The notes under the pieces are model-generated. The model saw nothing but the letters and a program-made list of their open reading frames with translations, did no database searches and was not told the DNA's origin. DNA of 64,000 bases from positions 62,001-126,000 of the forward strand of contig NZ_PJME01000016.1 in the NCBI RefSeq assembly GCF_002954775.1, written 5' to 3'. The DNA comes from Streptomyces geranii. GTDB lineage: Bacteria; Actinomycetota; Actinomycetes; Streptomycetales; Streptomycetaceae. Made by a program: the position numbers and the translations under genes. Of the stretch, positions 1 through 64,000 are shown in pieces (position 1 is the stretch's first letter; each line of letters opens with the position of its first letter).

Positions 1-1
1 G

Positions 2-1228
2 CAGACGGAGCTGGAGACGCTGCTGTCGGCCCAGTGGGGCGACGGGCGGATCCCGCACATCGTCTTCAACCCCTCCGTCCCGCTCGACGCGTACTTCCCG
101 AGCCCCGACTTCTGGCGCTCCTCGACCGCGGGGCGCGCTGCGGGCGCCCCGCGCACCGTACAGACGTCCGGCATCGTGCAGCCACCGGTGCACGCGCTGG
201 CCGTCTGGCTGGTGCACCAGGCCGACCCCGGCCTGTCCCGCGCGCGCGGCTTCCTCGCCCGCGCCTACCCGGCGCTCGCCGCCTGGCACCGCTATCTGCT
301 GCACCGCCGCGACCTGGGCGGCGGCGGCCTGGCGTCGGTCGTGCACCCCTGGGAACAGGGTATGGACAACAGCCCTTGCTGGGACGCCCCGTTGAGCCGC
401 GTCACGCCGGCCCCGGCCCGCTCCTTCCGCCGCGCCGACCTCGACCACGGCGCCGCCGAGGACCGGCCCACGGATCTGGACTACGGGCGGTACGTGCGGT
501 TGGCGACGGACTACCGGGACGGCGAATATGCGGACGGAGTGGGCGAGTTCGCCGTCGAGGACCCGTCCTTCAACGCGCTGCTGATCGCCTCGGAGCACGC
601 ATTGGCGCGCATCGCTCACGAGTTGGGCGCTACGGGGACGGCCAGGCACGCGCGTGCGGAGCGGCTGACGGCGGCGCTGGTGGAGCGGCTGTGGGACCCG
701 GCGGAGGGCATGTTCTTCTGCCGTGACGTGCGGGATGTACGCGATGCGCGGGACGGGGCGCTGATCCCCGAGCGGAGCGTCTCCGGCCTCATCCCGCTCC
801 TCCTCCCCACCCTCCCCCGGGACATCGCCGACACCCTCGTCCGTACGGCGCGCGGGCCGCACTTCGAACTCGGCGGCGCCGCCCGCCTCGTACCGTCCTA
901 CGACCTCCTCGGCGAGGCCTTCGACCCGCACCGCTACTGGCGCGGCCCCGCCTGGTTCAACACGGGCTGGCTGATGGAGCGCGGGCTGCGGCAGCACGGG
1001 GAGCGGGGACACGCCGACACGCTGCGTACGGCGCTGCTGGAGACCGCCGACGCGACCGACTTCGCGGAGTACGTGGACCCGTACACCGGCGAGGCCTGCG
1101 GGGCGCTCGGCTTCGGCTGGACGGCCGCGCTGACTCTCGACCTGCTCCACCAACAGCCCACCGACGTGGGCGCGTTCGACATTCGCGAGATGGACGACAT
1201 GAGTGACAAGGGAGGCGAACGGCGATGA
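2..1228 (+). CDS. MGH1-like glycoside hydrolase, 5' end outside window
   Basis: The reading frame is open from base 2, so the true start lies upstream; 408 C-terminal residues are visible. They form an (alpha/alpha)6-barrel glycosidase of the MGH1-like/GH63 type. Family-like motifs seen are PHIVFNPS, SGIVQPPVHA, HPWEQGMDNSPCWD, RYWRGPAWFNTGW and EYVDPYTGEACGALGF; the last two resemble the regions carrying the catalytic carboxylates in GH63 and mannosylglycerate hydrolase relatives. The family hydrolyses alpha-glycosidic bonds; the substrate cannot be read from sequence. The stop overlaps the next start as ATGA at 1225-1228, so both genes are probably translated together and act on related glycans. 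A 9-base repeat at 722-757 adds an RDVRDVRDARDG segment to the catalytic domain. Confidence 0.85.
   Translation, partial: QTELETLLSAQWGDGRIPHIVFNPSVPLDAYFPSPDFWRSSTAGRAAGAPRTVQTSGIVQPPVHALAVWLVHQADPGLSRARGFLARAYPALAAWHRYLLHRRDLGGGGLASVVHPWEQGMDNSPCWDAPLSRVTPAPARSFRRADLDHGAAEDRPTDLDYGRYVRLATDYRDGEYADGVGEFAVEDPSFNALLIASEHALARIAHELGATGTARHARAERLTAALVERLWDPAEGMFFCRDVRDVRDARDGALIPERSVSGLIPLLLPTLPRDIADTLVRTARGPHFELGGAARLVPSYDLLGEAFDPHRYWRGPAWFNTGWLMERGLRQHGERGHADTLRTALLETADATDFAEYVDPYTGEACGALGFGWTAALTLDLLHQQPTDVGAFDIREMDDMSDKGGERR
722..757 (+). repeat. 9-base coding tandem repeat (RDV/RDA)
   Basis: Four degenerate 9-base units (cgtgacgtg, cgggatgta, cgcgatgcg, cgggacggg) encode RDV RDV RDA RDG within the glycosidase gene. 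The period keeps the reading frame. Confidence 0.6.
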
Positions 1229-3162
1229 CGGACCGGCATCATCTGCTCGTGCACGGCGGGACGTTCGCGGCCGTCGGGGACGGCGGGGACATCAGCGGTG
1301 TACGTGGCGGCAGTCACCCCGACGGGTTATTCGTGCGCGACGCACGGCACTTGAGCCGCTGGCAGCTGACCGTCGACGGCGCCGTGCCCGAGACGCTCAG
1401 CCCGGTCGCCGACGGGGACACCGCGCGCTGCGTCCTCGTACCGCGCGGGGGCCGTCAGGAGCCGCCCGCGTACACGCTCTTCCGTGAACAGGCGGTAGGG
1501 GACGGCGGGTTCGTCGAGTCGCTGCGCGTGACGAGCAACCGCCCGACGCCGACGACGGTCCGGATCGCGGTGACGGCGGACGCCGACTTCACGGACCAGT
1601 TCGAGCTGCGCTCCGACCACCGTACGTACGTCAAGTCCGGGGCCGTACGAAAGCGCGAAGTCCTCGACGACGGCGTCGAGTTCAGCTACCGGCGCGGTGA
1701 GTGGCTGTCGTGTACGAGGGTCAGTGCTGAGCCCGCCCCCGACGGCGTCGAGGAGACCGGCACAGGTGCCCGACGCCTGGTCTGGGCCCTGGAGTTGGAG
1801 CCGCACGGTTCGGCGGAGCTGGCGCTGCGGGTGGCGGCCCGCCCGCACGGCGCGACACGGGAACCGCAGGTGCCCGCCTCCCCCGCTGCCGCGAACGACC
1901 AACTCCTGGCGCTGGAGGGGGAGTTCGTCGAAGGAGTGGCATTCCCCACCGGCTGGCCGGAGTTGGCGGCGGCGTGTGCGCGCGGCCTGTCCGACCTGGC
2001 GGCACTCCAGGTCCCCGCGACGGGCCCGGACGGCGAGGAGTTGCGCGTACCGGCGGCGGGAGCGCCTTGGTTCCTCACCCTGTTGGGCCGCGACGCACTG
2101 CTCACGTCCCTCTTCGCACTCCCGTACCGCCCCCAACTCGCCGCCGCCACACTCCCGGCGCTGGCCGCGACGCAGGCGACGGAGGTCGGCCCGGACTCGG
2201 TGGCCCAGCCGGGCAAGATCGTGCACGAGGTACGGCACGGCGAGCTGGCGCACTTCGGCCAGGTGCCGTACGGGCGTTACTACGGCTCGGTGGACGCGAC
2301 GCCGCTGTTCCTGGTCCTGCTCGGGGCCTACGTGGAACAGACAGGCGACACGGCGTTGGCCCGCCGCCTGGAGGCGAACGCCCGGGCGGCGATCGGCTGG
2401 ATGCTGGACCACGGCGGCCTGACGTCACGCGGCTACCTGGTGTACCGGGCCGACCAGGGCGGCCTCGCCAACCAGAACTGGAAGGACTCCCCCGGCGCGA
2501 TCTGCTCGGCCGACGGCACGCGCGCGAGCGGCGCGGTGATGGCGGCGGGGGCGCAGGGGTACGCGTACGACGCGCTGCGCCGCACGGCGTGGGTCGCGCG
2601 CACGGTGTGGGGCGACGAGACGTACGCCGCCCTCCTGGAACAGGCGGCGGGCGACCTGCGGGACCGTTTCCAGCGGGACTTCTGGATGCCGGAGCACTCC
2701 TTCCCGGCGCTGGCGCTGGACGGCGAGGGCAGGCAGGTGGACGCGCTGGCCTCGGACGCCGGGCACCTGCTCTGGTCGGGGCTGCTGGACAAGGAGTACG
2801 GCGAGAAGGTGGGCCGACGCCTGCTGGAACCGGACTTCTTCTCGGGCTGGGGCGTACGGACACTGGCGTCGGGCCAACCGGCCTACCACCCCCTGTCCTA
2901 CCACCGGGGTTCGGTCTGGCCGCACGACAACGCCCTGATCACGCTGGGCCTTTCGCGCTACGGCCTGCACGACGAGGCCCGCACGGTCGCCCACGCCCTG
3001 GTCGACGCGGCGACAGCCACCGGCCACCGCCTCCCCGAGGTCCTCGCCGGCTACGGCCGCGACACCCACGGCGAACCGGTGCCGTACCCGCACGCGTGCG
3101 TACGCGAATCCCGGTCGGCGGCGGCCCCGTTGGCGCTGCTCACGGCGGTCGGGGGCGCCTGA
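1225..3162 (+). CDS. Amylo-alpha-1,6-glucosidase / glycogen-debranching family protein
   Basis: 645 aa, about the full family length. The N-terminal beta domain (about residues 5-200) carries the GLFVRDARHLSRW signature of the glycogen debranching N-terminal (GDE_N_bis-type) domain. The C-terminal (alpha/alpha)6 barrel (about 260-640) has PWFLTLLGRDAL, QPGKIVHEVRHGEL, YYGSVDATPLF, NQNWKDSPG and HRGSVWPHDNALI, typical of amylo-alpha-1,6-glucosidase homologues. The likely role is hydrolysis of alpha-glucosidic bonds in glycogen- or trehalose-related glycans in the cytoplasm. The ATG overlaps the upstream stop. Codon 35 (1327-1329) is TTA, which in Streptomyces makes translation dependent on the bldA tRNA, so expression may be tied to development. 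Confidence 0.88.
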   Translation: MTDRHHLLVHGGTFAAVGDGGDISGVRGGSHPDGLFVRDARHLSRWQLTVDGAVPETLSPVADGDTARCVLVPRGGRQEPPAYTLFREQAVGDGGFVESLRVTSNRPTPTTVRIAVTADADFTDQFELRSDHRTYVKSGAVRKREVLDDGVEFSYRRGEWLSCTRVSAEPAPDGVEETGTGARRLVWALELEPHGSAELALRVAARPHGATREPQVPASPAAANDQLLALEGEFVEGVAFPTGWPELAAACARGLSDLAALQVPATGPDGEELRVPAAGAPWFLTLLGRDALLTSLFALPYRPQLAAATLPALAATQATEVGPDSVAQPGKIVHEVRHGELAHFGQVPYGRYYGSVDATPLFLVLLGAYVEQTGDTALARRLEANARAAIGWMLDHGGLTSRGYLVYRADQGGLANQNWKDSPGAICSADGTRASGAVMAAGAQGYAYDALRRTAWVARTVWGDETYAALLEQAAGDLRDRFQRDFWMPEHSFPALALDGEGRQVDALASDAGHLLWSGLLDKEYGEKVGRRLLEPDFFSGWGVRTLASGQPAYHPLSYHRGSVWPHDNALITLGLSRYGLHDEARTVAHALVDAATATGHRLPEVLAGYGRDTHGEPVPYPHACVRESRSAAAPLALLTAVGGA

Positions 3163-3346
3163 GGGGGTGCGGGGGCGAGGTAGGTGGCTCGTCGCTTGGT
3201 GAGGCGTTTGCCCGGTGTTTGCCGGGTGCTTGGACGCGGGGGCTGAACGGAGGCCGAGGGCCCGCCGTACGGGATGGTGGCGGACCCGGGCTCCCGCGTC
3301 GGGGTCCGCCACTCCTGCACGGGCTCCACACGGAAGGACCTTCGGG

Positions 3347-5371
3347 GTGCCTCTGTTCACACGCCTCAACCCATCGACGGACGCCACCACCGAGAAACCT
3401 TCCGGGGCATCTTCCGAGTCCCCGACCGGGGTGCCTGCGGAGGCAGCTGCCGAGGTGTCCGGCGGGGCGGCTCCTGACGTGCCTTCCGAGGTGCCGTCGA
3501 CCGCTACGACGGCCGAGGACAAGCCCTCCGGGCAGGTCGCGGGGCGGAGCGAGCACGCCGAGGAAACTCAGGCGGAAGGCGCCCCCGCCGGAAGCGCCTC
3601 GGTAGCGGGGACCCTCGCCGGAGGCGTGCTCGCAGAATCCGCGCCCCCGGCCGCAGAACCCGACGACCCCAAATCGGCCACCTCCTCCTCCCCCACTCCC
3701 GCCGAACCCCCCATTCCCCCCAAACCCACCTGGCGCACCCGTCGCCCCACCACCGCCCGTAACCTCAGCCGGACGGCGACCGTCCTCTCCGTGCTGCTCG
3801 TCCTCTTCGCTCTGCAGATGCCGAACACCGCCGGTAACTTCCGGCTCTCGGAGTTTCTGCGGCTGCCGGCGGAGGCGATCGTCGGCGCTGTCGTGCTGCT
3901 GGCGATGCCGCGGCGGCCCCGGGTGATCACCGCGGCCTGTATCGGTGTGTTCCTCGGGGCGCTGACCGTGCTGAACCTGCTCGACATGGGGTTCGTCGAG
4001 TTCCTGGGGCGGCACTTCAACATCGTGCTGGACTGGGAGTTGCTGGACGACGCCCAGTCGTACATCACCGACGCCATCGGTACGGCGGGGTCGGTCGCGG
4101 TCACCGTCGCGGTGATCCTGCTCGCCCTGTTCCTGCCCGTCGGGACCGCGTTCGCGAGCGTGCGGCTCAGTGAGCTGCTGGCCCGCAACAACACCGTCGC
4201 CACCAAGGCGACGCTCATCGCCGGGACCGTATGGATCACCTGTATGTCCCTCGGGCTGACCGTCGGCGGCGTGCCGCTGGCCTCGGACCACACGGCCGGG
4301 GTCGTGAAGGTGCAGGTGCGGCGGGTGCAGGACACGCTGCGCGACGAGGCGGCGTTCAAGGAGCTGGCGAAGAACGACCCGTTCGCGAAGACGCCCGGCA
4401 GCGAACTGGTGCCCGACCTGCGCGGCAAGGACGTCATCTTCACGTTCATCGAGAGTTACGGCCGCAGCGCGATCGAGGACCCGATCATGTCGCCGGGGGT
4501 CGACCAGACCCTCGCGGAGAGCACACAGAAGCTGACGGACGCCGGGTTCGCGGCGAAGAGCGGCTGGCTCACCTCGGCCACGTTCGGCGGCAACAGCTGG
4601 CTCGGTCACTCGACGTTCCTGTCCGGCCTGTGGATCAACAACCAGTCGCGTTACCGCACCCTCGTCAACAGCGACCGCCTCACCCTCCCCGAGGTGTTCC
4701 GGAAGACCGGCGACTGGCGGACGGTCGGTGTGATGCCGGGTGTGCAGAAGGGCTGGCCGGAGCAGCAGTTCTACGGGCTGGAGAAGAACTACTCGTCCAA
4801 GGACCTCGGTTACAAGGGCCCGAAGTTCAGCTGGTCGACCATGCCGGACCAGTACACGCTGGAGGCGTTCCAGCGGCTTGAGCACGGCAAGAAGAGCGAC
4901 AAGCCGCTGATGTCGGAGATCATCCTGACCTCAAGTCACCAGCCCTGGGCGCCCCTTCCGACGACGGTCCCCCAGGACCAGCTCGGCGACGGCTCGGTGT
5001 TCGACTCGATCCAGAAGGCGGGCAAGGACCCGAAGGACGTCCTGTACGACGGCACGGCGGCCAAGCAGGAGTACGGCAAGTCGATCCAGTACTCGGTGAC
5101 GAGCCTCGTCGACTGGCTGGGGCGCTACGGCACCGACGACACCGTCCTCGTCTTCCTCGGCGACCACCAGCCCATGTCCCGGGTCAGCGGCACCAACGCG
5201 AGCCGCGACGTCCCGGTGTCGATCGTGGCCAAGGACCCGAAGATCCTGGACAGGATCACCGACTGGAACTGGACGGACGGCCTGCGCCCGGCCCACGACG
5301 CCCCGGTGTGGAAGATGAGCGCCTTCCGCGACAAGTTCCTTACGGCGTACGGCTCGACGCCCCACCCGTAA
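3347..5371 (+). CDS. Membrane sulfatase / LTA-synthase-like phosphotransferase
   Basis: 674 aa from GTG 3347, preceded by GGAAGGA about 8 bases upstream; the longer in-frame extension to 3215 has no such site and an implausible N terminus. The first 120 residues or so are Ala/Glu/Pro-rich and probably cytoplasmic. Five membrane segments follow (e.g. VLSVLLVLFALQM, AIVGAVVLLAM, ITAACIGVFLGALTVL), then an extracellular alkaline-phosphatase-superfamily domain with FIESYG (metal site), FGGNSWLGHSTFLSG (nucleophile region) and GDHQP (metal ligands). The architecture matches LtaS-like glycerophosphate transferases and related membrane sulfatases. A role in transferring phospho-groups to envelope polymers is inferred. 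It faces a minus-strand gene 38 bases downstream. Confidence 0.82.
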   Translation: MPLFTRLNPSTDATTEKPSGASSESPTGVPAEAAAEVSGGAAPDVPSEVPSTATTAEDKPSGQVAGRSEHAEETQAEGAPAGSASVAGTLAGGVLAESAPPAAEPDDPKSATSSSPTPAEPPIPPKPTWRTRRPTTARNLSRTATVLSVLLVLFALQMPNTAGNFRLSEFLRLPAEAIVGAVVLLAMPRRPRVITAACIGVFLGALTVLNLLDMGFVEFLGRHFNIVLDWELLDDAQSYITDAIGTAGSVAVTVAVILLALFLPVGTAFASVRLSELLARNNTVATKATLIAGTVWITCMSLGLTVGGVPLASDHTAGVVKVQVRRVQDTLRDEAAFKELAKNDPFAKTPGSELVPDLRGKDVIFTFIESYGRSAIEDPIMSPGVDQTLAESTQKLTDAGFAAKSGWLTSATFGGNSWLGHSTFLSGLWINNQSRYRTLVNSDRLTLPEVFRKTGDWRTVGVMPGVQKGWPEQQFYGLEKNYSSKDLGYKGPKFSWSTMPDQYTLEAFQRLEHGKKSDKPLMSEIILTSSHQPWAPLPTTVPQDQLGDGSVFDSIQKAGKDPKDVLYDGTAAKQEYGKSIQYSVTSLVDWLGRYGTDDTVLVFLGDHQPMSRVSGTNASRDVPVSIVAKDPKILDRITDWNWTDGLRPAHDAPVWKMSAFRDKFLTAYGSTPHP

Positions 5372-5409
5372 GCACTCCCATCTGCAAGAAGCCCCACGGG
5401 GTCACGGAG

Positions 5410-5937
5410 TCACGGGGCCGTCATGGCCTCGCGTGCCGCTTCGACGAACTGTGCCAGAAGGCGCTTGAAGCGCTGATGCCCTTCGTCGAAGCGGGCCCGT
5501 GCCTCGGGCTCCCCGAGCGTGAAGCGCCACAGGGCCCTGCTGGTGTCCGCCGCCGCCTCCAGGACCGTTCCGGCGGCCTCGGCGGGGGCGGCGGGCCCTT
5601 CCAGGGAGATGACCCGGACGCTTCGCATGAGGGGGTCGTAGGCACCGCGCAGTTCGCCACGCAGCTCCTGAAGGTCCGTCAGCAGCTGATCGGGATCGGC
5701 GACTTGGACGAACCTGGACTCGGCCCGCCAGTACAACTCGCCGAGAAGATGAGCCCGTTCCAGGAACTCCAGGTAGGCCGCCCGCCGCAACTCCCGTACC
5801 CGATCCCGCTGTTGGGCCAGCGCCGAGGCCTCCGCCTGGGCCCGCGCCGCCCGTACGTTCCCCAGGTTGGTGACCCAGCTCGCGAGCACCGCCGTACCGC
5901 CGGTGAAGGCCGCGACCCACACCGCGACGTCCGTCAC
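5410..5937 (-). CDS. Small membrane-anchored coiled-coil protein, unknown function
   Basis: 175 aa. One N-terminal hydrophobic segment (VAVWVAAFTGGTAVLASWV) is followed by a charged helical region (RAARAQAEASALAQQRDRVRELRRAAYLEFLERAHLL) and a mostly helical remainder. This is the general shape of a common actinobacterial family of small membrane-associated proteins. No enzymatic motif was seen. It follows dusB on the same strand after a 67-base gap. Confidence 0.7.
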   Translation of the reverse strand: MTDVAVWVAAFTGGTAVLASWVTNLGNVRAARAQAEASALAQQRDRVRELRRAAYLEFLERAHLLGELYWRAESRFVQVADPDQLLTDLQELRGELRGAYDPLMRSVRVISLEGPAAPAEAAGTVLEAAADTSRALWRFTLGEPEARARFDEGHQRFKRLLAQFVEAAREAMTAP

Positions 5938-6004
5938 GCCGACCAGTGTCCGTGAGCCCCCGACGGCTGTCGAGAGGGCCTCGGCGGCCGGGGCGACCGC
6001 CGGA

Positions 6005-7159
6005 TCAGCCCCCGGACGTGTCCAGTTCCGCGTCCTCGCTCACACCCGCGCAGTCGTACGGGTCCTTCAGCCAGCCGTCCGGCAGCACCACCCGGTTGTT
6101 GCCCGACGTACGCCCCCGGGGCCCGTCCGCGCCGAGGGGCCAGGCCTGGTCGAGGTCCAACTCGTCCAGCCCCTCCCGCAGTTCCGCCAGCGACGACGTG
6201 ATCGCGAGGCGCTTGCGCATCTCGCTGCCGACCGCGAAGCCCTTCAGGTACCAGGCGACATGCTTGCGGAAGTCGATGACCCCGCGCGCCTCGTCCCCGA
6301 TCCACTCGCCGAGCAGGGTCGCGTGCCGGACCATGATGTCGGCGACCTCACGGAGCGCCGGGCGCGCGATCGCCTCCGTACGGCCCTCGAAGGCTGCCAC
6401 CAGGTCCGCGAACAGCCACGGGCGGCCCAGGCAGCCTCGGCCGACCACGACCCCGTCGCAGCCCGTCTCGCGGACCATCCGCAGCGCGTCCTCCGCCGAC
6501 CAGATGTCGCCGTTGCCGAGGACGGGGATCTCCGGGACGTGCTCCTTGAGGCGGGCGATGGCGTCCCAGTCCGCCGTGCCGCCGTAGTGCTGGGCGGCCG
6601 TGCGGCCGTGCAGGGCGATGGCCGTCACGCCCTCCTCGACCGCGATCCGGCCGGCGTCGAGGTAGGTGATGTGGTCGTCGTCGATGCCCTTGCGCATCTT
6701 CATCGTGACCGGGATGTCCCCTGCCCCGCTGACCGCCTCGCGGAGGATCGCCCGGAGCAAGGGCCGCTTGTAGGGGAGGGCTGAGCCGCCGCCCTTCCTC
6801 GTCACCTTCGGGACCGGGCAGCCGAAGTTCAGGTCGATGTGGTCGGCCAGGCCCTCCTCCGCGATCATGCGGACGGCCTTGCCGACGGTCGCCGGGTCGA
6901 CGCCGTACAGCTGGATCGAGCGCGGCTTCTCGGTCGCGTCGAAGTGGATCAGCTGCATGGTCTTCTCGTTGCGCTCGACCAGCGCCCGGGTCGTGATCAT
7001 CTCGCTGACGAACAGGCCCTTGCCGCCGCTGAACTCCCTGCACAGGGTGCGGAAGGGCGCGTTCGTGATCCCGGCCATGGGGGCCAGGACGACGGGCGGC
7101 TGCACGGTGTGCGGGCCGATCTGGAGAGGGTTCGCGGGTGCGGTCACGGGCGTGGACAT
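6005..7159 (-). CDS. dusB: tRNA-dihydrouridine synthase (DusB type)
   Basis: 384 aa TIM-barrel flavoenzyme that reduces uridines in the tRNA D-loop using FMN and NADPH. Motifs seen are PPVVLAPMAGITNAPFR near the N terminus (FMN site), QLYGVDP, HIDLNFGCPVPKVTRKGGGSAL with the conserved catalytic Cys, VTMKMRKGID, ALHGRTAAQHY, PVLGNGDIWS and GVVVGRGCLGRPW. The C-terminal helical domain ends with a variable acidic tail. I chose ATG 7159 (MSTPVTAP) over the upstream in-frame ATG at 7195 because the extra 12 residues do not look family-like. Confidence 0.93.
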   Translation of the reverse strand: MSTPVTAPANPLQIGPHTVQPPVVLAPMAGITNAPFRTLCREFSGGKGLFVSEMITTRALVERNEKTMQLIHFDATEKPRSIQLYGVDPATVGKAVRMIAEEGLADHIDLNFGCPVPKVTRKGGGSALPYKRPLLRAILREAVSGAGDIPVTMKMRKGIDDDHITYLDAGRIAVEEGVTAIALHGRTAAQHYGGTADWDAIARLKEHVPEIPVLGNGDIWSAEDALRMVRETGCDGVVVGRGCLGRPWLFADLVAAFEGRTEAIARPALREVADIMVRHATLLGEWIGDEARGVIDFRKHVAWYLKGFAVGSEMRKRLAITSSLAELREGLDELDLDQAWPLGADGPRGRTSGNNRVVLPDGWLKDPYDCAGVSEDAELDTSGG

Positions 7160-7204
7160 TGCGCCATTCTCTCGCACCGAATGGAGTACAGCCAAAGTCG
7201 TTAG

Positions 7205-7223
7205 TTAGGCGTACTATGTTCGC
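7205..7223 (+). promoter_or_regulatory. Probable promoter of MFS gene, leaderless start
   Basis: TACTAT at 7212-7217 is a good -10 box. A start point seven bases later falls on the ATG at 7224, and there is no ribosome-binding site, so the mRNA is probably leaderless. TAGT-N7-ACTA flanks the box (7202-7216) and could be a weak operator. Confidence 0.45.
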
Positions 7224-8699
7224 ATGTCCGAGCTGAGTCCCCGCCGCCGCATGCTGGTGCTCGCGATCTGCTGTATGAGCCTGCTGATCGTGAGCCTCGA
7301 CGTCACCGTGCTCAATGTCGCGCTGCCCTCCATGGAGAAGGACCTGGGCGCGAGCGTGGCCGGTATGCAGTGGGCGCTCGACGCGTACACGCTGGTCCTG
7401 GCCTCCCTGCTGATGCTCTCGGGCTCGACCGCCGACCGCATCGGCCGCCGCCGGGTCTTCAAGACCGGGCTGGTGCTCTTCACCCTCGGCTCGGTGCTCT
7501 GCTCGCTCGCCCCGAACCTCGACTCGCTCATCGCGTTCCGCATGATCCAGGCGATCGGCGGCTCGATGCTCAACCCGGTCGCCATGTCGATCATCACCAA
7601 CACCTTCACCGACCCGCGCGAGCGGGCCAAGGCGATCGGGGTGTGGGGCGCGGTCGTCGGGATATCCATGGCCGCGGGGCCGATCGTCGGCGGCCTGCTC
7701 GTGGACTCCGTCGGCTGGCGCTCGATCTTCTGGCTCAACCTGCCGGTGGGCCTCGCCGCGCTCCTGCTGACCTGGCGGTTCGTCCCGGAGTCCCGCGCGC
7801 CGAAGGCCCGCCGCCCGGACCCGGTAGGCCAGGTGCTGGTCATCGCGCTGCTCGGCTCGCTGACGTACGCGATCATCGAGGCGCCCAGCTCACCGGTCAC
7901 GCACACGCTCGCCTTCGGGTCGGTCGCCCTGGCCGCGCTGCTGGGACTGCTGTATTACGAGCCCCGGCGCAAGGAACCCCTCATCGACCTGCGGTTCTTC
8001 CGGTCGGTGCCGTTCAGCGGGGCGACGGTGGTCGCGGTGAGCGCGTTCGGCGCGCTGAGCGGATTCCTGTTCCTGTCGACGCTGTATCTGCAGAACGTGC
8101 GGGGGCTGTCCGCCCTGCACGCCGGTCTGTGGATGCTGCCGATGGCGGTGATGTGCTTCGTGTGCGCGCCGATATCGGGGCGGCTGGTCGGCAGCAGGGG
8201 GCCACGGTTCTCGCTGCTCACGGCGGGGGTCACGATGACGGCGAGCGGGGTCCTGTTCGCGGGGTTCGACGGGGAGACGTCGAACGTGACGCTGGTGATC
8301 GGGTACTTCCTGTTCGGCCTCGGCTTCGGCTTCGTCAACGCGCCGATCACCAACACGGCCGTCTCGGGCATGCCCCGCTCGCAGGCCGGGGTGGCCGCCG
8401 CGATCGCCTCCACCAGCCGCCAGACCGGCGGCACCCTCGGGGTCGCGGTGATCGGCGCGGCGCTGGCGTCGGGCATCGGGGCAGGACCGTACAAGGAGGT
8501 GTTCGCCGCTGCGGCGCGGCCCGGCTGGTGGATCATCGCGGGCTGCGGGCTGGCCGTGCTGGTGCTGGGCGCGGTCACGACCGGCGGCTGGGCCCGGCGG
8601 ACGGCGGAACGGACCGCCGAGCGGCTGGAGATCGAGGACGGCGGTGGGGGCGGGGAGACGGGCGTGCGGGGCTCCATGGGGGCGCGCACCGCGATGTGA
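7224..8699 (+). CDS. MFS drug:H+ antiporter, DHA2 (EmrB/QacA) type
   Basis: 491 aa. About 14 hydrophobic segments fit the 14-TM DHA2 family. Motif A-like SGSTADRIGRRRVF is in the second/third TM region, and MSLLIVSLDVTVLNVALPSM is the standard DHA2 first helix (motif D1). GVWGAVVGISMAAGPIVGG is motif C, typical of antiporters. The C-terminal tail is hydrophilic and Gly-rich. It probably exports hydrophobic toxicants or antibiotics using the proton gradient. It is divergent from dusB with a 64-base gap, and convergent with the MmyB-like regulator gene downstream. Confidence 0.88.
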   Translation: MSELSPRRRMLVLAICCMSLLIVSLDVTVLNVALPSMEKDLGASVAGMQWALDAYTLVLASLLMLSGSTADRIGRRRVFKTGLVLFTLGSVLCSLAPNLDSLIAFRMIQAIGGSMLNPVAMSIITNTFTDPRERAKAIGVWGAVVGISMAAGPIVGGLLVDSVGWRSIFWLNLPVGLAALLLTWRFVPESRAPKARRPDPVGQVLVIALLGSLTYAIIEAPSSPVTHTLAFGSVALAALLGLLYYEPRRKEPLIDLRFFRSVPFSGATVVAVSAFGALSGFLFLSTLYLQNVRGLSALHAGLWMLPMAVMCFVCAPISGRLVGSRGPRFSLLTAGVTMTASGVLFAGFDGETSNVTLVIGYFLFGLGFGFVNAPITNTAVSGMPRSQAGVAAAIASTSRQTGGTLGVAVIGAALASGIGAGPYKEVFAAAARPGWWIIAGCGLAVLVLGAVTTGGWARRTAERTAERLEIEDGGGGGETGVRGSMGARTAM

Positions 8700-8764
8700 G
8701 CCGTCGCCGTGGCGGACTCCGGTCGTCATCACCAACAGCCCGCATCGTGAACGAAATTGACCAT

Positions 8765-9739
8765 CTATGGTTGATTTTCCGATGGAAGCGGATCGGCCGG
8801 CGGGAACATCTCGTACAGCTTCGCCAGGCGCTCGCGCGTCTGCTCGTCCGACGGGACCATCGTCACCAGGCGGGTGCCCAACTCCGGGGCGAGCCACAGG
8901 TCCGTGTGGTCGACGGTCAGCAGGCCGACGTACGGATTGCGGAACTGCTTGGTCTTGCCGCGGACGTTGACCACCTCGTACCGCTCCCAGATCTCGCGGA
9001 ACTCCGGGGACTCCGCGCGCAGTCGCCTGAGCATCAACTTCCAGGCGGGGTCGCCCAGATGGGCCGCCTGCTGGACCCGGAGCTTGGCCGCCATCACGCG
9101 CAGTGTCTCTTCGAACAGGACGACCGACCTCCGCCACTCCTCGTTCGTGCAGACGAGCAACATGAGGTTGCGGTCCTCGGGCGGTACCGCGTCCAGGTCG
9201 CCCATGAGGCGGCCGTAGGTGCGGTTGTACGCCTGGATGTCGTACCGGCTGTTCTGGATGCAGGCCGGGATGGGGTCGAGGGCGCGCAGCAGTTCGCGGA
9301 CGGCGGGGGTGATCGTCGGGCAGCTCGCGGCGGGGGTCGGGTCGACCGCTCCGGCCAGCTGGAAGAGGTGGGCGCGTTCGCTCGGGTCGAGGAGGAGGGT
9401 GCGGGCCAGGGCGTCGAGCACCTGTTCGGAGACCTGGATGGCGCGGGCCTGTTCGAGCCAGGTGTACCAGGTCACGCCCACCGCCGAGAGCTGGGCGACC
9501 TCCTCGCGGCGCAGTCCCGGCGTACGGCGGCGCCTGCCGGGCGGCAGGCCGACCTGCTCGGGGGTGATGCGCTCGCGGCGGCTGCGCAGGAAGACGGCGA
9601 GTTCGTGGCGCCGGACCTCCGAGCCGCGCCCGCCGGGCCGCCGCTCCTGCGGTTCCGGCCGCTGTCCCTCCGGCCGCTGCCGTTCCTGCTTCCGCTCCGG
9701 CTGTTGCCGCGCGCCGGTCTCCTGGGCGATGGTGGTCAC
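8765..9739 (-). CDS. XRE-family regulator with MmyB-like ligand-binding domain
   Basis: 324 aa from GTG 9739; the in-frame extension to 9895 runs through the divergent promoter and is unlikely. After a Gln/Arg/Pro-rich stretch, RRHELAVFLRSRRERITPE and LRREEVAQLSAVGVTWYTWLEQ form the XRE helix-turn-helix (about residues 45-100). The rest matches MmyB-like domains (DALARTLLLDPSERAHLF, YNRTYGRLMGDL, LWLAPELGTRLV), which bind small hydrophobic ligands. It lies divergent from an MFS exporter with two matching palindromes between them, the standard layout for a repressor of its neighbouring exporter. Confidence 0.88.
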   Translation of the reverse strand: MTTIAQETGARQQPERKQERQRPEGQRPEPQERRPGGRGSEVRRHELAVFLRSRRERITPEQVGLPPGRRRRTPGLRREEVAQLSAVGVTWYTWLEQARAIQVSEQVLDALARTLLLDPSERAHLFQLAGAVDPTPAASCPTITPAVRELLRALDPIPACIQNSRYDIQAYNRTYGRLMGDLDAVPPEDRNLMLLVCTNEEWRRSVVLFEETLRVMAAKLRVQQAAHLGDPAWKLMLRRLRAESPEFREIWERYEVVNVRGKTKQFRNPYVGLLTVDHTDLWLAPELGTRLVTMVPSDEQTRERLAKLYEMFPPADPLPSENQP

Positions 9740-9771
9740 CTTTCCACTGTCCCTCCGCTCGGACCCTGTTT

Positions 9772-9813
9772 CCAGGTACTCCTGGTACCAGGATAAAGAG
9801 ACTCTGGTACCAC
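9772..9813. promoter_or_regulatory. Paired operator between MmyB-like regulator and exporter
   Basis: CTGGTACCAG (9783-9792) and CTGGTACCA (9805-9813) share the GGTACC core, with centres 22 bases apart (two helical turns). A partial copy, CCAGGTAC, lies at 9772-9779. The sites sit in the short gap between the divergent starts at 9739 and 9841. Inference: a dimer pair of the adjacent regulator binds here. Confidence 0.7.
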
Positions 9814-9840
9814 CCTCAGGGGAGGCGGACGCTGGTCGAC

Positions 9841-11274
9841 GTGACCGACACAAGCACCTCACCCACCGCCACCGTCCGCTCCCCCTCCGGGTCACCCCTA
9901 CTGGGCGGGCTCGGTCTGTTCACCGTGCTGCTCGGGGCGGCCCTGCCCCTCATCGACTTCTTCATCGTCAACGTCGCCCTGCCCACCATCGGCCGGGACC
10001 TCGCGGCGAGCGAGGCCGTCCTCGAACTGGTGGTCGCCGGGTACGGGGTCTCGTACGCCGTCCTGCTCGTCCTCGGCGGGCGGCTCGGCGATCTCTTCGG
10101 CCGGCGCCGGCTCTTCCTGGCCGGTATGGCGGCCTTCGGCATCACCTCGCTGGCCTGCGGACTCGCGCCGACCGCCTGGACCCTGGTGGCGGCCCGGATC
10201 GCACAGGGCGCGGCGTCGGCGGCGATGCTGCCGCAGGTGCTCGCGACCATCCAGTCGGCGACGGCCGGTCCGCGCCGGGCCAGGGCGATGGGCCTGTACG
10301 GCGCCACGGCCGGGCTCTCGATGGTGGCGGGCCAGATCCTCGGCGGCGTACTCGTCGCCGCGGACATCGCCGGTACCGGCTGGCGCTCGGTGTTCCTGGT
10401 GAACGTACCCGTGGTGCTGCTCGGGCTGGTCCTGGCCGCCCGGACCGTCCCGGAGACCCGCTCGCAGCGCCCGGAGCCGGTGGACGTCCCCGGCACGCTC
10501 CTCCTCGCCCTGTCCCTGATCACCCTGCTCGCCCCGCTCACCGAGGGCCGGGCGGCGGGCTGGCCGCTGTGGACCTGGCTGTCGCTGGCCGCGTTCCCGT
10601 TCGTGGCGGCGGCGTTCTACGCGGTCGAGCGCGGCGCGGACCGCAAGGGCCGTACGCCGCTCGTGCCGCCGACCCTCTTCGGGCTGGTGTCGCTGCGCCG
10701 GGGGCTGGTGATGATGGTGCCGTTCTCGATCGGCTTCAGCGGGTTCATGTTCGTGATCGCGGTGGCCCTGCAGCGGGGTGCCGAGCTGGGGCCGGTCCAG
10801 GCGGGGCTCGCGCTGGCGCCGATGGCGGTGACGTTCTTCTGCGTCTCCCTCGCCGGGCCCCGGCTGGTCGCCCGTTACGGCACGCGGGTCGTCACCGTCG
10901 GCGGGTTGATCCAGTTCGTGGGCGTGGCGCTCATCGCGGTGGCGGTGTGGCGTTCCTGGCCCGACGTGGGGCTGATGGAGCTGCTGCCGGGGGCGGCGGT
11001 CGCGGGGGCGGGGCAGGCGTTGCAGCTGCCCGTGCTATTCCGGATCGTGCTGTCGGAGGTCGAGCCGGCGCGGGCGGGGGTGGGCAGCGGGGTCATGATC
11101 ACCACCCAGCAGTCGGCGCTGGCGCTGGGGGTGGCGACGCTCGGAACGTTGTTCCTGTCCCTGGCGCCCGGGATGGGCATGGGGGATGCGCTGGTGACGA
11201 CGTTGGTGGTGCAGTTGGGGGGTATCGCGTTGACGGCGCTGCTGAGTCTGCGGCTGCCTCGGGTGATCGGCTGA
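9841..11274 (+). CDS. MFS multidrug exporter
   Basis: 477 aa, with about 14 hydrophobic segments. PLIDFFIVNVALPTIGRDL is the DHA2-type first helix, and GGRLGDLFGRRRLF is motif A. GLYGATAGLSMVAGQILGG is the antiporter motif C region. GTG 9841 has AGGGGAGG 14-21 bases upstream, a rather long spacing. The gene is controlled, by position, by the divergent MmyB-like regulator through the operator pair at 9772-9813. It probably expels a compound sensed by that regulator. Confidence 0.87.
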   Translation: MTDTSTSPTATVRSPSGSPLLGGLGLFTVLLGAALPLIDFFIVNVALPTIGRDLAASEAVLELVVAGYGVSYAVLLVLGGRLGDLFGRRRLFLAGMAAFGITSLACGLAPTAWTLVAARIAQGAASAAMLPQVLATIQSATAGPRRARAMGLYGATAGLSMVAGQILGGVLVAADIAGTGWRSVFLVNVPVVLLGLVLAARTVPETRSQRPEPVDVPGTLLLALSLITLLAPLTEGRAAGWPLWTWLSLAAFPFVAAAFYAVERGADRKGRTPLVPPTLFGLVSLRRGLVMMVPFSIGFSGFMFVIAVALQRGAELGPVQAGLALAPMAVTFFCVSLAGPRLVARYGTRVVTVGGLIQFVGVALIAVAVWRSWPDVGLMELLPGAAVAGAGQALQLPVLFRIVLSEVEPARAGVGSGVMITTQQSALALGVATLGTLFLSLAPGMGMGDALVTTLVVQLGGIALTALLSLRLPRVIG

Positions 11275-11289
11275 GGGGGCGGATGTCGG

Positions 11290-11895
11290 GTGACCTCGGA
11301 TCACGGCCACGGCCACGTCCACGTCAATAGCGACGTCAATAGCGACAGCGACAGCCGTAGCCATAGCTACGGCCGCGATGGGCTGTGGGGGCGCTGCGTG
11401 CGGTTCGGGCGGGTGTTGCTGCCTCTGGTGGACGAGGAGGCGTGGCGGCGGGGGCGGCGCCGTGAGCGTCTGGGCAACTGGGGTGTCGACATCGGGGAGG
11501 GCGAGCGGCTGATCGAGATCCTCGCCGCCCTTACCGCCTATGCCGTCGTGGTCGACATCGCCGGGTCGGCGGCCTCCGCGGCAGTGCTGGACACCCTTCC
11601 GCTGGGCGTGGTGGCCGAGGCGGCGACCGGCAAGCGGGACTTCGAACTGCTCGCCGGGTTGCCGGACGCGTTCGCCGACGGGCGCGACGAGTTGGCGGTC
11701 AAGGTCTTCCGGCTGTACGTCTACCGGGGTGAGCGGTACAGCCTTCGGCTTTGGCGGATGGCTACGGAGCTGCAGTATGCGCTGACCGTTCTCGGCGGGC
11801 GGTCGCGGGTCGCATCGCCTGGGTGTGGGCACGTTTTCTTTTGGGCGGCTGCGGCTGGGCTGGCCGGTGGGGCGGGGGTGGGGGCGGCTGTGTGA
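11290..11895 (+). CDS. Uncharacterised protein with repetitive N terminus
   Basis: 201 aa from GTG 11290, 15 bases after the MFS stop. The family is not recognised. Third positions are G/C-rich from start to about 11805, supporting real coding. The last 30 codons lose that bias (tgtgggcacgttttctttt), so the true C terminus may be eroded or frameshifted. The N terminus (DHGHGHVHVNSDVNSDSDSRS) is made by a hexamer repeat array. A central region (LIEILAALTAYAVVVDIAGSAAS) is hydrophobic but short for a membrane protein. It is possibly co-transcribed with the exporter. Confidence 0.5.
   Translation: MTSDHGHGHVHVNSDVNSDSDSRSHSYGRDGLWGRCVRFGRVLLPLVDEEAWRRGRRRERLGNWGVDIGEGERLIEILAALTAYAVVVDIAGSAASAAVLDTLPLGVVAEAATGKRDFELLAGLPDAFADGRDELAVKVFRLYVYRGERYSLRLWRMATELQYALTVLGGRSRVASPGCGHVFFWAAAAGLAGGAGVGAAV
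11302..11373 (+). repeat. Degenerate hexamer array in coding sequence
   Basis: About twelve 6-base units of the type CACGGC, CACGTC, AATAGC, GACGTC, GACAGC, CGTAGC, CATAGC and TACGGC encode alternating His/Gly/Val/Asn/Asp/Ser residues at the N terminus of the preceding gene entry. Confidence 0.65.
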
Positions 11896-11915
11896 GTGCG
11901 GGTGCGGGTGCGTTG

Positions 11916-11944
11916 TGGCTGGTCGCGCAGTTCCCCGCGCCCCT
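11916..11944 (+). repeat. Dispersed 29-base intergenic element, copy A
   Basis: Contains the core GTCGCGCAGTTCCCCGCGCC, also found near 17949, 22773 and 40992. It lies between convergent genes and runs straight into a hairpin. Confidence 0.75.
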
Positions 11945-11974
11945 CCGGGAGCGCCCCTGCGGGGCGGCTCCCGG
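11945..11974. terminator. Hairpin terminator between convergent genes
   Basis: CCGGGAGC-GCCCC pairs with GGGGC-GGCTCCCGG around a TGC loop, with one bulge. It lies between the gene ending at 11895 and the ABC permease ending at 12063. No T-run follows, as is usual in Streptomyces. Confidence 0.6.
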
Positions 11975-12062
11975 ATCCTCCGCGCCGCTCCCCGTCACCC
12001 CCTCACCCCAGCTCCGTCACCTCCTCCACCCCCTCACCCCATCCCCCGTTACCCTCTGCCCC

Positions 12063-14513
12063 TCACTCCGTCCGCAGCGCCGTAGCCGTGCGTGTCCTCG
12101 CTGCCCAGGTTGCCGGGAGCAGGGCTCCCAGGAGGGCGATCGTCAGGCCCGCCAATGCCAGGAGGGGGAGTTGCCAGGGGGTGTAGACGTTCAGGACGGA
12201 CGGGGGGAGGTCGGTGCCTGCCGCGTGGCCCATCAGGGGGAGGACCACGCCGTGCAGGGCGAAGCCCGTGGGGACGCCGATCAGGCCGCCCAGGACGCCG
12301 ATGCCGGTCACCGAGGCCAGTACGAGGCTCACCGTCTGGCGGGGGGACATGCCCAGGGCCTTGCAGACGCCCAGGTCGTGGACGCGTTCCCGGGTGTCAA
12401 GGACGACCGAGTTGAGGACTCCCATGCCCGCCACGGAGACCAGCATCAGGGTGAGCAGGGCCGCCATCGACTGCAGGACGAGCACGAAGTTGTCCTGTCC
12501 CGACGGGGCGTTGGCCATCGCGTCGCCGCCCAGTGGCCGCAGGACCGCGGCGAGTTTCTGGGCGTACTCGACGGGCGCGACGCCCTCTTCCACCTCGACC
12601 AGGAACATCCGGGGCTCGGCCCCGGGGAAGTCGGCGATGTTCGCGTGCAGCCGTACGCCGCCGTCCGACGTGTCGAAGGCCTCGCCGACGATCCGCAGGG
12701 TGCGGGTGTCGCCGAGGTAGGTCACCCGGACCGTGTCGCCGATCTCGGTGCCGGTCCGGTCCAGGTAGCCCGAGCCCACCACCACCTGGCCCGCGCCGTC
12801 GAGCCAGTGGCCGGCGAGCATCTCGTAGCCGCCGGTGCTGCCCATGTCTCCCTGGTAGAAGCTGGCCTGCACCACACCGCTGACCCCGGCCACGGAGACG
12901 TCGTCCCTGGTCATCGCGTAGTACGCGGCCGTGCCCGGCTGTGCCTCGATCGCGGCGCGGACACGTGCCGGATCGGCGGCCTGGGGCTCGGAGTCGCCCT
13001 CCGTCGGTCCTCCCTCCGGCCCTTCCTTCGTCCCGCCTTCCGTCGGCCGGGGTACCCCCGGGCCCGCCTGCACCTCGCCGCCGCCTCCGAACACCGTTAC
13101 CGCCGCCCGCTCCTCCGGGTCCGCCGCCGCGCTGACCGCCGTCAGGGACGCCGTCAGCCCCACCGCGAAGGTCGCCGCGATCGTGCCGAAGGCCACCGCC
13201 AGGAGCATCGCGACCGTGCGGACCGGGTGCGCGAACGGGCTCGCCAGGCCGTAGGTCACGGCTCGGGGCAGGGGCAGGCGGCCTGCCGCGCGGTGTGCCC
13301 ACTGGCCTCGGCCCGGGCGTGGGGCTCGGCCCACCGCGATCGCCTCGACCGTACTCAGGCGGCCGGCGCGCAGCGCGGGCACCAGTGCCGCCAGACCCAC
13401 TACCAGCAGCGCGGCGGCCGGTACGGCGACGTCCACCCACCAGGCCACGGTCAGGCTGGTGGTGCTGTACGCCTGCTCGGTGTCGTCCAGGAGCGGTACG
13501 GCGAGCAGGTTGCCGAGGACTACGCCCAGCCCGATGCCGACGGCCGCCGGGATCAGCGACTGGGCCACATACGCGCGCACGACCTCGCGCGGGGTGAAGC
13601 CGATCGCCTTCAGGACGCCGATCCTGCGCAGGCTCGAACCGACCGCGCCGCTGGTCACGCTGGAGACGATGATCACCGACATGACGATGCCGAGGACGCC
13701 GAAGGCGATCAGGAAGGGGATCGTCGGCGCCGCGCCCTGGTCCGCGTCGCGTTTGACCTCCAGGTAGGAACGGCTGCTCAGCAGCGCGCCGGACGGTACG
13801 GCGGCGGCGAGCCGTTCGCGGGCCGCGATGAGCTGTCCGTCCGTGTCGGCCTCGTCGAAGCGGTACAGCATCTGGTTCGTGAGGGGGGTGAGGGAGGTTC
13901 CTGCCGACGCAAGTGCCCTCGCCTGGGCCGGAGTTGTCCACGCTTCGGCGGTTCTGCTGACGGACAGGGCGAAGCCGACGATCGTCAGGGTCGGGCTGTC
14001 GGCGGCGTCCGAGGTCTTGAGTGTGGAGCCGAGTTCCAGGGCGGGGCCCGCGAACTCGGCGTCGAGGACGACCTCGCCCGGTTTCGTGGCCCAGCGGCCG
14101 GACTTGAGGTCCAGGTCGTCCACGTCGGCCGCCGGGGCGGACCGTCCGACCAGCGTCAGCGCCGGCAGGTGCCCGCCCGCCGAGTCGACCGGCTGGACGG
14201 TGGTCGCCGGGTACGGGCCCGCGCTCGCCGTGACGCCCGACTCGTCGGCGGTGGACCGGAGTTGGGCCTCGCTCGCTCTCTCCGGGTCGAACTGTACGGT
14301 CAGCTGCGCGCCGTGCTGCTGCGCGAAGGCGTGGTCGAAGGGACGGTTCGCGGCGACGATCAGCGAACCGGCGACCACCGCCGAGGCCACGGCCATCATC
14401 GTGGCCACGGCGATCACCAGGGTCTGCACCCGGCGCCGGCCCACCCCGGACCGTACGACCCGGCCGAGCGCACCGCCGCCACGGCCACCTCCACCGATCC
14501 TGAAGGCGGTCAA
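12063..14513 (-). CDS. ABC transporter permease, double FtsX (MacB-like) type
   Basis: 816 aa starting at TTG 14513, whose TTGA overlaps the stop of the ATPase gene. Helix 1 (VQTLVIAVATMMAVASAVVAG) is followed by a large extracellular domain. FtsX helices follow at about residues 245-370 (PFLIAFGVLGIVMSVIIVSSV, SLIPAAVGIGLGVVLGNLLAV, VDVAVPAAALLVVGLAALVPAL), and a second FtsX set sits at the C terminus (MAALLTLMLVSVAGMGVLN, GIGVLGGLIGVPTGFALHGVV, LPLLALAGLTIALLGALL). LRRIGVLKAIGFTPREV and DLGVCKALGMSPRQ are the usual coupling-helix motifs in both halves. It is the membrane part of an efflux or lipoprotein-release type mechanotransmission ABC system. Confidence 0.9.
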   Translation of the reverse strand: MTAFRIGGGGRGGGALGRVVRSGVGRRRVQTLVIAVATMMAVASAVVAGSLIVAANRPFDHAFAQQHGAQLTVQFDPERASEAQLRSTADESGVTASAGPYPATTVQPVDSAGGHLPALTLVGRSAPAADVDDLDLKSGRWATKPGEVVLDAEFAGPALELGSTLKTSDAADSPTLTIVGFALSVSRTAEAWTTPAQARALASAGTSLTPLTNQMLYRFDEADTDGQLIAARERLAAAVPSGALLSSRSYLEVKRDADQGAAPTIPFLIAFGVLGIVMSVIIVSSVTSGAVGSSLRRIGVLKAIGFTPREVVRAYVAQSLIPAAVGIGLGVVLGNLLAVPLLDDTEQAYSTTSLTVAWWVDVAVPAAALLVVGLAALVPALRAGRLSTVEAIAVGRAPRPGRGQWAHRAAGRLPLPRAVTYGLASPFAHPVRTVAMLLAVAFGTIAATFAVGLTASLTAVSAAADPEERAAVTVFGGGGEVQAGPGVPRPTEGGTKEGPEGGPTEGDSEPQAADPARVRAAIEAQPGTAAYYAMTRDDVSVAGVSGVVQASFYQGDMGSTGGYEMLAGHWLDGAGQVVVGSGYLDRTGTEIGDTVRVTYLGDTRTLRIVGEAFDTSDGGVRLHANIADFPGAEPRMFLVEVEEGVAPVEYAQKLAAVLRPLGGDAMANAPSGQDNFVLVLQSMAALLTLMLVSVAGMGVLNSVVLDTRERVHDLGVCKALGMSPRQTVSLVLASVTGIGVLGGLIGVPTGFALHGVVLPLMGHAAGTDLPPSVLNVYTPWQLPLLALAGLTIALLGALLPATWAARTRTATALRTE

Positions 14514-15202
14514 CGGACGGCCTCCGCCCGGGTGTCGAGGGCGAGATGGCCGTCGACCAGCCGGATCGTGCGGCTCGCGCACGCCTCGGCGAGCGCCAGG
14601 TCGTGGGTGACGAGCACGATGGTCTGGCCGCCCCGGTGCAGGTCCACCAGCAGGTCCCGTACGTCCTGACCGGACGCGGTGTCGAGAGCGCCGGTCGGCT
14701 CGTCCGCGAGCAGCAGGGCGGGGCGGTTGACCAAGGCCCTTGCCACCGCGACCCGTTGGCGTTCACCGCCGGAGAGGCGGCCCGGGTAGGCGCGGGCGTG
14801 TTGCTGGATGCCGAGCACCTCCATGAGTTCCCCGGCGCGGGCGGCGGTCTCGCGCCGTGCGGTGCCCGTCAGTTGGGCGGGGAGCTGGATGTTGTCGGTG
14901 ACGGTGAGGTCGTCCAGGAGGTTGAAGAACTGGAAGACCATGCCGATCTGTTCACGGCGGAACCGGGCCAGCGCGTGCTCGTTCAGGTCGTCGAGCCGTC
15001 GGCCGGCGACGGAGACGGTGCCCTCGGTGGCCCGGTCCAGGCCCGCGACGAGGTTCAGCAGGGTCGACTTGCCGCTGCCGGAGGGGCCGGTCACGGCGAG
15101 GGCCTCGCCCTGTTCGACGGAGAGCGTGAGCGGCCCGAGCGCGGGCCTGCCGTCGCTGTCGTAGCGCTTGGCCACGCCGTCGAGTTGGATCACCTGGGTC
15201 AT
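14510..15202 (-). CDS. ABC transporter ATP-binding protein (MacB/LolD type)
   Basis: 230 aa from ATG 15202. Walker A is GPSGSGKST (39-47), the Q-loop is MVFQFFNLLDDLT (88-100), the signature is LSGGERQR (143-150), Walker B is LLLADEP (163-169), the D-loop is GALD, and the switch is His200. The LLADEPTGALD and FQFFNLL signatures are characteristic of the MacB/LolD clade that works with FtsX-type permeases. Its stop overlaps the permease start. The kinase/regulator pair divergent to it is its probable controller, as is common in this family. Confidence 0.93.
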   Translation of the reverse strand: MTQVIQLDGVAKRYDSDGRPALGPLTLSVEQGEALAVTGPSGSGKSTLLNLVAGLDRATEGTVSVAGRRLDDLNEHALARFRREQIGMVFQFFNLLDDLTVTDNIQLPAQLTGTARRETAARAGELMEVLGIQQHARAYPGRLSGGERQRVAVARALVNRPALLLADEPTGALDTASGQDVRDLLVDLHRGGQTIVLVTHDLALAEACASRTIRLVDGHLALDTRAEAVR

Positions 15203-15247
15203 GAACTCGCCTGCCCCTACGGTCGGTTGGAGTGAGAGCGGGAATGA

Positions 15248-15279
15248 GAGCTGGAGTTGGAGCTGGAGTTGGAGCTGGA
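15248..15279. repeat. 12-base tandem repeat in ABC-operon leader region
   Basis: Units of GAGCTGGAGTTG repeat 2.7 times (also a 6-base GGAGYT period) in the 267-base gap between the divergent ABC operon and the histidine kinase gene. Nothing else coding was seen in this gap. Confidence 0.7.
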
Positions 15280-15469
15280 ATGAGAAGTTGTCGGACCCGG
15301 CGAACCTAGGGGCGGGCGCCCTCCCGGCGCGTCGGCCGTGGCACCGACGTCCGGCCCTCCCCGCGGAGGACCCGGCCGAGGGGTCATCCCTGCGAAGTAC
15401 GCCTGAGGGAGGGGTGGTCGGGCCGCCAGGAAGGACGCGGGCCGAGGCACCGGCACCCACAATGAGCCG

Positions 15470-16858
15470 ATGGAGACGCCGACGGGGACATCTGCCGGGG
15501 CCGAGCAGCCGCGCGGGCGCGTCCGGCACTGGTGTCGGCAACTGCGGGACGCGCTGCGGCCGGAGCCGAGACCCGCCCCGCTGTCGCGCCGGGCACTGCG
15601 GGCCGACGTGCTGCTGGCCGTCGTACTGACCGTCGTGGCGCTGGTCGTCGCGGCGAGCTATCCCGGCGACGGCCCGGTGCGCTTCGTCCCCAGCACCGGC
15701 TACGGGTACGGGACCTCGCCGGTGAACCCGCCGCCCCCGCCACCCGCGCCCCCGGTCCCGCCCCGGCCGCCGGTCATGGCGGGCGAGGAACCCGTCGCGC
15801 CCTGGCCCCTCGTCGTCCTGTCGGCGCTGCCGCTGCTGGCCCGGCGGCGGTATCCGCTCGCGGTGTTCGGGGTGGTGCTGCTCGCCGGGCTGGGCATCGG
15901 TGACGAGGCCTCCTGGATCACCGTGCTGACCTGTGTCATCGGGGCCTACAGCGCGGTCGTGCACAGCCGTCACCGGGCGGGGGCGCTGGGCGCGCTGGCC
16001 GTCGGGGCGGTGCTGGCGGGCGTGGTGTTCCAGCGGGCGGAGCCGCTGCTGCCGGGCTGGTCGAGTCCCGGGGTCGTGCTGCTGGTGGCCGGGGTGCTGG
16101 CCGGGCTGGTCCGCTTCTGGCGGGGCCGGGTGGCCGCCGACCGGGACCGGTTCGCGCGGTTGCAGCGGACGCAGGAGGAGGCGATGCGGCGGGCCGTCGC
16201 GGAGGAACGGGCGCGTATCGCCGCCGAGTTGCACGATGTGGTGACCCACAATGTGAGCGTGATGGTGATCCAGGCCGGTGCGGCACGCAAGGTGATGGAC
16301 GCGGCGCCCGAACGGTCCAAGGAGGCGCTGCTCGCGGTCGAGGCCGGGGGCCGGGCCGCGATGGCCGAACTCCGGCATGTGATGGGCCTGTTGGCCGCCC
16401 CCGACACCGGCCCCCAGCCCCACCCGCACGACACTCCGGCCGACGGGCTTGAGCCGCAGCCCGGCCTGGACCGGCTCGACGCCCTGACGGAGCGGGTGCG
16501 CGGCGCCGGGACCCCGGCGACCGTCGCGGTGTCGCTGCCGCCGGACTCCTTGCCGCCGGGGGTGGACCTGACGGCGTACCGGGTGGTGCAGGAGGCGCTG
16601 ACCAACACGATCAGGCACGCGCCGGGCGCCGAGGCCTCCGTGGTGATCGGCTGGACCGGCGACCGGCTCCAGATCGAGGTCGGCAACACCCGCCCGGTCA
16701 GGGTGCCGGGCGGCAGCAACGACGAAAGCGGCGGCGCCGGGCGCGGGTTGATCGGGCTGCGCGAGCGACTGGCCGTCTACGGCGGCGAGTTGACCGCCGG
16801 TCCGACCCGCACCGGCGGCTACCGCATCACGGCCACCGTCCCGTGGCGGACACCGTGA
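15470..16858 (+). CDS. Sensor histidine kinase (NarL-family, HisKA_3)
   Basis: 462 aa. Four to six membrane helices occupy about residues 45-225 (VLLAVVLTVVALVVAA, LVVLSALPLLA, LAVFGVVLLAGLGI, VLLVAGVLAGLVRF), broken by a Pro-rich loop. The dimerisation box RARIAAELHDVVTHNVSVM has phospho-acceptor His255, and the ATPase domain shows YRVVQEALTNTIRHAP and GRGLIGLRERLAVYGG. It partners the response regulator whose start overlaps its stop. It is divergent from the MacB-like exporter, so the pair probably senses envelope stress or a peptide antibiotic. Confidence 0.9.
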   Translation: METPTGTSAGAEQPRGRVRHWCRQLRDALRPEPRPAPLSRRALRADVLLAVVLTVVALVVAASYPGDGPVRFVPSTGYGYGTSPVNPPPPPPAPPVPPRPPVMAGEEPVAPWPLVVLSALPLLARRRYPLAVFGVVLLAGLGIGDEASWITVLTCVIGAYSAVVHSRHRAGALGALAVGAVLAGVVFQRAEPLLPGWSSPGVVLLVAGVLAGLVRFWRGRVAADRDRFARLQRTQEEAMRRAVAEERARIAAELHDVVTHNVSVMVIQAGAARKVMDAAPERSKEALLAVEAGGRAAMAELRHVMGLLAAPDTGPQPHPHDTPADGLEPQPGLDRLDALTERVRGAGTPATVAVSLPPDSLPPGVDLTAYRVVQEALTNTIRHAPGAEASVVIGWTGDRLQIEVGNTRPVRVPGGSNDESGGAGRGLIGLRERLAVYGGELTAGPTRTGGYRITATVPWRTP

Positions 16859-17556
16859 CACCGCACGACGGACCACCGCCCCTCCGTGCCGTCATCGCCG
16901 ACGACCAGGCCCTGGTCCGTACGGGCTTCGGGATGATCCTGGCCGCCGACGGCATCGAGGTGACGGCGGAGGCGGCCGACGGGGCCGAGGCGGTGGCCGC
17001 CGTACGCCGGACCCGGCCCGACGTGGTCCTGATGGACATCCGGATGCCCGGCATGGACGGCATCGAGGCGACCCGGCGCATCCTCGCCGACGACGCCCCG
17101 GAGGCGGCGCGGACCCGGGTCGTCATCCTCACCACCTACGACCTCGACCACTACGTCTACGCGGCCCTCACCGCCGGGGCCTGCGGTTTCCTCCTCAAGG
17201 ACGTCACGCCCGAGCACCTGGTGGCGGCCGTACGCCTGGTCCGGTCCGGCGACGCCCTGCTCGCCCCGGCGATCACCCGCCGGCTGATCGAGCGCTTCGC
17301 CCACCGCGAGGAACCGTCCCCGGCCGCCGCCCGGCACACCGACCTGTCGGGGCTGACACCCCGGGAACTGGAGGTCCTGCGACTGCTGGCGACGGGCCTG
17401 AGCAACGCGGAGCTGGCGGAGCGGCTGTTCCTGAGCCCGACCACGGTCAAGACGCACGTGGGCCGCATCCTCTCCAAGCTCGACCTGCGCGACCGGGTCC
17501 AGGCGGTCGTGCTCGCCTACGAGACGGGACTGATCGCCCCCGGCGCGGAGTCCTGA
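16855..17556 (+). CDS. Response regulator, NarL/LuxR type
   Basis: 233 aa from GTG 16855, which overlaps the kinase stop as GTGA (an alternative in-frame GTG lies at 16843). The receiver domain is DD(Q)-type, with Asp61 in VVLMDIRMPGMDG as phospho-acceptor and Lys in FLLKDVTPE. The C-terminal LuxR helix-turn-helix is LTPRELEVLRLLATGLSNAE / LFLSPTTVKTHVGRIL. It is a DNA-binding output of the adjacent kinase, with the divergent ABC exporter as likely target. Confidence 0.92.
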   Translation: MTPHDGPPPLRAVIADDQALVRTGFGMILAADGIEVTAEAADGAEAVAAVRRTRPDVVLMDIRMPGMDGIEATRRILADDAPEAARTRVVILTTYDLDHYVYAALTAGACGFLLKDVTPEHLVAAVRLVRSGDALLAPAITRRLIERFAHREEPSPAAARHTDLSGLTPRELEVLRLLATGLSNAELAERLFLSPTTVKTHVGRILSKLDLRDRVQAVVLAYETGLIAPGAES

Positions 17557-17689
17557 ACGCCCGGGGCGCCAACGCCCGGGGCACCTGGGGAACTTGGGGC
17601 ACCGGTCAACTCTTCACACAGTCGACCCCTGTTGATGTTGCTCTTGCTGCACACTCACACCTGCACGCACCTTGGACGCCGGAGAGGTC

Positions 17690-17896
17690 ATGTCGGAGAT
17701 CAACACGAGCAAGGTGAGCCGCTGGGACCAGCACGGGCGGGAGCACGTCGTCCACGTCCAGCGCACCGGAGCACATCGCGTCATGAGCTGCGACACCTGC
17801 GGCTGGCGCAAGAAGGTGCAGTTCCTGCCGTGGCTGAAGGCGGAGGAACACCTCGCCGAGGAACACCAGGCGACGGTGGACCCCAAAGCGTCCTAG
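17690..17896 (+). CDS. Small Cys-containing protein, unknown function
   Basis: 68 aa from ATG 17690 with GGAG five bases upstream (17681-17684); an in-frame TTG at 17672 is less likely. The sequence has a CDTC pair (SCDTCGWRKKVQFLPW) and an LAEEH helix, hinting at a small metal-binding or nucleic-acid-binding fold. Codon bias is normal for the window. The gene is convergent with glyS and separated from it by a strong hairpin. Confidence 0.65.
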   Translation: MSEINTSKVSRWDQHGREHVVHVQRTGAHRVMSCDTCGWRKKVQFLPWLKAEEHLAEEHQATVDPKAS

Positions 17897-17916
17897 GCCC
17901 TGTCGTCAGGACCAAT

Positions 17917-17958
17917 CCGCGCCCCTGGAACGGGCGAAGCCCGTTACCAGGGGCGCGG
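17917..17958. terminator. Bidirectional hairpin terminator
   Basis: CCGCGCCCCTGG (17917-17928) pairs exactly with CCAGGGGCGCGG (17947-17958), and an inner AACGGGC/GCCCGTT stem extends it. It sits between two convergent genes and partly overlaps dispersed-element copy D. Confidence 0.8.
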
Positions 17959-17977
17959 GGAACTGCGCGACCGGCCC
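17949..17977 (-). repeat. Dispersed 29-base intergenic element, copy D (inverted)
   Basis: Matches copy A at 27 of 29 positions on the opposite strand and forms part of the terminator between the small Cys protein gene and glyS. Confidence 0.7.
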
Positions 17978-18006
17978 CCACCGACCCGCAGCCGAAAACC
18001 AACCAA

Positions 18007-19389
18007 CTAGCAGCCGATAAGCCGCTGAGCCAGATACCCCTCGATCTGGTCGAGAGACACCCGCTCCTGCTTCATCGTGTCCCGCTCACGCACCGTCACC
18101 GCGTTGTCGTCGAGCGTGTCGAAGTCCACCGTCACACAGAACGGCGTACCGATCTCGTCCTGGCGCCGGTAGCGGCGGCCGATCGCGCCCGCGTCGTCGA
18201 ACTCGATGTTCCAGTTCTGGCGCAGGGCGGAGGCCAGGCCCTTGGCCTTCGGCGACAGCTCGGCGTTGCGGGACAGCGGCAGGACCGCGACCTTGACCGG
18301 CGCGAGGCGCGGGTCGAGACGCAGCACCGTGCGCTTCTCCAGCTTGCCCTTGGCGTTGGGGGCCTCGTCCTCGACGTACGCGTCGAGCAGGAACGCCAGC
18401 ATCGCGCGGCCGACACCCGCCGCCGGCTCGATGACGTACGGCGTCCAGCGCTCCTGGGCCTCCTGGTCGAAGTAGAAGAGGTCGTGACCGGAGGCCTTGG
18501 AGTGGGCGTTGAGGTCGTAGTCCGTGCGGTTGGCGACGCCCTCCAGCTCACCCCACTCGTTGCCGCCGAACTGGAAGCGGTACTCGATGTCGGCGGTGCG
18601 CTTGGAGTAGTGGGAGAGCTTCTCCTTCGGGTGGTCGTACCAGCGCATGTTCTCCTCGCGGAGACCGAGGCCGGTGTACCAGTTCCAGCGCTCCTGCATC
18701 CAGTACTCCTGCCACTTCTCGTCCTCGCCCGGCTTGACGAAGAACTCCATCTCCATCTGCTCGAACTCGCGGGTACGGAAGATGAAGTTGCCCGGCGTGA
18801 TCTCGTTCCGGAACGACTTGCCCATCTGCGCGATGCCGAACGGCGGCTTCTTGCGCGAAGCGACCTGCACCTGGGCGAAGTTGGTGAAGATGCCCTGGGC
18901 GGTCTCCGGGCGCAGGTAGGCGACCGAGCCGCTGTCCTGGGTCGGGCCGAGGTGCGTCGACAGCAGGCCCGAGAACTGCTTGGGCTCGGTGAACTGGCCC
19001 TTGTTGCCGCAGTTGGGGCAGTTGATGTCAGCGAGGCCGTTGGCGGGCGTACGGCCGTGCTTGGCCTCGTACGCCTCCTCCAGGTGGTCGGCGCGGTAGC
19101 GCTTGTGGCAGGAGGTGCACTCGGTGAGCGGGTCGGAGAAGGTGGCGACGTGGCCGGAGGCCACCCAGACCTCGGGGGCCAGGATGACGGACGAGTCGAT
19201 GCCGACGACGTCCTCGCGCGACGTCACCATGTAGCGCCACCACTGGCGCTTGAGGTTCTCCTTCAGCTCGACGCCGAGCGGTCCGTAGTCCCAGGCGGCC
19301 TTCTGGCCGCCGTAGATCTCACTGCAGGGGAAAACGAAGCCACGGCGCTTGCTCAGGCTGACGATGGTGTCGATCTTGTCGGCGGCCAC
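18007..19389 (-). CDS. glyS: Glycyl-tRNA synthetase (single-chain, class II)
   Basis: 460 aa, the normal length for the dimeric class II enzyme that charges tRNA-Gly. Seen are [11 protein letters not shown] near the N terminus, a zinc-binding-like insertion (CTSC...CPNC), motif 2 region [16 protein letters not shown] followed by [16 protein letters not shown], the anticodon-binding domain at the C terminus ([10 protein letters not shown]), and motif 3 [17 protein letters not shown] 19389 is divergent from znuA. In S. coelicolor, glyS likewise neighbours the zinc regulon (recalled). Confidence 0.96.
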
Positions 19390-19529
19390 GATGCTCTCTT
19401 CATTACGAACGGACGGCGCGAATGCTTCAGGTTACCGGCGGGGCCCGCCCTCCAATCAAATCGGTTCCGGCAGCGGCCCTTGAGCGCACTCCGGGCCGCG
19501 CTCCCGGGCCGGCCGTTTTACCCGCTTGT

Positions 19530-19566
19530 TGACAATCGTTTCCAGAATCATTGAAAATGACTGTCA
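19530..19566. promoter_or_regulatory. Tandem Zur-like boxes and promoter of znuA
   Basis: TGACAATCGTTTCCA (19530-19544) and TGAAAATGACTGTCA (19552-19566) resemble the actinobacterial Zur box TGAAAATGATTTTCA as I recall it; the second matches 12 of 15 positions. Their start-to-start spacing is 22 bases. TTGACA at 19529-19534 is a perfect -35, and a 17-base spacing puts the -10 inside the second box, with a start point at or next to ATG 19566. Repression by zinc-loaded Zur would block polymerase directly. Confidence 0.75.
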
Positions 19567-20525
19567 TGAACGTACGACGACTCATATCGGGCACCGCGAT
19601 CGCGGCGGCCACCGCGCTCGGCCTCGGCGCCCTGTCCGCCTGTTCCTCGGATTCGAGCGCCTCCGACCGGAACATCACCGGGCAACTCGACGTCGTGGCG
19701 TCGTTCTATCCGATGCAGTACCTCGCCGAGCAGATAGGCGGCAGGCATGTCTCCATCAGCACGCTGACCGAGCCCGGCCAGGAGCCGCACGACCTGGAGA
19801 TCAGCGCCAAGCAGACCGTCGACCTCCAGAAGGCCGACGCGGTCCTGTACCTCAAGGGCCTCCAGCCCGCCGTCGACGAGGCGGTCGCGCAGTCCGGGGC
19901 GAAGACGAAGATCGACGCGGCGACCCTCACCACTCTGGAGGACCACGGCGGCGACGGGCACGCCCACGAGGGCGAGGAGGCGCACTCCGACGAAGAGGCC
20001 TCCGGTCTCGACCCGCACGTCTGGCTCGATCCCGTGAAGTACGCCGAGATCGCCGACGGTGTGAGCGCCGCCTTCCAGAAGGCCGATCCGACCAACGCGG
20101 CGGAATACAAGCTGAACACCAAGGCGTTGACCGCCAAGCTGACCTCGCTCGACACCTCGTTCGAGGACGGCCTGAAGAACACCGCGAGCAAGGTGTTCTT
20201 CACCAACCACGCGGCCTTCGGCTACCTCGCCGAGCGCTACGGCCTGACCCAGGAGGCCATCTCCGGGGTCGACCCGGAGAGCGAGCCGAGTGCCGCGCGG
20301 ATGAAGGAACTCCAGGAGGAGGCGAAGGCGGACGGTGTGACGACCGTCTTCTACGAGACACTCGTCTCCGACAGGACCGCGAAGACCCTCGCCGAGGACG
20401 CGAACCTGACGACGGACGTCCTCGATCCGCTGGAGGGCATCACCGAGAAGTCCCGGGGCTCCGACTACATCGCGGTCATGGAGTCCAACCTCAAGGCGCT
20501 GCGGACGGCGCTGGGCGCCAAGTAG
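19566..20525 (+). CDS. znuA: Zinc ABC transporter substrate-binding lipoprotein
   Basis: 319 aa from ATG 19566; ATG 19557 and TTG 19551 also lie in frame, but the Zur-box/promoter layout favours 19566. The lipoprotein signal peptide ends at LSAC with Cys26. Cluster A-I (ZnuA/TroA) features are DVVASFYPMQYLAEQIGG, EPHDLE with a metal-ligand His, the His/Asp/Glu-rich loop HGGDGHAHEGEEAHSDEE typical of zinc-specific members, LDPHVWLDP, and FFTNHAAFGYLAERYGL. It captures Zn2+ outside the membrane and hands it to the ZnuB channel. It heads the znuA-znuC-znuB-zur run. Confidence 0.94.
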   Translation: MNVRRLISGTAIAAATALGLGALSACSSDSSASDRNITGQLDVVASFYPMQYLAEQIGGRHVSISTLTEPGQEPHDLEISAKQTVDLQKADAVLYLKGLQPAVDEAVAQSGAKTKIDAATLTTLEDHGGDGHAHEGEEAHSDEEASGLDPHVWLDPVKYAEIADGVSAAFQKADPTNAAEYKLNTKALTAKLTSLDTSFEDGLKNTASKVFFTNHAAFGYLAERYGLTQEAISGVDPESEPSAARMKELQEEAKADGVTTVFYETLVSDRTAKTLAEDANLTTDVLDPLEGITEKSRGSDYIAVMESNLKALRTALGAK

Positions 20526-20570
20526 GCAGCGAACGGGCGGCAGTTGATGATCGTTACGGAGGATGCAGGC

Positions 20571-21338
20571 ATGGGTGAGCCGGTCATTTCCCTGCGCGGC
20601 GTACGCGCCGAGCTGGGCGCGCGCCCGGTCCTGCGGGGCATCGACCTCGCCGTGAACCGCGGTGAGGTCGTCGCGCTGCTCGGCGCCAACGGCTCCGGCA
20701 AGTCGACCGCCGTCCGCACGGTCATCGGCCAAGTCCCGGTCAGCGCCGGCGAGATCGAGCTGTTCGGCGTCCCCCGGCGCCGCTTCACGGACTGGCGGCG
20801 CGTGGGCTACGTACCGCAGCGGACGACCGCCGCAGGGGGCGTACCGGCGACCGTGACCGAGATCGTCGCGTCCGGCCGGCTGTCCCGTGCCCGCTTCGGC
20901 CTGCTGCGCAGGGCGGACCACGAGGCGGTACGGCGGGCCATCGCGCTCGTGGGCCTCGCGGACCGCGCGAAGGACTCGGTGAACGCACTCTCCGGCGGCC
21001 AGCACCAGCGCGTACTGATCGCCCGTGCCCTGGCCGCCGAACCCGAGCTGCTGATCATGGACGAGCCGATGGCGGGCGTCGACCTGGCGAGCCAGGAGGT
21101 GCTGGCGCGGACGCTCCGCGAGCAGGTGGCGCAGGGTGTGTCGGTGCTGCTCGTGCTGCATGAACTCGGGCCGCTGGAACCGCTGATCGACCGGGCGGTG
21201 GTGCTCCGCGACGGCTGCGTGACGCACGACGGGCCGCCCCCGCACGCCGTCGGCCAGCACGCCCTGCCCGGCCACGACCACGTACACCCGCACGCGGCTC
21301 ACGACGCCGAACCCATCCGGACGGGACTGCTGAGCTGA
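20571..21338 (+). CDS. znuC: Zinc ABC transporter ATP-binding protein
   Basis: 255 aa from ATG 20571 with GGAGG eight bases upstream; the upstream in-frame TTG and ATG lack a site. Walker A is GANGSGKST (38-46), the signature is LSGGQHQRVLIARAL, Walker B is LLIMDEP, and the switch His is in VLLVLHELG. The C-terminal His-rich tail (HALPGHDHVHPHAAHDAEP) is common in zinc importers and could hold metal. It powers ZnuB; its stop overlaps the znuB ATG by one base. Confidence 0.93.
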   Translation: MGEPVISLRGVRAELGARPVLRGIDLAVNRGEVVALLGANGSGKSTAVRTVIGQVPVSAGEIELFGVPRRRFTDWRRVGYVPQRTTAAGGVPATVTEIVASGRLSRARFGLLRRADHEAVRRAIALVGLADRAKDSVNALSGGQHQRVLIARALAAEPELLIMDEPMAGVDLASQEVLARTLREQVAQGVSVLLVLHELGPLEPLIDRAVVLRDGCVTHDGPPPHAVGQHALPGHDHVHPHAAHDAEPIRTGLLS

Positions 21339-22240
21339 TGGAATTCCTCGACTACGCCTTCATGCAGCGGGCCCTGCTGGCCGCGGTCCTCGTCGGCATC
21401 ACGGCCCCCGCCATCGGCATCTACCTGGTCCAGCGGCGCCAGGCGCTGATGGGCGACGGCATCGGGCATGTCGCGATGACGGGCGTCGGGCTCGGCTTCC
21501 TGCTGAACACCTCGCCGGTGTGGATGGCCATGGGCGTTTCCGTCGTCGGCGCGGTGATGATGGAGCTGATCCGCTGGTATGGAAAGACACGCGGCGACAT
21601 CGCCCTCTCGATGCTGTTCTACGGCGGTATGGCCGGCGGCGTGATGTTCATCAACCTCGCGCCGACGGGCTCCAACGCCAACCTGACCTCGCATCTCTTC
21701 GGGTCCCTGTCCACGGTCAGCGAGTCCGACGTGACGGCGATCTGTATCCTCGCGGCCCTCGTGGTGTTGGTCACCTTCGGGCTGCGGCGGCAGCTCTTCG
21801 CGGTCAGCCAGGACGAGGAGTTCGCCCGGGTGACCGGGCTGCCGGTGCGGGCGCTGAACCTGCTGACGGCCGTCACCGCTGCGGTCACGGTCACGGTCGC
21901 CATGCGGGTGGTCGGGTTGCTGCTGGTCAGCGCGCTGATGGTGGTTCCGGTGGCCGCCGCTCAGCAGCTCACCCGGAGCTTCGCGGCGACCTTCGCGGTC
22001 GCCGTCGCGATCGGGGTGTCCGTGACGGTCGGCGGGACCGTGACCTCGTACTACCAGGATGTGCCGCCCGGTGCGACCATCGTGTTGCTGACCATCGGCG
22101 CGTTCGTCGCGCTGACCGCCCTGGCGACGCCGCTGGCCCGCCGCCGGGCCCGTGCGGCAGCCGCCGCGCAGCCGGGCGGGGACCCGGCGGAGTGTGTGAT
22201 TCCGGCCAGCCGGGAAGCCGCCGGCAGGGCGGGCGTCTGA
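21338..22240 (+). CDS. znuB: Zinc ABC transporter permease
   Basis: 300 aa, with about eight hydrophobic helices, of the ABC-3 family. MQRALLAAVLVGITAPAIGIYLVQRRQALMGDGIGHVAMTG carries the family-typical GDG(I/L)xH motif, and LRRQLFAVSQDEEFARVTGLPV is the cytoplasmic coupling loop. Its ATG overlaps the znuC stop. The polar C-terminal tail is variable. Part of the zinc uptake complex. Confidence 0.93.
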   Translation: MEFLDYAFMQRALLAAVLVGITAPAIGIYLVQRRQALMGDGIGHVAMTGVGLGFLLNTSPVWMAMGVSVVGAVMMELIRWYGKTRGDIALSMLFYGGMAGGVMFINLAPTGSNANLTSHLFGSLSTVSESDVTAICILAALVVLVTFGLRRQLFAVSQDEEFARVTGLPVRALNLLTAVTAAVTVTVAMRVVGLLLVSALMVVPVAAAQQLTRSFAATFAVAVAIGVSVTVGGTVTSYYQDVPPGATIVLLTIGAFVALTALATPLARRRARAAAAAQPGGDPAECVIPASREAAGRAGV

Positions 22241-22299
22241 CCGCGCACAGTCCGGGCTGGCACAATGGCCCGGCAAGCGCAGACGTGAGGAGAACAACG

Positions 22300-22719
22300 G
22301 TGACGACGGCCGGCCCGCCCGTTAAGGGACGATCCACCCGCCAGCGTGCCGCTGTGGCGGCGGCGCTGGACGAGGTCGACGAGTTCCGCAGTGCGCAGGA
22401 ACTCCACGACATGCTCAAGCACAAGGGCGACTCGGTGGGTCTGACGACCGTCTACCGCACGTTGCAGTCCCTGGCGGACGCGGGTGAGGTCGATGTCCTG
22501 CGGACGTCGGACGGCGAGTCGGTGTATCGCCGCTGCTCGACCGGCGATCACCATCACCACCTGGTCTGCCGGGTCTGCGGCAAGGCGGTCGAGGTGGAGG
22601 GGCCCGCGGTGGAGAAGTGGGCGGAGGCGATCGCCGTGGAGCACGGGTATGTGAACGTGGCTCATACGGTGGAGATCTTCGGAACCTGCGTGGAGTGCGC
22701 GGCGGTTGGGCAGAAGTAG
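22300..22719 (+). CDS. zur: Fur-family zinc-responsive repressor Zur
   Basis: 139 aa from GTG 22300, preceded by GAGGAGA. The winged-helix part has RQRAAVAAALDEVDEFRSAQELHDML and GLTTVYRTLQSLADAGEVDVL. The metal sites are the HHHHLVCRVCGK block and the C-terminal GTCVECAA (structural Cys4 zinc plus His/Cys regulatory ligands). The location behind znuABC and the zinc-type SBP identify it as Zur rather than Fur, and the length equals what I recall for S. coelicolor Zur. With zinc it should repress znuA through the boxes at 19530-19566. Confidence 0.92.
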   Translation: MTTAGPPVKGRSTRQRAAVAAALDEVDEFRSAQELHDMLKHKGDSVGLTTVYRTLQSLADAGEVDVLRTSDGESVYRRCSTGDHHHHLVCRVCGKAVEVEGPAVEKWAEAIAVEHGYVNVAHTVEIFGTCVECAAVGQK

Positions 22720-22772
22720 GTTCCGCCGAGTTCCGGTAAGTTCCGGTCAGTTCTTCGGCTGCGGGAGCGTCG

Positions 22773-22801
22773 TGGCTGGTCGCGCGGTTCCCCGCGCCCC
22801 T
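22773..22801 (+). repeat. Dispersed 29-base intergenic element, copy B
   Basis: Differs from copy A at one base (cgcgGgttc in place of cgcAgttc). It lies just after zur and leads into a hairpin. Confidence 0.72.
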
Positions 22802-22816
22802 AAAGGCGGGGCGCGG
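22792..22816. terminator. Hairpin terminator after zur
   Basis: CCGCGCCCC (22792-22800) pairs perfectly with GGGGCGCGG (22808-22816) around a 7-base loop. It is placed 72 bases after the zur stop and before the next start. Confidence 0.65.
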
Positions 22817-22843
22817 CAGTCTCGTATCCGATAGCTTCGCGCG

Positions 22844-24085
22844 GTGAGTCATGTCGGGGAAAAGCAGTCGGGCCGCGTCTCTCTCGGGGTGCCGTTCCGG
22901 TGGCTCTGGGGGGCCTACGCCACCAGTCTGTTCGGGACCTGGGTGGCGTTCGACGCGTTTCCGTTGATCGCTGTGCTCGTGCTGCACGCCGGGCCCGCCC
23001 AGGTGTCGTTGCTGGCTGCCGCCGGGGTGGCCGTCGGGGCTGTGGTGGCTCTGCCGCTCGGGCACTGGATCGAGTTCCGGCGGAAGCGGCCCGTGATGGT
23101 CGCCATGGACCTGGTGCGGTGCGGGGCGCTGCTCACCGTGCCGCTCGCCTACGCCCTCGGGGCGCTGTCCTTCGGGCAGCTCGTGGTGGTGGCCGTGATC
23201 GTCGCCGCCGCCGACATCACCTTCACGGCGGCCGGCGGGGCCTGTCTCAAGGGGCTGCTGCCGCCCTCCCAACTCCTGGTCGCCAACGGGCGGTTCGAGT
23301 CGACGATGTGGACGGCGAGCGTGCTCGGACCGCCGCTCGGCGGAGCCGCCGTCGGGCTGTTCGGGCCGGTGACCACGGTGGTCGCGAACGCCGTGAGCTT
23401 CCTGCTGTCGGCGGTCGGTATCCGGGCGATGGGCGGGGACGAGCCCCGTCCCGTACGGGAACAGGCCGAGGGGGCGCAGAAGGCGAGGCCGCGTCCCGGT
23501 GATCTGCTCGACGGGTGGCGGTTCATCCTGGCCGATCCGGTGCTGCGGCCCCTGTTCCTCAACACCGTGCTGGTCAGCGGGCTGATCATGGCGACCGCGC
23601 CGCTGGTCGCCGTCCTGATGCTCGGCCCCCTCGGCTTCGCGCCCTGGCAGTACGCGCTCGCCTTCGCCGTGCCCTGCACCGGCGGTCTCCTCGGGTCACG
23701 GCTGTCCCGGCCGCTCGTGGCGCGGTACGGGCAGCGCGCGATCATGCGCGTCTTCGGGACGCTCCGGGTGTGCTGGCCGGTGGGGATGGCGTTCCTGCAC
23801 AGCGGGCCGACCGGACTCGTCCTCGTGATGGTCGTCCAGTTCGGGCTGATCACCTGCATGGGCGTCTTCAATCCGGTGTACGCCACCTACCGGCTCCGGC
23901 ACACCCCGGCGGACCGGGTCGCCCGTACCCTCTCCGCGTGGTCGGTGACCAGCAAGCTGACCGTCGCCGCGCTCACCGCGCTGTGGGGGCTGCTGGCGGC
24001 CCTCACGACGCCCCTGACAGCCGTCGGGGCGGCGGGCGTCCTGATCCTCGCCACTCCCCTGCTGCTGCCGCGCACCCACGCCTGA
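22844..24085 (+). CDS. MFS transporter, DHA3-like
   Basis: 413 aa from GTG 22844 (ATG 22850 is also in frame), with 12 predicted helices. FRWLWGAYATSLFGTWVAFDAFPLIAVLVL is a DHA3 (macrolide-efflux-like) first helix, EFRRKRPVMVAMDLVRCGA is the motif A region, and SVLGPPLGGAAVGLFG sits at helix 5. It probably exports a small molecule; the substrate is unknown. It stands alone between the zur terminator and the M4 protease. Confidence 0.82.
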   Translation: MSHVGEKQSGRVSLGVPFRWLWGAYATSLFGTWVAFDAFPLIAVLVLHAGPAQVSLLAAAGVAVGAVVALPLGHWIEFRRKRPVMVAMDLVRCGALLTVPLAYALGALSFGQLVVVAVIVAAADITFTAAGGACLKGLLPPSQLLVANGRFESTMWTASVLGPPLGGAAVGLFGPVTTVVANAVSFLLSAVGIRAMGGDEPRPVREQAEGAQKARPRPGDLLDGWRFILADPVLRPLFLNTVLVSGLIMATAPLVAVLMLGPLGFAPWQYALAFAVPCTGGLLGSRLSRPLVARYGQRAIMRVFGTLRVCWPVGMAFLHSGPTGLVLVMVVQFGLITCMGVFNPVYATYRLRHTPADRVARTLSAWSVTSKLTVAALTALWGLLAALTTPLTAVGAAGVLILATPLLLPRTHA

Positions 24086-24292
24086 GGGGCCCCTCTCCTC
24101 GCAGAGGGATAACCCTCGACCTCTTATCTTTTGCTGACATGCACTCCTCAAGAGTGCCACTCTTCCGGCAGCCATCCCCCACGTCTCAGGCGCACATCCC
24201 GCACTGCTCAGCTCATCCCGGGCCGCACACCCCCGTACGCCCGGTTCTGTTTCCGGCCGTTGAAGGCGCGGCCGTCGCAGGAGGAGTTTCGA

Positions 24293-26731
24293 GTGAGACG
24301 AACGTCCAACACCCCCCACAGATCCGGCCGCACCCAGGCCCTCCGCTCCCGCAAGGCCACCGCCGCCGGCGCTCTGCTGGCCACCGCGACCCTGCTGGCC
24401 GTCGGCGTCCAGACGGTCCCGGCCGCCGCCAAGCCCGCGCCCCCGGCGCCCAGTCCGCTGCGCGCCGGCTCGCTCCAGGCGGAACTGACCCCGTCCCAGC
24501 GCACCGCGCTGATCAAGAGCGCGACGCAGCGAACGACGACGACCGCCGGTTCCCTGGGTCTCGGCGCCAAGGAGAAGCTCCTCGTCAAGGACGTCGTCAA
24601 GGACGCCGACGGCACCCTCCACACCCGCTACGAGCGCACGTACGCCGGGCTGCCGGTGCTCGGCGGCGACCTCGTCGTGCACACCCCGCCCGCCGCCAAG
24701 GCCTCGGGCACGGTGAGCACCACGTTCAACAACAAGCGGACCATCTCGGTCGCGTCCACCACCCCCACGTACGCCAAGTCGGCCGCCGAGACGAAGGCGC
24801 TGAGCGCGGCCAAGGCGCTGGACGCGGAGAAGCCGACCACCGACAGCGCCCGCAAGGTGATCTGGGCGGGCAGCGGTACGCCGAAACTGGCCTGGGAGAC
24901 GGTGATCGGCGGTCTCCAGGACGACGGCACGCCCAGCAGGCTGCACGTCATCACGGACGCCCTGACCGGCGAGAAGCTCCACCAGTTCCAGGACATCAAG
25001 ACCGGTACCGGCAACAGCCAGTACAGCGGCACGGTCACCATCGGGACGACGCTGTCGGGTTCGACGTACCAGCTCAACGACACCACGCGCGGCACCCACA
25101 AGACGTACAGCCTCAACAACGGCACGTCGGGCACCGGGACGTTGATGACGGACGCCGACGACACCTGGGGCACCGGGTCCGGGTCCAACACGCAGACGGC
25201 GGGCGTGGACGCGCACTTCGGGGCGCAGACGACCTGGGACTTCTACAAGAACACCTTCGGGCGCAGCGGCATCAAGAACGACGGGGTCGCGGCCTACTCC
25301 CGGGTGCACTACAGCACGGCGTACGTGAACGCCTTCTGGGACGACAGCTGCTTCTGCATGACGTACGGCGACGGCACGAGCAGCACGCACGCGCTGACCT
25401 CGCTGGACGTGGCCGGGCACGAGATGACGCACGGGGTCACCTCCAACACCGCCAACCTCACCTACTCCGGCGAGTCGGGCGGCCTGAACGAGGCGACGTC
25501 CGACATCTTCGGCACCGGTGTGGAGTTCTACGCGGCCAACTCCACCGACGTCGGTGACTACCTCATCGGCGAGAAGATCGACATCAACGGCGACGGCACG
25601 CCGCTGCGTTACATGGACGAGCCCGACAAGGACGGCTCCTCGTACGACAGTTGGTACTCCGGCATCGGCAGTGCGGACGTCCACTACTCCTCGGGCCCGG
25701 CGAACCACATGTTCTACCTGCTGTCGGAAGGCAGCGGCAGCAAGACCATCAACGGCGTGACGTACAACAGCCCGACCTCCGACGGCGTCGCCGTCGCGGG
25801 CATCGGCCGGGCCGCCGCGCTCCAGATCTGGTACAAGGCGCTGACGACGTACATGACGTCCAGCACCACGTACGCCCAGGCCCGCACCGCCGCGCTGAAC
25901 GCCGCCACGGCGCTCTACGGCAGCAGCTCCACGCAGTACGCGGGTGTCGGCAACGCCTTCGCGGGCGTCAACGTGGGCAGCCACATCACCGTCCCCACCA
26001 CCGGCGTGACGGTCACGAACCCGGGCAGCCAGTCGTCGACGGTCGGCACCGCGGTGAGCCTGGCGATCACGGCGAGCAGCACGAACTCCGGCACGCTGAC
26101 CTACGCGGCGAGCGGTCTGCCGACGGGCCTGTCGATCAGCAGCTCGACGGGCACGATCTCCGGCACCCCGACCACGGCGGGCACGTACAGCAGCGTGGTC
26201 ACGGTGACCGACAGCACGGGCGCCACGGGTACGGCGTCCTTTACCTGGACGGTCAGCGCGACCGGCGGCGGCTCCTGCACCTCGGCCCAACTCCTCGGCA
26301 ACCAGGGCTTCGAGTCCGGCAACACCACCTGGACGGCGACGAGCGGTGTCATCACCAGCTCCAGCAGCCAGGCGGCCCGCACCGGCTCCTACAAGGCCTG
26401 GCTGGACGGCTACGGCTCGACCCACACCGACACGCTCTCCCAGTCGGTGACGATCCCGAGCGGCTGCACGGGCACGACGTTCACCTTCTACCTGCACATC
26501 GACACGGCCGAGACCACCACCAGCACCCAGTACGACAAGCTGACGGTGACGGCCGGTACGACGACCCTGGCCACCTACTCCAACCTCAACGCGGCGAGCG
26601 GCTACGTCGCCAAGTCGCTGAGCCTGTCGGCGTACGCGGGCACGACGGTGGCGCTCAAGTTCACGGGCGTCGAGGACTCGTCCCTCCAGACGAGCTTCGT
26701 GATCGACGACACGGCGGTGACGACCGGCTGA
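24293..26731 (+). CDS. Secreted M4 metallopeptidase (thermolysin-like) with Ig-like and C-terminal beta domains
   Basis: 812 aa from GTG 24293, with GGAGGAG six bases upstream; the longer frame to 24131 is noncoding leader. A signal peptide covers about residues 1-47 (AGALLATATLLAVGVQTVPAAAKP). The FTP/PepSY prodomain includes TRYERTYAGLPVLGGDLVVH. The catalytic domain has HEMTH (His376, Glu377, His380) and GLNEATSD with the third zinc ligand Glu400, plus the VHYSSGPANHMFY proton-donor His. After about residue 565 comes a He_PIG/Ig-like domain (SGLPTGLSISSSTGTISGTP), then a jelly-roll-like domain starting LLGNQGFESG, probably for substrate or wall binding. It is made as a zymogen and degrades extracellular protein. 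Confidence 0.93.
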   Translation: MRRTSNTPHRSGRTQALRSRKATAAGALLATATLLAVGVQTVPAAAKPAPPAPSPLRAGSLQAELTPSQRTALIKSATQRTTTTAGSLGLGAKEKLLVKDVVKDADGTLHTRYERTYAGLPVLGGDLVVHTPPAAKASGTVSTTFNNKRTISVASTTPTYAKSAAETKALSAAKALDAEKPTTDSARKVIWAGSGTPKLAWETVIGGLQDDGTPSRLHVITDALTGEKLHQFQDIKTGTGNSQYSGTVTIGTTLSGSTYQLNDTTRGTHKTYSLNNGTSGTGTLMTDADDTWGTGSGSNTQTAGVDAHFGAQTTWDFYKNTFGRSGIKNDGVAAYSRVHYSTAYVNAFWDDSCFCMTYGDGTSSTHALTSLDVAGHEMTHGVTSNTANLTYSGESGGLNEATSDIFGTGVEFYAANSTDVGDYLIGEKIDINGDGTPLRYMDEPDKDGSSYDSWYSGIGSADVHYSSGPANHMFYLLSEGSGSKTINGVTYNSPTSDGVAVAGIGRAAALQIWYKALTTYMTSSTTYAQARTAALNAATALYGSSSTQYAGVGNAFAGVNVGSHITVPTTGVTVTNPGSQSSTVGTAVSLAITASSTNSGTLTYAASGLPTGLSISSSTGTISGTPTTAGTYSSVVTVTDSTGATGTASFTWTVSATGGGSCTSAQLLGNQGFESGNTTWTATSGVITSSSSQAARTGSYKAWLDGYGSTHTDTLSQSVTIPSGCTGTTFTFYLHIDTAETTTSTQYDKLTVTAGTTTLATYSNLNAASGYVAKSLSLSAYAGTTVALKFTGVEDSSLQTSFVIDDTAVTTG

Positions 26732-26770
26732 TCACCGCCGCCCCTTGATCCTCCCCCCACGGGTACGACA

Positions 26771-26807
26771 GCGGCACCCGGCGCCTTTCTCCGGCGCCGG
26801 GTGCCGC
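26771..26807. terminator. Strong hairpin terminator after M4 protease
   Basis: A perfect 15-base stem (GCGGCACCCGGCGCC, 26771-26785, against 26793-26807) with a 7-base loop lies between the convergent protease and SMI1/KNR4 genes. Confidence 0.85.
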
Positions 26808-26833
26808 TTCACGCCGGGGCCTGCGGAGGGCGC

Positions 26834-27580
26834 TCAGTCCAGAGCGGCGATCACCGCCTCGGACACCATCACTCCCGCCTCCTGGATCCGCTGGCGCATG
26901 TCCCCTTCATAAAGCCACGCGCAGGCCTCGATCGACGGGTGGAGTTCGGCGAGGATCAACGCCGCACGCTTCGGCACGTGAGCCGCTCCCCTCCATACCG
27001 TCCCGCAGCGGTCGATCTCCTCCTCCAGCTTGCGGAGCGCCTGCTCGTCGAACCCCTCGTTCATCCGCAGTGGGATCACGAAACGATCCGCCGCCTCTTC
27101 CAGACGGCCGACCAGATCTTTCTCCATGAGTGCCTCCGCATCGGACAGCCATTCGGCAAGATTCCGCCCCGTCGGAATGAGCGCGCCCTCAAGGCCGTGG
27201 TTGGGATCCCAACCGAACATCATCCCGGCCGAATCGCGACAATCGACGAGGGACCAGACGGCGTCTCCCCAGTCGAACAGCCAAACCAGTCCGTCCGGAA
27301 CCTCGCTGCCAGGAGCAGCGGAGAACGCCTGATGGACGTCCACAATGTCCGCCCAGTCTCCGCGCCATTTTCCCCCAGGCACTCCCAGCACGCCCCCACG
27401 CGGACCGAATCCGCCGTTGGCCACCTCCAGGTACAGGCGCCGGAGCAGCGGGGGAAGGGGATACCCGATTGCGCGCTCCGCGCCGTCCACCGCGTCTTGC
27501 GACGCGGGTACGAGCGGTTCCTTCGTTGCTAGTTCCGCACGCACGGCGGCAATGATCTCGTCGTCGGAAACTGAATTCAC
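26834..27580 (-). CDS. SMI1/KNR4 (SUKH) family immunity-type protein
   Basis: 248 aa from GTG 27580. The SUKH signature is at about residues 25-60 (DAVDGAERAIGYPLPPLLRRLYLEVANGGFGPRGG, i.e. xGxxLPxxxxxLYxxxNGGF), followed by VWLFDWGDAVWSLVDCRDSAG and a further helical domain. SUKH proteins are the commonest immunity proteins in polymorphic toxin loci and neutralise many unrelated toxins. Its GTG overlaps the stop of the broken immunity-like gene upstream as GTGA, so they once formed one translation unit. It lies last in the minus-strand toxin island; whether it protects against the toxin here or another is unknown. Confidence 0.85.
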   Translation of the reverse strand: MNSVSDDEIIAAVRAELATKEPLVPASQDAVDGAERAIGYPLPPLLRRLYLEVANGGFGPRGGVLGVPGGKWRGDWADIVDVHQAFSAAPGSEVPDGLVWLFDWGDAVWSLVDCRDSAGMMFGWDPNHGLEGALIPTGRNLAEWLSDAEALMEKDLVGRLEEAADRFVIPLRMNEGFDEQALRKLEEEIDRCGTVWRGAAHVPKRAALILAELHPSIEACAWLYEGDMRQRIQEAGVMVSEAVIAALD

Positions 27581-27872
27581 GTAGGCCCCAGATACTGGTG
27601 GCGCTCGTCACCGGGCACGTCATGAATGCCACCGTCGCGGATCTGCCACTCGACAAGCCCGTCGAGCTCGTGCGTGACCATGAAGAGTCCCTGTACGCCA
27701 GAGTCGTCTTCATCCGAAGGCGGCAAAGCAGCCATTTCCGTCAACTGGTCGCGGGAAACGCCCACCCTCCGGAATAATGCCCATCGGAATTCCCGGCGAT
27801 AATTTTCTTCACCTCGGCCAACTGATACCGATCACACTCCAGCCATCCCCGCACCGAAACGTACACGGCCAT
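27577..27872 (-). pseudogene. Frameshifted, internally deleted immunity-type gene
   Basis: Two pieces in different frames look like one protein. From ATG 27872 the first reads VYVSVRGWLECDRYQL ... HYSGGWAFP and stops at 27741. From about 27750 the other frame reads DQLTEMAALPPSDEDDSG, VQGLFMVTHELDGLVEWQIRDGG and stops at 27577. I recall a Streptomyces family, usually beside SMI1 genes, with these blocks continuous and some 20-25 residues between them, so a small frameshifting deletion near 27745-27760 is likely. Both pieces still keep the operon overlap with the SMI1 gene. If translated, the product is a 43-aa fragment. Confidence 0.6.
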
Positions 27873-27891
27873 GCCCCTGCCCCCCCGCCCG

Positions 27892-28131
27892 TCACTCCTC
27901 TTCCCGAACGTACGAAACGCGCTCCCCCTCATACCCGTCCCAGTAGACCCAGATCCTTCCGCATCTGGGACACAGAAAGACAGGCCTGGCCACCTGCTGG
28001 AGCCTCGCGAAGTCCTCCGCCTCCCAGGATTCCTCAAGTTCCTGATCCGACGAGAGATGCCACTCCAGCGGGTTGGGAATCGCCCCACTCATGGCGATCA
28101 CTTCACCACAGCGACATCGAAACTTGGCCAT
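27892..28131 (-). CDS. Zinc-ribbon miniprotein in toxin island
   Basis: 79 aa from ATG 28131. Cys6 and Cys8 (FRCRCGEVI) together with Cys54 and Cys57 (FLCPRCGRIWVYW) make a plausible zinc ribbon, separated by an acidic Trp/Glu-rich middle (SSDQELEESWEAED). Similar short proteins occur, as I recall, within Streptomyces toxin-immunity clusters, but I know of no assigned function. It is co-directional with the toxin and sits 19 bases before the broken immunity gene. Confidence 0.7.
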   Translation of the reverse strand: MAKFRCRCGEVIAMSGAIPNPLEWHLSSDQELEESWEAEDFARLQQVARPVFLCPRCGRIWVYWDGYEGERVSYVREEE

Positions 28132-28284
28132 TTACCGACCGCCCTTTCAGATTTCACGGGTTTCACGGGTCCGATTCCAAATTTACACGGCTCACCAATC
28201 GCACGATCTTAGCCTACTGGACCACGAAAATCCCGCTGAGCGGAGGAGACGTCCCCGGACGAGAAGCGCGACAACTTCCACAAA

Positions 28285-28770
28285 TTATCGCTGAAATTCG
28301 GCAAGCATACTGACGAGCTTCGATAGAGCCAAATTCTCCTGAAAGGCTGGATACTGTTCGACGATGAACCCTAGGACATCACTACAGAATCGCGCGACAA
28401 CAGCAAAGAATACATCTACACCACAGTCTCCGGAATCTTTGGACCACGACCTACTTACTGTGATGATTTCCCCATTGGGAATTATACGGATGACTTGATC
28501 ATTCTCCGTGAAACCAATCTCCCCGACATTCCCTTGCCGCACCTCTCGAGCCGCATAAAGCAGGCAGAAAATGAAATCAAGGATTGTGACCCCAGGGAGA
28601 TCCTCGCTCCCGAATTCACCCACAGTAAAAGTAAGATCAGTCTCGAAATACCCATAGCGGAGATTCATCTCGCTGGCCTGACCTAGTTTAGCCAATTTCT
28701 TCTCGCGAGGCTTCCGCATCGAATGCGCATCGAACGTGATGTCGAACATTACTCTCCGATTCTCAACCAT
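28285..28770 (-). CDS. Candidate cognate immunity protein of the RHS toxin
   Basis: 161 aa from ATG 28770 (ATG 28749 is also in frame). No family is recognised with certainty. The sequence is acidic overall, with alternating beta-type blocks (YFETDLTFTVGEFG, DQVIRIIPNGEIITVSRSW) and C-terminal helices (VFFAVVARFCSDVLGFIVEQYP), a build common in immunity proteins. It is the first gene after the toxin stop, the usual position for the cognate immunity gene. Codons such as CTA, CTT, ATA and AAT are frequent, quite unlike the chromosome, pointing to recent transfer together with the toxin tip. Confidence 0.65.
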   Translation of the reverse strand: MVENRRVMFDITFDAHSMRKPREKKLAKLGQASEMNLRYGYFETDLTFTVGEFGSEDLPGVTILDFIFCLLYAAREVRQGNVGEIGFTENDQVIRIIPNGEIITVSRSWSKDSGDCGVDVFFAVVARFCSDVLGFIVEQYPAFQENLALSKLVSMLAEFQR

Positions 28771-28790
28771 GCAGTGTTAGGTATGCCGCA

Positions 28791-28830
28791 TTCGCCAGTC
28801 GCCCGCACAGCAGTGCGGGTGACTGGCGAA
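28791..28830. terminator. Long hairpin between toxin stop and immunity start
   Basis: An 18-base stem (28791-28808 with 28813-28830, one G-U pair, 4-base loop) lies six bases after the toxin stop codon and 20 bases before the immunity ATG. It should terminate toxin mRNA or limit read-through into the immunity gene. Confidence 0.75.
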
Positions 28831-28835
28831 CTATC

Positions 28836-31800
28836 TCACGGAATAGGGTAGGCAGTCCTCAGGCTACCGTCGCGATTAAGAATCACTTCGACGCCGTACC
28901 CCCTATTGCCGGCCAGCCCTTGACTCTGTTGTTCACTCAGGATTCCAACCCCATCCGGCCCGGCGTTAATTCGACCTCGATAGAGGTATCCGTCACGCCC
29001 CTTCGAGTTATTTATTTGCGCCGGATTTTCTTTCACCACCTGCTGGATCCATTGCTGAACCTTTCGCCCCTTCCCTATAAAGGCACCTTTGTTGATCGGA
29101 TTATATTCCGCGCCGCCAATTCGATGACTTTCTTGAACGTGTTCCCAACCGTCCCAGTCATCCGTCTTCCACACAACGTCTGGATTCTGTGCGCCAACGT
29201 CCTCCGCGGCACCGCCTCCAGAGGATTCGCTACTGGCCTCCGACAGCGCCTTCCCCAGCCCGTCGTTGATGCGGCCGATCCCGTCCGCCGCGCCAACGGC
29301 GCCAGTGCCGATCAGGCCTACGCCTCCTGCGGCGATGGGGGCGCCCGCGATGCAGCCGACGCCGGTGAGACAGAGGGCTCCGCCGCCGACGATGGCATCT
29401 CCGCCGAGACCCATGAGGAACATGCTTCCGGCGGTTTCCGCGGAACCCCACCAGATGTCGGGCTGGGAGAAGATCGCGGAGCCGTAGTCGACGACGGTGT
29501 TCACCGCGTTCGACAGCCAGCCCCCATGGGAGCCGCCGCTCTTGCCGCTGCTGGTGTTGCCGGTGCTGCTCGTGCTGGCCGTGCCGCCGCTGGAGGGGAC
29601 CGCGCCGGTGGTGTCAGCTGTGCCGTCCGCCTTCTCGGCGTAGCAGTAGATGGACGGGTCGCTGCACTTGTCCCCTGCGTGGCCGCACTTGAGGCCGCCG
29701 CACGGATCGGTGCCGGCCGGATCCGCGAGGGTGGCGGGATTGTTGTTGCCGTAGGTGTAGCCGTTGAGGGACTGCTGCTCTGCCAGGTCGAGGATGGGGT
29801 CGACGCTGAGGAAGCGTCCGGTGGACGGGTCGTACTCGCGGGCGCCGAGGTGGGTGAGGCCGGTGGCGGAGTCCGCTGAGGCGCCGAGGAACGCCTTGTC
29901 GTCGGGCCAGGTTCCGGTACCACCGGCGCGCGGGACACCGAACGGAGTCGTGTACCGCTTGGTGACGGCCTGCGTCGCGGCATCGATGGCGAGACTGCTG
30001 GTTCCGTGCTGGTCGGCCGCGAGCCAGGTCAGTGTCGAAGTGGTCGAAGTGCCGGACTTGTTGCTGCGCAGGGCGATGGCCGAACCGCCGACGGTGTAGT
30101 ACCGCTGGGCCCAGTACTTGGCGGTCGAGGTGGAGGTGTCGAGGTGGACCTCGGTGCCGTCGTCCAGGTAGAGGACGGTCTCTCCGCCGGTGTCGCGGCG
30201 GATCAGGAGGGTGCCGTCGGCGTCGTAGACGTGGCCGGTGGTGCTCTTGGTGCTTCCTGCACCGGTCTTCTCGGTGAGGGTGTCCAGTTGGCCTTCGGGG
30301 GTCCAGGTGAGGGTCTGGGTGTCCGCGCCGTTGGGTCGGCCCGTCGTGTTGCCGGTCGTGTCGTAGGAGTAGGCGGCGGTGACTCCCGTGCACGAGGACG
30401 CCGTGGTGGTGGCGGTCAGTGCGTGCGGCCGGGTCGCGCTGTAGCAGTAGGTGCTGGTGCTGTCACCTGCTGACGTGTGGGTGGTGTCGGTGGTGCGCAG
30501 GCCGCTGTCGGTGTAGGCGTACGAGGTCCAGTAGGGGGCGGCGCCTCCGAGGTTCGCGGTGGTGCGGCCCGACGTCGAGCAGTCGGCGGTGGACGGCGTC
30601 CAGGCCTCGGTCAGACGTTGGTGGCCGTCGTAGGAGAAGCACTGGTTGTCCGCCCCGCCTGTGCCGCCGAGGGTGGTGGGGTCGGTGATGGAGGTGACGT
30701 CGCCGGCGTCGTCGTAGGAGTAGTTCAGTTCCTGGAGCTCGTAGCTGTCGGTCTGGCCGGTGACGGCCGCCTGCTTGAGCCGGTCGGTGCCTTCCTCCCA
30801 GGCGTTGGTGATGTAGGCCTTCTTGGTACCGGCGGCCGAGGAGGTGCCGAGGGTGAGCTGGTCGGTCTGGCCGATGGCGGAGTAGGCGGCTCCGAGGAGG
30901 TAGTCGCTGGCGCCGCTGACAGTGGTGGGCAGGCCGACGGTGTCGTAACCGGTGTCGATGGTCTCGGCGGCGAGGCCGCCGGCCGCGGGCTCCGAGACGT
31001 ACTGCTGGGTGCCGTCGAGGTTGTAGTACGTCGAGGATGTCAGCGTGGCCGCGACGGCACCTGACGTGACCAGAGCGTCGGTGGACGGCAGGACGAGTTG
31101 GGTGGTGGTCGGCCGGTACAGGCTGTCGTAGGCGGTGACCTTCCTGGTGTAGGCCGCGCCGGTCACTCCGCCGACGTAACTGGTGGCGGAGTCCAACTGC
31201 CCCTTGACCAGGGTGTCGTAGGCCCAGTGGGTGAGTTTGTCGGCGTCGGTCTTGGCCGCCTGCCACTCGTCCGTCGTGCGGCCGAGATCGTCGTAGGCGT
31301 AGAGCAGCGTGGTGTTGCGGGAGTCGGTCGTCGTGGCGACCTGGTCCAGGTCGGTGTACGAGGTGGTGGTCTTCCCCTCGTCCGGGTCTGTCGCCGTGGT
31401 CCGGCGGCCGAACAGGTCGTAGGTGTAGGACCACCGGGTTCCGTCGGTCGCGGTGACGGTGTCCGGCTTGCCGTCGCGGGTGTAGCCGTACTTCGTCGAG
31501 GTGTAGGCGGTGCCGACGCCCGCACCGTAGGCGGTGTCGGCGGGGGCGGTACCGGCGTACTCGCGCCGTTCGGTCGTGCGGCCGAACACATCGGTGAGGG
31601 TGCGGACCGCGGATCCGCCGGCCGGGGCGGTGGTGGCGGTGGAGTCACCGGTGTAGGCGGTGGTGGTGGACCACTTCTGCACGCCGTAGACGTAGAAGGT
31701 GCTGCTGGTCGGGCGTTCGGCGCCGTCGAAGACGATGTCGGTCTGTTTCGGCGCACCGCCGTACTTGGCCCGGGCGTAGGTGCCGGAGGGAGTGGCGGCG

Positions 31801-34800
31801 TCGTCGAAGACATCGGCGTACGTTTCGTACGCCAGGCCGCGGCTGTCGTAGCGGGTGTCGGTCAGCAGCCGTCCGCCGTTCGCGGTCGGGGACTGCGTCT
31901 GCAGCGGCCGAAGCAGCGAGTCGTAGATCGTGTAGGTGGTGTTGTAGACCCCTTCACCGCGGATCGTCGAAGTGGACGACCAGGACGGGGCGTTCCTGCC
32001 GACCGAGTACGCGTAGGTGTAGTTGGCCCCGTATCCGCCGGAGCGGGCACGGTTGGGCAGCCAGACTGCCGTCGCCCGGCCCAGCGCGTCGTAGGTGGAT
32101 TCGGTCAACTTGGTGTTGATGTCATAGGACTTGACGGTCGTGCCGCGGGCGTAGTCGAGGTAGGTGTAGCTCTTCTGGCCCTTGGGGTCGGTGACCGTGA
32201 CCTTGGTCAGCGGCCCGGTGGTGATCGGGGTGTAGGCGGTGGTCGTCACCTTGCCCGCCGCGTCGGTGGCGGTCAGGGGGCGGCCCAGGGTGTCGTACGT
32301 CTTCCTGGTGACGGTCTGCCAGGAGGTCGGGGACCGCTCGCCACCAGTGGCCGTGGCCGGGTAGGCGGACGCGCGGCCGGTCCAGCTGACGTCGCCCAGG
32401 GTGGGCGTCTGTGTGGCGGTCCAGGCGGTGGCGGTGGTGTCGTCGTAGACCGTGGCCGCGTCGGACAGCACGTCCCCGCGGGTGCTCGACGAGGTCGGCA
32501 GGCTCAGGTCGGTCTCGGCCGTGGAGCAGGCACGGCCGACGACGCGGGCGCGGGAGACCAGCGAGTTGATGCCCAGGCTGTCGTTGCGGGCGTACCAGGT
32601 GCGGGTGCAGGTCTCGTCACCGGTGACAGCCGTGTCACCCGCGTCGTACACGCTGGTCGGCATGCCGTAGCCGTCGAAGCCGGTGGTGACGGTGCGGGTG
32701 CGCCAGGAGGCGGTGGCCGTCAGGTAGGTCGAGGTCTGGGTCCGGTAGGTGCGGATGAAGTAGGCCTCGATGTCGGCGTACGACTTCTGCTGACTCGCGG
32801 TTCGGCTGGACCACGGGTCGTTGACCGTGACCGTCACCGGGGTGGAACCGTTGTAGGTGATCTCCTCCCGGGTGAAGCCGGAGAAGCGGTCGCTGTCGGT
32901 CTGGTCTGCCACGCTCAGGCCGGTGAAGCCGATGCCCGGGACGGAGACCGAGCGGGTCGTGCCGTCCTTCTGCCGGTCGCCGTCCATGCCTTGCAGGTAC
33001 ACGGACACGGTCTTGGACCGGGTTTCGGTGGACGCGCCCTTGACGGCCGTGACGGTGCGGTAGCCGCGCCAGTCGGACCAGGTGCGTTCCGTGGCCGGGG
33101 TCAGCGGGTCGTTGTCGTAGTGCCAGGCCGGGCCGGCGTAGCTGTAGTGGTTCTCCGTCGTCTCGCCGAGGCCGGTGGGGTCGGAGGTGACGACGTCCAG
33201 CACCCGGTATTTGTTGAACCAGTCGAGGGTCGCCTCGGTGGCGCCGTTGACGTGCCAGTAGACCGGGTAGCAGCTTTTCGTGTCGTTGTCCTCGGCCGAC
33301 GGCATGTCCGAGCCGCGTACGCACTCCGGGTCCGACAGCGTCACGTTGGTGACCGCGCCGGTCTCGGAGGTGATGGTCTGAATACGGGGGCGGTTCAGCG
33401 GCAGGACGTCGTCGGTGGAGGAGTCGACGCGGTTCTCCCGCATCTGGTAGGTGAACGTCACCGGGTCCAGGGAGATGGCGGTGCCGTTCTTGCCGGTGTG
33501 CTGGACGCTCTTGAGGACGAGGCTCTGGTCGGTGCTGTTGCCGATGTCACCGGGGTCCAGGAACTGCTGGGTGAGCGCCCAGGAGTCGACGGTGGTGTAG
33601 GCACCGGCGGTGGCCGACCAGGCGTGGGTGTCGATGCTGGTCAGTCGCTTGCGGGTGAAGAAGTCCGGGCCGCTGGCGTTGCAGTCCGCGCCCGAGGCGC
33701 AGATGGAGTCGAACGGGACGTCCGGCCAGTCGGAGGAGGTGGAAGAGGTCAGTGAGGAGCAGTCGGACGCGGTGCACCGCTCGTCGTAGCCGAAGGTGAC
33801 CTCGTCCGAGGCGGTGCCGGTGAACAGGGTGTCCTTGTTCTGCCCGTAGAGGATCTTGGTGAGGTAGCCGCCCCTGGTGTACTGGGCGGTGCCGGTGGAC
33901 GCGCCGTTCTTGCCGTAGTAGTTGGTCTCGGCGGTGTACCAGTACGACATCGCGTTGCCGTGCGGGTCCACCACGTAGTCCAGGTTCCAGCGCCATGCCT
34001 GGGTCAGTGAACGGCCGGCGAAGGTGGAGCCCTGGTCGTACCCGGGCTCGCCGGAGTCGTCGCCGAACACCGGTTCCGTCCATACGGAGTCGGTGCGCTG
34101 GGTGTCCGCACCGGGCAGCTTGTTCAGGCCGAAGACGTACTTGGTGCCGTCGCCGGTGACGACGGTCCAGTACTCGCCGTCGTTGTCACCGTTGTCGGCG
34201 CCGGTGGAGTGGGTGACGGTCGAGGCGTCGTCGTCCTTCAGATGCCAGACACCGGTGGTGTCGTCCTTGACCAGTTCGGTGGACTTGCCGTTCAGCACCA
34301 GCGAGGCGTTGTCGTACTTCCAGCACTGGTCGTACTTGCCGTCCTGGCCGTCGTCGTCGCACGAGGCGTAGGACCGCTCGACGTAGGAGGACGCCACGTC
34401 GCCGAAGCCCTCGCCGACGACACTTCCCTGGTTGTTCGTCGAAGCGGTCCTGCCGTCCACGCTTCCGGAGTCGTACGACAGCGACAGGTCGGGCGACGGA
34501 CCGGCGGCGGCCGGAGGGGTGGCCAAGGGGTACGACCAGGTGAACGAGCCCGAGGAACTTCCGGCCTCCCAACTGGAGGACGCCGAGAGCTTGCTGGCCG
34601 CGTAGTCACCAGAGCCGGACGCCGACTCCCCGGCAGTGGCGGTGGCTGCCAGCACCGTGGCCGCCGCGGTGGTGCCGGCGGCCATGACCTCGGCCGTGAG
34701 GGTCTGGTCGCCGATGTCGTTGTGCGAGCCGAGCGGTGTCTGCGTCCGGCATGCGGCCTTCTGCGGGGTCGTCAGGACGCAAGCGGGCAGCCGGACCAGG

Positions 34801-35357
34801 CGCAGGCGGCCCGACCAGTCGCCGCCGTAGGCGGAGGCGAACGCCGAGTAGTCGACGCTCACCCGGGCGGAACCGGGGTCCGTGGCGGACGCCGTCAACA
34901 GCACACCCTTGATGCCCGCCGCCCGGGCCTGTCGCTGTCCGAGGACCCGCACCCGCACCTGACCTGCGACAGGGTCGGTCCCCGGGGCGGGCGTGACCGT
35001 GACGGGCAGTCCTCCCGCCGTCAGCTCGGCGGCGCCCTGCCCGGGTATCGCCCCGGTCGCCGTGGCGGCGGCGGGCCAGGCGCTGTGCTGCTGGGCACGT
35101 GCTCGTTCGGCCTGGGCCGCGTTGGCGGCCTTGGTTCTCTCGACCTGTGCTCGGGCTTCCTTCGCGCCGAGGCCCGTGTCCGTACGTACCTTGTCGACTC
35201 GCTGCTCGGGCACGGCCGGTCTGCCCAGGCCGCCGTCGGCGGCGTGCGCGGCCGGCACCGCCAGTCCCGCCGAGGCGGCCAGGGCCATGCTCAGCACGGC
35301 GACGAGAGGTGTCCCCCGGCGACGGCGGATCCAGCGGGATTTCGAACCGGAACTCAT
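28836..35357 (-). CDS. Secreted RHS/YD-repeat polymorphic toxin
   Basis: 2173 aa from ATG 35357 with GGAGG just upstream; the longer frame to 35552 lacks this. The signal peptide is residues 1-39 (RRRR, VLSMALAASAGLAVPAAHA). A SpvB-like beta region (WSYPLATPPAAAGPSPDLSL) precedes many YD repeats of the type YDALGRATAVWL or YDLFGRRTTATDPDEGK, forming the shell. The RHS core DPILDLAEQQSLNGYTYGNN is near residue 1855. After it come a low-complexity linker, a hydrophobic pretoxin segment (ALCLTGVGCIAGAPIAAGGV), and a toxin tip from about residue 2060 (WDGWEHVQESHRIGG ... GYGVEVILNRDGSLRTAYPIP). The His-rich start and final TAYP strand recall BECR-fold RNases, a low-certainty guess. The tip's DNA is A/T-rich, marking a swapped module. 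Confidence 0.9.
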   Translation of the reverse strand: MSSGSKSRWIRRRRGTPLVAVLSMALAASAGLAVPAAHAADGGLGRPAVPEQRVDKVRTDTGLGAKEARAQVERTKAANAAQAERARAQQHSAWPAAATATGAIPGQGAAELTAGGLPVTVTPAPGTDPVAGQVRVRVLGQRQARAAGIKGVLLTASATDPGSARVSVDYSAFASAYGGDWSGRLRLVRLPACVLTTPQKAACRTQTPLGSHNDIGDQTLTAEVMAAGTTAAATVLAATATAGESASGSGDYAASKLSASSSWEAGSSSGSFTWSYPLATPPAAAGPSPDLSLSYDSGSVDGRTASTNNQGSVVGEGFGDVASSYVERSYASCDDDGQDGKYDQCWKYDNASLVLNGKSTELVKDDTTGVWHLKDDDASTVTHSTGADNGDNDGEYWTVVTGDGTKYVFGLNKLPGADTQRTDSVWTEPVFGDDSGEPGYDQGSTFAGRSLTQAWRWNLDYVVDPHGNAMSYWYTAETNYYGKNGASTGTAQYTRGGYLTKILYGQNKDTLFTGTASDEVTFGYDERCTASDCSSLTSSTSSDWPDVPFDSICASGADCNASGPDFFTRKRLTSIDTHAWSATAGAYTTVDSWALTQQFLDPGDIGNSTDQSLVLKSVQHTGKNGTAISLDPVTFTYQMRENRVDSSTDDVLPLNRPRIQTITSETGAVTNVTLSDPECVRGSDMPSAEDNDTKSCYPVYWHVNGATEATLDWFNKYRVLDVVTSDPTGLGETTENHYSYAGPAWHYDNDPLTPATERTWSDWRGYRTVTAVKGASTETRSKTVSVYLQGMDGDRQKDGTTRSVSVPGIGFTGLSVADQTDSDRFSGFTREEITYNGSTPVTVTVNDPWSSRTASQQKSYADIEAYFIRTYRTQTSTYLTATASWRTRTVTTGFDGYGMPTSVYDAGDTAVTGDETCTRTWYARNDSLGINSLVSRARVVGRACSTAETDLSLPTSSSTRGDVLSDAATVYDDTTATAWTATQTPTLGDVSWTGRASAYPATATGGERSPTSWQTVTRKTYDTLGRPLTATDAAGKVTTTAYTPITTGPLTKVTVTDPKGQKSYTYLDYARGTTVKSYDINTKLTESTYDALGRATAVWLPNRARSGGYGANYTYAYSVGRNAPSWSSTSTIRGEGVYNTTYTIYDSLLRPLQTQSPTANGGRLLTDTRYDSRGLAYETYADVFDDAATPSGTYARAKYGGAPKQTDIVFDGAERPTSSTFYVYGVQKWSTTTAYTGDSTATTAPAGGSAVRTLTDVFGRTTERREYAGTAPADTAYGAGVGTAYTSTKYGYTRDGKPDTVTATDGTRWSYTYDLFGRRTTATDPDEGKTTTSYTDLDQVATTTDSRNTTLLYAYDDLGRTTDEWQAAKTDADKLTHWAYDTLVKGQLDSATSYVGGVTGAAYTRKVTAYDSLYRPTTTQLVLPSTDALVTSGAVAATLTSSTYYNLDGTQQYVSEPAAGGLAAETIDTGYDTVGLPTTVSGASDYLLGAAYSAIGQTDQLTLGTSSAAGTKKAYITNAWEEGTDRLKQAAVTGQTDSYELQELNYSYDDAGDVTSITDPTTLGGTGGADNQCFSYDGHQRLTEAWTPSTADCSTSGRTTANLGGAAPYWTSYAYTDSGLRTTDTTHTSAGDSTSTYCYSATRPHALTATTTASSCTGVTAAYSYDTTGNTTGRPNGADTQTLTWTPEGQLDTLTEKTGAGSTKSTTGHVYDADGTLLIRRDTGGETVLYLDDGTEVHLDTSTSTAKYWAQRYYTVGGSAIALRSNKSGTSTTSTLTWLAADQHGTSSLAIDAATQAVTKRYTTPFGVPRAGGTGTWPDDKAFLGASADSATGLTHLGAREYDPSTGRFLSVDPILDLAEQQSLNGYTYGNNNPATLADPAGTDPCGGLKCGHAGDKCSDPSIYCYAEKADGTADTTGAVPSSGGTASTSSTGNTSSGKSGGSHGGWLSNAVNTVVDYGSAIFSQPDIWWGSAETAGSMFLMGLGGDAIVGGGALCLTGVGCIAGAPIAAGGVGLIGTGAVGAADGIGRINDGLGKALSEASSESSGGGAAEDVGAQNPDVVWKTDDWDGWEHVQESHRIGGAEYNPINKGAFIGKGRKVQQWIQQVVKENPAQINNSKGRDGYLYRGRINAGPDGVGILSEQQSQGLAGNRGYGVEVILNRDGSLRTAYPIP

Positions 35358-35433
35358 GACCGGACCTCCATGCGAGCAGGCTGTGGACACGGGGGAACTG
35401 GGAGGGAGGGAGGAAAGGAGGGAGTACAGGTGC

Positions 35434-38400
35434 TCAGTCGCCGACGGTGTCGATGATCTGCTGCTGGTCCGCCATGGCACCGGCCCACAACCTGATGTCG
35501 GTGATCTTTCCGGGCAGGTAGTGGCCCCACGCCCCGCCGACGTAGCCCTCACCGGCCGCGAAGTCGCCGGACCCGGCCACAGCCGTGTAGGGATGGGTGA
35601 CGTCGGCGTCGTTCTCGTCGGGGCCGAGGTAGAAGTGGACCGTGCCGGTCGGGGCGTCGTACGTTCCGGTCATCCGTACCGGGCTGCCCAGTTCCGCGGC
35701 TTCGTCGGAGACCACGCCGGTGAAACCGCCGTCGGTGTTCAGCCGGCCGAAGTACCACTTGCCGACCGGGACGGTCGTGTCGGTGTCCGGGTCGAGGTCG
35801 GTCCCGGTCAGCTGGTACCAGAAGCCCCAGGCGGAGCCGTCCGCGCCGCGCTGGCCGACGACCTGGGCGGTGTAGCCGACGGGCTTGTTCAGCAGGGCGT
35901 CGCTGTCGATGTCGACCAGGGTGCTGGCGGTGAACGACGCCGTGTCGTCCAGTACCGGACCGGGGGCACTGGCCCTGCCGTCATTGCCGTCCAGGACGAT
36001 GCCCTCGCCGTCGAGCGAGGCCCCACCGGACAGCGTGAGGGTGCGGCCGTATCCGGACACGGAGTCCGCGAGCGTGGTGCCGCTCGCACCGTCCGGGTTC
36101 CAGGCACCCATCAGCTCCACGCTCGCCGCGCCATCGGAGTCGAGCAGACCGTCCTCGGTGGCGATCTCGTCGCTCGTCAACGTCCGTTGCCAGACGGCCG
36201 CTTCGTCGACCCGGCCCCGCCAGTAGTCGACGTAACTGCCCGGCGTGAAACTGGCCCGGCCGAACTGCAGGGTGCCGTCGCTCGTCGTGGCGTCCGAGGT
36301 GGTGGGCAGCGCCACCGGTGACCCCTGCGGACGCCCGTTGACGTAGAGGGAGATGGTGCGATGCACGGAGTCGTACACACCGGTCAGATGCGTCCAGACC
36401 TTCAGGGGTACGCCCGCGACATCGGCGTTCGTGCCCAGGTACTTGCGTACGCCGTTCTCGTACCAGCTCCACAGGAACACCCAGCGTTGGACGCCCGGCG
36501 AGTAGTACAGCGCGAACCCGGAGCCGTCGCTGCCCGTCTCCGACAGCACCGCGCGGTAGTCGGAGCTGTCCGTGAGATACGCCCAGGCCGACACCGTGAA
36601 CGACGACTGGGTGTTGATCACGGGAGCGGCCGTGGCCGCGTACCCGGACTGACGGGTCGTGTCGGAGGTGTCGTTGAGCCACAGCGACCGGTCACCGTCG
36701 CCCCTGCGCGCGAGCGACGACCAGCCGGCGCCGGTCGTGTAGAGCGTCGCCGTGTGACGGGCGCCTTCCGTCGCCGTGTCCGCGGCCGTGATGGCACCGG
36801 AGCCCGGCGCCGCGTCGTCGAAGTGCCAGCGGCCGATCGCCGTCTTCCCCTCGGCGACGTCGAACTTCACGATCGCTTTGGCGCCCCAGCGTCCGGCGCT
36901 GTCCTGCGCCCGCACCTGAAGCTGCTGGGTGCCCGCCAGCTGGGGCGTGATCGCCTTGGTGACGGTGTTTCCGGAGATCGGCTGGGACCAGGCGGTCGCG
37001 GACGCCAGCTTGTACTCGTAGGCGGTGTTGGTGTCACCGGAGGCCGGCGAGAAGGTGAACTGGCCCGCCTCGCCCGGCCCTCCGGCCGCGGCACAGTCGT
37101 TGGCCGTGCATTCGGAGTACGGGCTCCCGACCGTCACCGTGGGCGCCTTCGGGGCGGTGGTGTCCACCTTGAAGTAGCACCAGCCCTTGGTGGTCACCGT
37201 GCTGTGCGACTCCAGGTAGCTGTCGCCGCTGTCGTAGTACGAGCGGCTGAACACCGCCAGCCGGTACAGGGGCACGTCCGACAACGTGATCGGCGAGGGG
37301 TAGGTGAGGACGGCGCCGTTGCCGACGTATCCGCTGGTGGGCCGCACCGGTTCGGTCGTCACCACCGGCCAGGTGCCGTCGCTGCTCCGCTGCTGGATGT
37401 AGAAGTGCGCCCGCAGGCTCGCCCCGCTGCCGCCGCCGGTCGCCGTCCACACCGTCGCGGTCAGGCTGGGCGTGGGATCGGTGATGACGTCGGGGTCGGT
37501 GGAATCCGTCTCACAGCTGATCCCGCTGCCCTCGACGATGCCTGCCTTGGTCGGCGCCGCGGGCAGCCCCACATAGGTCACCGACAGCACCGCGTCGTTC
37601 CGGAACCGCTTCCAGGCGCTGGTGTCCGTCTCGTCCCTGGCCTTCAGCAGCAGCGTCAGCCGGGAGAACTTGCCCGCCGCGAGGTTCCCGACCGCCGACG
37701 TCAGGCTCGAACCGGTGAACTCGATCGGAGCCGGTGGTTGTGAGGGGGCGCAGGCGGAACTGCGGCCGGCCGAGACGTCGCGGCTCGCCATCGTCCCCAG
37801 GTTCGAGGGACGCGAGGACCAGGTGGTGGACGAGGAGATGTTGCTGGTGCGCTCCAGATCGACCCAGCGCGCGTCACAGGTGAACGACCAGCTCTCGGTG
37901 GCCCTGAACGTCGCGGACAGCACCTTCTTGCCCGCCAGACCGCTCGGCGAGAACTGGAAGTACAGCCGCTCCGTGTACCCGGGACCGCAGTAGTAGCCGT
38001 CGTACGAGGAGCAGTGGCCCACGCCCTTGCCCTCGTTGTCGCTTCCGTTGCCCCAGTTGAAGTCGGAGACGCCGTCGGAGCGCAGATAGGTGTGGGCCGT
38101 CTGGTCCAGGCCGACGCTGGGGTCGATGTAGAGGGGGTAGGCGCCGCTGTCGCTGTTCGCCAGCATGCCCGCGTCCGGTACCACCGCCAGCGAATCCGTG
38201 CCGACCTGGACGGCCAGCACCGCGGACGTGTCGCCGTCGCCCGGCCCCGCCGTACCGTCCGCCGGCGCTCCGGCGGAGGGGTCCGTGGTCGCTGCCGGGG
38301 ACGGGTCGGCCGCCTGCGCGGCATCGGTCGTCCGCTCCAGCTGGGCAGTCGTACCCGCGGTGGTCGCGTCGCCCTGGGAGTCCCACATCAGCGCGGGAGG

Positions 38401-39123
38401 AGCCGTGAAGACCGGGCGCGCGTCGTCGTCCACGGCGGTCATCCCACCGCCGCTCGTCGGGGCGACCGTCAGCCCGTCCGCCTGGAGCGAGAAGACGACC
38501 TTCTTCAGCGCCGGATCGGCCGCCGCCTCCGGGGTGTTCACCACGAGCAGCTCGCGGAAGCCCTCGGTCGTCGCCGTCATCCGCAGGTCCACGCCGGGAA
38601 GCACATCGCCGTAGACCGCGCTCGCTCCGTCCAGCGTGGGCTTCGGCAGCTGCCCCGGCCAGCCCAGCCGCAACGACTTGCCACCCCGGGTGATGTCCAC
38701 CAGATCCGAGCCGTCGCCGCCGTCGGAGAAGGCCAGGGACACCACTGCCGCCTTCGGACCGACCGTGCCGTCCGCCCTGACTTCGAGTGTCGGGTCGGGA
38801 GACGTCCACGTCCCCTGGCCCTGCCGCACCCGTACCGGCGTGGCCGACTGGTCCAGGGTGAACGTCGTGCCGTCCGGATCGGCGTACGTCGTCGCGTACT
38901 CCGTGCGGTCGTCGACGACCTCGACCGGAGAACCTTCCGCGACCGCCTTCTGCGAGGCCGCCGCCTCCGCGGAGAGCGACGTCGCGGTGGTGGAACCGTC
39001 GTCCTGGACGTCAGCGGCGGCCGGATACATCGCGGTCGCCGCGACCGGCTGGATCAACAGGACAACTGCGGCCAGCCATGCCGTGCGCGACGACCGCACA
39101 CGTCTTCCCCCGGACTCCCCCAC
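35434..39123 (-). CDS. Secreted LamG-domain protein, partner of the RHS toxin
   Basis: 1229 aa from GTG 39123; GTG 39099 with GGGGGAAG upstream is an equally good start. The signal peptide is SSRTAWLAAVVLLIQPVAATA. A beta-rich region (about 100-320) precedes a DNRLRE-like module (YPLYIDPSVGLDQTAHTYL, DARWVDLERTSNISSSTTW). Ig-like stretches with repeated DTTAPKAPTV-type joints follow. Two LamG/concanavalin-like jelly rolls end the protein (about 760-1000, SFTVSAWAYLTDSSDYRAVL; about 1020-1229, SFTASTLVDIDSDALL). LamG proteins of this build often precede secreted RHS toxins in Streptomyces. It lies 76 bases upstream of the toxin on the same strand, so it is probably co-expressed and may help wall attachment or toxin display. 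Confidence 0.85.
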   Translation of the reverse strand: MGESGGRRVRSSRTAWLAAVVLLIQPVAATAMYPAAADVQDDGSTTATSLSAEAAASQKAVAEGSPVEVVDDRTEYATTYADPDGTTFTLDQSATPVRVRQGQGTWTSPDPTLEVRADGTVGPKAAVVSLAFSDGGDGSDLVDITRGGKSLRLGWPGQLPKPTLDGASAVYGDVLPGVDLRMTATTEGFRELLVVNTPEAAADPALKKVVFSLQADGLTVAPTSGGGMTAVDDDARPVFTAPPALMWDSQGDATTAGTTAQLERTTDAAQAADPSPAATTDPSAGAPADGTAGPGDGDTSAVLAVQVGTDSLAVVPDAGMLANSDSGAYPLYIDPSVGLDQTAHTYLRSDGVSDFNWGNGSDNEGKGVGHCSSYDGYYCGPGYTERLYFQFSPSGLAGKKVLSATFRATESWSFTCDARWVDLERTSNISSSTTWSSRPSNLGTMASRDVSAGRSSACAPSQPPAPIEFTGSSLTSAVGNLAAGKFSRLTLLLKARDETDTSAWKRFRNDAVLSVTYVGLPAAPTKAGIVEGSGISCETDSTDPDVITDPTPSLTATVWTATGGGSGASLRAHFYIQQRSSDGTWPVVTTEPVRPTSGYVGNGAVLTYPSPITLSDVPLYRLAVFSRSYYDSGDSYLESHSTVTTKGWCYFKVDTTAPKAPTVTVGSPYSECTANDCAAAGGPGEAGQFTFSPASGDTNTAYEYKLASATAWSQPISGNTVTKAITPQLAGTQQLQVRAQDSAGRWGAKAIVKFDVAEGKTAIGRWHFDDAAPGSGAITAADTATEGARHTATLYTTGAGWSSLARRGDGDRSLWLNDTSDTTRQSGYAATAAPVINTQSSFTVSAWAYLTDSSDYRAVLSETGSDGSGFALYYSPGVQRWVFLWSWYENGVRKYLGTNADVAGVPLKVWTHLTGVYDSVHRTISLYVNGRPQGSPVALPTTSDATTSDGTLQFGRASFTPGSYVDYWRGRVDEAAVWQRTLTSDEIATEDGLLDSDGAASVELMGAWNPDGASGTTLADSVSGYGRTLTLSGGASLDGEGIVLDGNDGRASAPGPVLDDTASFTASTLVDIDSDALLNKPVGYTAQVVGQRGADGSAWGFWYQLTGTDLDPDTDTTVPVGKWYFGRLNTDGGFTGVVSDEAAELGSPVRMTGTYDAPTGTVHFYLGPDENDADVTHPYTAVAGSGDFAAGEGYVGGAWGHYLPGKITDIRLWAGAMADQQQIIDTVGD

Positions 39124-39272
39124 GACCCACCCCTGAGTGCTCCGCCGAACCGATCACGCTCACTTGATGATCGAGAAGCCTGGCAGGGAAGCGTTCATGG
39201 AAGCCCAAGGGAACCATCAAGACCAAACGATCAGTCGGCCACATACAGGCAAAAACCGACGATCGTTCACCT

Positions 39273-40124
39273 CTACGACGCGGGGAGGTCACCCCGCATG
39301 TCCCTTTCCATTTCCAGCAGTTGCTCGTTCGGCACCGCCCCGCCGAACCGCCGGTCCCGGGAGGCGAATTCGACGCAGGCGCGCCACAGGTCACGCCGGT
39401 CGAAGTCGGGCCAGAGGACGTCCTGGAACACCATTTCGGCGTAACTCGACTGCCAGATCAGGTAGTTGGAAGTCCGCTGCTCACCACTGGGCCGGAGGAA
39501 GAGATCGACGTCCGGCATGTCGGGGTAGTAGAGGTACTTCTGGATGGTCTTCTCGGAGACCTTCTCCGGGTCCAGCTTGCCGAGGGCGACATCGCGGGCC
39601 ATCGCCTTCGCGGCGTCGGCGAGTTCGGCTCGGCCGCCGTAATTGACGCAGAAGTAGAGCGTCATGGCGTCGTTGTTCTTGGTCTGCTCCTGGGCGATCT
39701 GGAGTTCCTGTACGACGGACTTCCACATCTTGGGCATCCGCCCGACCCACCTGATACGGATGCCCAGTTCGTCCATCTCGTCGCGCCGCCGCCGGATGAC
39801 GTCACGGTTGAAGTTCATCAGGAAGCGGACCTCTTCCGGTGACCGCTTCCAGTTCTCCGTCGAGAAGGCGTAGAGGGAGAGATTCTTGACGCCGAGTTCC
39901 AGGCAACCCTTGAGGACGTCGAGGACGACCCCTTCGCCGACCTTGTGCCCCTCCGTACGCGGCAGACCGCGCTCCTTGGCCCAGCGGCCGTTCCCGTCCA
40001 TGACGCAGGCCACATGGGTGGGTACGAGTTCGCCGGGGAGCTTCGGCGCGCGGGCGCCGGAGGGGTGCGGTTCCGGCGTCCTGTACTCGCGGCGCCGGCT
40101 CCCCAGGATTCCGCGTACGACCAT
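39273..40124 (-). CDS. uppS: Isoprenyl transferase (undecaprenyl diphosphate synthase type)
   Basis: 283 aa. This cis-prenyltransferase condenses isopentenyl diphosphate units to make the lipid carrier for cell-wall precursors. The five conserved regions are visible: [19 protein letters not shown] (catalytic Asp), [48 protein letters not shown] and [15 protein letters not shown]. The Arg/Pro-rich N-terminal 35 residues are variable. It follows recO by 29 bases on the same strand, as in other Streptomyces, so it is likely co-transcribed. Confidence 0.95.
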
Positions 40125-40153
40125 GCGCTTCTCGTCTCCCTCAGTGCTTGTCT

Positions 40154-40903
40154 CTAGTTCTTCTCTACATAGCGCAGGGAGCGCAGTCCGCGCTCCAGGT
40201 GCCAGTGCAGATACGCGGACACCAGTCCGCTGCCCTCCCGGACATGGCGCGGTTCACACGCGTCCGCCGTGGCCCAGTCGCCCGTCAGCAGCGCGCCGAG
40301 CAGTTCGAGGGCCTGAGGAGAGGGTACGACGCTGCCGGCCACCCGGCAGTCGACGCAGACGGAGCCTCCGGCGGCGACGGAGAAGAAGCGGTTCGGGCCC
40401 GCCATACCGCACCGCGCGCAGTCGCTGAAGGTGGGTGCGTAGCCGTTGACGGCGAGGGAGCGCAGCAGGAAGGCGTCGAGGATGAGGTGCGGCTCGTGCT
40501 CGGCACGGGCGAGGGTGCGCAGCGCGCCGACCAGCAACAAATACTGCTGTACGGCGGGCTCGCCCTCGTGATCGGTGAACCGTTCCGCCGTCTCCAGCAT
40601 GGCCGTACCGGCGGTGTAGCGGGCGTAGTCGGTGACGATGCCGCCACCGTACGGAGCGATGGTCTCGCTCTGCGTGCACAGCGGCAGCCCGCGCCCGACC
40701 AGTTCGCTGCCCCGCGAGAAGAACTGCACGTCGACATGGGAGAACGGTTCGAGCCGCGCCCCGAACTTGGACTTGGTCCGGCGTACCCCCCGGGCCACGG
40801 CCCGTACGCGCCCGTGACCGCGCGTGAGCAGCGTGATGATCCGGTCGGCCTCACCCAGCTTCTGGGTACGCAGGACGACTCCGTCGTCACGGAACAGGCT
40901 CAT
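40154..40903 (-). CDS. recO: DNA repair protein RecO
   Basis: 249 aa from ATG 40903. The N-terminal OB fold is [39 protein letters not shown], then a helical domain and a zinc-finger-like CARC...CVDC pair (about residues 158-183). It loads RecA onto SSB-coated DNA in recombinational repair. Adjacent to uppS. Confidence 0.95.
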
Positions 40904-40991
40904 GGGGTCATTGTCGCGTACGGAACGGGGGGCCCGGACGGGGGCGGTAGCGCTTCGCCGGATACGCGGTGCAGAACCTGCGGGTCCGCTG

Positions 40992-41020
40992 TGGCTGGTC
41001 GCGCAGTTCCCCGCGCCCCT
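40992..41020 (+). repeat. Dispersed 29-base intergenic element, copy C
   Basis: Identical to copy A over all 29 positions. It lies between recO and the small gene pair and runs into a hairpin. Confidence 0.75.
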
Positions 41021-41031
41021 AAGGGGCGCGG
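41011..41031. terminator. Hairpin terminator
   Basis: CCGCGCCCCT (41011-41020) pairs perfectly with AGGGGCGCGG (41022-41031). It is 49 bases past the stop of the minus-strand small gene pair and upstream of recO. Confidence 0.7.
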
Positions 41032-41079
41032 CACCTCATCCGGGGACGCCCCAGATCCCGCCAGGCCCCGCAGGGAACC

Positions 41080-41331
41080 TCAGGGCACCTCGCCGCGGCT
41101 GCGTGCGTTCGCGTACGCCGTCGCCGCGCTGAGGCGTTCCGCCGGGGTCGCGGGGCGGAGGGTGTTCGGGGGCGCGTCCCACTCCCGGCCGCCGCCGTAC
41201 GATCTGAGCTGGACGTAGGGTCCCTCGTGGCCCATCACCAGGCCCACCTTTCCCGCGCGGGTGTCCATCACGTACGTACCGATCTCCGGCCGCCCCGGCT
41301 TTCCCGACTTCGCCGGCCGTACGTCGTTCAT
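41080..41331 (-). CDS. Small conserved-looking actinobacterial protein
   Basis: 83 aa from ATG 41331, with a beta-rich centre (EIGTYVMDTRAGKVGLVMGHEGPYVQLRSYGGGREWDAPP) suggesting a small SH3-like barrel, and a helical end (PAERLSAATAYANARSRG). The start overlaps the preceding stop as ATGA, so it is translationally coupled. Such proteins tend to sit beside XRE/DUF397 pairs in Streptomyces, as here. Function unknown. Confidence 0.75.
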   Translation of the reverse strand: MNDVRPAKSGKPGRPEIGTYVMDTRAGKVGLVMGHEGPYVQLRSYGGGREWDAPPNTLRPATPAERLSAATAYANARSRGEVP

Positions 41332-41543
41332 CGCAGCGCCGCCACGATCCGGGCCGCCGTCTCGACGTTGCAGCGGCCCAATTCGATGAGCGGACAGGGC
41401 GCTTCCCGGGCGACACTCGCCGCGTCCAATCGGAGCGTCGGCAAGGTAATCCCGGCGTTTTTCAACGCCGTCCGCAATTCCTTCACAATTTCCTCCGCTT
41501 CTTCGACACAGGCCGTCGAGTGTGCCGTCTGTCGTGCCGTCAC
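41328..41543 (-). CDS. Small helical protein coupled to the next gene
   Basis: 71 aa. Mostly helical (EEAEEIVKELRTALKNAGI), ending with LIELGRCNVETAARIVAAL. First gene of a two-gene unit divergent from the XRE regulator at 41664. No function is known to me; the neighbourhood suggests it belongs to the regulator's module. Confidence 0.72.
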   Translation of the reverse strand: MTARQTAHSTACVEEAEEIVKELRTALKNAGITLPTLRLDAASVAREAPCPLIELGRCNVETAARIVAALR

Positions 41544-41663
41544 CGTGCTCCCCTTGCTTATCGAGTTTCACTCTTCGCACTTCTACGGTGACGTGTTGTG
41601 CCTACACTCGGAAGGCTCTGGGCGCAGCAACGACGGTGCAGTTGAAGGGGGTTCGGTTCGGCT

Positions 41664-42500
41664 ATGGCCAATGGTTCGCAACGGCAGGCGGCCTGGGAGT
41701 TCTTCGGGGCGGAGTTGAAGCGGCGGCGGGAGGAAGCGGGGTTAACCCAAGTGGAGTTGGGGGCGATGGTCTTCGTCTCCGGGGGCTACATCGGGCAGTT
41801 CGAGCAGGCCATTCGTAAGCCGCAGTTGGATGTGGCGATGCGACTGGACGACGTACTGCAAACCGACGGTATTTTCGAGCGCACGTGGCGCAAGCTCATC
41901 GACGACAAGCGATACGCGGATTACTTCGCGAAGGCTGCGGAGCTTGAGTCGCTGGCTACGAAGATCTCCGAGTTCGCACCCGCGCTGGTGCCTGGGCTGT
42001 TGCAGACCCCGGCGTACGCACGCGCGGTCACCATCGCCATGAACCCGCTCGCCCCGGACGAGTACATCGAGGAGAAGGTGTCCGGACGACTGGAGCGCGC
42101 GAAGATCCTCAAGGACGCTACACGGCCCGAGTATTGGGCGATCCTGCACGAGAACACGTTGAAGGTTCCGGTCGGCGGACCCGCCGCCATGGCCGAGCAG
42201 TTGGAGCACATCGCGAACCTCGTGCGAGAGCGAAAGGTGCTGGTCCAGGTGCTGCCGTACTCGGCTGGTGCGTACGCCCTCATGAACGGGATGGTCACGC
42301 TCATGGAGTTCGATGACGCGCCCCCAACGGCCTATACAGAAGCCGTGTATTCGGGGAACCTGCTGGACGATCCGGCTGTGGTGAAGCGCGCGCAGGCGTC
42401 ATACGATCTGATCAGGGCCGCCGCGCTGTCGCCGGAGGCGTCCCTGGCCCTGATCGAGTCGGCGGCGGAGGACCACAGACGATGCGCGAGTACGACCTGA
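41664..42500 (+). CDS. XRE-family regulator with DUF5753 domain
   Basis: 278 aa from ATG 41664. The helix-turn-helix covers residues 10-65 (FGAELKRRREEAGLTQVELGAMVFVSGGYIGQFEQAIRKPQLDVAMRLD). The remainder is a DUF5753 ligand-type domain (ESLATKISEFAPALVPGLLQTPAYARAV, VLVQVLPYSAGAYALMNGMVTLMEF, EAVYSGNLLDDP). This class includes WhiJ-like developmental regulators and always pairs with DUF397 proteins, as it does here with a 19-base overlap. Codon 27 (41742-41744) is TTA, so translation should need bldA tRNA. It probably senses a signal and controls differentiation or antibiotic genes. Confidence 0.93.
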   Translation: MANGSQRQAAWEFFGAELKRRREEAGLTQVELGAMVFVSGGYIGQFEQAIRKPQLDVAMRLDDVLQTDGIFERTWRKLIDDKRYADYFAKAAELESLATKISEFAPALVPGLLQTPAYARAVTIAMNPLAPDEYIEEKVSGRLERAKILKDATRPEYWAILHENTLKVPVGGPAAMAEQLEHIANLVRERKVLVQVLPYSAGAYALMNGMVTLMEFDDAPPTAYTEAVYSGNLLDDPAVVKRAQASYDLIRAAALSPEASLALIESAAEDHRRCASTT

Positions 42501-42673
42501 GCAACGCCCGCTGGCGCAAAAGCACCTACAGCGACGGCAACGGCGGAAGCTGCGTCGAAGTCGCCGACGGAGTCCCCGGAGTGGTGCCCGTCCGAGACAG
42601 CAAGGTCTCGGACGGGCCGGTACTGCTAGTTGGTGCGCCTGCCTGGGCCGAGTTCATCGGCCATGTCATCTGA
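42482..42673 (+). CDS. DUF397 protein, partner of the XRE/DUF5753 regulator
   Basis: 63 aa. Shows the full DUF397 signature: ARWRKSTYSDGNGGSCVEVAD, VPVRDSKVSDGPVL and a final PAWAEFIG. It overlaps the regulator gene by 19 bases. These proteins are thought to modulate their paired regulator. Its stop is only eight bases from the end of the convergent M4 protease gene. Confidence 0.93.
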   Translation: MREYDLSNARWRKSTYSDGNGGSCVEVADGVPGVVPVRDSKVSDGPVLLVGAPAWAEFIGHVI

Positions 42674-42681
42674 CCCGGGGG

Positions 42682-44973
42682 TCAGGGCGTGAGCTGCCAC
42701 CGCTGGATGTAGCCGACGTCGATCCCCGCCCGGTCCTGCACGCGGAGCTTCCACGTGCCGTTGAGGGGCTGGGCCGAGGCGTCGATCGTGAACGTCTGGT
42801 CGACGTTGTCGGCCGAGCTGCCGGTGCGGTTGAGGAGTGAGTAGACGGTGCCGTTGGGGCCGACCAGGTCGACGGTCAGGTCACCGCGGTAGGTGTGCAC
42901 GATGTTGACGTAGACCGAGGTGGTCGCGGAGGCGTTGCCGTCGCGGCCCTCGATGGTGATCGGGGACTCCACCGCGGGACCGTTGTCGGGGATGTCGACG
43001 CGGGTCGTGGTGGCGTAGATGTACGCGATCCGCCAGCTGAAGGTGTCCGTGACGGAGGAGCCCGTGCCGTCGGTGACCTTGAGGGTGACGTCGCCGACGC
43101 CGAGGGTGGTCGGTGTGCCGGAGATCAGGCCGCTCGGGCTGAGGGTCAGACCGTCGGGCAGACCGGTGGCCTCGTAGGTCAGGCCCGCACCGGAGTTGGT
43201 GGTGTAGGCGTCCACCTGGAGGCTGACCGCCTGGCCGACGCCGCTGGTCTGGTCGGCGATCGGGGCGACGTTGACGCCGAGGGCTATCCGGCCGCCGACG
43301 TTGATGGCGGCCCAGGCGTCGGCGACGGCGAGGTAGGTGGGGCTGTAGGCGCCGAAGAGGTCACCGGCCGCCTGGAGGGTGGCGGTGCGGGCGCCCGCGT
43401 AGTTGGTCGACGACGTCATGTACGTCGTCAGCGCGCGGTACCAGACTGCGGCGGCGTTCTCGATGCCGATGCCGGTGACGGCCTGACCGTCGGAGGTCGG
43501 GCTGTCGTAGGCCACGCCGTTGACGGTCTTGGCGCCGCTGCCCTCGGAGAGCAGGTAGAAGAAGTGGTTCGCCGGGCCCGAGGAGTAGTGGACGTCGATG
43601 CTGCCCAGGCTGGAGTTCCAACTGTCGCGCGAGGAGCCGTCCTTGGAGGGCTTGTCCATGTAACGCAGCGGCGTGCCGTTGCCGTTGATGTCGATCTTCT
43701 CGCCGACGAGGTAGTCGCCGGGGTCGGCGGCGAGGTTCGCGTGGAACTCGACGGCCGCGGCGAAGATGTCGGAGGTCGCCTCGTTGAGGCCGCCGGACTC
43801 ACCGGCGTAGGTGAGGTTGGCGGTGGCGGCGGTGACGCCGTGGCTCATCTCGTGGGCGGCCACGTCGAGCGAGGTCAGCGGGTGCGTGTTGCCCGAGCCG
43901 TCGCCGTAGGTCATGCAGAAGCAGCTGTCCTGCCAGAAGGCGTTGACGTAGCTGCTGCCGTAGTGGGCACGGCTGTAGGCGGCGACCCCGTCGTTGCGGA
44001 TGCCGTTGCGGCCGTACACGTCCTTGAAGTAGTCCCAGGTGGCCGCGGCGCCGAAGGCCACGTCGACCCCGGCTGTCTGGCGGTTGGACGGCAGACCGTT
44101 GCCCCAGACATCGTTGTCGTCTGTGAACAGGGTGCCGGTGCCCGAGGTGCCCTGGTTCAGGTCGTACGTCTTGTGCCCGGCGCGGGCGCCGTCGGTGAGC
44201 TGGTACGTCGATCCCGACAGGGTCGTACCGAGCGGAACCGTGCCGCTGTACTGGCCGGTGCCCTCACCGGTGTGCACCTTCTCGGCGGCGAGCAGCTGCT
44301 TGCCCGTGCCGGCGTCGGTGACGACCTGCAACTCGCTTGGCGTACCGTCGGGTTGGACGCCCTCGACGACCGTCTCCCAGGCCAGGACGGGCTTGGCCGC
44401 ACCGGCACCGGCCCAGACGACGAGGCGCGGCGCCCGCTCGGTCTCGGCGCCGGTGACGTCGGCGCCCTTCGCGGTCGCGAGGGCCTTGCTGCCGGCACTG
44501 GCCCCGGTGAGCTTCGGGGTGAGGGACGGCAGCGTGAGGGTCGCGCCGCTCGCCTTGGAGACGGTGGTGCGGTCGCTCTTGAGGTGCACGACCAGGTCAC
44601 CGCCGAGTACGGGCAGTCCGGCGTACGTGCGCTCGTAACGGGTGTGGGTGGTGCCGTCGGCGTCCTGGATCACGTCCCGGACGACGAGCTTCTCCTGTGC
44701 GCCGAGGGCGAGTTGACGGGCCGTGGTGGCGGACGTCGTCTGCGCGCTCTTGATCAGCGAGGCTCGGCGGGTGGCCGAGAGGGGCACGACGGCGGCGCCC
44801 GCGCGGGGCTCGGCGGTGATCTGGGCCGGGGCCGAGCCGGGGCCCGGGTCGGCGGGGGCGGCCGCGGTCGCGGTACCGGCCGGGGCGCCCATGGCGAGCA
44901 GGGTCCCGATGGTGGTCAGCGCGAGGACGGTGGCGCGTCTGCGCCGGGGAGTGGGGTGGGGTCGCCGGGGCAA
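42682..44973 (-). CDS. Secreted M4 metallopeptidase with C-terminal P domain
   Basis: 763 aa from TTG 44973, with AAGGAG about seven bases upstream. Signal peptide RRRRATVLALTTIGTLLAMGAPAGTATA; prodomain with the same TRYERTYAGLPVLGGDLVVH block as the protease at 24293. Catalytic HEMSH and GLNEATSD are intact, and the downstream VHYSSGPANHFFY His is present. A He_PIG/Ig-like domain follows (ATGLPDGLTLSPSGLISGTP), then a proprotein-convertase P domain (HTYRGDLTVDLVGPNGTVYSL, NGTWKLRVQD) replaces the jelly roll of the first enzyme. The prodomain and catalytic parts are clearly paralogous to it. Confidence 0.93.
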   Translation of the reverse strand: MPRRPHPTPRRRRATVLALTTIGTLLAMGAPAGTATAAAPADPGPGSAPAQITAEPRAGAAVVPLSATRRASLIKSAQTTSATTARQLALGAQEKLVVRDVIQDADGTTHTRYERTYAGLPVLGGDLVVHLKSDRTTVSKASGATLTLPSLTPKLTGASAGSKALATAKGADVTGAETERAPRLVVWAGAGAAKPVLAWETVVEGVQPDGTPSELQVVTDAGTGKQLLAAEKVHTGEGTGQYSGTVPLGTTLSGSTYQLTDGARAGHKTYDLNQGTSGTGTLFTDDNDVWGNGLPSNRQTAGVDVAFGAAATWDYFKDVYGRNGIRNDGVAAYSRAHYGSSYVNAFWQDSCFCMTYGDGSGNTHPLTSLDVAAHEMSHGVTAATANLTYAGESGGLNEATSDIFAAAVEFHANLAADPGDYLVGEKIDINGNGTPLRYMDKPSKDGSSRDSWNSSLGSIDVHYSSGPANHFFYLLSEGSGAKTVNGVAYDSPTSDGQAVTGIGIENAAAVWYRALTTYMTSSTNYAGARTATLQAAGDLFGAYSPTYLAVADAWAAINVGGRIALGVNVAPIADQTSGVGQAVSLQVDAYTTNSGAGLTYEATGLPDGLTLSPSGLISGTPTTLGVGDVTLKVTDGTGSSVTDTFSWRIAYIYATTTRVDIPDNGPAVESPITIEGRDGNASATTSVYVNIVHTYRGDLTVDLVGPNGTVYSLLNRTGSSADNVDQTFTIDASAQPLNGTWKLRVQDRAGIDVGYIQRWQLTP

Positions 44974-45296
44974 CGGGGTCTCCTTCTGCGGTGGGGGGTG
45001 AGTGGGGGGTCTCCCGCACTCGGTGTGGGCGTGAAGGAAGTGAAGAAGGTGAAGGAATGGTGAACTTCAGCAGCAGCGTGGCACTGGGTGCCGCTTTTTG
45101 TCATGTGATCGCCAAGACAACGGCTTGAAATGACCATGACTAGCTGGGGATCTGCCCAACTGGGCGCACGTTTTCAGCCGCGTAATCGGTCGCGACGCAG
45201 GGATCGCGCGGTTATGCTGCCCGGCGCGCGTGTAACGGGCGTGTGCGTGTGGGGTGTTGGGCTTGCGGTGGGGGACTTGTGGGTGGGGGAAAAGGC
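44974..45296. other. Divergent promoter region, 323 bases
   Basis: This gap separates the divergent M4 protease and DUF6215 genes. It holds the 9-base repeat at 45031-45057, a possible -10 TATGCT at 45213-45218 for the plus-strand gene, and a small GCCCAACTGGGC dyad near 45154-45165. No other structure or coding sequence was recognised. Confidence 0.4.
45031..45057. repeat. 9-base tandem repeat in protease leader region
   Basis: GTGAAGGAA, GTGAAGAAG, GTGAAGGAA: three units, 58-84 bases upstream of the M4 start. The mRNA copy is pyrimidine-rich. Confidence 0.65.
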
Positions 45297-46004
45297 ATGA
45301 CGACGGAAGACATCGACGCGCCCAGACCGGCGCACGTTGCCGAGAAGGGCGCGAGCGAGGGTGCGCAGATCGCGTCGGCGCTGCTGCTGGTCGGGTGCCT
45401 GGCGGCCGGCTTCTGGGTGATGGCGAAGTACCAGCCCGACTCCGCCCCCGAGGACCGCACACCGGCCTCGTGCTCCAGATCGGACGAGGACACGCCCCTG
45501 TCGAAGCCCGTCTCCGGCGTACGACTGTGCGAGGCGCTGAACCGCCCGGACCTGCCGACCCTGCTCGGCACGCCCGAGGACCGCGCGCTGAGCGCCGACA
45601 GCAACGAAGCCGTCCTCAGCGACGAACGCGACATCCTGCCGAGCGACCCCGAGGCCACCGTCCAGTTGGAGGGCTACTCCGTGAAGCTCTCGGCGTACGG
45701 CGACCTGACGGTCGGCGAGATCGCCGGTTACCTGGCCGAGTCGGGAGAGCGGAGAACATTCCTGGGCCACTCGGCGTTCCTCTACTCGGGCCGGACCATC
45801 GGCATCGTCTTCGAGGACGGAAAGGGCTCCAGCGCCCCCGGCGGCACCTCCCGCAACCTCCTGATCGCCAAGGACCCCAAGGACGGCGGCGGTTCGTACG
45901 AGATCTCCCTCTGGCGCCAGGACGACACCCTCCCCGACGACACGGCACTGCTCCGGGTCGCGGAGAGCGTGCTGCCTACGGTTCCGGGGTGGACAGCGAG
46001 TTGA
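45297..46004 (+). CDS. DUF6215 family membrane-anchored protein
   Basis: 235 aa from ATG 45297 with GGGGGAAAAGG just upstream. One transmembrane segment near the N terminus (IASALLLVGCLAAGFWVMAKY) is followed by an external domain with SGVRLCEALNRPDLPTLLGTP, ATVQLEGYSVKLSA, FLGHSAFLYSGRTIGIVF and LLIAKDPKDGGGSYEISLWRQDD, the conserved blocks of DUF6215 as I remember them. Function unknown. It is followed 13 bases later by a second membrane protein. Confidence 0.75.
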   Translation: MTTEDIDAPRPAHVAEKGASEGAQIASALLLVGCLAAGFWVMAKYQPDSAPEDRTPASCSRSDEDTPLSKPVSGVRLCEALNRPDLPTLLGTPEDRALSADSNEAVLSDERDILPSDPEATVQLEGYSVKLSAYGDLTVGEIAGYLAESGERRTFLGHSAFLYSGRTIGIVFEDGKGSSAPGGTSRNLLIAKDPKDGGGSYEISLWRQDDTLPDDTALLRVAESVLPTVPGWTAS

Positions 46005-46017
46005 GAACGGGGCACTG

Positions 46018-46647
46018 ATGGCCAAGAAGCTTGTGCGAAAGATGTTGCGTCAGATGGAGAGCGGGCAGCCGGTCCGGCTCACCATCAGCATGATGACGTG
46101 GAAGAAGCTCACCCGACTCGCCTACTTCGCCGAGCAGTTCGGGTACGAGTACGCGAACGTGTATACGTCCAGCGATTACAAGACGGTCCTGACCATCGTG
46201 CCCGACCCCAGGCCACAGGCCCGGGAGCGCGCCGCGCAGAACCGGGTGCGCTATCCCGACGCGACCGACGGGGTCTCACTGCCGCCCGTGGAACCCGACG
46301 CGCTCAAGCTGCTCAAGACCCGCATGCTGTTCGACCTCAACCACGCGCTCACCGAGAAGCAGCGGGCGGCGATCTGGGTCACAGTCTTTTCAGTGCTCGC
46401 CGCGGCCATCGCCTTCAGGTTCCACGCGGACACGGCCGTGGTCGTCACCACTCTCATCGTCTGGGCCACGCTCATGGCGCTGCTGCCCGTCCTGCTCCAT
46501 TTCAGCCGACGCCAAATCGCCGAGAACATCGCCCAGTTGGAAGCCGCCGGATTCATACGGGTCACCGACGAACTCGGGCGCCCTCAGTACGTACGACCGG
46601 ACAGGAGGCTTCCCGGACACGGCAACCCGTTCGCCAGAGAGGCGTAG
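46018..46647 (+). CDS. Two-TM membrane protein, unknown function
   Basis: 209 aa. The N-terminal 110 residues are soluble and basic at the start (KKLVRKMLRQMESGQPVRL). Two membrane helices (AAIWVTVFSVLAAAIAFRF, TAVVVTTLIVWATLMALLPVLLHF) follow, then a cytoplasmic tail resembling a small winged-helix piece (RRQIAENIAQLEAAGFIRVTDELGRPQYV). Probably co-transcribed with the DUF6215 gene. Not recognised further. Confidence 0.7.
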   Translation: MAKKLVRKMLRQMESGQPVRLTISMMTWKKLTRLAYFAEQFGYEYANVYTSSDYKTVLTIVPDPRPQARERAAQNRVRYPDATDGVSLPPVEPDALKLLKTRMLFDLNHALTEKQRAAIWVTVFSVLAAAIAFRFHADTAVVVTTLIVWATLMALLPVLLHFSRRQIAENIAQLEAAGFIRVTDELGRPQYVRPDRRLPGHGNPFAREA

Positions 46648-46667
46648 GGGCCTCCCGGGTCCCCCTT

Positions 46668-48821
46668 TCAGCCGATCCCGAGCACCTCGGTCAGCCGATC
46701 ACCCAGCACCGGCGCCACCGCCTCCGCAAACGCGTCCGCGACATGGCTGTCGTCCCGGTACACGATCGTGTTCCCCACCAGCACCGGGCAGTCGCCCCCG
46801 CCCGTGCACAGCCACGGGACCGGGTCGATCACCGACGCGCCCGCCGACCTCGCCGCCCTGAGCGTGGCCGTTCTTCGGGACTCGTCCCTGATCGCACCGG
46901 GCAGGCGGTTCGCGCAGCGGGTCAGGTGGAGGGAGTACAGGGCCGCGCAGTCCACCGCGTCCGTTCGCGGCCACGGGGTGTCCAGGAGCGCCACCACCCT
47001 CGCGCCCGACTCGCCCAGCTCCGCGTACGTCATGCGCAGGCCGTTCGTCCACTGGCTCACCGGGTCCGCCTCCGGGGTCATCGGCTCACCCGCGTCCGAG
47101 GACGAGACGATCACCAGAGCCGGGCGCATTTCCGTGATCCGCTCGACCGCCCGTGCCCGCCACGTGTCGCACTCCGCGTACGGACCCCCGAAGCGGCGCA
47201 GCGTCACCTTCGCCGCCTTGCACGACGCCTTCGTCAGCGACACCAGCCGCCAACCCCGTTCCAGCGCAAGGCGGTTCAGCGCCGGGAACCACTGGGCCGC
47301 GTGGGAGTCGCCGAACAGGACCACGACCCTGTCGGAGGCCGGGTCGCCGTACTCGCACGCCGGCGCGCTCGTCGCGTCGTACGCCACATGGCAGCCGTCC
47401 CGGTAGACCGCCGACCTCGTCGGCTTGATCTCGGGGAGGGGTGGGGCGAGGTTGCTCGGCAGGCTCAGGTTTCCGTTTCCCGTCGATGCCTCCACCAGCT
47501 GGCTCAGGCGTCGTTCGGGGGTTGCCGCCTTCGCCAGCTCCCGCTTCAGGTCCCTCGCCGGTCTGCCCGAGTCGATCGGCGGCGGGAACGCGTACGCCGT
47601 CGCCGCGAGCAGCGCCGCGACCGTCGACAGCGTCGCCCCGAGGCGCAGGGCGCGGCCCGGGCGGGACCGGAACCTGGCGTGGAAACGTATCGGGTTCTCC
47701 AGCAGGTGCAAGGTCGCCCAGGCCAGTAGCAGCGCCAACGCGCACAGCAGCAGCGACAGTTCCGTGGTCGTCGTCTCCGGGAGTCTTCCGAGCGCCGCCG
47801 GGCCGATGACCAGCAGCGGCCAGTGCCACAGGTACCAGCCGTACGACAGGCCGCCCAGCCACACCAACGGGGCTCTGGCAAGGAGTACTTGGGCGTCCCC
47901 TCTCGACGGGGCGCAGCCTCCCGCCAGTACCAGTACCGTCCCCAGCACCGGAAGCAGCGCGTAATACCCGGGAAACGGGGTCTCGTTGCCGTACGCCACC
48001 CCCGCTGTCGCTATGCAGGCCAGGCCCGTCCAGGTCATCGGGGCCGCCAACTTGCTTGGCAGGAGTTGTAGTTGGTCCGCCGCCAGGGCCAGTAGTGCTC
48101 CCGCGCCCAGTTCCCAGATCCGCGTGTGCGAGCCGAAGTACGCCCAGGACGGGGCCTCTTCCGTCACCGTCACGCTCAGGACGAGCGACAGCACGCACAG
48201 CGCCGCCAGTGGGATCGCCAGCAGGGCTCGTCTTCCTCGGCTCAGGCGCCAGGTCAGTAACAGCAGCAGGGGCCAGACCACGTAGAACTGTTCCTCCACC
48301 GCCAGCGACCAGAAGTGCTGGAAGGGGGACGGCGGGCTCCCCTCCGCCAAGTAGTCCGTACCCGCTGCCGCCAGACGGAAGTTCACCGCGTAGAGCGCGC
48401 TGCTCACCGCGTCCCCGGCGTACTCCTCGAAGCGGACCCTAGACAGGAACAGCCAGGAACCGGCGAGGGTCGTGACGACCACGAGGGTCGACGCGGGGAG
48501 GAGGCGGAGGGCTCGGCGGGCGTAGAAGCCTCGGATCGACAGGCCGTCCCTCGTGGTGAGTTCGCGTACCAGGAGTGAGGTGATGAGGAAGCCCGAGATG
48601 ACGAAGAAGACGTCCACTCCGACGTAGCCGCCGCCGAGCCTCGCCACCCCCGCGTGGTCGAGGACGACCAACGTCACCGCCACGGCCCGCAGGCCCTGGA
48701 TGTCGAGCCGCAGGCCGGGGTTCTCGGTCGATCGCGTCGGCGGTCGCGTGTCCGATCGTGTGTCCGGTCGTGTGTTCCGTCGAGCGGCTGGTCGCGTGGT
48801 CGGTCGCGTCTTCACGCTCAT
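46668..48821 (-). CDS. Acyltransferase-3 with C-terminal SGNH domain (OafA-like)
   Basis: 717 aa from ATG 48821; no clear ribosome-binding site, and an in-frame GTG 18 bases upstream is possible. After a repetitive Arg/Thr/Pro N terminus, the acyltransferase-3 membrane domain starts at LRLDIQGLRAVAVTLVVLDHAG, with VDVFFVISGFLITSLL and FWSLAVEEQFYVVWPLLLL; the H and E of these motifs are catalytic in the family. About ten helices are followed by an SGNH hydrolase-like domain with GDSHAAQWFPAL (Ser nucleophile) and YRDDSHVADAF (Asp/His). It O-acylates a cell-surface glycan or secreted metabolite. It is divergent from the cobalamin operon. Confidence 0.9.
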   Translation of the reverse strand: MSVKTRPTTRPAARRNTRPDTRSDTRPPTRSTENPGLRLDIQGLRAVAVTLVVLDHAGVARLGGGYVGVDVFFVISGFLITSLLVRELTTRDGLSIRGFYARRALRLLPASTLVVVTTLAGSWLFLSRVRFEEYAGDAVSSALYAVNFRLAAAGTDYLAEGSPPSPFQHFWSLAVEEQFYVVWPLLLLLTWRLSRGRRALLAIPLAALCVLSLVLSVTVTEEAPSWAYFGSHTRIWELGAGALLALAADQLQLLPSKLAAPMTWTGLACIATAGVAYGNETPFPGYYALLPVLGTVLVLAGGCAPSRGDAQVLLARAPLVWLGGLSYGWYLWHWPLLVIGPAALGRLPETTTTELSLLLCALALLLAWATLHLLENPIRFHARFRSRPGRALRLGATLSTVAALLAATAYAFPPPIDSGRPARDLKRELAKAATPERRLSQLVEASTGNGNLSLPSNLAPPLPEIKPTRSAVYRDGCHVAYDATSAPACEYGDPASDRVVVLFGDSHAAQWFPALNRLALERGWRLVSLTKASCKAAKVTLRRFGGPYAECDTWRARAVERITEMRPALVIVSSSDAGEPMTPEADPVSQWTNGLRMTYAELGESGARVVALLDTPWPRTDAVDCAALYSLHLTRCANRLPGAIRDESRRTATLRAARSAGASVIDPVPWLCTGGGDCPVLVGNTIVYRDDSHVADAFAEAVAPVLGDRLTEVLGIG
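48730..48813 (-). repeat. Seven 12-base repeats in acyltransferase N terminus
   Basis: Units such as GGTCGCGTGTCC, GATCGTGTGTCC and GGTCGCGTCTTC (plus strand) repeat seven times in register and encode a four-residue xTRP/xTRS pattern right after the start codon. Confidence 0.75.
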
Positions 48822-48964
48822 CAGAGACGGTCGGCCCACTCGAACGGTTGTGGTCGTTTCCGTTCGGTCACCAGAAATTTCCCCGGTCGGCCGCGAGCCC
48901 GCCCGCGAGAACCCGACAAAGGGTGACCCGCGACAATTGGCCGGTCCGGCGCGTTTGCTACGCT

Positions 48965-49065
48965 CGCCGACGCGTCCCCTGGGGGAAGTCCGGTGAGACT
49001 CCGGCGCTGACCCGCAACGGTATGCACGCCCCCGACAGGTGGGCGTGCGAGCCCGATCACCCAAG
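48965..49065 (+). promoter_or_regulatory. Cobalamin (AdoCbl) riboswitch
   Basis: The class signature is readable: GGGGGAAGTCCGGTGAGACT with its ACTCCGG partner strand, then the core GCTGACCCGCAACGGT, a variable GC-rich arm, and GCGAGCCCGATCAC. It lies in the leader of the permease gene starting at 49127, on the same strand. Binding of adenosylcobalamin should shut off expression of the importer. Confidence 0.88.
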
Positions 49066-49126
49066 GTGCGCGTGCCCCACTGAACGCTCGCCGTGGACTG
49101 CGAGCCGAGGCGAAGGATCGCCGACC

Positions 49127-50167
49127 GTGCGCCGAATACCCGTGCTGCCATTGGCAGTTGGGCTGACTGTGTTGCTGCTCGTCTCCCTGTTGTGCGGGGT
49201 CGGGCTCGGCGCCTCCGGGATCGGCTGGGGGCAGGTCTTCCGGTTCCTCGGTGACGGGATCACCGGTGGCACCATCCGCGCCGAGGACGTCGCCTCGTAC
49301 ACCATCGTCTGGGAACTGCGGCTGCCCCGCGTGGTCCTCGCCGCCGTCGTCGGCGCCGGGCTCGCCGCCGTGGGGGTGGCCGTGCAGGCCATGGTGCGCA
49401 ACGCGCTCGCCGATCCCTTCGTCCTCGGGATCTCGTCCGGTGCGGCGGTCGGGGCCAACGCCGTGATCCTGCTGGGCGCCTTCGCCGGGCTCGGGGTGTG
49501 GGCACTGTCCGTGTCCGCCTTCGCCTCCGCGCTCGCCGCCATGGTCATCGTGTACGGGGTCGCCCGGTCGGCCGCTCACGGGCTCACGCCGCTGCGGCTG
49601 ATCCTCACCGGGACCGCGCTGGCGTACGGCTTCGAGGCGATCACCACCGTGATGGTGTTCGGGGCCGCCCGGGGCGAGGCCGCCAGGTCCGCGATGATGT
49701 GGCTGCTCGGCAGCCTGGGCGGGGCCACCTGGGCGCAGGTGCCGATCGCCGCCGTGACCGTCGTCGCCGGGTGGGCGTGGCTCGCCCGGCGGGCCGAATC
49801 GCTCAATGCCCTCGCCATGGGCGACGAGACCTCCGCCGCCCTCGGGGTCCAACCGACGCGGCTACGGCGGGAGTTGTTCCTCGTGACCGCCGCCGTGACC
49901 GGGACCGTCGTCGCCGTCAGCGGCGCCATCGGCTTCGTCGGGCTCATGGTCCCGCATGTCGTACGGATGCTCGTGGGCGCCGATCACCGCCGGGTGCTGG
50001 CCGTCGCGCCGCTCGCCGGGGCCGTGCTGCTGGTGTGGGCCGACATCCTGTCCCGGCTGCTGCTGGCGCCCGCCGAACTGCCCGTCGGGGTGATCACCGC
50101 CGTGGTCGGCGTACCGGCGTTCCTGCTGCTGATGCGGCGCGGCGGCTACGCGTTCGGGGGGCGGTGA
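49127..50167 (+). CDS. Cobalamin-type ABC importer permease (FecCD/BtuC family)
   Basis: 346 aa from GTG 49127 with AAGGA about ten bases upstream; the longer frame to 48758 would cross the riboswitch. Nine to ten helices; FecCD family motifs are LRLPRVVLAAVVGAGLAAVGVAVQAMVRNALADPFVLGISSGA and AVSGAIGFVGLMVPHVVRMLVG. The family imports siderophores, heme or vitamin B12; the upstream cobalamin riboswitch points to B12. Its stop overlaps the ATPase start as GTGA. Confidence 0.92.
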   Translation: MRRIPVLPLAVGLTVLLLVSLLCGVGLGASGIGWGQVFRFLGDGITGGTIRAEDVASYTIVWELRLPRVVLAAVVGAGLAAVGVAVQAMVRNALADPFVLGISSGAAVGANAVILLGAFAGLGVWALSVSAFASALAAMVIVYGVARSAAHGLTPLRLILTGTALAYGFEAITTVMVFGAARGEAARSAMMWLLGSLGGATWAQVPIAAVTVVAGWAWLARRAESLNALAMGDETSAALGVQPTRLRRELFLVTAAVTGTVVAVSGAIGFVGLMVPHVVRMLVGADHRRVLAVAPLAGAVLLVWADILSRLLLAPAELPVGVITAVVGVPAFLLLMRRGGYAFGGR

Positions 50168-50979
50168 ACGGCATGCGGCTCGATGTGGAGGGTGTGTCGG
50201 TCGACGCGGGGGCCGTACGGCTCGTGGACGACATCACGATGCGGGTGGACAGCGGGGCCTTCGTGGGGCTCGTCGGGCCCAACGGGAGCGGCAAGTCGAC
50301 CCTGTTGAGGTGCGTGTACCGCGCGCTGCGGCCGGCGGCGGGCGCGGTACGGGTCGACGGCGACGAGGTGCACGCCATGGAACCCCGGGCCGCCGCCCGG
50401 GTGTTGGCCGCGCTGCCCCAGGAGTCGTCCGCCGAGTTCGACTTCACCGTCGCGGAGGTGGTCGCGATGGGCCGGCTGCCGCACCTCGGGCGTACGGCGG
50501 CCGGGGACCGGCAGATCTGCGCCGCCGCCCTGGAACGGACCGGCATCGCCCATCTCGCCGACCGCGGCTTCCTCGCCCTGTCCGGCGGCGAGAAGCAACG
50601 CGTCCTCATCGCAAGGGCGTTGGCCCAGCGGCCCCGGGTCCTCGTCCTCGACGAACCCACCAACCACCTCGACATCGCCCACCAGTTGGACGTCCTGTCC
50701 ATGGTCCGCTCCAGCGGCCTGACCGTCCTGGCAGCCCTGCACGACCTCAACCTCGCCGCCGCCCACTGCGATCTGCTCTACGTCATCGCGGACGGCCGGG
50801 TCGTCGCCTCGGGGCCGCCGCACGAGGTGCTCCAACCTGGGCTGCTGGCCGAGGTGTTCGGGGTACGTGCGCATCCCGTCAGGCATCCGGAGACGGGCGC
50901 CGTCCAGCTGCTCTTCGACCTGCTTCCCAAGCCCTCCCCGATCTCCACGGCCTCCCCGTCCTCCCTGCCTTCCCTGTAA
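50164..50979 (+). CDS. Cobalamin-type ABC importer ATPase (BtuD/FecE family)
   Basis: 271 aa from GTG 50164 (ATG 50173 is also possible). Walker A is GPNGSGKSTLL, signature LSGGEKQRVLIARAL, Walker B VLVLDEPTNHLD, and switch His in LAALHDLNLAA. LDEPTNHLDIAHQLDVL is typical of the FecE/BtuD group. It forms the motor of the riboswitch-controlled importer. Confidence 0.92.
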   Translation: MNGMRLDVEGVSVDAGAVRLVDDITMRVDSGAFVGLVGPNGSGKSTLLRCVYRALRPAAGAVRVDGDEVHAMEPRAAARVLAALPQESSAEFDFTVAEVVAMGRLPHLGRTAAGDRQICAAALERTGIAHLADRGFLALSGGEKQRVLIARALAQRPRVLVLDEPTNHLDIAHQLDVLSMVRSSGLTVLAALHDLNLAAAHCDLLYVIADGRVVASGPPHEVLQPGLLAEVFGVRAHPVRHPETGAVQLLFDLLPKPSPISTASPSSLPSL

Positions 50980-50991
50980 GGAACCCCCCTC

Positions 50992-52017
50992 ATGCGCAAG
51001 CCAGTTGTCGCCGCTGCCCTGCTCTCGGTCACCTCCCTCCTCGCCACCGGATGCGGTGCGACGGTCGAGAAGCAATCCGCGAAGGCCTCCGGGTCCCCGT
51101 CCGCCGTCACCCTCACCAACTGCGGCCAGAAGGTGACGTACGACAAGGTCCCCGAGCGGGCCGTCACCAACGACGTCGGGATCACCGAGCTGATGTTCGC
51201 GCTCGGTCTGGAGGACCGGATGGCCGGGTTCGCCATGCCCGACGACAAGGGCGAGCTGACCGACGTGCCCTGGAAGGCCGGCTACGACAAGGTCAAGTGG
51301 CTGTCCAAGGACCAGCTCACCAAGGAGAACGTCCTGGACGCGCGCGGCGACTGGGTCTTCGCCGGCTGGAACTACGGCTTCCGCGACGACAACGGCTTCA
51401 CCCCGGACGCGCTGAAGAAGCTCGGCATCCCCTCGTACACCCTCACCGAGTCCTGCCGCAACGGCCGTACGAAGACCTCGCGGGGCATCATGCCGCCCCT
51501 GGACGCCCTCTACACCGACCTCACCAACCTCGGGAAGCTCTTCGGGGTCGAGCAGCGCGCGGCCACGCTGATCGCGGACTTCAAGAGGCAGGTCGCGGCG
51601 GTGGCGGCCAAGGCTCCGACCGGGGACGCGCGTCCGAAGGTGTTCCTCTACGACAGCGGCACCGACTCCCCCTTCACCTCCGGGCGTTACGCGGCCCCCG
51701 AGGAGGTCATCAGCAAGGCGGGCGGCGTCAACGTCATGAACGACGTCGACGACTCCTGGACGACGGTCGGCTGGGAGACGGTCGTCGAGCGCGACCCCGA
51801 CGTGATCGTGATCTGCAATTACGGGGACGTCAGCGCGGAGCAGAAGCGCGAGTTCCTGCTGTCGTACGGCCCGTTGAAGAACGTGTCGGCCGTCAAGCAC
51901 AAGCGGATCTTCGTCCTGGACTACGTCGACCTCGTCGAGAGCCCGCGCAACCCGTCGGCGATAGCCCGGCTGGGCGCCTACCTGCGCTCGGTGGCGGACA
52001 CCAAGCCCGCCTCGTAG
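50992..52017 (+). CDS. Cobalamin-type ABC importer binding lipoprotein (BtuF-like)
   Basis: 341 aa. The lipobox ATGC puts the lipidated Cys at residue 21. Class III binding-protein lobes are NDVGITELMFALGLEDRMAGFAMPD and ETVVERDPDVIVICNYG, with GRYAAPEEVISKAGGVNVMND between them and KRIFVLDYVDL near the end. It captures the substrate outside the membrane for the FecCD permease. The last 40 bases overlap, tail to tail, the response regulator gene on the other strand. Confidence 0.9.
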   Translation: MRKPVVAAALLSVTSLLATGCGATVEKQSAKASGSPSAVTLTNCGQKVTYDKVPERAVTNDVGITELMFALGLEDRMAGFAMPDDKGELTDVPWKAGYDKVKWLSKDQLTKENVLDARGDWVFAGWNYGFRDDNGFTPDALKKLGIPSYTLTESCRNGRTKTSRGIMPPLDALYTDLTNLGKLFGVEQRAATLIADFKRQVAAVAAKAPTGDARPKVFLYDSGTDSPFTSGRYAAPEEVISKAGGVNVMNDVDDSWTTVGWETVVERDPDVIVICNYGDVSAEQKREFLLSYGPLKNVSAVKHKRIFVLDYVDLVESPRNPSAIARLGAYLRSVADTKPAS

Positions 52018-52685
52018 GCGAGGATCACCAGCTGGACGCGGTCACGGGCGTCCAGCTTGGCGAGCAGCCGGGTGATGTACGTCTTCGCCGTCGCCACGCT
52101 GATGCACAGCTCGGCGGCGATCTCCGTGTTGGACAGACCGCGCCCGACGAGCGTGAGCACCTCACGCTCACGGCCGGTGATCGCGGCCAACTCCCTCTGT
52201 TCTGCCCTCTGTTGGTGATTGGCGGCGAAGTCCTGGATCAGGCGCCGGGTCACGCTGGGGGCGATCAGGGCATCTCCCGACGCCACGATCCGGATCGCCG
52301 CGAGGATGTCGTCCAGGGCCATGTCCTTGACCAGGAACCCGGACGCGCCCGCGCGCAGCGCCCCGTACACGTGATCGTCGTCGTCGAAGGTGGTGAGGAC
52401 GACGATCCGGGTGCCGGTGCCCTGCGTGCCCGCCCCCTGGGTGATGCGGCGGGTCGCCTCGATGCCGTCCATGCCCGGCATGCGCAGGTCCATCACGACG
52501 ACGTCCGGGGCGAGTTGGGCGACCAGGGCGACCGCCTCCGCACCGTCGGCGGCCTCGCCCACGACCTCGATGTCGGGGAGGTCGGCGATGACCATGCCGA
52601 GTGCGGTACGGATCAGCTGCTGGTCGTCGGCGAGCAGTACCCGGACGGCAGGCACGGCAGCGACAGCAGGGACGGGTGTCGTCAC
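51978..52685 (-). CDS. Response regulator, NarL/LuxR type
   Basis: 235 aa from GTG 52685, overlapping the kinase stop as GTGA. Receiver with DD pair at 20-21, Asp66 (VVVMDLRMPGMDG) and Lys in FLVKDMALDD; the LuxR helix-turn-helix at the C terminus is ITGREREVLTLVGRGLSNTE / LCISVATAKTYITRLL. It works with the kinase gene just upstream and probably regulates the ABC-2 exporter divergent to that kinase. The C terminus overlaps the BtuF-like gene by 40 bases. Confidence 0.92.
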   Translation of the reverse strand: MTTPVPAVAAVPAVRVLLADDQQLIRTALGMVIADLPDIEVVGEAADGAEAVALVAQLAPDVVVMDLRMPGMDGIEATRRITQGAGTQGTGTRIVVLTTFDDDDHVYGALRAGASGFLVKDMALDDILAAIRIVASGDALIAPSVTRRLIQDFAANHQQRAEQRELAAITGREREVLTLVGRGLSNTEIAAELCISVATAKTYITRLLAKLDARDRVQLVILAYEAGLVSATERR

Positions 52686-53905
52686 CGGACCACCGCCGGG
52701 AGCCCGGAGGCGAGCGGGATCGGCAGCCGGGCGGCGACCCGGAAGCCGCCCTCGGGACGTGGTCCGGCCGCGAACTCCCCGTCCAGCAGGGCGACTCGCT
52801 CCCGCATCCCGGCCAGCCCGAACCCGGTGTCGGTGGCGCTCCCCCGGCCCCGTCCGTCGTCGGTGACCTCGATGGCGAGGGCGTCGGCGGCCCGGTAGTC
52901 GAGGGTGACCCGGCAGGACCGGGCACCGGCGTGCCTTACGACGTTGGTCACCGACTCCTGCACGATCCGGAACGCCGACAGGTCGACGTCCGGGGGCAGT
53001 TCGCGGCGCTCGCCCGCCCAGTGCAGGTGTACGCGCACCCCGGCGGCGCTCGTCACGGCGGCGAGCCGCTCGACGTCCGCCAACCCGGCCGCGACAGGCG
53101 CCTGTTGACCGGTCACTCCATGGACCTCCGCGTGCCGCAGGGCGACCAGCATGCGGCGCAGGCCCGCCAGGGTCTCCCGGCCCTCGTGCTCGACCGCCGA
53201 CATCGCCTCCCGCGCGGCCTCGGGACGGGTCGCCGCCACCCGGGCCGCCGCACCCGCCTGGAGGGCGATGATGCCGATGCTGTGGGCGACCGTGTCGTGC
53301 ATCTCCCTCGCTATCCGCAGGCGTTCGGCGGTGACGGCCTGCTCGGCGGTACGGGCGGCGAGCTGTTCGGCGTGCGCCCGGCCCCGGTGGGCGGCGTCGC
53401 CGAGCAGCCAGGCGATCAACGTGATCAGGGCGACGGCGAGTTCGGCCGAGGTGCCGACGGTCCAGCCCATCAGGATCCGTACGGCCAGATAGCCCGCGAG
53501 CAACGCGAGCGCGAGGGAGACCGCGATGGCGCCGGTGCGGCGGGGGCGGTCGGCGGCGATGAAGTACACGGCGGTCTGCACGGCCAGGAACTGGGCCAGC
53601 GGGATCTCCACCGCGGCCAGGGTGCTCGTCTCGATGACGGCGGCCGTCAGCAGCAGGCCCATGGCCGTCAGCGGGCGGCGGGACAGGAGGCGGGCGGCGG
53701 TGAACGCCAGTGCGGTGGCCACGACGAGGTACGTCAGCCCGTCCCAGCGGTAGAGCTGGGTGGCCGGCAGGTGGCTGGGCCGGTGCTCGCCGGGCAGCCG
53801 GACCCGTGTGAGGTACGTGAACACCGTGCCCGCGAACCAGGCGAACGCCGTCCAGGCACCCGGCGGGACACGCTTGAGGAGGGGCAGCGGCGGGGTGACG
53901 GGCAT
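52682..53905 (-). CDS. Sensor histidine kinase (HisKA_3)
   Basis: 407 aa from ATG 53905. About five to six helices in residues 15-170. The dimerisation box AERLRIAREMHDTVAHSIGIIALQAG has phospho-acceptor His203, and the ATPase domain includes FRIVQESVTNVVRHAGA and TGFGLAGMRERVALLDG. No periplasmic sensor domain, so it probably senses within the membrane, as kinases for antibiotic-stress ABC exporters do. It is divergent from an ABC-2 exporter operon. Confidence 0.92.
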   Translation of the reverse strand: MPVTPPLPLLKRVPPGAWTAFAWFAGTVFTYLTRVRLPGEHRPSHLPATQLYRWDGLTYLVVATALAFTAARLLSRRPLTAMGLLLTAAVIETSTLAAVEIPLAQFLAVQTAVYFIAADRPRRTGAIAVSLALALLAGYLAVRILMGWTVGTSAELAVALITLIAWLLGDAAHRGRAHAEQLAARTAEQAVTAERLRIAREMHDTVAHSIGIIALQAGAAARVAATRPEAAREAMSAVEHEGRETLAGLRRMLVALRHAEVHGVTGQQAPVAAGLADVERLAAVTSAAGVRVHLHWAGERRELPPDVDLSAFRIVQESVTNVVRHAGARSCRVTLDYRAADALAIEVTDDGRGRGSATDTGFGLAGMRERVALLDGEFAAGPRPEGGFRVAARLPIPLASGLPAVVR

Positions 53906-54037
53906 GTGCCGATCGTAGGGCGGGCGTTGGCGGCGGCCATCGGACCAGGGACGTACAACCTGGGTCGACAGCGGGCGAGTTGGGGTGTCGGCCAGGGACC
54001 GATGCGCAAACCGACGTTTCGGCGGGACGGTGTTGTC

Positions 54038-54955
54038 GTGATCGAAGCCGAAGAACTGACGAAGCGTTACGGGACGACGACCGCCGTCGACCATCTCTCC
54101 TTCACCGTCCGCCCGGGGCGCGTCACGGGCTTCCTGGGCCCGAACGGCGCCGGGAAGTCCACCACCCTGCGGCTGGTGCTCGGCCTGAACACCCCCACTG
54201 CGGGCACCGTCACCGTCGACGGCCGCCCCTTCGCCGAACGCGCCCGGGGCCTGCGGCACATCGGCGCCCTGCTGGACGCCCACGACGTCCACGGCGGCCG
54301 TACCGCCCGCGCGCACCTGTCGATGCTGGCCGCGAGCAACGGCCTGCCCCGGCGGCGGGTGACCGAGGTCCTGGCCGAGGTGGGCCTGGCGGAGGCGACG
54401 GCCCGCCGGATCGGCGGCTTCTCCCTGGGCATGAAGCAGCGCCTGGGCATCGCGGCGGCACTGCTCGGCGATCCCCCGGTACTGCTCTTCGACGAGCCGC
54501 TCAACGGCCTCGACCCGGAAGGGGTGTTGTGGGTACGCGGCCTGTTCCGCCGACTGGCGGACGAGGGCCGGACGGTACTGGTGTCCAGCCACCTGATGCG
54601 GGAGATGGAACAGACCGCCGAGGATCTCGTCGTCATCGGCCGGGGCCGGCTGATCGCGGCGGAGAGCCTCGGCGACTTCGCGGCCCGCGCGACCGGGCAG
54701 CGGGTGTCGGTCCGTACGCCCGACGCGGGCGCGCTTGCGACCCTGCTGGCGGAGGAGGGTGCGGTGGTGGGGGAGGAACCGGACGGCTCGTACACCGTGA
54801 CCGGTCTGCCCGCCGAGCGCATCGGCGAGCTGGCGTTCGCCCATGGTGTGCGGCTGCACGAGCTGAGCCCGAAGGTGGCTTCCCTGGAGGAGGCGTTCAT
54901 CGAACTCACCGCGGAGAGCGTGGAGTTCACGAGTTCGGCGGGGGCGACCCGATGA
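54038..54955 (+). CDS. ABC-2 exporter ATP-binding protein (DrrA/BcrA type)
   Basis: 305 aa from GTG 54038 (VIEAEELTKRYG), a usual start for the family; ATG 54002 is an alternative. Walker A GPNGAGKSTTLRL, signature FSLGMKQRLGIAAALL, Walker B VLLFDEPLNGLDPEG, switch His in SSHLMREMEQT. FSLGMKQRLG in place of LSGGQ is typical of BcrA-like exporters. The C-terminal 90 residues form the regulatory domain (LATLLAEEGAVVGEEPDGSYTVTGL). Exports an antibiotic or lipid with the following permease. Confidence 0.92.
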   Translation: MIEAEELTKRYGTTTAVDHLSFTVRPGRVTGFLGPNGAGKSTTLRLVLGLNTPTAGTVTVDGRPFAERARGLRHIGALLDAHDVHGGRTARAHLSMLAASNGLPRRRVTEVLAEVGLAEATARRIGGFSLGMKQRLGIAAALLGDPPVLLFDEPLNGLDPEGVLWVRGLFRRLADEGRTVLVSSHLMREMEQTAEDLVVIGRGRLIAAESLGDFAARATGQRVSVRTPDAGALATLLAEEGAVVGEEPDGSYTVTGLPAERIGELAFAHGVRLHELSPKVASLEEAFIELTAESVEFTSSAGATR

Positions 54956-55830
54956 GCATGAGCATGTACACGGGTGTGCGTGAGGCTACGGCGGATCCGG
55001 GGGCGCCCCGCTTCCGCGATCTGCTCACGGCCGAGTGGATCAAGTTCTGGTCACTGCGGTCCAGCGCGCTGGTGCTGGCGTCGGGCGCGCTGACGACACT
55101 GGGCATCTGCGTGAACGCCGCACGGGTCAACGCCGACCGCCTCGCCGACCAGCCGGACCTTCCACCGGTGCCGCCCGGCGGTAAGCCGGACCTGCCGCAG
55201 ATGGTCTTCGACCCGCTGATCACCGCGTATGTGGCCCCGGCGTGGGCCCTGTTGATGGTCGTCGTGGCGGCGCTCGGGGCGAGCGTGGTCTTCGGCGAGT
55301 ACACCAGCGGACTGATCCGGACGACCTTCGCGGCCGTCCCCGCCCGCCGCGCGGTCGTCGCCGCCAAGGTCACCGTCGTCGGGGCGGTGACGCTTGTACT
55401 CGGCGCGGCCGTCTCGGGCGGCTCATTCGGTGTGACGCAGGCGATCCTGCGCGACCACGACGGCATGTCCCTCGCCGATCCGGGGGCGTTGCGCGCGGTG
55501 GTCGCGTCCGCGCTGTTGCTGCCGCTGTGCGCGGTCATCGGTATGGCGGTGGGTGCGCTGATCCGGCACGCGGCGGGCGCGGTCGTGTCGGTCATCGCCC
55601 TGCTGATCCTGGTGCCGCAGTTCTTCGCCGGGGAGCAGTACCGCTGGGTCGCGGAGACCGGCAACGCCATGCCTCTGAACGCCTTCTACCGGCTGATCGT
55701 CAACCCGGGGCGGGACTACGACCTGGGCAGGTATCCGGTGACGGTCGCGGAGGCGTGGTGGGTGTACGGCGTGTGGTGGGTGGTTGCGGTGGGTGTCGTG
55801 GTGGAGGTGGTGCGACGGCGGGATGTGTGA
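54952..55830 (+). CDS. ABC-2 type exporter permease
   Basis: 292 aa. ATG 54952 overlaps the ATPase stop as ATGA; a run of ATGAGC repeats makes ATG 54958 and 54964 possible too. Six helices: ALVLASGALTTLGIC, YVAPAWALLMVVVAALGASVVFG, VTVVGAVTLVLGAAVSGGSF, VASALLLPLCAVIGMAVGAL, AAGAVVSVIALLILVPQFF and WWVYGVWWVVAVGVVVEVV. FRDLLTAEWIKFWSLRSS is the usual cytoplasmic start of this family. Forms a homodimer with the ATPase. Confidence 0.9.
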   Translation: MSMSMYTGVREATADPGAPRFRDLLTAEWIKFWSLRSSALVLASGALTTLGICVNAARVNADRLADQPDLPPVPPGGKPDLPQMVFDPLITAYVAPAWALLMVVVAALGASVVFGEYTSGLIRTTFAAVPARRAVVAAKVTVVGAVTLVLGAAVSGGSFGVTQAILRDHDGMSLADPGALRAVVASALLLPLCAVIGMAVGALIRHAAGAVVSVIALLILVPQFFAGEQYRWVAETGNAMPLNAFYRLIVNPGRDYDLGRYPVTVAEAWWVYGVWWVVAVGVVVEVVRRRDV

Positions 55831-55860
55831 GGGGCCCTCCCGGGGGTAGGGGCGGTTTCC

Positions 55861-56052
55861 TCGCCCCCGCCGCCCCTACCCGTTCCCATCCCTGGGGGCT
55901 GCCGCCCCCGGACCCCCGCTTTGTCCTCAAACGCCGGACGGGCTGACATACCCAGCCCGTCCGGCGTTTGAGGACGAGCGCGTTCAGCGCGATAGGCGGG
56001 GGTTCGGGGGCGGAGCCCCCGAGGATGGGACGGGTAGGGGCGGCGGGGGCGA
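55861..56052. repeat. Nested palindromic element, about 190 bases
   Basis: The outer 23 bases (from 55861) match exactly, inverted, the last 23 (to 56052). Between them lie further complementary blocks and the strong inner inverted repeat. Insertions on the right arm (a GCGCGTTCAGCGCG hairpin) make the arms unequal. The 514-base gap around it (55831-56344) holds otherwise only a methyltransferase remnant. Confidence 0.75.
55924..55974. terminator. Long perfect inverted repeat, terminator type
   Basis: A 22-base perfect stem (55924-55945 with 55953-55974, core CAAACGCCGGACGGGCTG) with a 7-base loop. This inner sequence resembles an inverted repeat widely seen after Streptomyces genes. It ends the ABC-2 operon. 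Confidence 0.82.
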
Positions 56053-56061
56053 GTCAAATGC

Positions 56062-56202
56062 CTGGACCCCGCACCGGAAAGTACCGCCGAGGACCCGGCG
56101 ACCTTCCCGACGCGGCTGGAGAAGGCCGGCTTCACGGACGTACGGGTCGAACTGCACGACGAGACCCGAGGCCTGCGCTTCCTGGCGCGCAGGCCGTCGT
56201 AG
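56062..56202 (+). pseudogene. C-terminal remnant of a SAM-dependent methyltransferase
   Basis: The frame ending at TAG 56200-56202 reads TAEDPATFPTRLEKAGFTDV, then VRVELHDETRGLRFLARRPS. DPxxFxxRLxxAGFTDVRV followed by FRFLARRP is the typical last strand-helix-strand of small class I methyltransferases. Nothing upstream encodes the SAM-binding core; instead the palindromic element begins ten bases before. The gene therefore seems to have lost its 5' part. Confidence 0.55.
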
Positions 56203-56344
56203 CGGCCGTACGCGTCCGTGCGGAGCCACTCTTCGGCGAATGTGCTGCGCCGGGCCGGGCCGGGCCGCAACCTGCCCACCGACTCGCCCAGTTGTGATGC
56301 ATCATGTCCGTCTACTGCACCTTGAGCTGAACGAACGGACGTAC

Positions 56345-57568
56345 ATGGCTGCATGGTCCACCCGGGCGGCCTGCCCCGCTGATCTGCCCGGGATTCGCGC
56401 CCTGTTGGCCGAGTCGTTGGGGCCGACGGCGCTCCTCGTCGACGCCGTTGAAGGTGATCTGGTCCGAGTGGCCGAGTCCGAGGGCGAGTTGGTGGGGTGC
56501 GTCGCCGCCGAGATGCCGTCACCTGGGCATGCGCGGCTGTCGGTGATCGCGGTCCGGGCCGGTGTGCGCAGGCAGGGCGTGGCCTCGCGGCTCCTGGCCG
56601 AGATGGTGCGGGAGTTCCCCCGGAGGTCGAGCGAGGCGCCGCTGATCTCCGCCGTGGCGAGGACGGATCAACTGGCGGTGGCCCAGCTGCTGTTGGCGTC
56701 CGGTTTCATCGGCACCCGCGTTCTGCGGGTCGACGGCACCGGCGGCACGGGCGACGGCACCAGCGACGCTCTCCACATCCACTATCAGCACAAGGCGCGC
56801 GTCGAGTACGTGGATCCGGACTCGCGGCATCTGGTGCCCGCCCACGCGCGGGAGCAGCTCACGGAGTCGCTGGCGCCGTCCGATCAGGCGGTGACGGCGC
56901 TGGTGGTCCTGGGCGGTGAACCCGCCTTCGAGATCGCGCGGTTCGAGCAGGACGACCCCGCGACCCTCCAGTCCGGAGAGGCCGCGGCCGGCATCGCATT
57001 CTCCGGTTCCATCCTCGCGGCCATCACCTTCCTCCTGGGTTTCGCCTTCTCGTCGTCCCGGTTCCCCGACGACGTACGTCTGCTGCTCATCGGAGCGACG
57101 TTCAGCACCGTGCTCTCCCTGATCATCTACGCCAGCGCCTCGGGCGAGTTGGCGCGGATCCGCTCGAACTCGTTCGGCAGGATCATGAAATGGGGGAACG
57201 TACTGTCCGAGTACGGCGGCGTGTTCCCCTTCCTGATCTCCCTGCCCGTCACCTACGCACAGGCCAGCGGCGAGCCGTGGTCCACCATGATCCTGGCTGT
57301 CGTACTGAGCGCCGCCATCGGCTGGTACGAGCGCTCCGAGTTCTCGATAGCCCACCGATTCCGGCGCTCCCGGCCCGAGTTCGTCCTGACGTTGCTCACG
57401 GCGGTCTCGCCGGCGGCCGGTGCGGCGCTGGTGGTGGCGGATGCCGTCAGCTGGCCGTGGACCACCGTCCTGACCGTCACGCTCGCGGCCCGGACATGGC
57501 TCTACCTCTTTCGCCGGGGCACGGAGGCCGACATCGAGGAGCGTCGGCAGTGGCAGCTCAGGGGGTAG
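56345..57568 (+). CDS. GNAT acetyltransferase fused to a membrane domain
   Basis: 407 aa from ATG 56345 (ATG 56297 is also in frame). Residues 1-135 form a GNAT domain: CPADLPGIRALLAES, LVGCVAAEM, and the acetyl-CoA loop LSVIAVRAGVRRQGVASRLL. From about 220, five or six hydrophobic helices follow (GIAFSGSILAAITFLLGFAF, LLLIGATFSTVLSLIIY, GGVFPFLISLPVTYAQ, STMILAVVLSAAIGWY, VLTLLTAVSPAAGAALVV, TTVLTVTLAARTWLYLF). I do not know a characterised family with this order. It could acetylate a substrate at the membrane face. Its end overlaps the D-amino-acid oxidase gene by 11 bases, tail to tail. Confidence 0.78.
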   Translation: MAAWSTRAACPADLPGIRALLAESLGPTALLVDAVEGDLVRVAESEGELVGCVAAEMPSPGHARLSVIAVRAGVRRQGVASRLLAEMVREFPRRSSEAPLISAVARTDQLAVAQLLLASGFIGTRVLRVDGTGGTGDGTSDALHIHYQHKARVEYVDPDSRHLVPAHAREQLTESLAPSDQAVTALVVLGGEPAFEIARFEQDDPATLQSGEAAAGIAFSGSILAAITFLLGFAFSSSRFPDDVRLLLIGATFSTVLSLIIYASASGELARIRSNSFGRIMKWGNVLSEYGGVFPFLISLPVTYAQASGEPWSTMILAVVLSAAIGWYERSEFSIAHRFRRSRPEFVLTLLTAVSPAAGAALVVADAVSWPWTTVLTVTLAARTWLYLFRRGTEADIEERRQWQLRG

Positions 57569-58562
57569 GTCCCACCGCCGTACGGACCCGCTCCGCGATC
57601 TCACGGGCGCACCCCCACGAAAGCGTCAACCCGGCTCCGCCGTGGCCGTAGTTGTGCAGCAGCAGCGAGCCCGCACCCGTCGCCATCCCCGCACCCGCTC
57701 CCGTCGACGTGCTGTCGCGCCGCTCCTGTTCGAGCCGGACCCGTTCCCGTACCGGCCGTAGTCCCACCCGCTGTTCGATCACCCGGGCCCCGGCGATCGA
57801 CGGCTCGACGGCCGCGCAGCGGCGGATGATCTCCTGGGCCGCCGCCTCGTCGGGCCTGAGTTCCCAGTTGCCCCGGTCCGCCGTTCCGCCCAGGACCAGC
57901 ACGTCGGCGTGCGGGTAGATGTAGGTGAGGTCCTCGGCCCCGGGGGTGTCGTCGCAGAAGAAGGTCCGGATCCCGGGGTTCTCCACCACGACCAGCTGGC
58001 CGCGCACCGCCTCGACCGAGTCGTCGGCCGCCAGCGAACGGGCCCCGGCGCCCGAGCAGTTGACGACGACCGGCGCTTCCCGGGTCGCCTCTTCGAGGGT
58101 GTCGTAGTGGTGGCGGCGGATCGAGCCGCCGGCCCGCGCGAGCCGTCGTACGAGGTAGTCGAGGTATCGGGGCATGTCGACGAGGGGCGCGGAGTAGTGC
58201 CACCCGGTCACGAACCCCTCTCGCAGTTCGTCCGGTTCGCACCTGCGCGCGCCCACCAGGGCGCCCCAGACCGGCAGTTCACAGGGCACCCTGGACTCCT
58301 GGGTGCCCTCCACCAGCCGGATTCCGGCATCCGCGTCGGTGCTCAGTCCGGTGAGCACCGACAGGGTCTCCCGGCTCCAGCGGGCGACCAGATGGCGGGG
58401 CTCGGCCAGATAGGGATCCCACATCGCACCGGCAGCCGCCGAGGTCGTCTCACCGGGAAGCCGGTCGGTGTCCACCCGGACGTCCATCCCGGACTCCGCC
58501 AGGCACACCGCCGTGGTGAGCCCCGACACTCCGGCACCGATCACCAGCACACTGGCCGACAC
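57558..58562 (-). CDS. D-amino-acid oxidase family FAD enzyme
   Basis: 334 aa from GTG 58562 with GGAGG about seven bases upstream. The FAD Rossmann motif is VLVIGAGVSGLTTAVCLAESG (residues 5-25), then ETTSAAAGAMWDPYL, VVNCSGAGARSLA, VRGQLVVVENPG, and the DAAO C-terminal signature HNYGHGGAGLTLSWGCA. It oxidatively deaminates D-amino acids to oxo acids, ammonia and peroxide. A short Ser/Thr/Gly/Ala insertion (STSTGAGAGMATGAGS) before the last motif is unusual. Confidence 0.92.
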   Translation of the reverse strand: MSASVLVIGAGVSGLTTAVCLAESGMDVRVDTDRLPGETTSAAAGAMWDPYLAEPRHLVARWSRETLSVLTGLSTDADAGIRLVEGTQESRVPCELPVWGALVGARRCEPDELREGFVTGWHYSAPLVDMPRYLDYLVRRLARAGGSIRRHHYDTLEEATREAPVVVNCSGAGARSLAADDSVEAVRGQLVVVENPGIRTFFCDDTPGAEDLTYIYPHADVLVLGGTADRGNWELRPDEAAAQEIIRRCAAVEPSIAGARVIEQRVGLRPVRERVRLEQERRDSTSTGAGAGMATGAGSLLLHNYGHGGAGLTLSWGCAREIAERVRTAVGPTP

Positions 58563-58613
58563 GCCCGCCTCCGTCGTCCGAAACCCTCAGCCCCCGGCTC
58601 CCCGACGCCGCCG

Positions 58614-59564
58614 TCAGGGACTTTCGAGGCTATCCGAACCCACGTGCGTACGCCGGTCGCGGTCCGGCCGGACTGCGGAGTCGGGCGGCGGGGTCGAGCT
58701 GTCGCCGCGCCGGCCCGCGCGCGTGGGCCTGCCCAGGACGACACCGGCCAGGACGAGGGCCAGCCCGCACACTTGCCGGCCGGTCAGCGACTCCCCGGCG
58801 ACCGCCGTGCCGAGCAGCACGCCGGTGACGGGGTTGAGCAGTCCGATCAGGCCGACGGTTCCGGCCGGGAGGTGCCGCAGCCCGGTGAACCAGGCGGCGA
58901 AGGCCAGCGCGGTGGCGACCAGGGTGACGTAGCCGAACGCGAGGAGCGCCGATACGGAGAGTGCGGGCGGCGGGCCCTCCACGGCCGCGGCGACCGGCAG
59001 CAGGAACAGTCCGCCGGCGGTGAGCTGCCAGGCGGTCGAGGCGAGCACGTCCGTACCGGTGTCGTTCCACCGTTTGGTCAGGATGTGGCCGAAAGCCGAC
59101 ACCAGCATGGCCGCGGCCGAGGCGAGGACCCCCGGCACGCTCACTCCGCCCGCGCCCGTGAGCAGCATGAGGCAGACCCCCGCGAGCCCGATCGCGGCGC
59201 CGGCCAGGTGCGTACGGCCGGGCCGCTCGGACACGAGGGCCCAGGCGATGAGCATCATCGCCGGCGGGGACATCGCCATGACGGTCGAGGCGATGCTCGT
59301 CGGGAGCAGCTGGGAGGCGGCGTAGACGAGCACGAAGAACACGCTCACGTTGAGCAGTCCGAGCACCGCGGACCGTCCCCACCACACGCCGCGCGGTCGC
59401 CGCCTGCACAGGCCCAGCAGGACGAGGCCCGCGGGCAGCGCTCGCAGAGCGGCCCCGTACAGCGGGCTGTCCGCAGGCAGGAACTCGTGCGTGACGTAGT
59501 AATTGGCGCCCCAGGCCACCGGCGCGACCGCGGTCAGCGCCACCCACCGCACATTACCTTCCAT
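58614..59564 (-). CDS. EamA/DMT-family exporter
   Basis: 316 aa from ATG 59564. Ten helices in two five-helix EamA repeats (MEGNVRWVALTAVAPVAWGANYYVTHEFL ... GLAGVCLMLLTGAGG; GVLASAAAMLVSAFGHILTKRW ... GLALVLAGVVLG). The family exports amino acids and metabolites. The start codon lies inside an operator palindrome, and the -10 TATAGT (59577-59572 on this strand) would start the mRNA at the ATG. It is controlled by the divergent MarR regulator. Confidence 0.88.
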   Translation of the reverse strand: MEGNVRWVALTAVAPVAWGANYYVTHEFLPADSPLYGAALRALPAGLVLLGLCRRRPRGVWWGRSAVLGLLNVSVFFVLVYAASQLLPTSIASTVMAMSPPAMMLIAWALVSERPGRTHLAGAAIGLAGVCLMLLTGAGGVSVPGVLASAAAMLVSAFGHILTKRWNDTGTDVLASTAWQLTAGGLFLLPVAAAVEGPPPALSVSALLAFGYVTLVATALAFAAWFTGLRHLPAGTVGLIGLLNPVTGVLLGTAVAGESLTGRQVCGLALVLAGVVLGRPTRAGRRGDSSTPPPDSAVRPDRDRRTHVGSDSLESP

Positions 59565-59594
59565 GGAAGGTACTATAGCTTCCCGGGAAGCTAT
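59556..59594. promoter_or_regulatory. Double palindrome operator with back-to-back promoters
   Basis: ACCTTCCATGGAAGGT (59556-59571) and ATAGCTTCCCGGGAAGCTAT (59575-59594) are perfect palindromes sharing CTTCC-N2-GGAAG, with centres 21 bases apart. Between them lies -10 TACTAT (plus) and TATAGT (minus). A MarR dimer on each site would block both genes. Confidence 0.85.
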
Positions 59595-59604
59595 CATGGT
59601 GTGC

Positions 59605-60129
59605 ATGGACGATCCGCAACCGCTGGACCGCGTGGCCCGCATCCAGGCCGACTGGCGCCGCGAGCGGCCCGACGTCGACATCGCGCCACAGGGCGTGATC
59701 GGCCGACTGCACCGCCTGGCCGACCGCCTCACCGAGGAGCTGTGCCTCGTCTACGGCCGCTACGGCCTGAGCGAGGGGGAGTTCGACGTCCTCTGCGCGC
59801 TCCGCCGCGCCGGTACGCCCTTCGAACGCGCACCCGGCGAACTGGCCGCCCACACCATGGTCACCACCGGCGCGATGACGAAGAGGATCGACCGGCTGGA
59901 GCGGGCCGGACTGGTCACCCGCCGCCGCTCCGACGACGACCAGCGCGGCCGGATCGTCGCCCTCACCCGGCCCGGACGCGAACTGATCGACCAGGCGTTC
60001 GCCGACCACATGCGCAACGAACGCCGCCTGCTGGACCTGCTGACGCCCGCCGAGAGCGCGTCACTGGAAGGGCTGCTCACCACCTGGCTCACGCACGTGG
60101 AGAGTCCGCCCCCGCCCGACACGCACTGA
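59605..60129 (+). CDS. MarR-family regulator
   Basis: 174 aa from ATG 59605 (ATG 59596 is an alternative). Winged helix: YGLSEGEFDVLCALRRAGTPFERAPGELAAHTMVTTGAMTKRIDRLERAGLVTRRRSDDDQRGRIVALT, all standard MarR blocks including the DxRG wing. It is divergent from the DMT exporter and, through the double palindrome, likely represses both itself and the exporter until a ligand appears. Confidence 0.92.
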   Translation: MDDPQPLDRVARIQADWRRERPDVDIAPQGVIGRLHRLADRLTEELCLVYGRYGLSEGEFDVLCALRRAGTPFERAPGELAAHTMVTTGAMTKRIDRLERAGLVTRRRSDDDQRGRIVALTRPGRELIDQAFADHMRNERRLLDLLTPAESASLEGLLTTWLTHVESPPPPDTH

Positions 60130-60174
60130 CCGGCACACCCACTGGCCGGGCACGACGGCGCCCCTCCGGCGGCC

Positions 60175-60642
60175 TCACGAGAACCGCCGCACATACCGCG
60201 CCTGCCAGGGCGTCTCCACCGCCCGCCGGTCGTACCCCGCCCGCACGAAGGCGACGGCCTCCCCCGCAGGCACCCCGTCCAGCACCGCAAGACACGCCAG
60301 CGCCGTCCCCGTACGCCCCCGCCCACCCCCGCAGGCGACCTCCACCCGCTCGTCCGCCGCCCGCTCCCACACCTCGACCAGGGCGGCACGAGCGTCCGCG
60401 CGGTCCTTCGGGAGGCGGAAGTCGGGCCACTCCAGCCAGCGGAACTCCCAGGAGACGGGCGGGGGTTGGTGCCCGAGGAGATAGACGGCGTACGAGGGTA
60501 CGGGCGCCGCCGGGTCGAGCGGCCGGCGCAGGCCTCGGCCCCGGACCAGGCGTCCGGAGGGCAGCCGCAGCACGCCCGGGTCACCCTCGTGCCAGCGCCC
60601 GTCGGCCCGGTCGCCCGCCGGAACATCCCCTTGCTCGCCCAT
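60175..60642 (-). CDS. Protein tyrosine/dual-specificity phosphatase
   Basis: 155 aa. The CX5R active-site loop is CGGGRGRTG (Cys104, Arg110). The general-acid loop is visible as EWPDFRLP (Asp74). Length and order agree with small dual-specificity phosphatases. It dephosphorylates phosphotyrosine or phosphoserine/threonine on unknown proteins. Convergent with the MarR gene and divergent from the sigma factor. Confidence 0.85.
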   Translation of the reverse strand: MGEQGDVPAGDRADGRWHEGDPGVLRLPSGRLVRGRGLRRPLDPAAPVPSYAVYLLGHQPPPVSWEFRWLEWPDFRLPKDRADARAALVEVWERAADERVEVACGGGRGRTGTALACLAVLDGVPAGEAVAFVRAGYDRRAVETPWQARYVRRFS

Positions 60643-60721
60643 CCGTACATTCGAACCCGGCCTCGAACCCCGGGCAACCGATTCCCGGGAAACGGTGGTC
60701 TGGTGGGCGAGGGGGTACTTG

Positions 60722-61297
60722 ATGCAGGCCGAACTAGAGGCCCAGTTCCACGATTTCGTCAGAGCGCGGTGGTCCCATCTGGTGCGTACCGCGTATCTCC
60801 TGACCGGCGACGCCCATCACGCCGAGGATCTGACGCAGACGGCGCTGGCGAAGGCGTACCGCTCCTGGCGGCGGGTCTCGCGCAGCGACAATCCGGAGGC
60901 GTACGTCCGCCGGATGCTGGTCAATTGCAACAGTGACCGGTTCCGCAAGCGGCGGGTGCGGGAGGCGCTCACCGACGCGCCGCCCGAACGGGCGGGCCGC
61001 GACGAGGCCGTCTCCTGGGCCGACGAACGCAGCGCGCTGCTCGGCGCACTCGCCCAACTCCCGCCCAAGCAACGGGCGGTGGTGGTCCTGCGCTACTGGG
61101 AGGACCTGTCCGAGGGCGAGGTCGCCGACACGCTCGGCTGCTCCCAGGGCACGGTCAAGAGCCAGGCGTCCAAGGGGCTGGCGAAGTTGCGCGCGTATCC
61201 GGGGCTGGCGGGCGTCGTGGGGCGGCCCGAGCCCGGCGGCGACGGCAACAGCCGTAGCGGCAGCGGTACTTCGCAGGTTCGGGAAGGTGTCCGGTGA
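60722..61297 (+). CDS. SigE-family ECF sigma factor
   Basis: 191 aa from ATG 60722 with GAGGGGG upstream. Region 2 is FHDFVRARWSHLVRTAYLLTGDAHHAEDLTQTALAKAYRSW; region 4 is LLGALAQLPPKQRAVVVLRYWEDLSEGEVADTLGCSQGTVKSQASKGLAKLR. This is the Streptomyces SigE-type group of 170-190 aa. The C terminus is a Gly/Ser-rich hexamer-like repeat. Coupled to the following membrane protein, its probable antisigma factor, by a GTGA overlap. Confidence 0.93.
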   Translation: MQAELEAQFHDFVRARWSHLVRTAYLLTGDAHHAEDLTQTALAKAYRSWRRVSRSDNPEAYVRRMLVNCNSDRFRKRRVREALTDAPPERAGRDEAVSWADERSALLGALAQLPPKQRAVVVLRYWEDLSEGEVADTLGCSQGTVKSQASKGLAKLRAYPGLAGVVGRPEPGGDGNSRSGSGTSQVREGVR

Positions 61298-62286
61298 GCG
61301 CGGAAGAGCGGCCGGAGCAGGCACAAGCAGCAGGGCAGCAGCACATGGGAAACGAACACGGGAAGGACTTCGAGGCACAGGTGCGCGAGTTGATGGCGGA
61401 GGACGCCTACACGATCCGGCCCTCGGCGGCGCCGTATCCGACGATCCGTCACCGGGGCGTGCGGGAGCGCCGGCGACGGGTGGCGGCGACCGGGGCGATC
61501 CTGGTCGCACTGGCGGCGGCGCCCGTGGGGGCGTACGCGGTGAGCGGCAACGGCGGCGGCGGAAACGGCTCCGACACGGCGGCACCGGTGCCGTCGGTCA
61601 GCGCCTCGCAGGAGTCGACACCGAATCCCGTACAGTCGAGGCGCGTTGGAGCGACCGGTCCGGCGACGCCGGGGCAGCTGCTCGACGGGATCACGCTGGC
61701 GCAGGCGTCGGACGGGCTGGAGAAGTGCCTCGCGTACGACCGCGAGAACCAGAAGCAGCGGACGCCCGCGACGCGGACCGATCTGGGCGACGCCGCCGGC
61801 TACCGGATCATCCTGGCGCAGAACAGCACCGGCGACTCCAACGCGCCCGGTGACGGCATCTACGTCGTCGCAGTCAAGACGCAGACGGAACAACCGCAAG
61901 TGACCCGGCTGATCTGCAGCATCAAGGACGGTCAGGCACAGGGCCTCAACACCAGTGGTGGCGGCCTGGAGTTGGACAACGGCGGCCCGGTCATGCCCGA
62001 CATGAACGGCGGCAAGCTCTACCAGCAGTCGATCATCGACAAGGGCAACTGGAAGCTGCCTTTCCGCTGGAGCGTCATCGGCCAGGTCGAGCCCTCGGTG
62101 GCCAAGGTGACCGTCTCGTACGGCGACGCCACCAGCGAAGCCGCCCTGGACGACGGCTGGTTCGTGGCCTCCGGCACCCTGAACGAGCAGGTCACCCTGG
62201 CTCCGCACGTCAAGGGGTACGACGACACCGGCAAGGTCGTCTACGACTCGGACGACGACACGATGTACGAGAAGACGCTGCCGTAG
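61294..62286 (+). CDS. Membrane protein coupled to the ECF sigma factor (probable antisigma)
   Basis: 330 aa from GTG 61294. A cytoplasmic N-terminal 85 residues (FEAQVRELMAEDAYTIRPSAAPYPTI, then a basic RRRR stop), one membrane segment (VAATGAILVALAAAPVGAYAV), then a Ser/Gly/Pro linker and a secreted domain. No zinc antisigma HxxxCxxC motif is present. The layout (sigma gene first, overlapping starts, single span) is that of SigE-family sigma/antisigma pairs, so an antisigma role is inferred only. The external domain could sense envelope state. Confidence 0.75.
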   Translation: MSAEERPEQAQAAGQQHMGNEHGKDFEAQVRELMAEDAYTIRPSAAPYPTIRHRGVRERRRRVAATGAILVALAAAPVGAYAVSGNGGGGNGSDTAAPVPSVSASQESTPNPVQSRRVGATGPATPGQLLDGITLAQASDGLEKCLAYDRENQKQRTPATRTDLGDAAGYRIILAQNSTGDSNAPGDGIYVVAVKTQTEQPQVTRLICSIKDGQAQGLNTSGGGLELDNGGPVMPDMNGGKLYQQSIIDKGNWKLPFRWSVIGQVEPSVAKVTVSYGDATSEAALDDGWFVASGTLNEQVTLAPHVKGYDDTGKVVYDSDDDTMYEKTLP

Positions 62287-62311
62287 GCGGGAGCGCGACG
62301 GGATGGTGACG

Positions 62312-62343
62312 GGGGGCGCCGCACAGGGGACGGCGCCCCCTTT
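62312..62343 (+). terminator. Intrinsic terminator
   Basis: GGGGGCGCCG (62312-62321) pairs with CGGCGCCCCC (62331-62340) and is followed by TTT. Located 25 bases after the antisigma-like gene. Confidence 0.8.
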
Positions 62344-62391
62344 CGCGTACCCGCGCAGGTGCCCGTACCCGCTTGGCCCGTCTGCCCGCCC

Positions 62392-63150
62392 TCAGCCCAC
62401 ACCCCGGGACTCCTGTGCCGCCCGCGCCTCGATGCCCCGGAAGTGGACCGCCAGGGCCCGTTGCGCGCCCTCCACGTCGTGGGCGCGGAGGGCCGTGACG
62501 ATGTCCCGGTGTCTGCGGGCGGTCAGTTCCGGTGCCGGGTCGTCGTGCCAGCCGCGGGCGCCGGAGACTCGGCGGAACACCGTCCAGAAGGCGCCGAGCA
62601 GTTGCGGTACGAGGGCGTTGCCGAGGGGGCCGTACAGCGCCTCGTGGAACTCGCGGTCGAGTTCGGGGAAGCGGCGGCCCGAGCGGCCCGCCTCCTCCAT
62701 CCGGGTGACGACGGAATCCAGCCGGTCGAGTTCGGCGTCGGACAGCACGGCCGCGACCCGCCGGATCATCCCGTCCTCCAGCACCTCTCTGACCTGGAGT
62801 ATCTCGGCGAGCGCGGCACCGTCGCCGTCCGGCCGGGCGAGCGTACGGAACGTCAGTCCGTCAACCAGCGGAGTCAACGAGGCCTGGCCGACGTACGTCC
62901 CGTAGCCGTGCCGGATCTCGACGATGTCGAGGGCCTGGAGGGCCTTGAGGGCCTCGCGGACGGAGTTGCGGCTGACGCCGAGGGCCGCCATCAGCTCGAC
63001 CTCGGTGGGCAGCGGTGCGCCCGCCCGGAGTTTGCGGTCGAGAATCAGCTGCATGACCTCGCGCTGCACCTGGCCGCTCACCCGCCGCTCGGGCCGGCGC
63101 CGCTTCCCGGACTCCTGAGACATGCGGCGCATCGTACGCTCGCCGGACAT
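62392..63150 (-). CDS. GntR-family regulator with FCD domain (FadR type)
   Basis: 252 aa from ATG 63150; GTG 63162 and ATGs at 63132 and 63123 are alternatives. Winged helix: VQREVMQLILDRKLRAGAPLPTEVELMAALGVSRNSVREALKALQALDIVEIRHGYGTYV. The FCD ligand domain follows (LAEILQVREVLEDGMIRRVA, LDREFHEALYGPLGNALVPQL, HRDIVTALRAHDVEGAQRALAVHF) with metal-ligand-type His/Asp residues. FCD regulators respond to carboxylic or sugar acids. Divergent from a peptide-type ABC binding protein, its probable target. Confidence 0.92.
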   Translation of the reverse strand: MSGERTMRRMSQESGKRRRPERRVSGQVQREVMQLILDRKLRAGAPLPTEVELMAALGVSRNSVREALKALQALDIVEIRHGYGTYVGQASLTPLVDGLTFRTLARPDGDGAALAEILQVREVLEDGMIRRVAAVLSDAELDRLDSVVTRMEEAGRSGRRFPELDREFHEALYGPLGNALVPQLLGAFWTVFRRVSGARGWHDDPAPELTARRHRDIVTALRAHDVEGAQRALAVHFRGIEARAAQESRGVG

Positions 63151-63369
63151 CCCACGTCCCACCTCTGGGCGCAGAGAAAGCCAACTACCCTTAATTCACA
63201 TTGTCCTTGGTCGTATTTCATATCGCCATTGGTCGCACCTCTGGCAGATACGCCATTCGTGTGCGATCTCTTGACCGGCCCCACGGCCCCTCTTATGGTC
63301 ACGCTGCCCCCTATGACGTAGGACGTCGTATCTCCTCACCTTTTCGGACCCCACCCCGCTGGAGGAATC

Positions 63370-64000
63370 GTGCGCGACGTGACCCGCGACGCAACCCACG
63401 ACGTGACCCACTACGTGTCGGCCGCCCCGCACCGCCGGTCGTTCCTGAAGTACACCGGCGCGCTGGGTGCCGCCGCCGCCATCTCCTCCTCGCTGTCGGC
63501 GTGTTCGTCCGGCCCGGAGTCCACCAATGACACCGGGGGCGGCGCCGGGGGCGCGAACAGCACGCTCACGGCCGTGATCGGCTACGGCAACGACGGCAGC
63601 TGGGACCCCACGCAGACGGCGTCCGCCTTCTCGATGGCGGCCAACAACCACATCTACGAGGGCCTCCTCGACACCGATCCCATCTCCCGCGAGCCGTACG
63701 CCGCGCTCGCCACAGCGGTGCCCGGCGACCTCTCCAGCACCTCCTGGAAGTTCACGCTGCGGGCCGGGGCGACCTTCCACGACGGAAAGCCGGTCACCGC
63801 CGACGACGTCGTCTTCGTATTCGATCGAATCCTCGATCCGAACACCCAGACACTCGCCAAGGGGTTTTTCGCCAGTTGGCTGAAAGAAGTGAAAAAGGTC
63901 GACGCGCAGAATGTCGAACTGGTGTTGAAGTTCCCCTTCCCCGAAGGGGTTTCCCGGCTCACGCTCGCGAAGATCATGCCCAAGCACGTCTTCTCCCAGC
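63370..64000 (+). CDS. Peptide/oligo-type ABC binding protein, 3' end outside window
   Basis: GTG 63370 with GGAGGA upstream; 210 residues are visible. The N terminus carries a Tat-type signal (HRRSFLKYTGALGAAAA) ending in lipobox LSAC, so it is an exported lipoprotein. Family 5 binding-protein motifs follow: SMAANNHIYEGLLDTDP, SWKFTLRAGATFHDGKPVTADDVVFVFDRILDP and IMPKHVFS. It should bind peptides or related solutes for a permease encoded beyond the window. Probably regulated by the divergent FCD/GntR protein. Confidence 0.88.
   Translation, partial: MRDVTRDATHDVTHYVSAAPHRRSFLKYTGALGAAAAISSSLSACSSGPESTNDTGGGAGGANSTLTAVIGYGNDGSWDPTQTASAFSMAANNHIYEGLLDTDPISREPYAALATAVPGDLSSTSWKFTLRAGATFHDGKPVTADDVVFVFDRILDPNTQTLAKGFFASWLKEVKKVDAQNVELVLKFPFPEGVSRLTLAKIMPKHVFSQ
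63373..63417 (+). repeat. 12-base repeat at start of peptide-binding lipoprotein
   Basis: CGCGACGTGACC, CGCGACGCAACC, CACGACGTGACC and a partial unit encode RDVT RDAT HDVT HYV immediately after the GTG, before the Tat signal. Confidence 0.7.

Follow-up and report, generated by a model that had tools for sequence, protein, structure and literature searches.

The window analyzed here, a 64-kb stretch of DNA from Streptomyces geranii, contains a divergent gene pair near its end. On the minus strand, positions 58614 to 59564 encode a 316-aa exporter with the N-terminal codons ATG GAA GGT AAT, which belongs to the EamA/DMT transporters by its match to Pfam PF00892 (E 3.9e-36; 124.8 bits in two stretches, as domain repeats). 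On the plus strand, positions 59605 to 60129 encode a 174-aa regulator of the MarR family that matches Pfam MarR_2 at E 3e-12 and scores above the cut-offs for both PF12802 (46.9 bits, cut-off 27) and PF01047 (43.9 bits, cut-off 24.6). The PDB chain closest to this regulator is 8ylf (E 2e-37), for which no paper was found in the open-licence literature; PDB 2fbk, which we take to be HucR, matches at E 1.8e-12. The urate-responsive PecS/HucR subgroup of MarR proteins is marked by an N-terminal Trp and a Trp/Asp/Arg/Arg set of ligand residues, which in HucR are W20, D73, R106, and R118. Residues W17, D61, R94, and R106 of the window MarR align with these four positions, and by this alignment the protein would fall within the PecS/HucR subgroup, resembling HucR in its ligand residues as well as in its match to 2fbk.

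Two perfect palindromes lie at the divergent gene starts. The first, putative operator P1 (TACCTTCCATGGAAGGTA, 18 bp, 59555 to 59572, center 59563.5), covers the exporter start codon and the predicted +1, and the second, putative operator P2 (ATAGCTTCCCGGGAAGCTAT, 20 bp, 59575 to 59594, center 59584.5), is situated between two predicted −10 elements. Both contain the core CTTCC-NN-GGAAG, and their centers are 21 bp apart. Because the exporter ATG occupies 59564 to 59562 on the minus strand, it begins at the center of P1. An initial annotation, made from the sequence alone, had already reported two perfect palindromes with this shared core and had placed the exporter ATG at the center of the first; both palindromes are present, although the limits it gave for them, 59556 to 59594, are replaced by the exact ones above. 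Its description of the operator as coding applies to 10 of the 18 bp of P1 (59564 down to 59555), the other P1 bases being noncoding. The overlapping −10 boxes that it mentioned could be located as TATAGT on the minus strand (59572 to 59577), 7 nt ahead of the exporter ATG, and TATCAT on the plus strand (59592 to 59597), 7 nt ahead of the marR ATG, each overlapping one end of P2. As the marR ATG lies another 21 bp beyond P2, start codons and −10 positions are mirror-symmetric about 59584.5. A third operator position, P3 (59600 to 59611, center 59605.5), falls over the marR ATG, 21 bp from P2, and is degenerate or weak in the window.

Palindromes of this kind might arise by chance in a G+C-rich genome, and their length alone leaves room for this: the window contains two perfect palindromes of at least 18 bp and one of at least 20 bp, while 60 first-order Markov sequences averaged 0.9 and 0.25, respectively. 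Palindrome length was accordingly discarded as proof, since it is not significant and chance yields about one palindrome of at least 18 bp per 64 kb. What decides that the palindromes are real is conservation: orthologous loci retain the core, and its conservation in 81 of 81 loci together with the phasing of the two sites reduces coincidence to a negligible explanation. When the paired core CTTCCNNGGAAG-N4..25-CTTCCNNGGAAG was searched for without any protein, 67 of the 392 genomes from the genus contained it, compared with 9 of 392 for its reversed control by a direct count of the listed matches. Center distances in these genus-wide pairs (n = 70) were 21 bp in 60, with the remainder at 20 (2), 22 (3), 23 (3), 30 (1), and 32 (1). 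In one genome, a second CTTCCATGGAAG pair was seen (G375:C1:4776633-4776664), with its copies 20 bp apart, TTCGAA in the spacer, and no TATA-like −10.

Conservation was assessed with a protein search from which the best 80 of 232 relatives were kept, plus six more and the window from another search; because only the best 80 of 232 were kept, the sample consists of close orthologs. The ortholog set of 92 loci is composed of 76 rows from named records, 7 including the window (L001), and 9 obtained with the operator pattern; dropped from it were 23 of 115 loci with a duplicate 80-bp start region, L117, L119 (the window again), and L008 to L030. Two of its members, L003 and L109, are without an EamA gene. 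Main counts were repeated on 81 loci that are protein-selected, nonredundant, and EamA-linked, with the window included. In all 81, the center of P1 is the exporter start codon (77 ATG and 4 GTG, giving a central AT in 77 and AC in 4), whereas the center of P2 takes 12 different dinucleotides. On the marR tree of 92 rows, the P1 center changed 6 times and the P2 center 45 times. We read this pattern as meaning that the repressor would not read the palindrome center and that the P1 center would be fixed by translation. The exact core was found at P1 in 78 and at P2 in 77 of the 81 loci, with the two spaced 21 bp apart in 73 and at other values in 8. Symmetric co-variation of the flanks was slight, as one of eight pairs (P1 position 10, symmetric in 59 of 83) exceeded all 1,000 shuffles, whose maximum was 58.

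The coding side of P1 is constrained as well. Codon 2 of the exporter is GAA in 81 of 81 EamA-linked loci and in 92 of 92 of the wider set, and yet GAA is the minority Glu codon elsewhere in the same exporter ORFs (110 GAA versus 399 GAG). An operator positioned on the gene start would fix the first two codons, the start codon included, together with the opening base of the third, and the exporter N terminus is M-E-[A/G] in most loci. The ORF from the P1 start is short in the records of L039 (100 codons) and L069 (72 codons). Upstream, the hexamer [TC]ANNNT stands exactly 7 nt ahead of the exporter start in 78 of 81 EamA-linked loci and 88 of 92 overall, compared with 0 to 30 of 92 at other distances from 2 to 15; its A at position 2 is kept in 88 and its T at position 6 in all 92. 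No Shine-Dalgarno (SD)-like 4-mer was found at −16 to −5 of the exporter in any of the 92 loci or the 81 EamA-linked ones, and the alignment of ortholog loci shows no conserved −35 hexamer at either promoter. Taking a 5′ untranslated region of less than 9 to 10 nt as leaderless, the exporter mRNA is predicted to be leaderless from the position of its −10 and the lack of an SD, and the comparison thus lends support to what the initial annotation had proposed for this transcript. In published start site maps of Streptomyces coelicolor, 21.0% of primary transcription start sites (TSSs) give leaderless mRNAs, and among TSSs, 80.4% have a TANNNT −10 motif and 58.6% a −35 motif, according to the figures given in PMC4895711; by these statistics, a promoter of the predicted type would be ordinary for the group.

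The operators could be real and the exporter start at P1 nonetheless miscalled, with a normal leader on the mRNA or translation beginning downstream, for example at codon 5 or 8. The GGAAG of P1 does sit a few bases ahead of codon 5, but this codon is ATG, GTG, or TTG in 36 of the 92 loci and none of these in 56. Possible starts also occur at codon 8 and at codon 16, in 62 of 92 loci each; however, for in-frame exporter starts at codons 2 to 26, an SD-like 4-mer was present in at most 2 of 92 loci each. Since the −10 keeps its 7-nt distance in 88 of 92 loci, and a start codon occupies the P1 center in 81 of 81 while the P2 center varies, we consider such a miscalled start improbable, and the leaderless exporter beginning at the center of P1 is preferred. 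The alternative exporter start offered by the ORF caller at 59732 (GTG) was disfavored, as conservation points to 59564.

A comparable arrangement is found on the marR side. TANNNT, the predicted marR −10, begins one base past a core in 86 of 92 loci. An in-frame ATG or GTG is located 6 to 8 nt downstream of the −10 in 83 of 92; in 9 of 92, no in-frame ATG or GTG lies 5 to 8 nt past the −10, and the marR start is less fixed. An SD-like 4-mer precedes the first scored in-frame marR start in 12 of 92 loci. The marR gene is predicted to be leaderless too, in a layout that is mirror-symmetric in 21-bp steps. Alternative marR starts from the ORF caller at 59503 (TTG), 59563, and 59596 were disfavored, conservation pointing to 59605, and the plus-strand ATG within P1 was rejected as a conserved marR start because the frame from it into marR is open in only 52 of 92 loci. 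At P3, 6 of 92 loci (L003, L046, L060, L066, L069, and L109) have a core, exact or with one mismatch, centered on the marR ATG. In L054, L062, and L079, the region upstream of marR contains three or four CTTCCNNGGAAG palindromes spaced exactly 21 bp apart, an expansion into an operator array.

The palindromes might also belong to a regulator other than the adjacent MarR, which we regard as very unlikely because the pair accompanies this group of MarR proteins. Of 30 pattern matches that were fetched, 29 were marR/EamA pairs (one being the window itself), and the remaining one, L117, encodes a MarR protein with 47% identity beside an Rv2466c-like mycothiol-dependent nitroreductase gene. MarR and palindromes also stay where the targets differ (EamA, MFS, or nitroreductase): in L003 and L109, MarR is kept with an MFS gene as its neighbor, and the palindromes remain. 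The genome-wide motif search that the initial annotation had suggested gave CTTCCNNGGAAG 10 times in the window's own genome and the reversed control also 10 times, which offers no sign of a genome-wide regulon and suggests a local one. Outside the locus, a simple ORF test placed 6 of 8 own-genome CTTCCNNGGAAG copies inside ORFs of high GC3; the copy at L146 has no high-GC3 ORF nearby, and that at L143 lies 16 nt ahead of an ORF start. L008 and L117, both of which have the same core, share the recognition-helix Lys of the window MarR (TTGAMTKRIDRL); the aligned MarR proteins otherwise mostly have N, Q, G, or H at this position, yet L009 also has K.

Together, these comparisons support the MarR-type operator pair of the initial annotation, and we put the probability at roughly 0.85 that the divergently encoded PecS/HucR-like MarR repressor uses P1 and P2 as its operators and that both genes are leaderless. 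The best reading of the locus would be a PecS/HucR-like MarR autorepressor acting on two phased operators (three or four in some relatives) in a compact divergent promoter. One MarR dimer would bind each palindrome, and with two helical turns between them on the same face of the DNA, the dimers would probably bind cooperatively. Occupancy of P2 could block both overlapping promoters, and occupancy of P1 would cover the exporter +1 and start codon. A ligand, urate-like or another aromatic, may free the dimers, upon which transcription of both genes would begin at the first base of the start codon and yield leaderless mRNAs; such a start would leave the upstream half of P1 outside the mRNA. Probably, then, the site of an export-pump regulator is wrapped around the pump's start codon in a layout kept by relatives, so that one set of nucleotides seems to act as regulator site and transcription start and also to encode the first amino acids. 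Three readers seem to share the 12-bp core of P1: the repressor, which would use the half-sites; RNA polymerase, for which the core would supply the +1; and the ribosome, for which it would carry the start codon and codon 2. Because the P1 center appears to be held by translation and the P2 center does not, the comparison separates these three constraints.

In PecS-PecM systems, known from Dickeya, Agrobacterium, Vibrio, and S. coelicolor, a MarR regulator is divergent from an efflux pump. The window has the makeup of such a locus, with divergent MarR and pump genes and two palindromic intergenic sites, as outlined for PecS-PecM in PMC6391409. Unlike PecS-PecM, its sites are of the TTCC/GGAA type, 21 bp apart, and one is centered on a start codon; the core, CTTCCNNGGAAG, does not conform to the AT-rich PecS consensus operator, in the form described for Vibrio in the same source. 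ForZ-forAA of Streptomyces formicae is likewise a MarR gene divergent from an exporter, in which the ForZ site covers the exporter TSS, forZ expression is leaderless, and ForZ binds a single genome region (PMC12421854). It differs in its binding site, a single imperfect palindrome made of 8-bp repeats of a different sequence, and in the portions of that report consulted, only forZ is called leaderless and centering on a start codon is not described. CrtR of Corynebacterium glutamicum is a divergent MarR whose own gene is reported as leaderless, but the crtE TSS lies 114 nt upstream of the start codon and the TTAA site further upstream, as given in PMC5401885. Lambda cI and Tn1721 tetR are also repressor genes with leaderless mRNA (PMC4681348); they belong to unrelated repressor families, and the likeness drawn here concerns the leaderless mRNA. 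Within the open-licence literature, titles and abstract openings gave no description of an operator centered on a start codon, nor was an operator found that overlaps the start codon of a leaderless repressor-controlled gene; the terms leaderless, start codon, operator, palindrome, and Streptomyces combined returned only an antitoxin review, and among the matches listed for literal TTCCATGGAA, none was a Streptomyces MarR by title. What is new here relative to PecS-PecM and ForZ-forAA is a variant of the divergent MarR-exporter switch with a predicted operator centered on the start codon. Streptomyces engineering could draw on it as a small natural divergent switch, and it also provides a motif-based route to leaderless starts and a means of correcting start codon annotation through operator conservation.

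A broader proposal, which we hold tentatively and at somewhat less than even odds, is that this MarR subgroup evolved a modular, dual-leaderless switch, about 45 bp long, whose operators regularly sit on start codons. Start codons and −10 elements, two of each, would combine with two or three operators into a mirror-symmetric unit in 21-bp steps (two helical turns, or seven codons), which would be reused with unrelated targets and whose layout may survive a change of operator sequence, as in the TTAGNNCTAA-type pairs of L169 and L171. If true, reuse with an EamA exporter, an MFS transporter, and a mycothiol-dependent nitroreductase would mean that the operator writes the N terminus of the gene it controls.

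Loci with other targets or more distant pairs vary in their layout. In L003 and L109, the same MarR has three palindromes and the divergent gene is an MFS transporter; in L003, the MFS ORF can be read from the P1 start, and in L109 it begins about 100 bp away. In L117, L181, and L182, a related MarR is divergent from an Rv2466c-like mycothiol-dependent nitroreductase gene, an assignment checked on the L117 protein, with a gene start inside CTTCCATGGAAG. All 3 loci with a nitroreductase-like gene next to a MarR have the CTTCCNNGGAAG core at the start of that gene, compared with 0 of 28 that lack a MarR match; the second palindrome is imperfect in L181 and L182. A further 20 more distant marR/EamA pairs (identities of 38 to 47% for MarR and 36 to 46% for the exporter) have other palindromes, and their projected starts are 107 to 209 bp apart in 19 and 66 bp apart in L169. 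In two of these pairs, L169 and L171, TTAGNNCTAA-type palindromes occur as two copies exactly 21 bp apart, and a GTG was noted by eye 6 nt past a −10-like hexamer.
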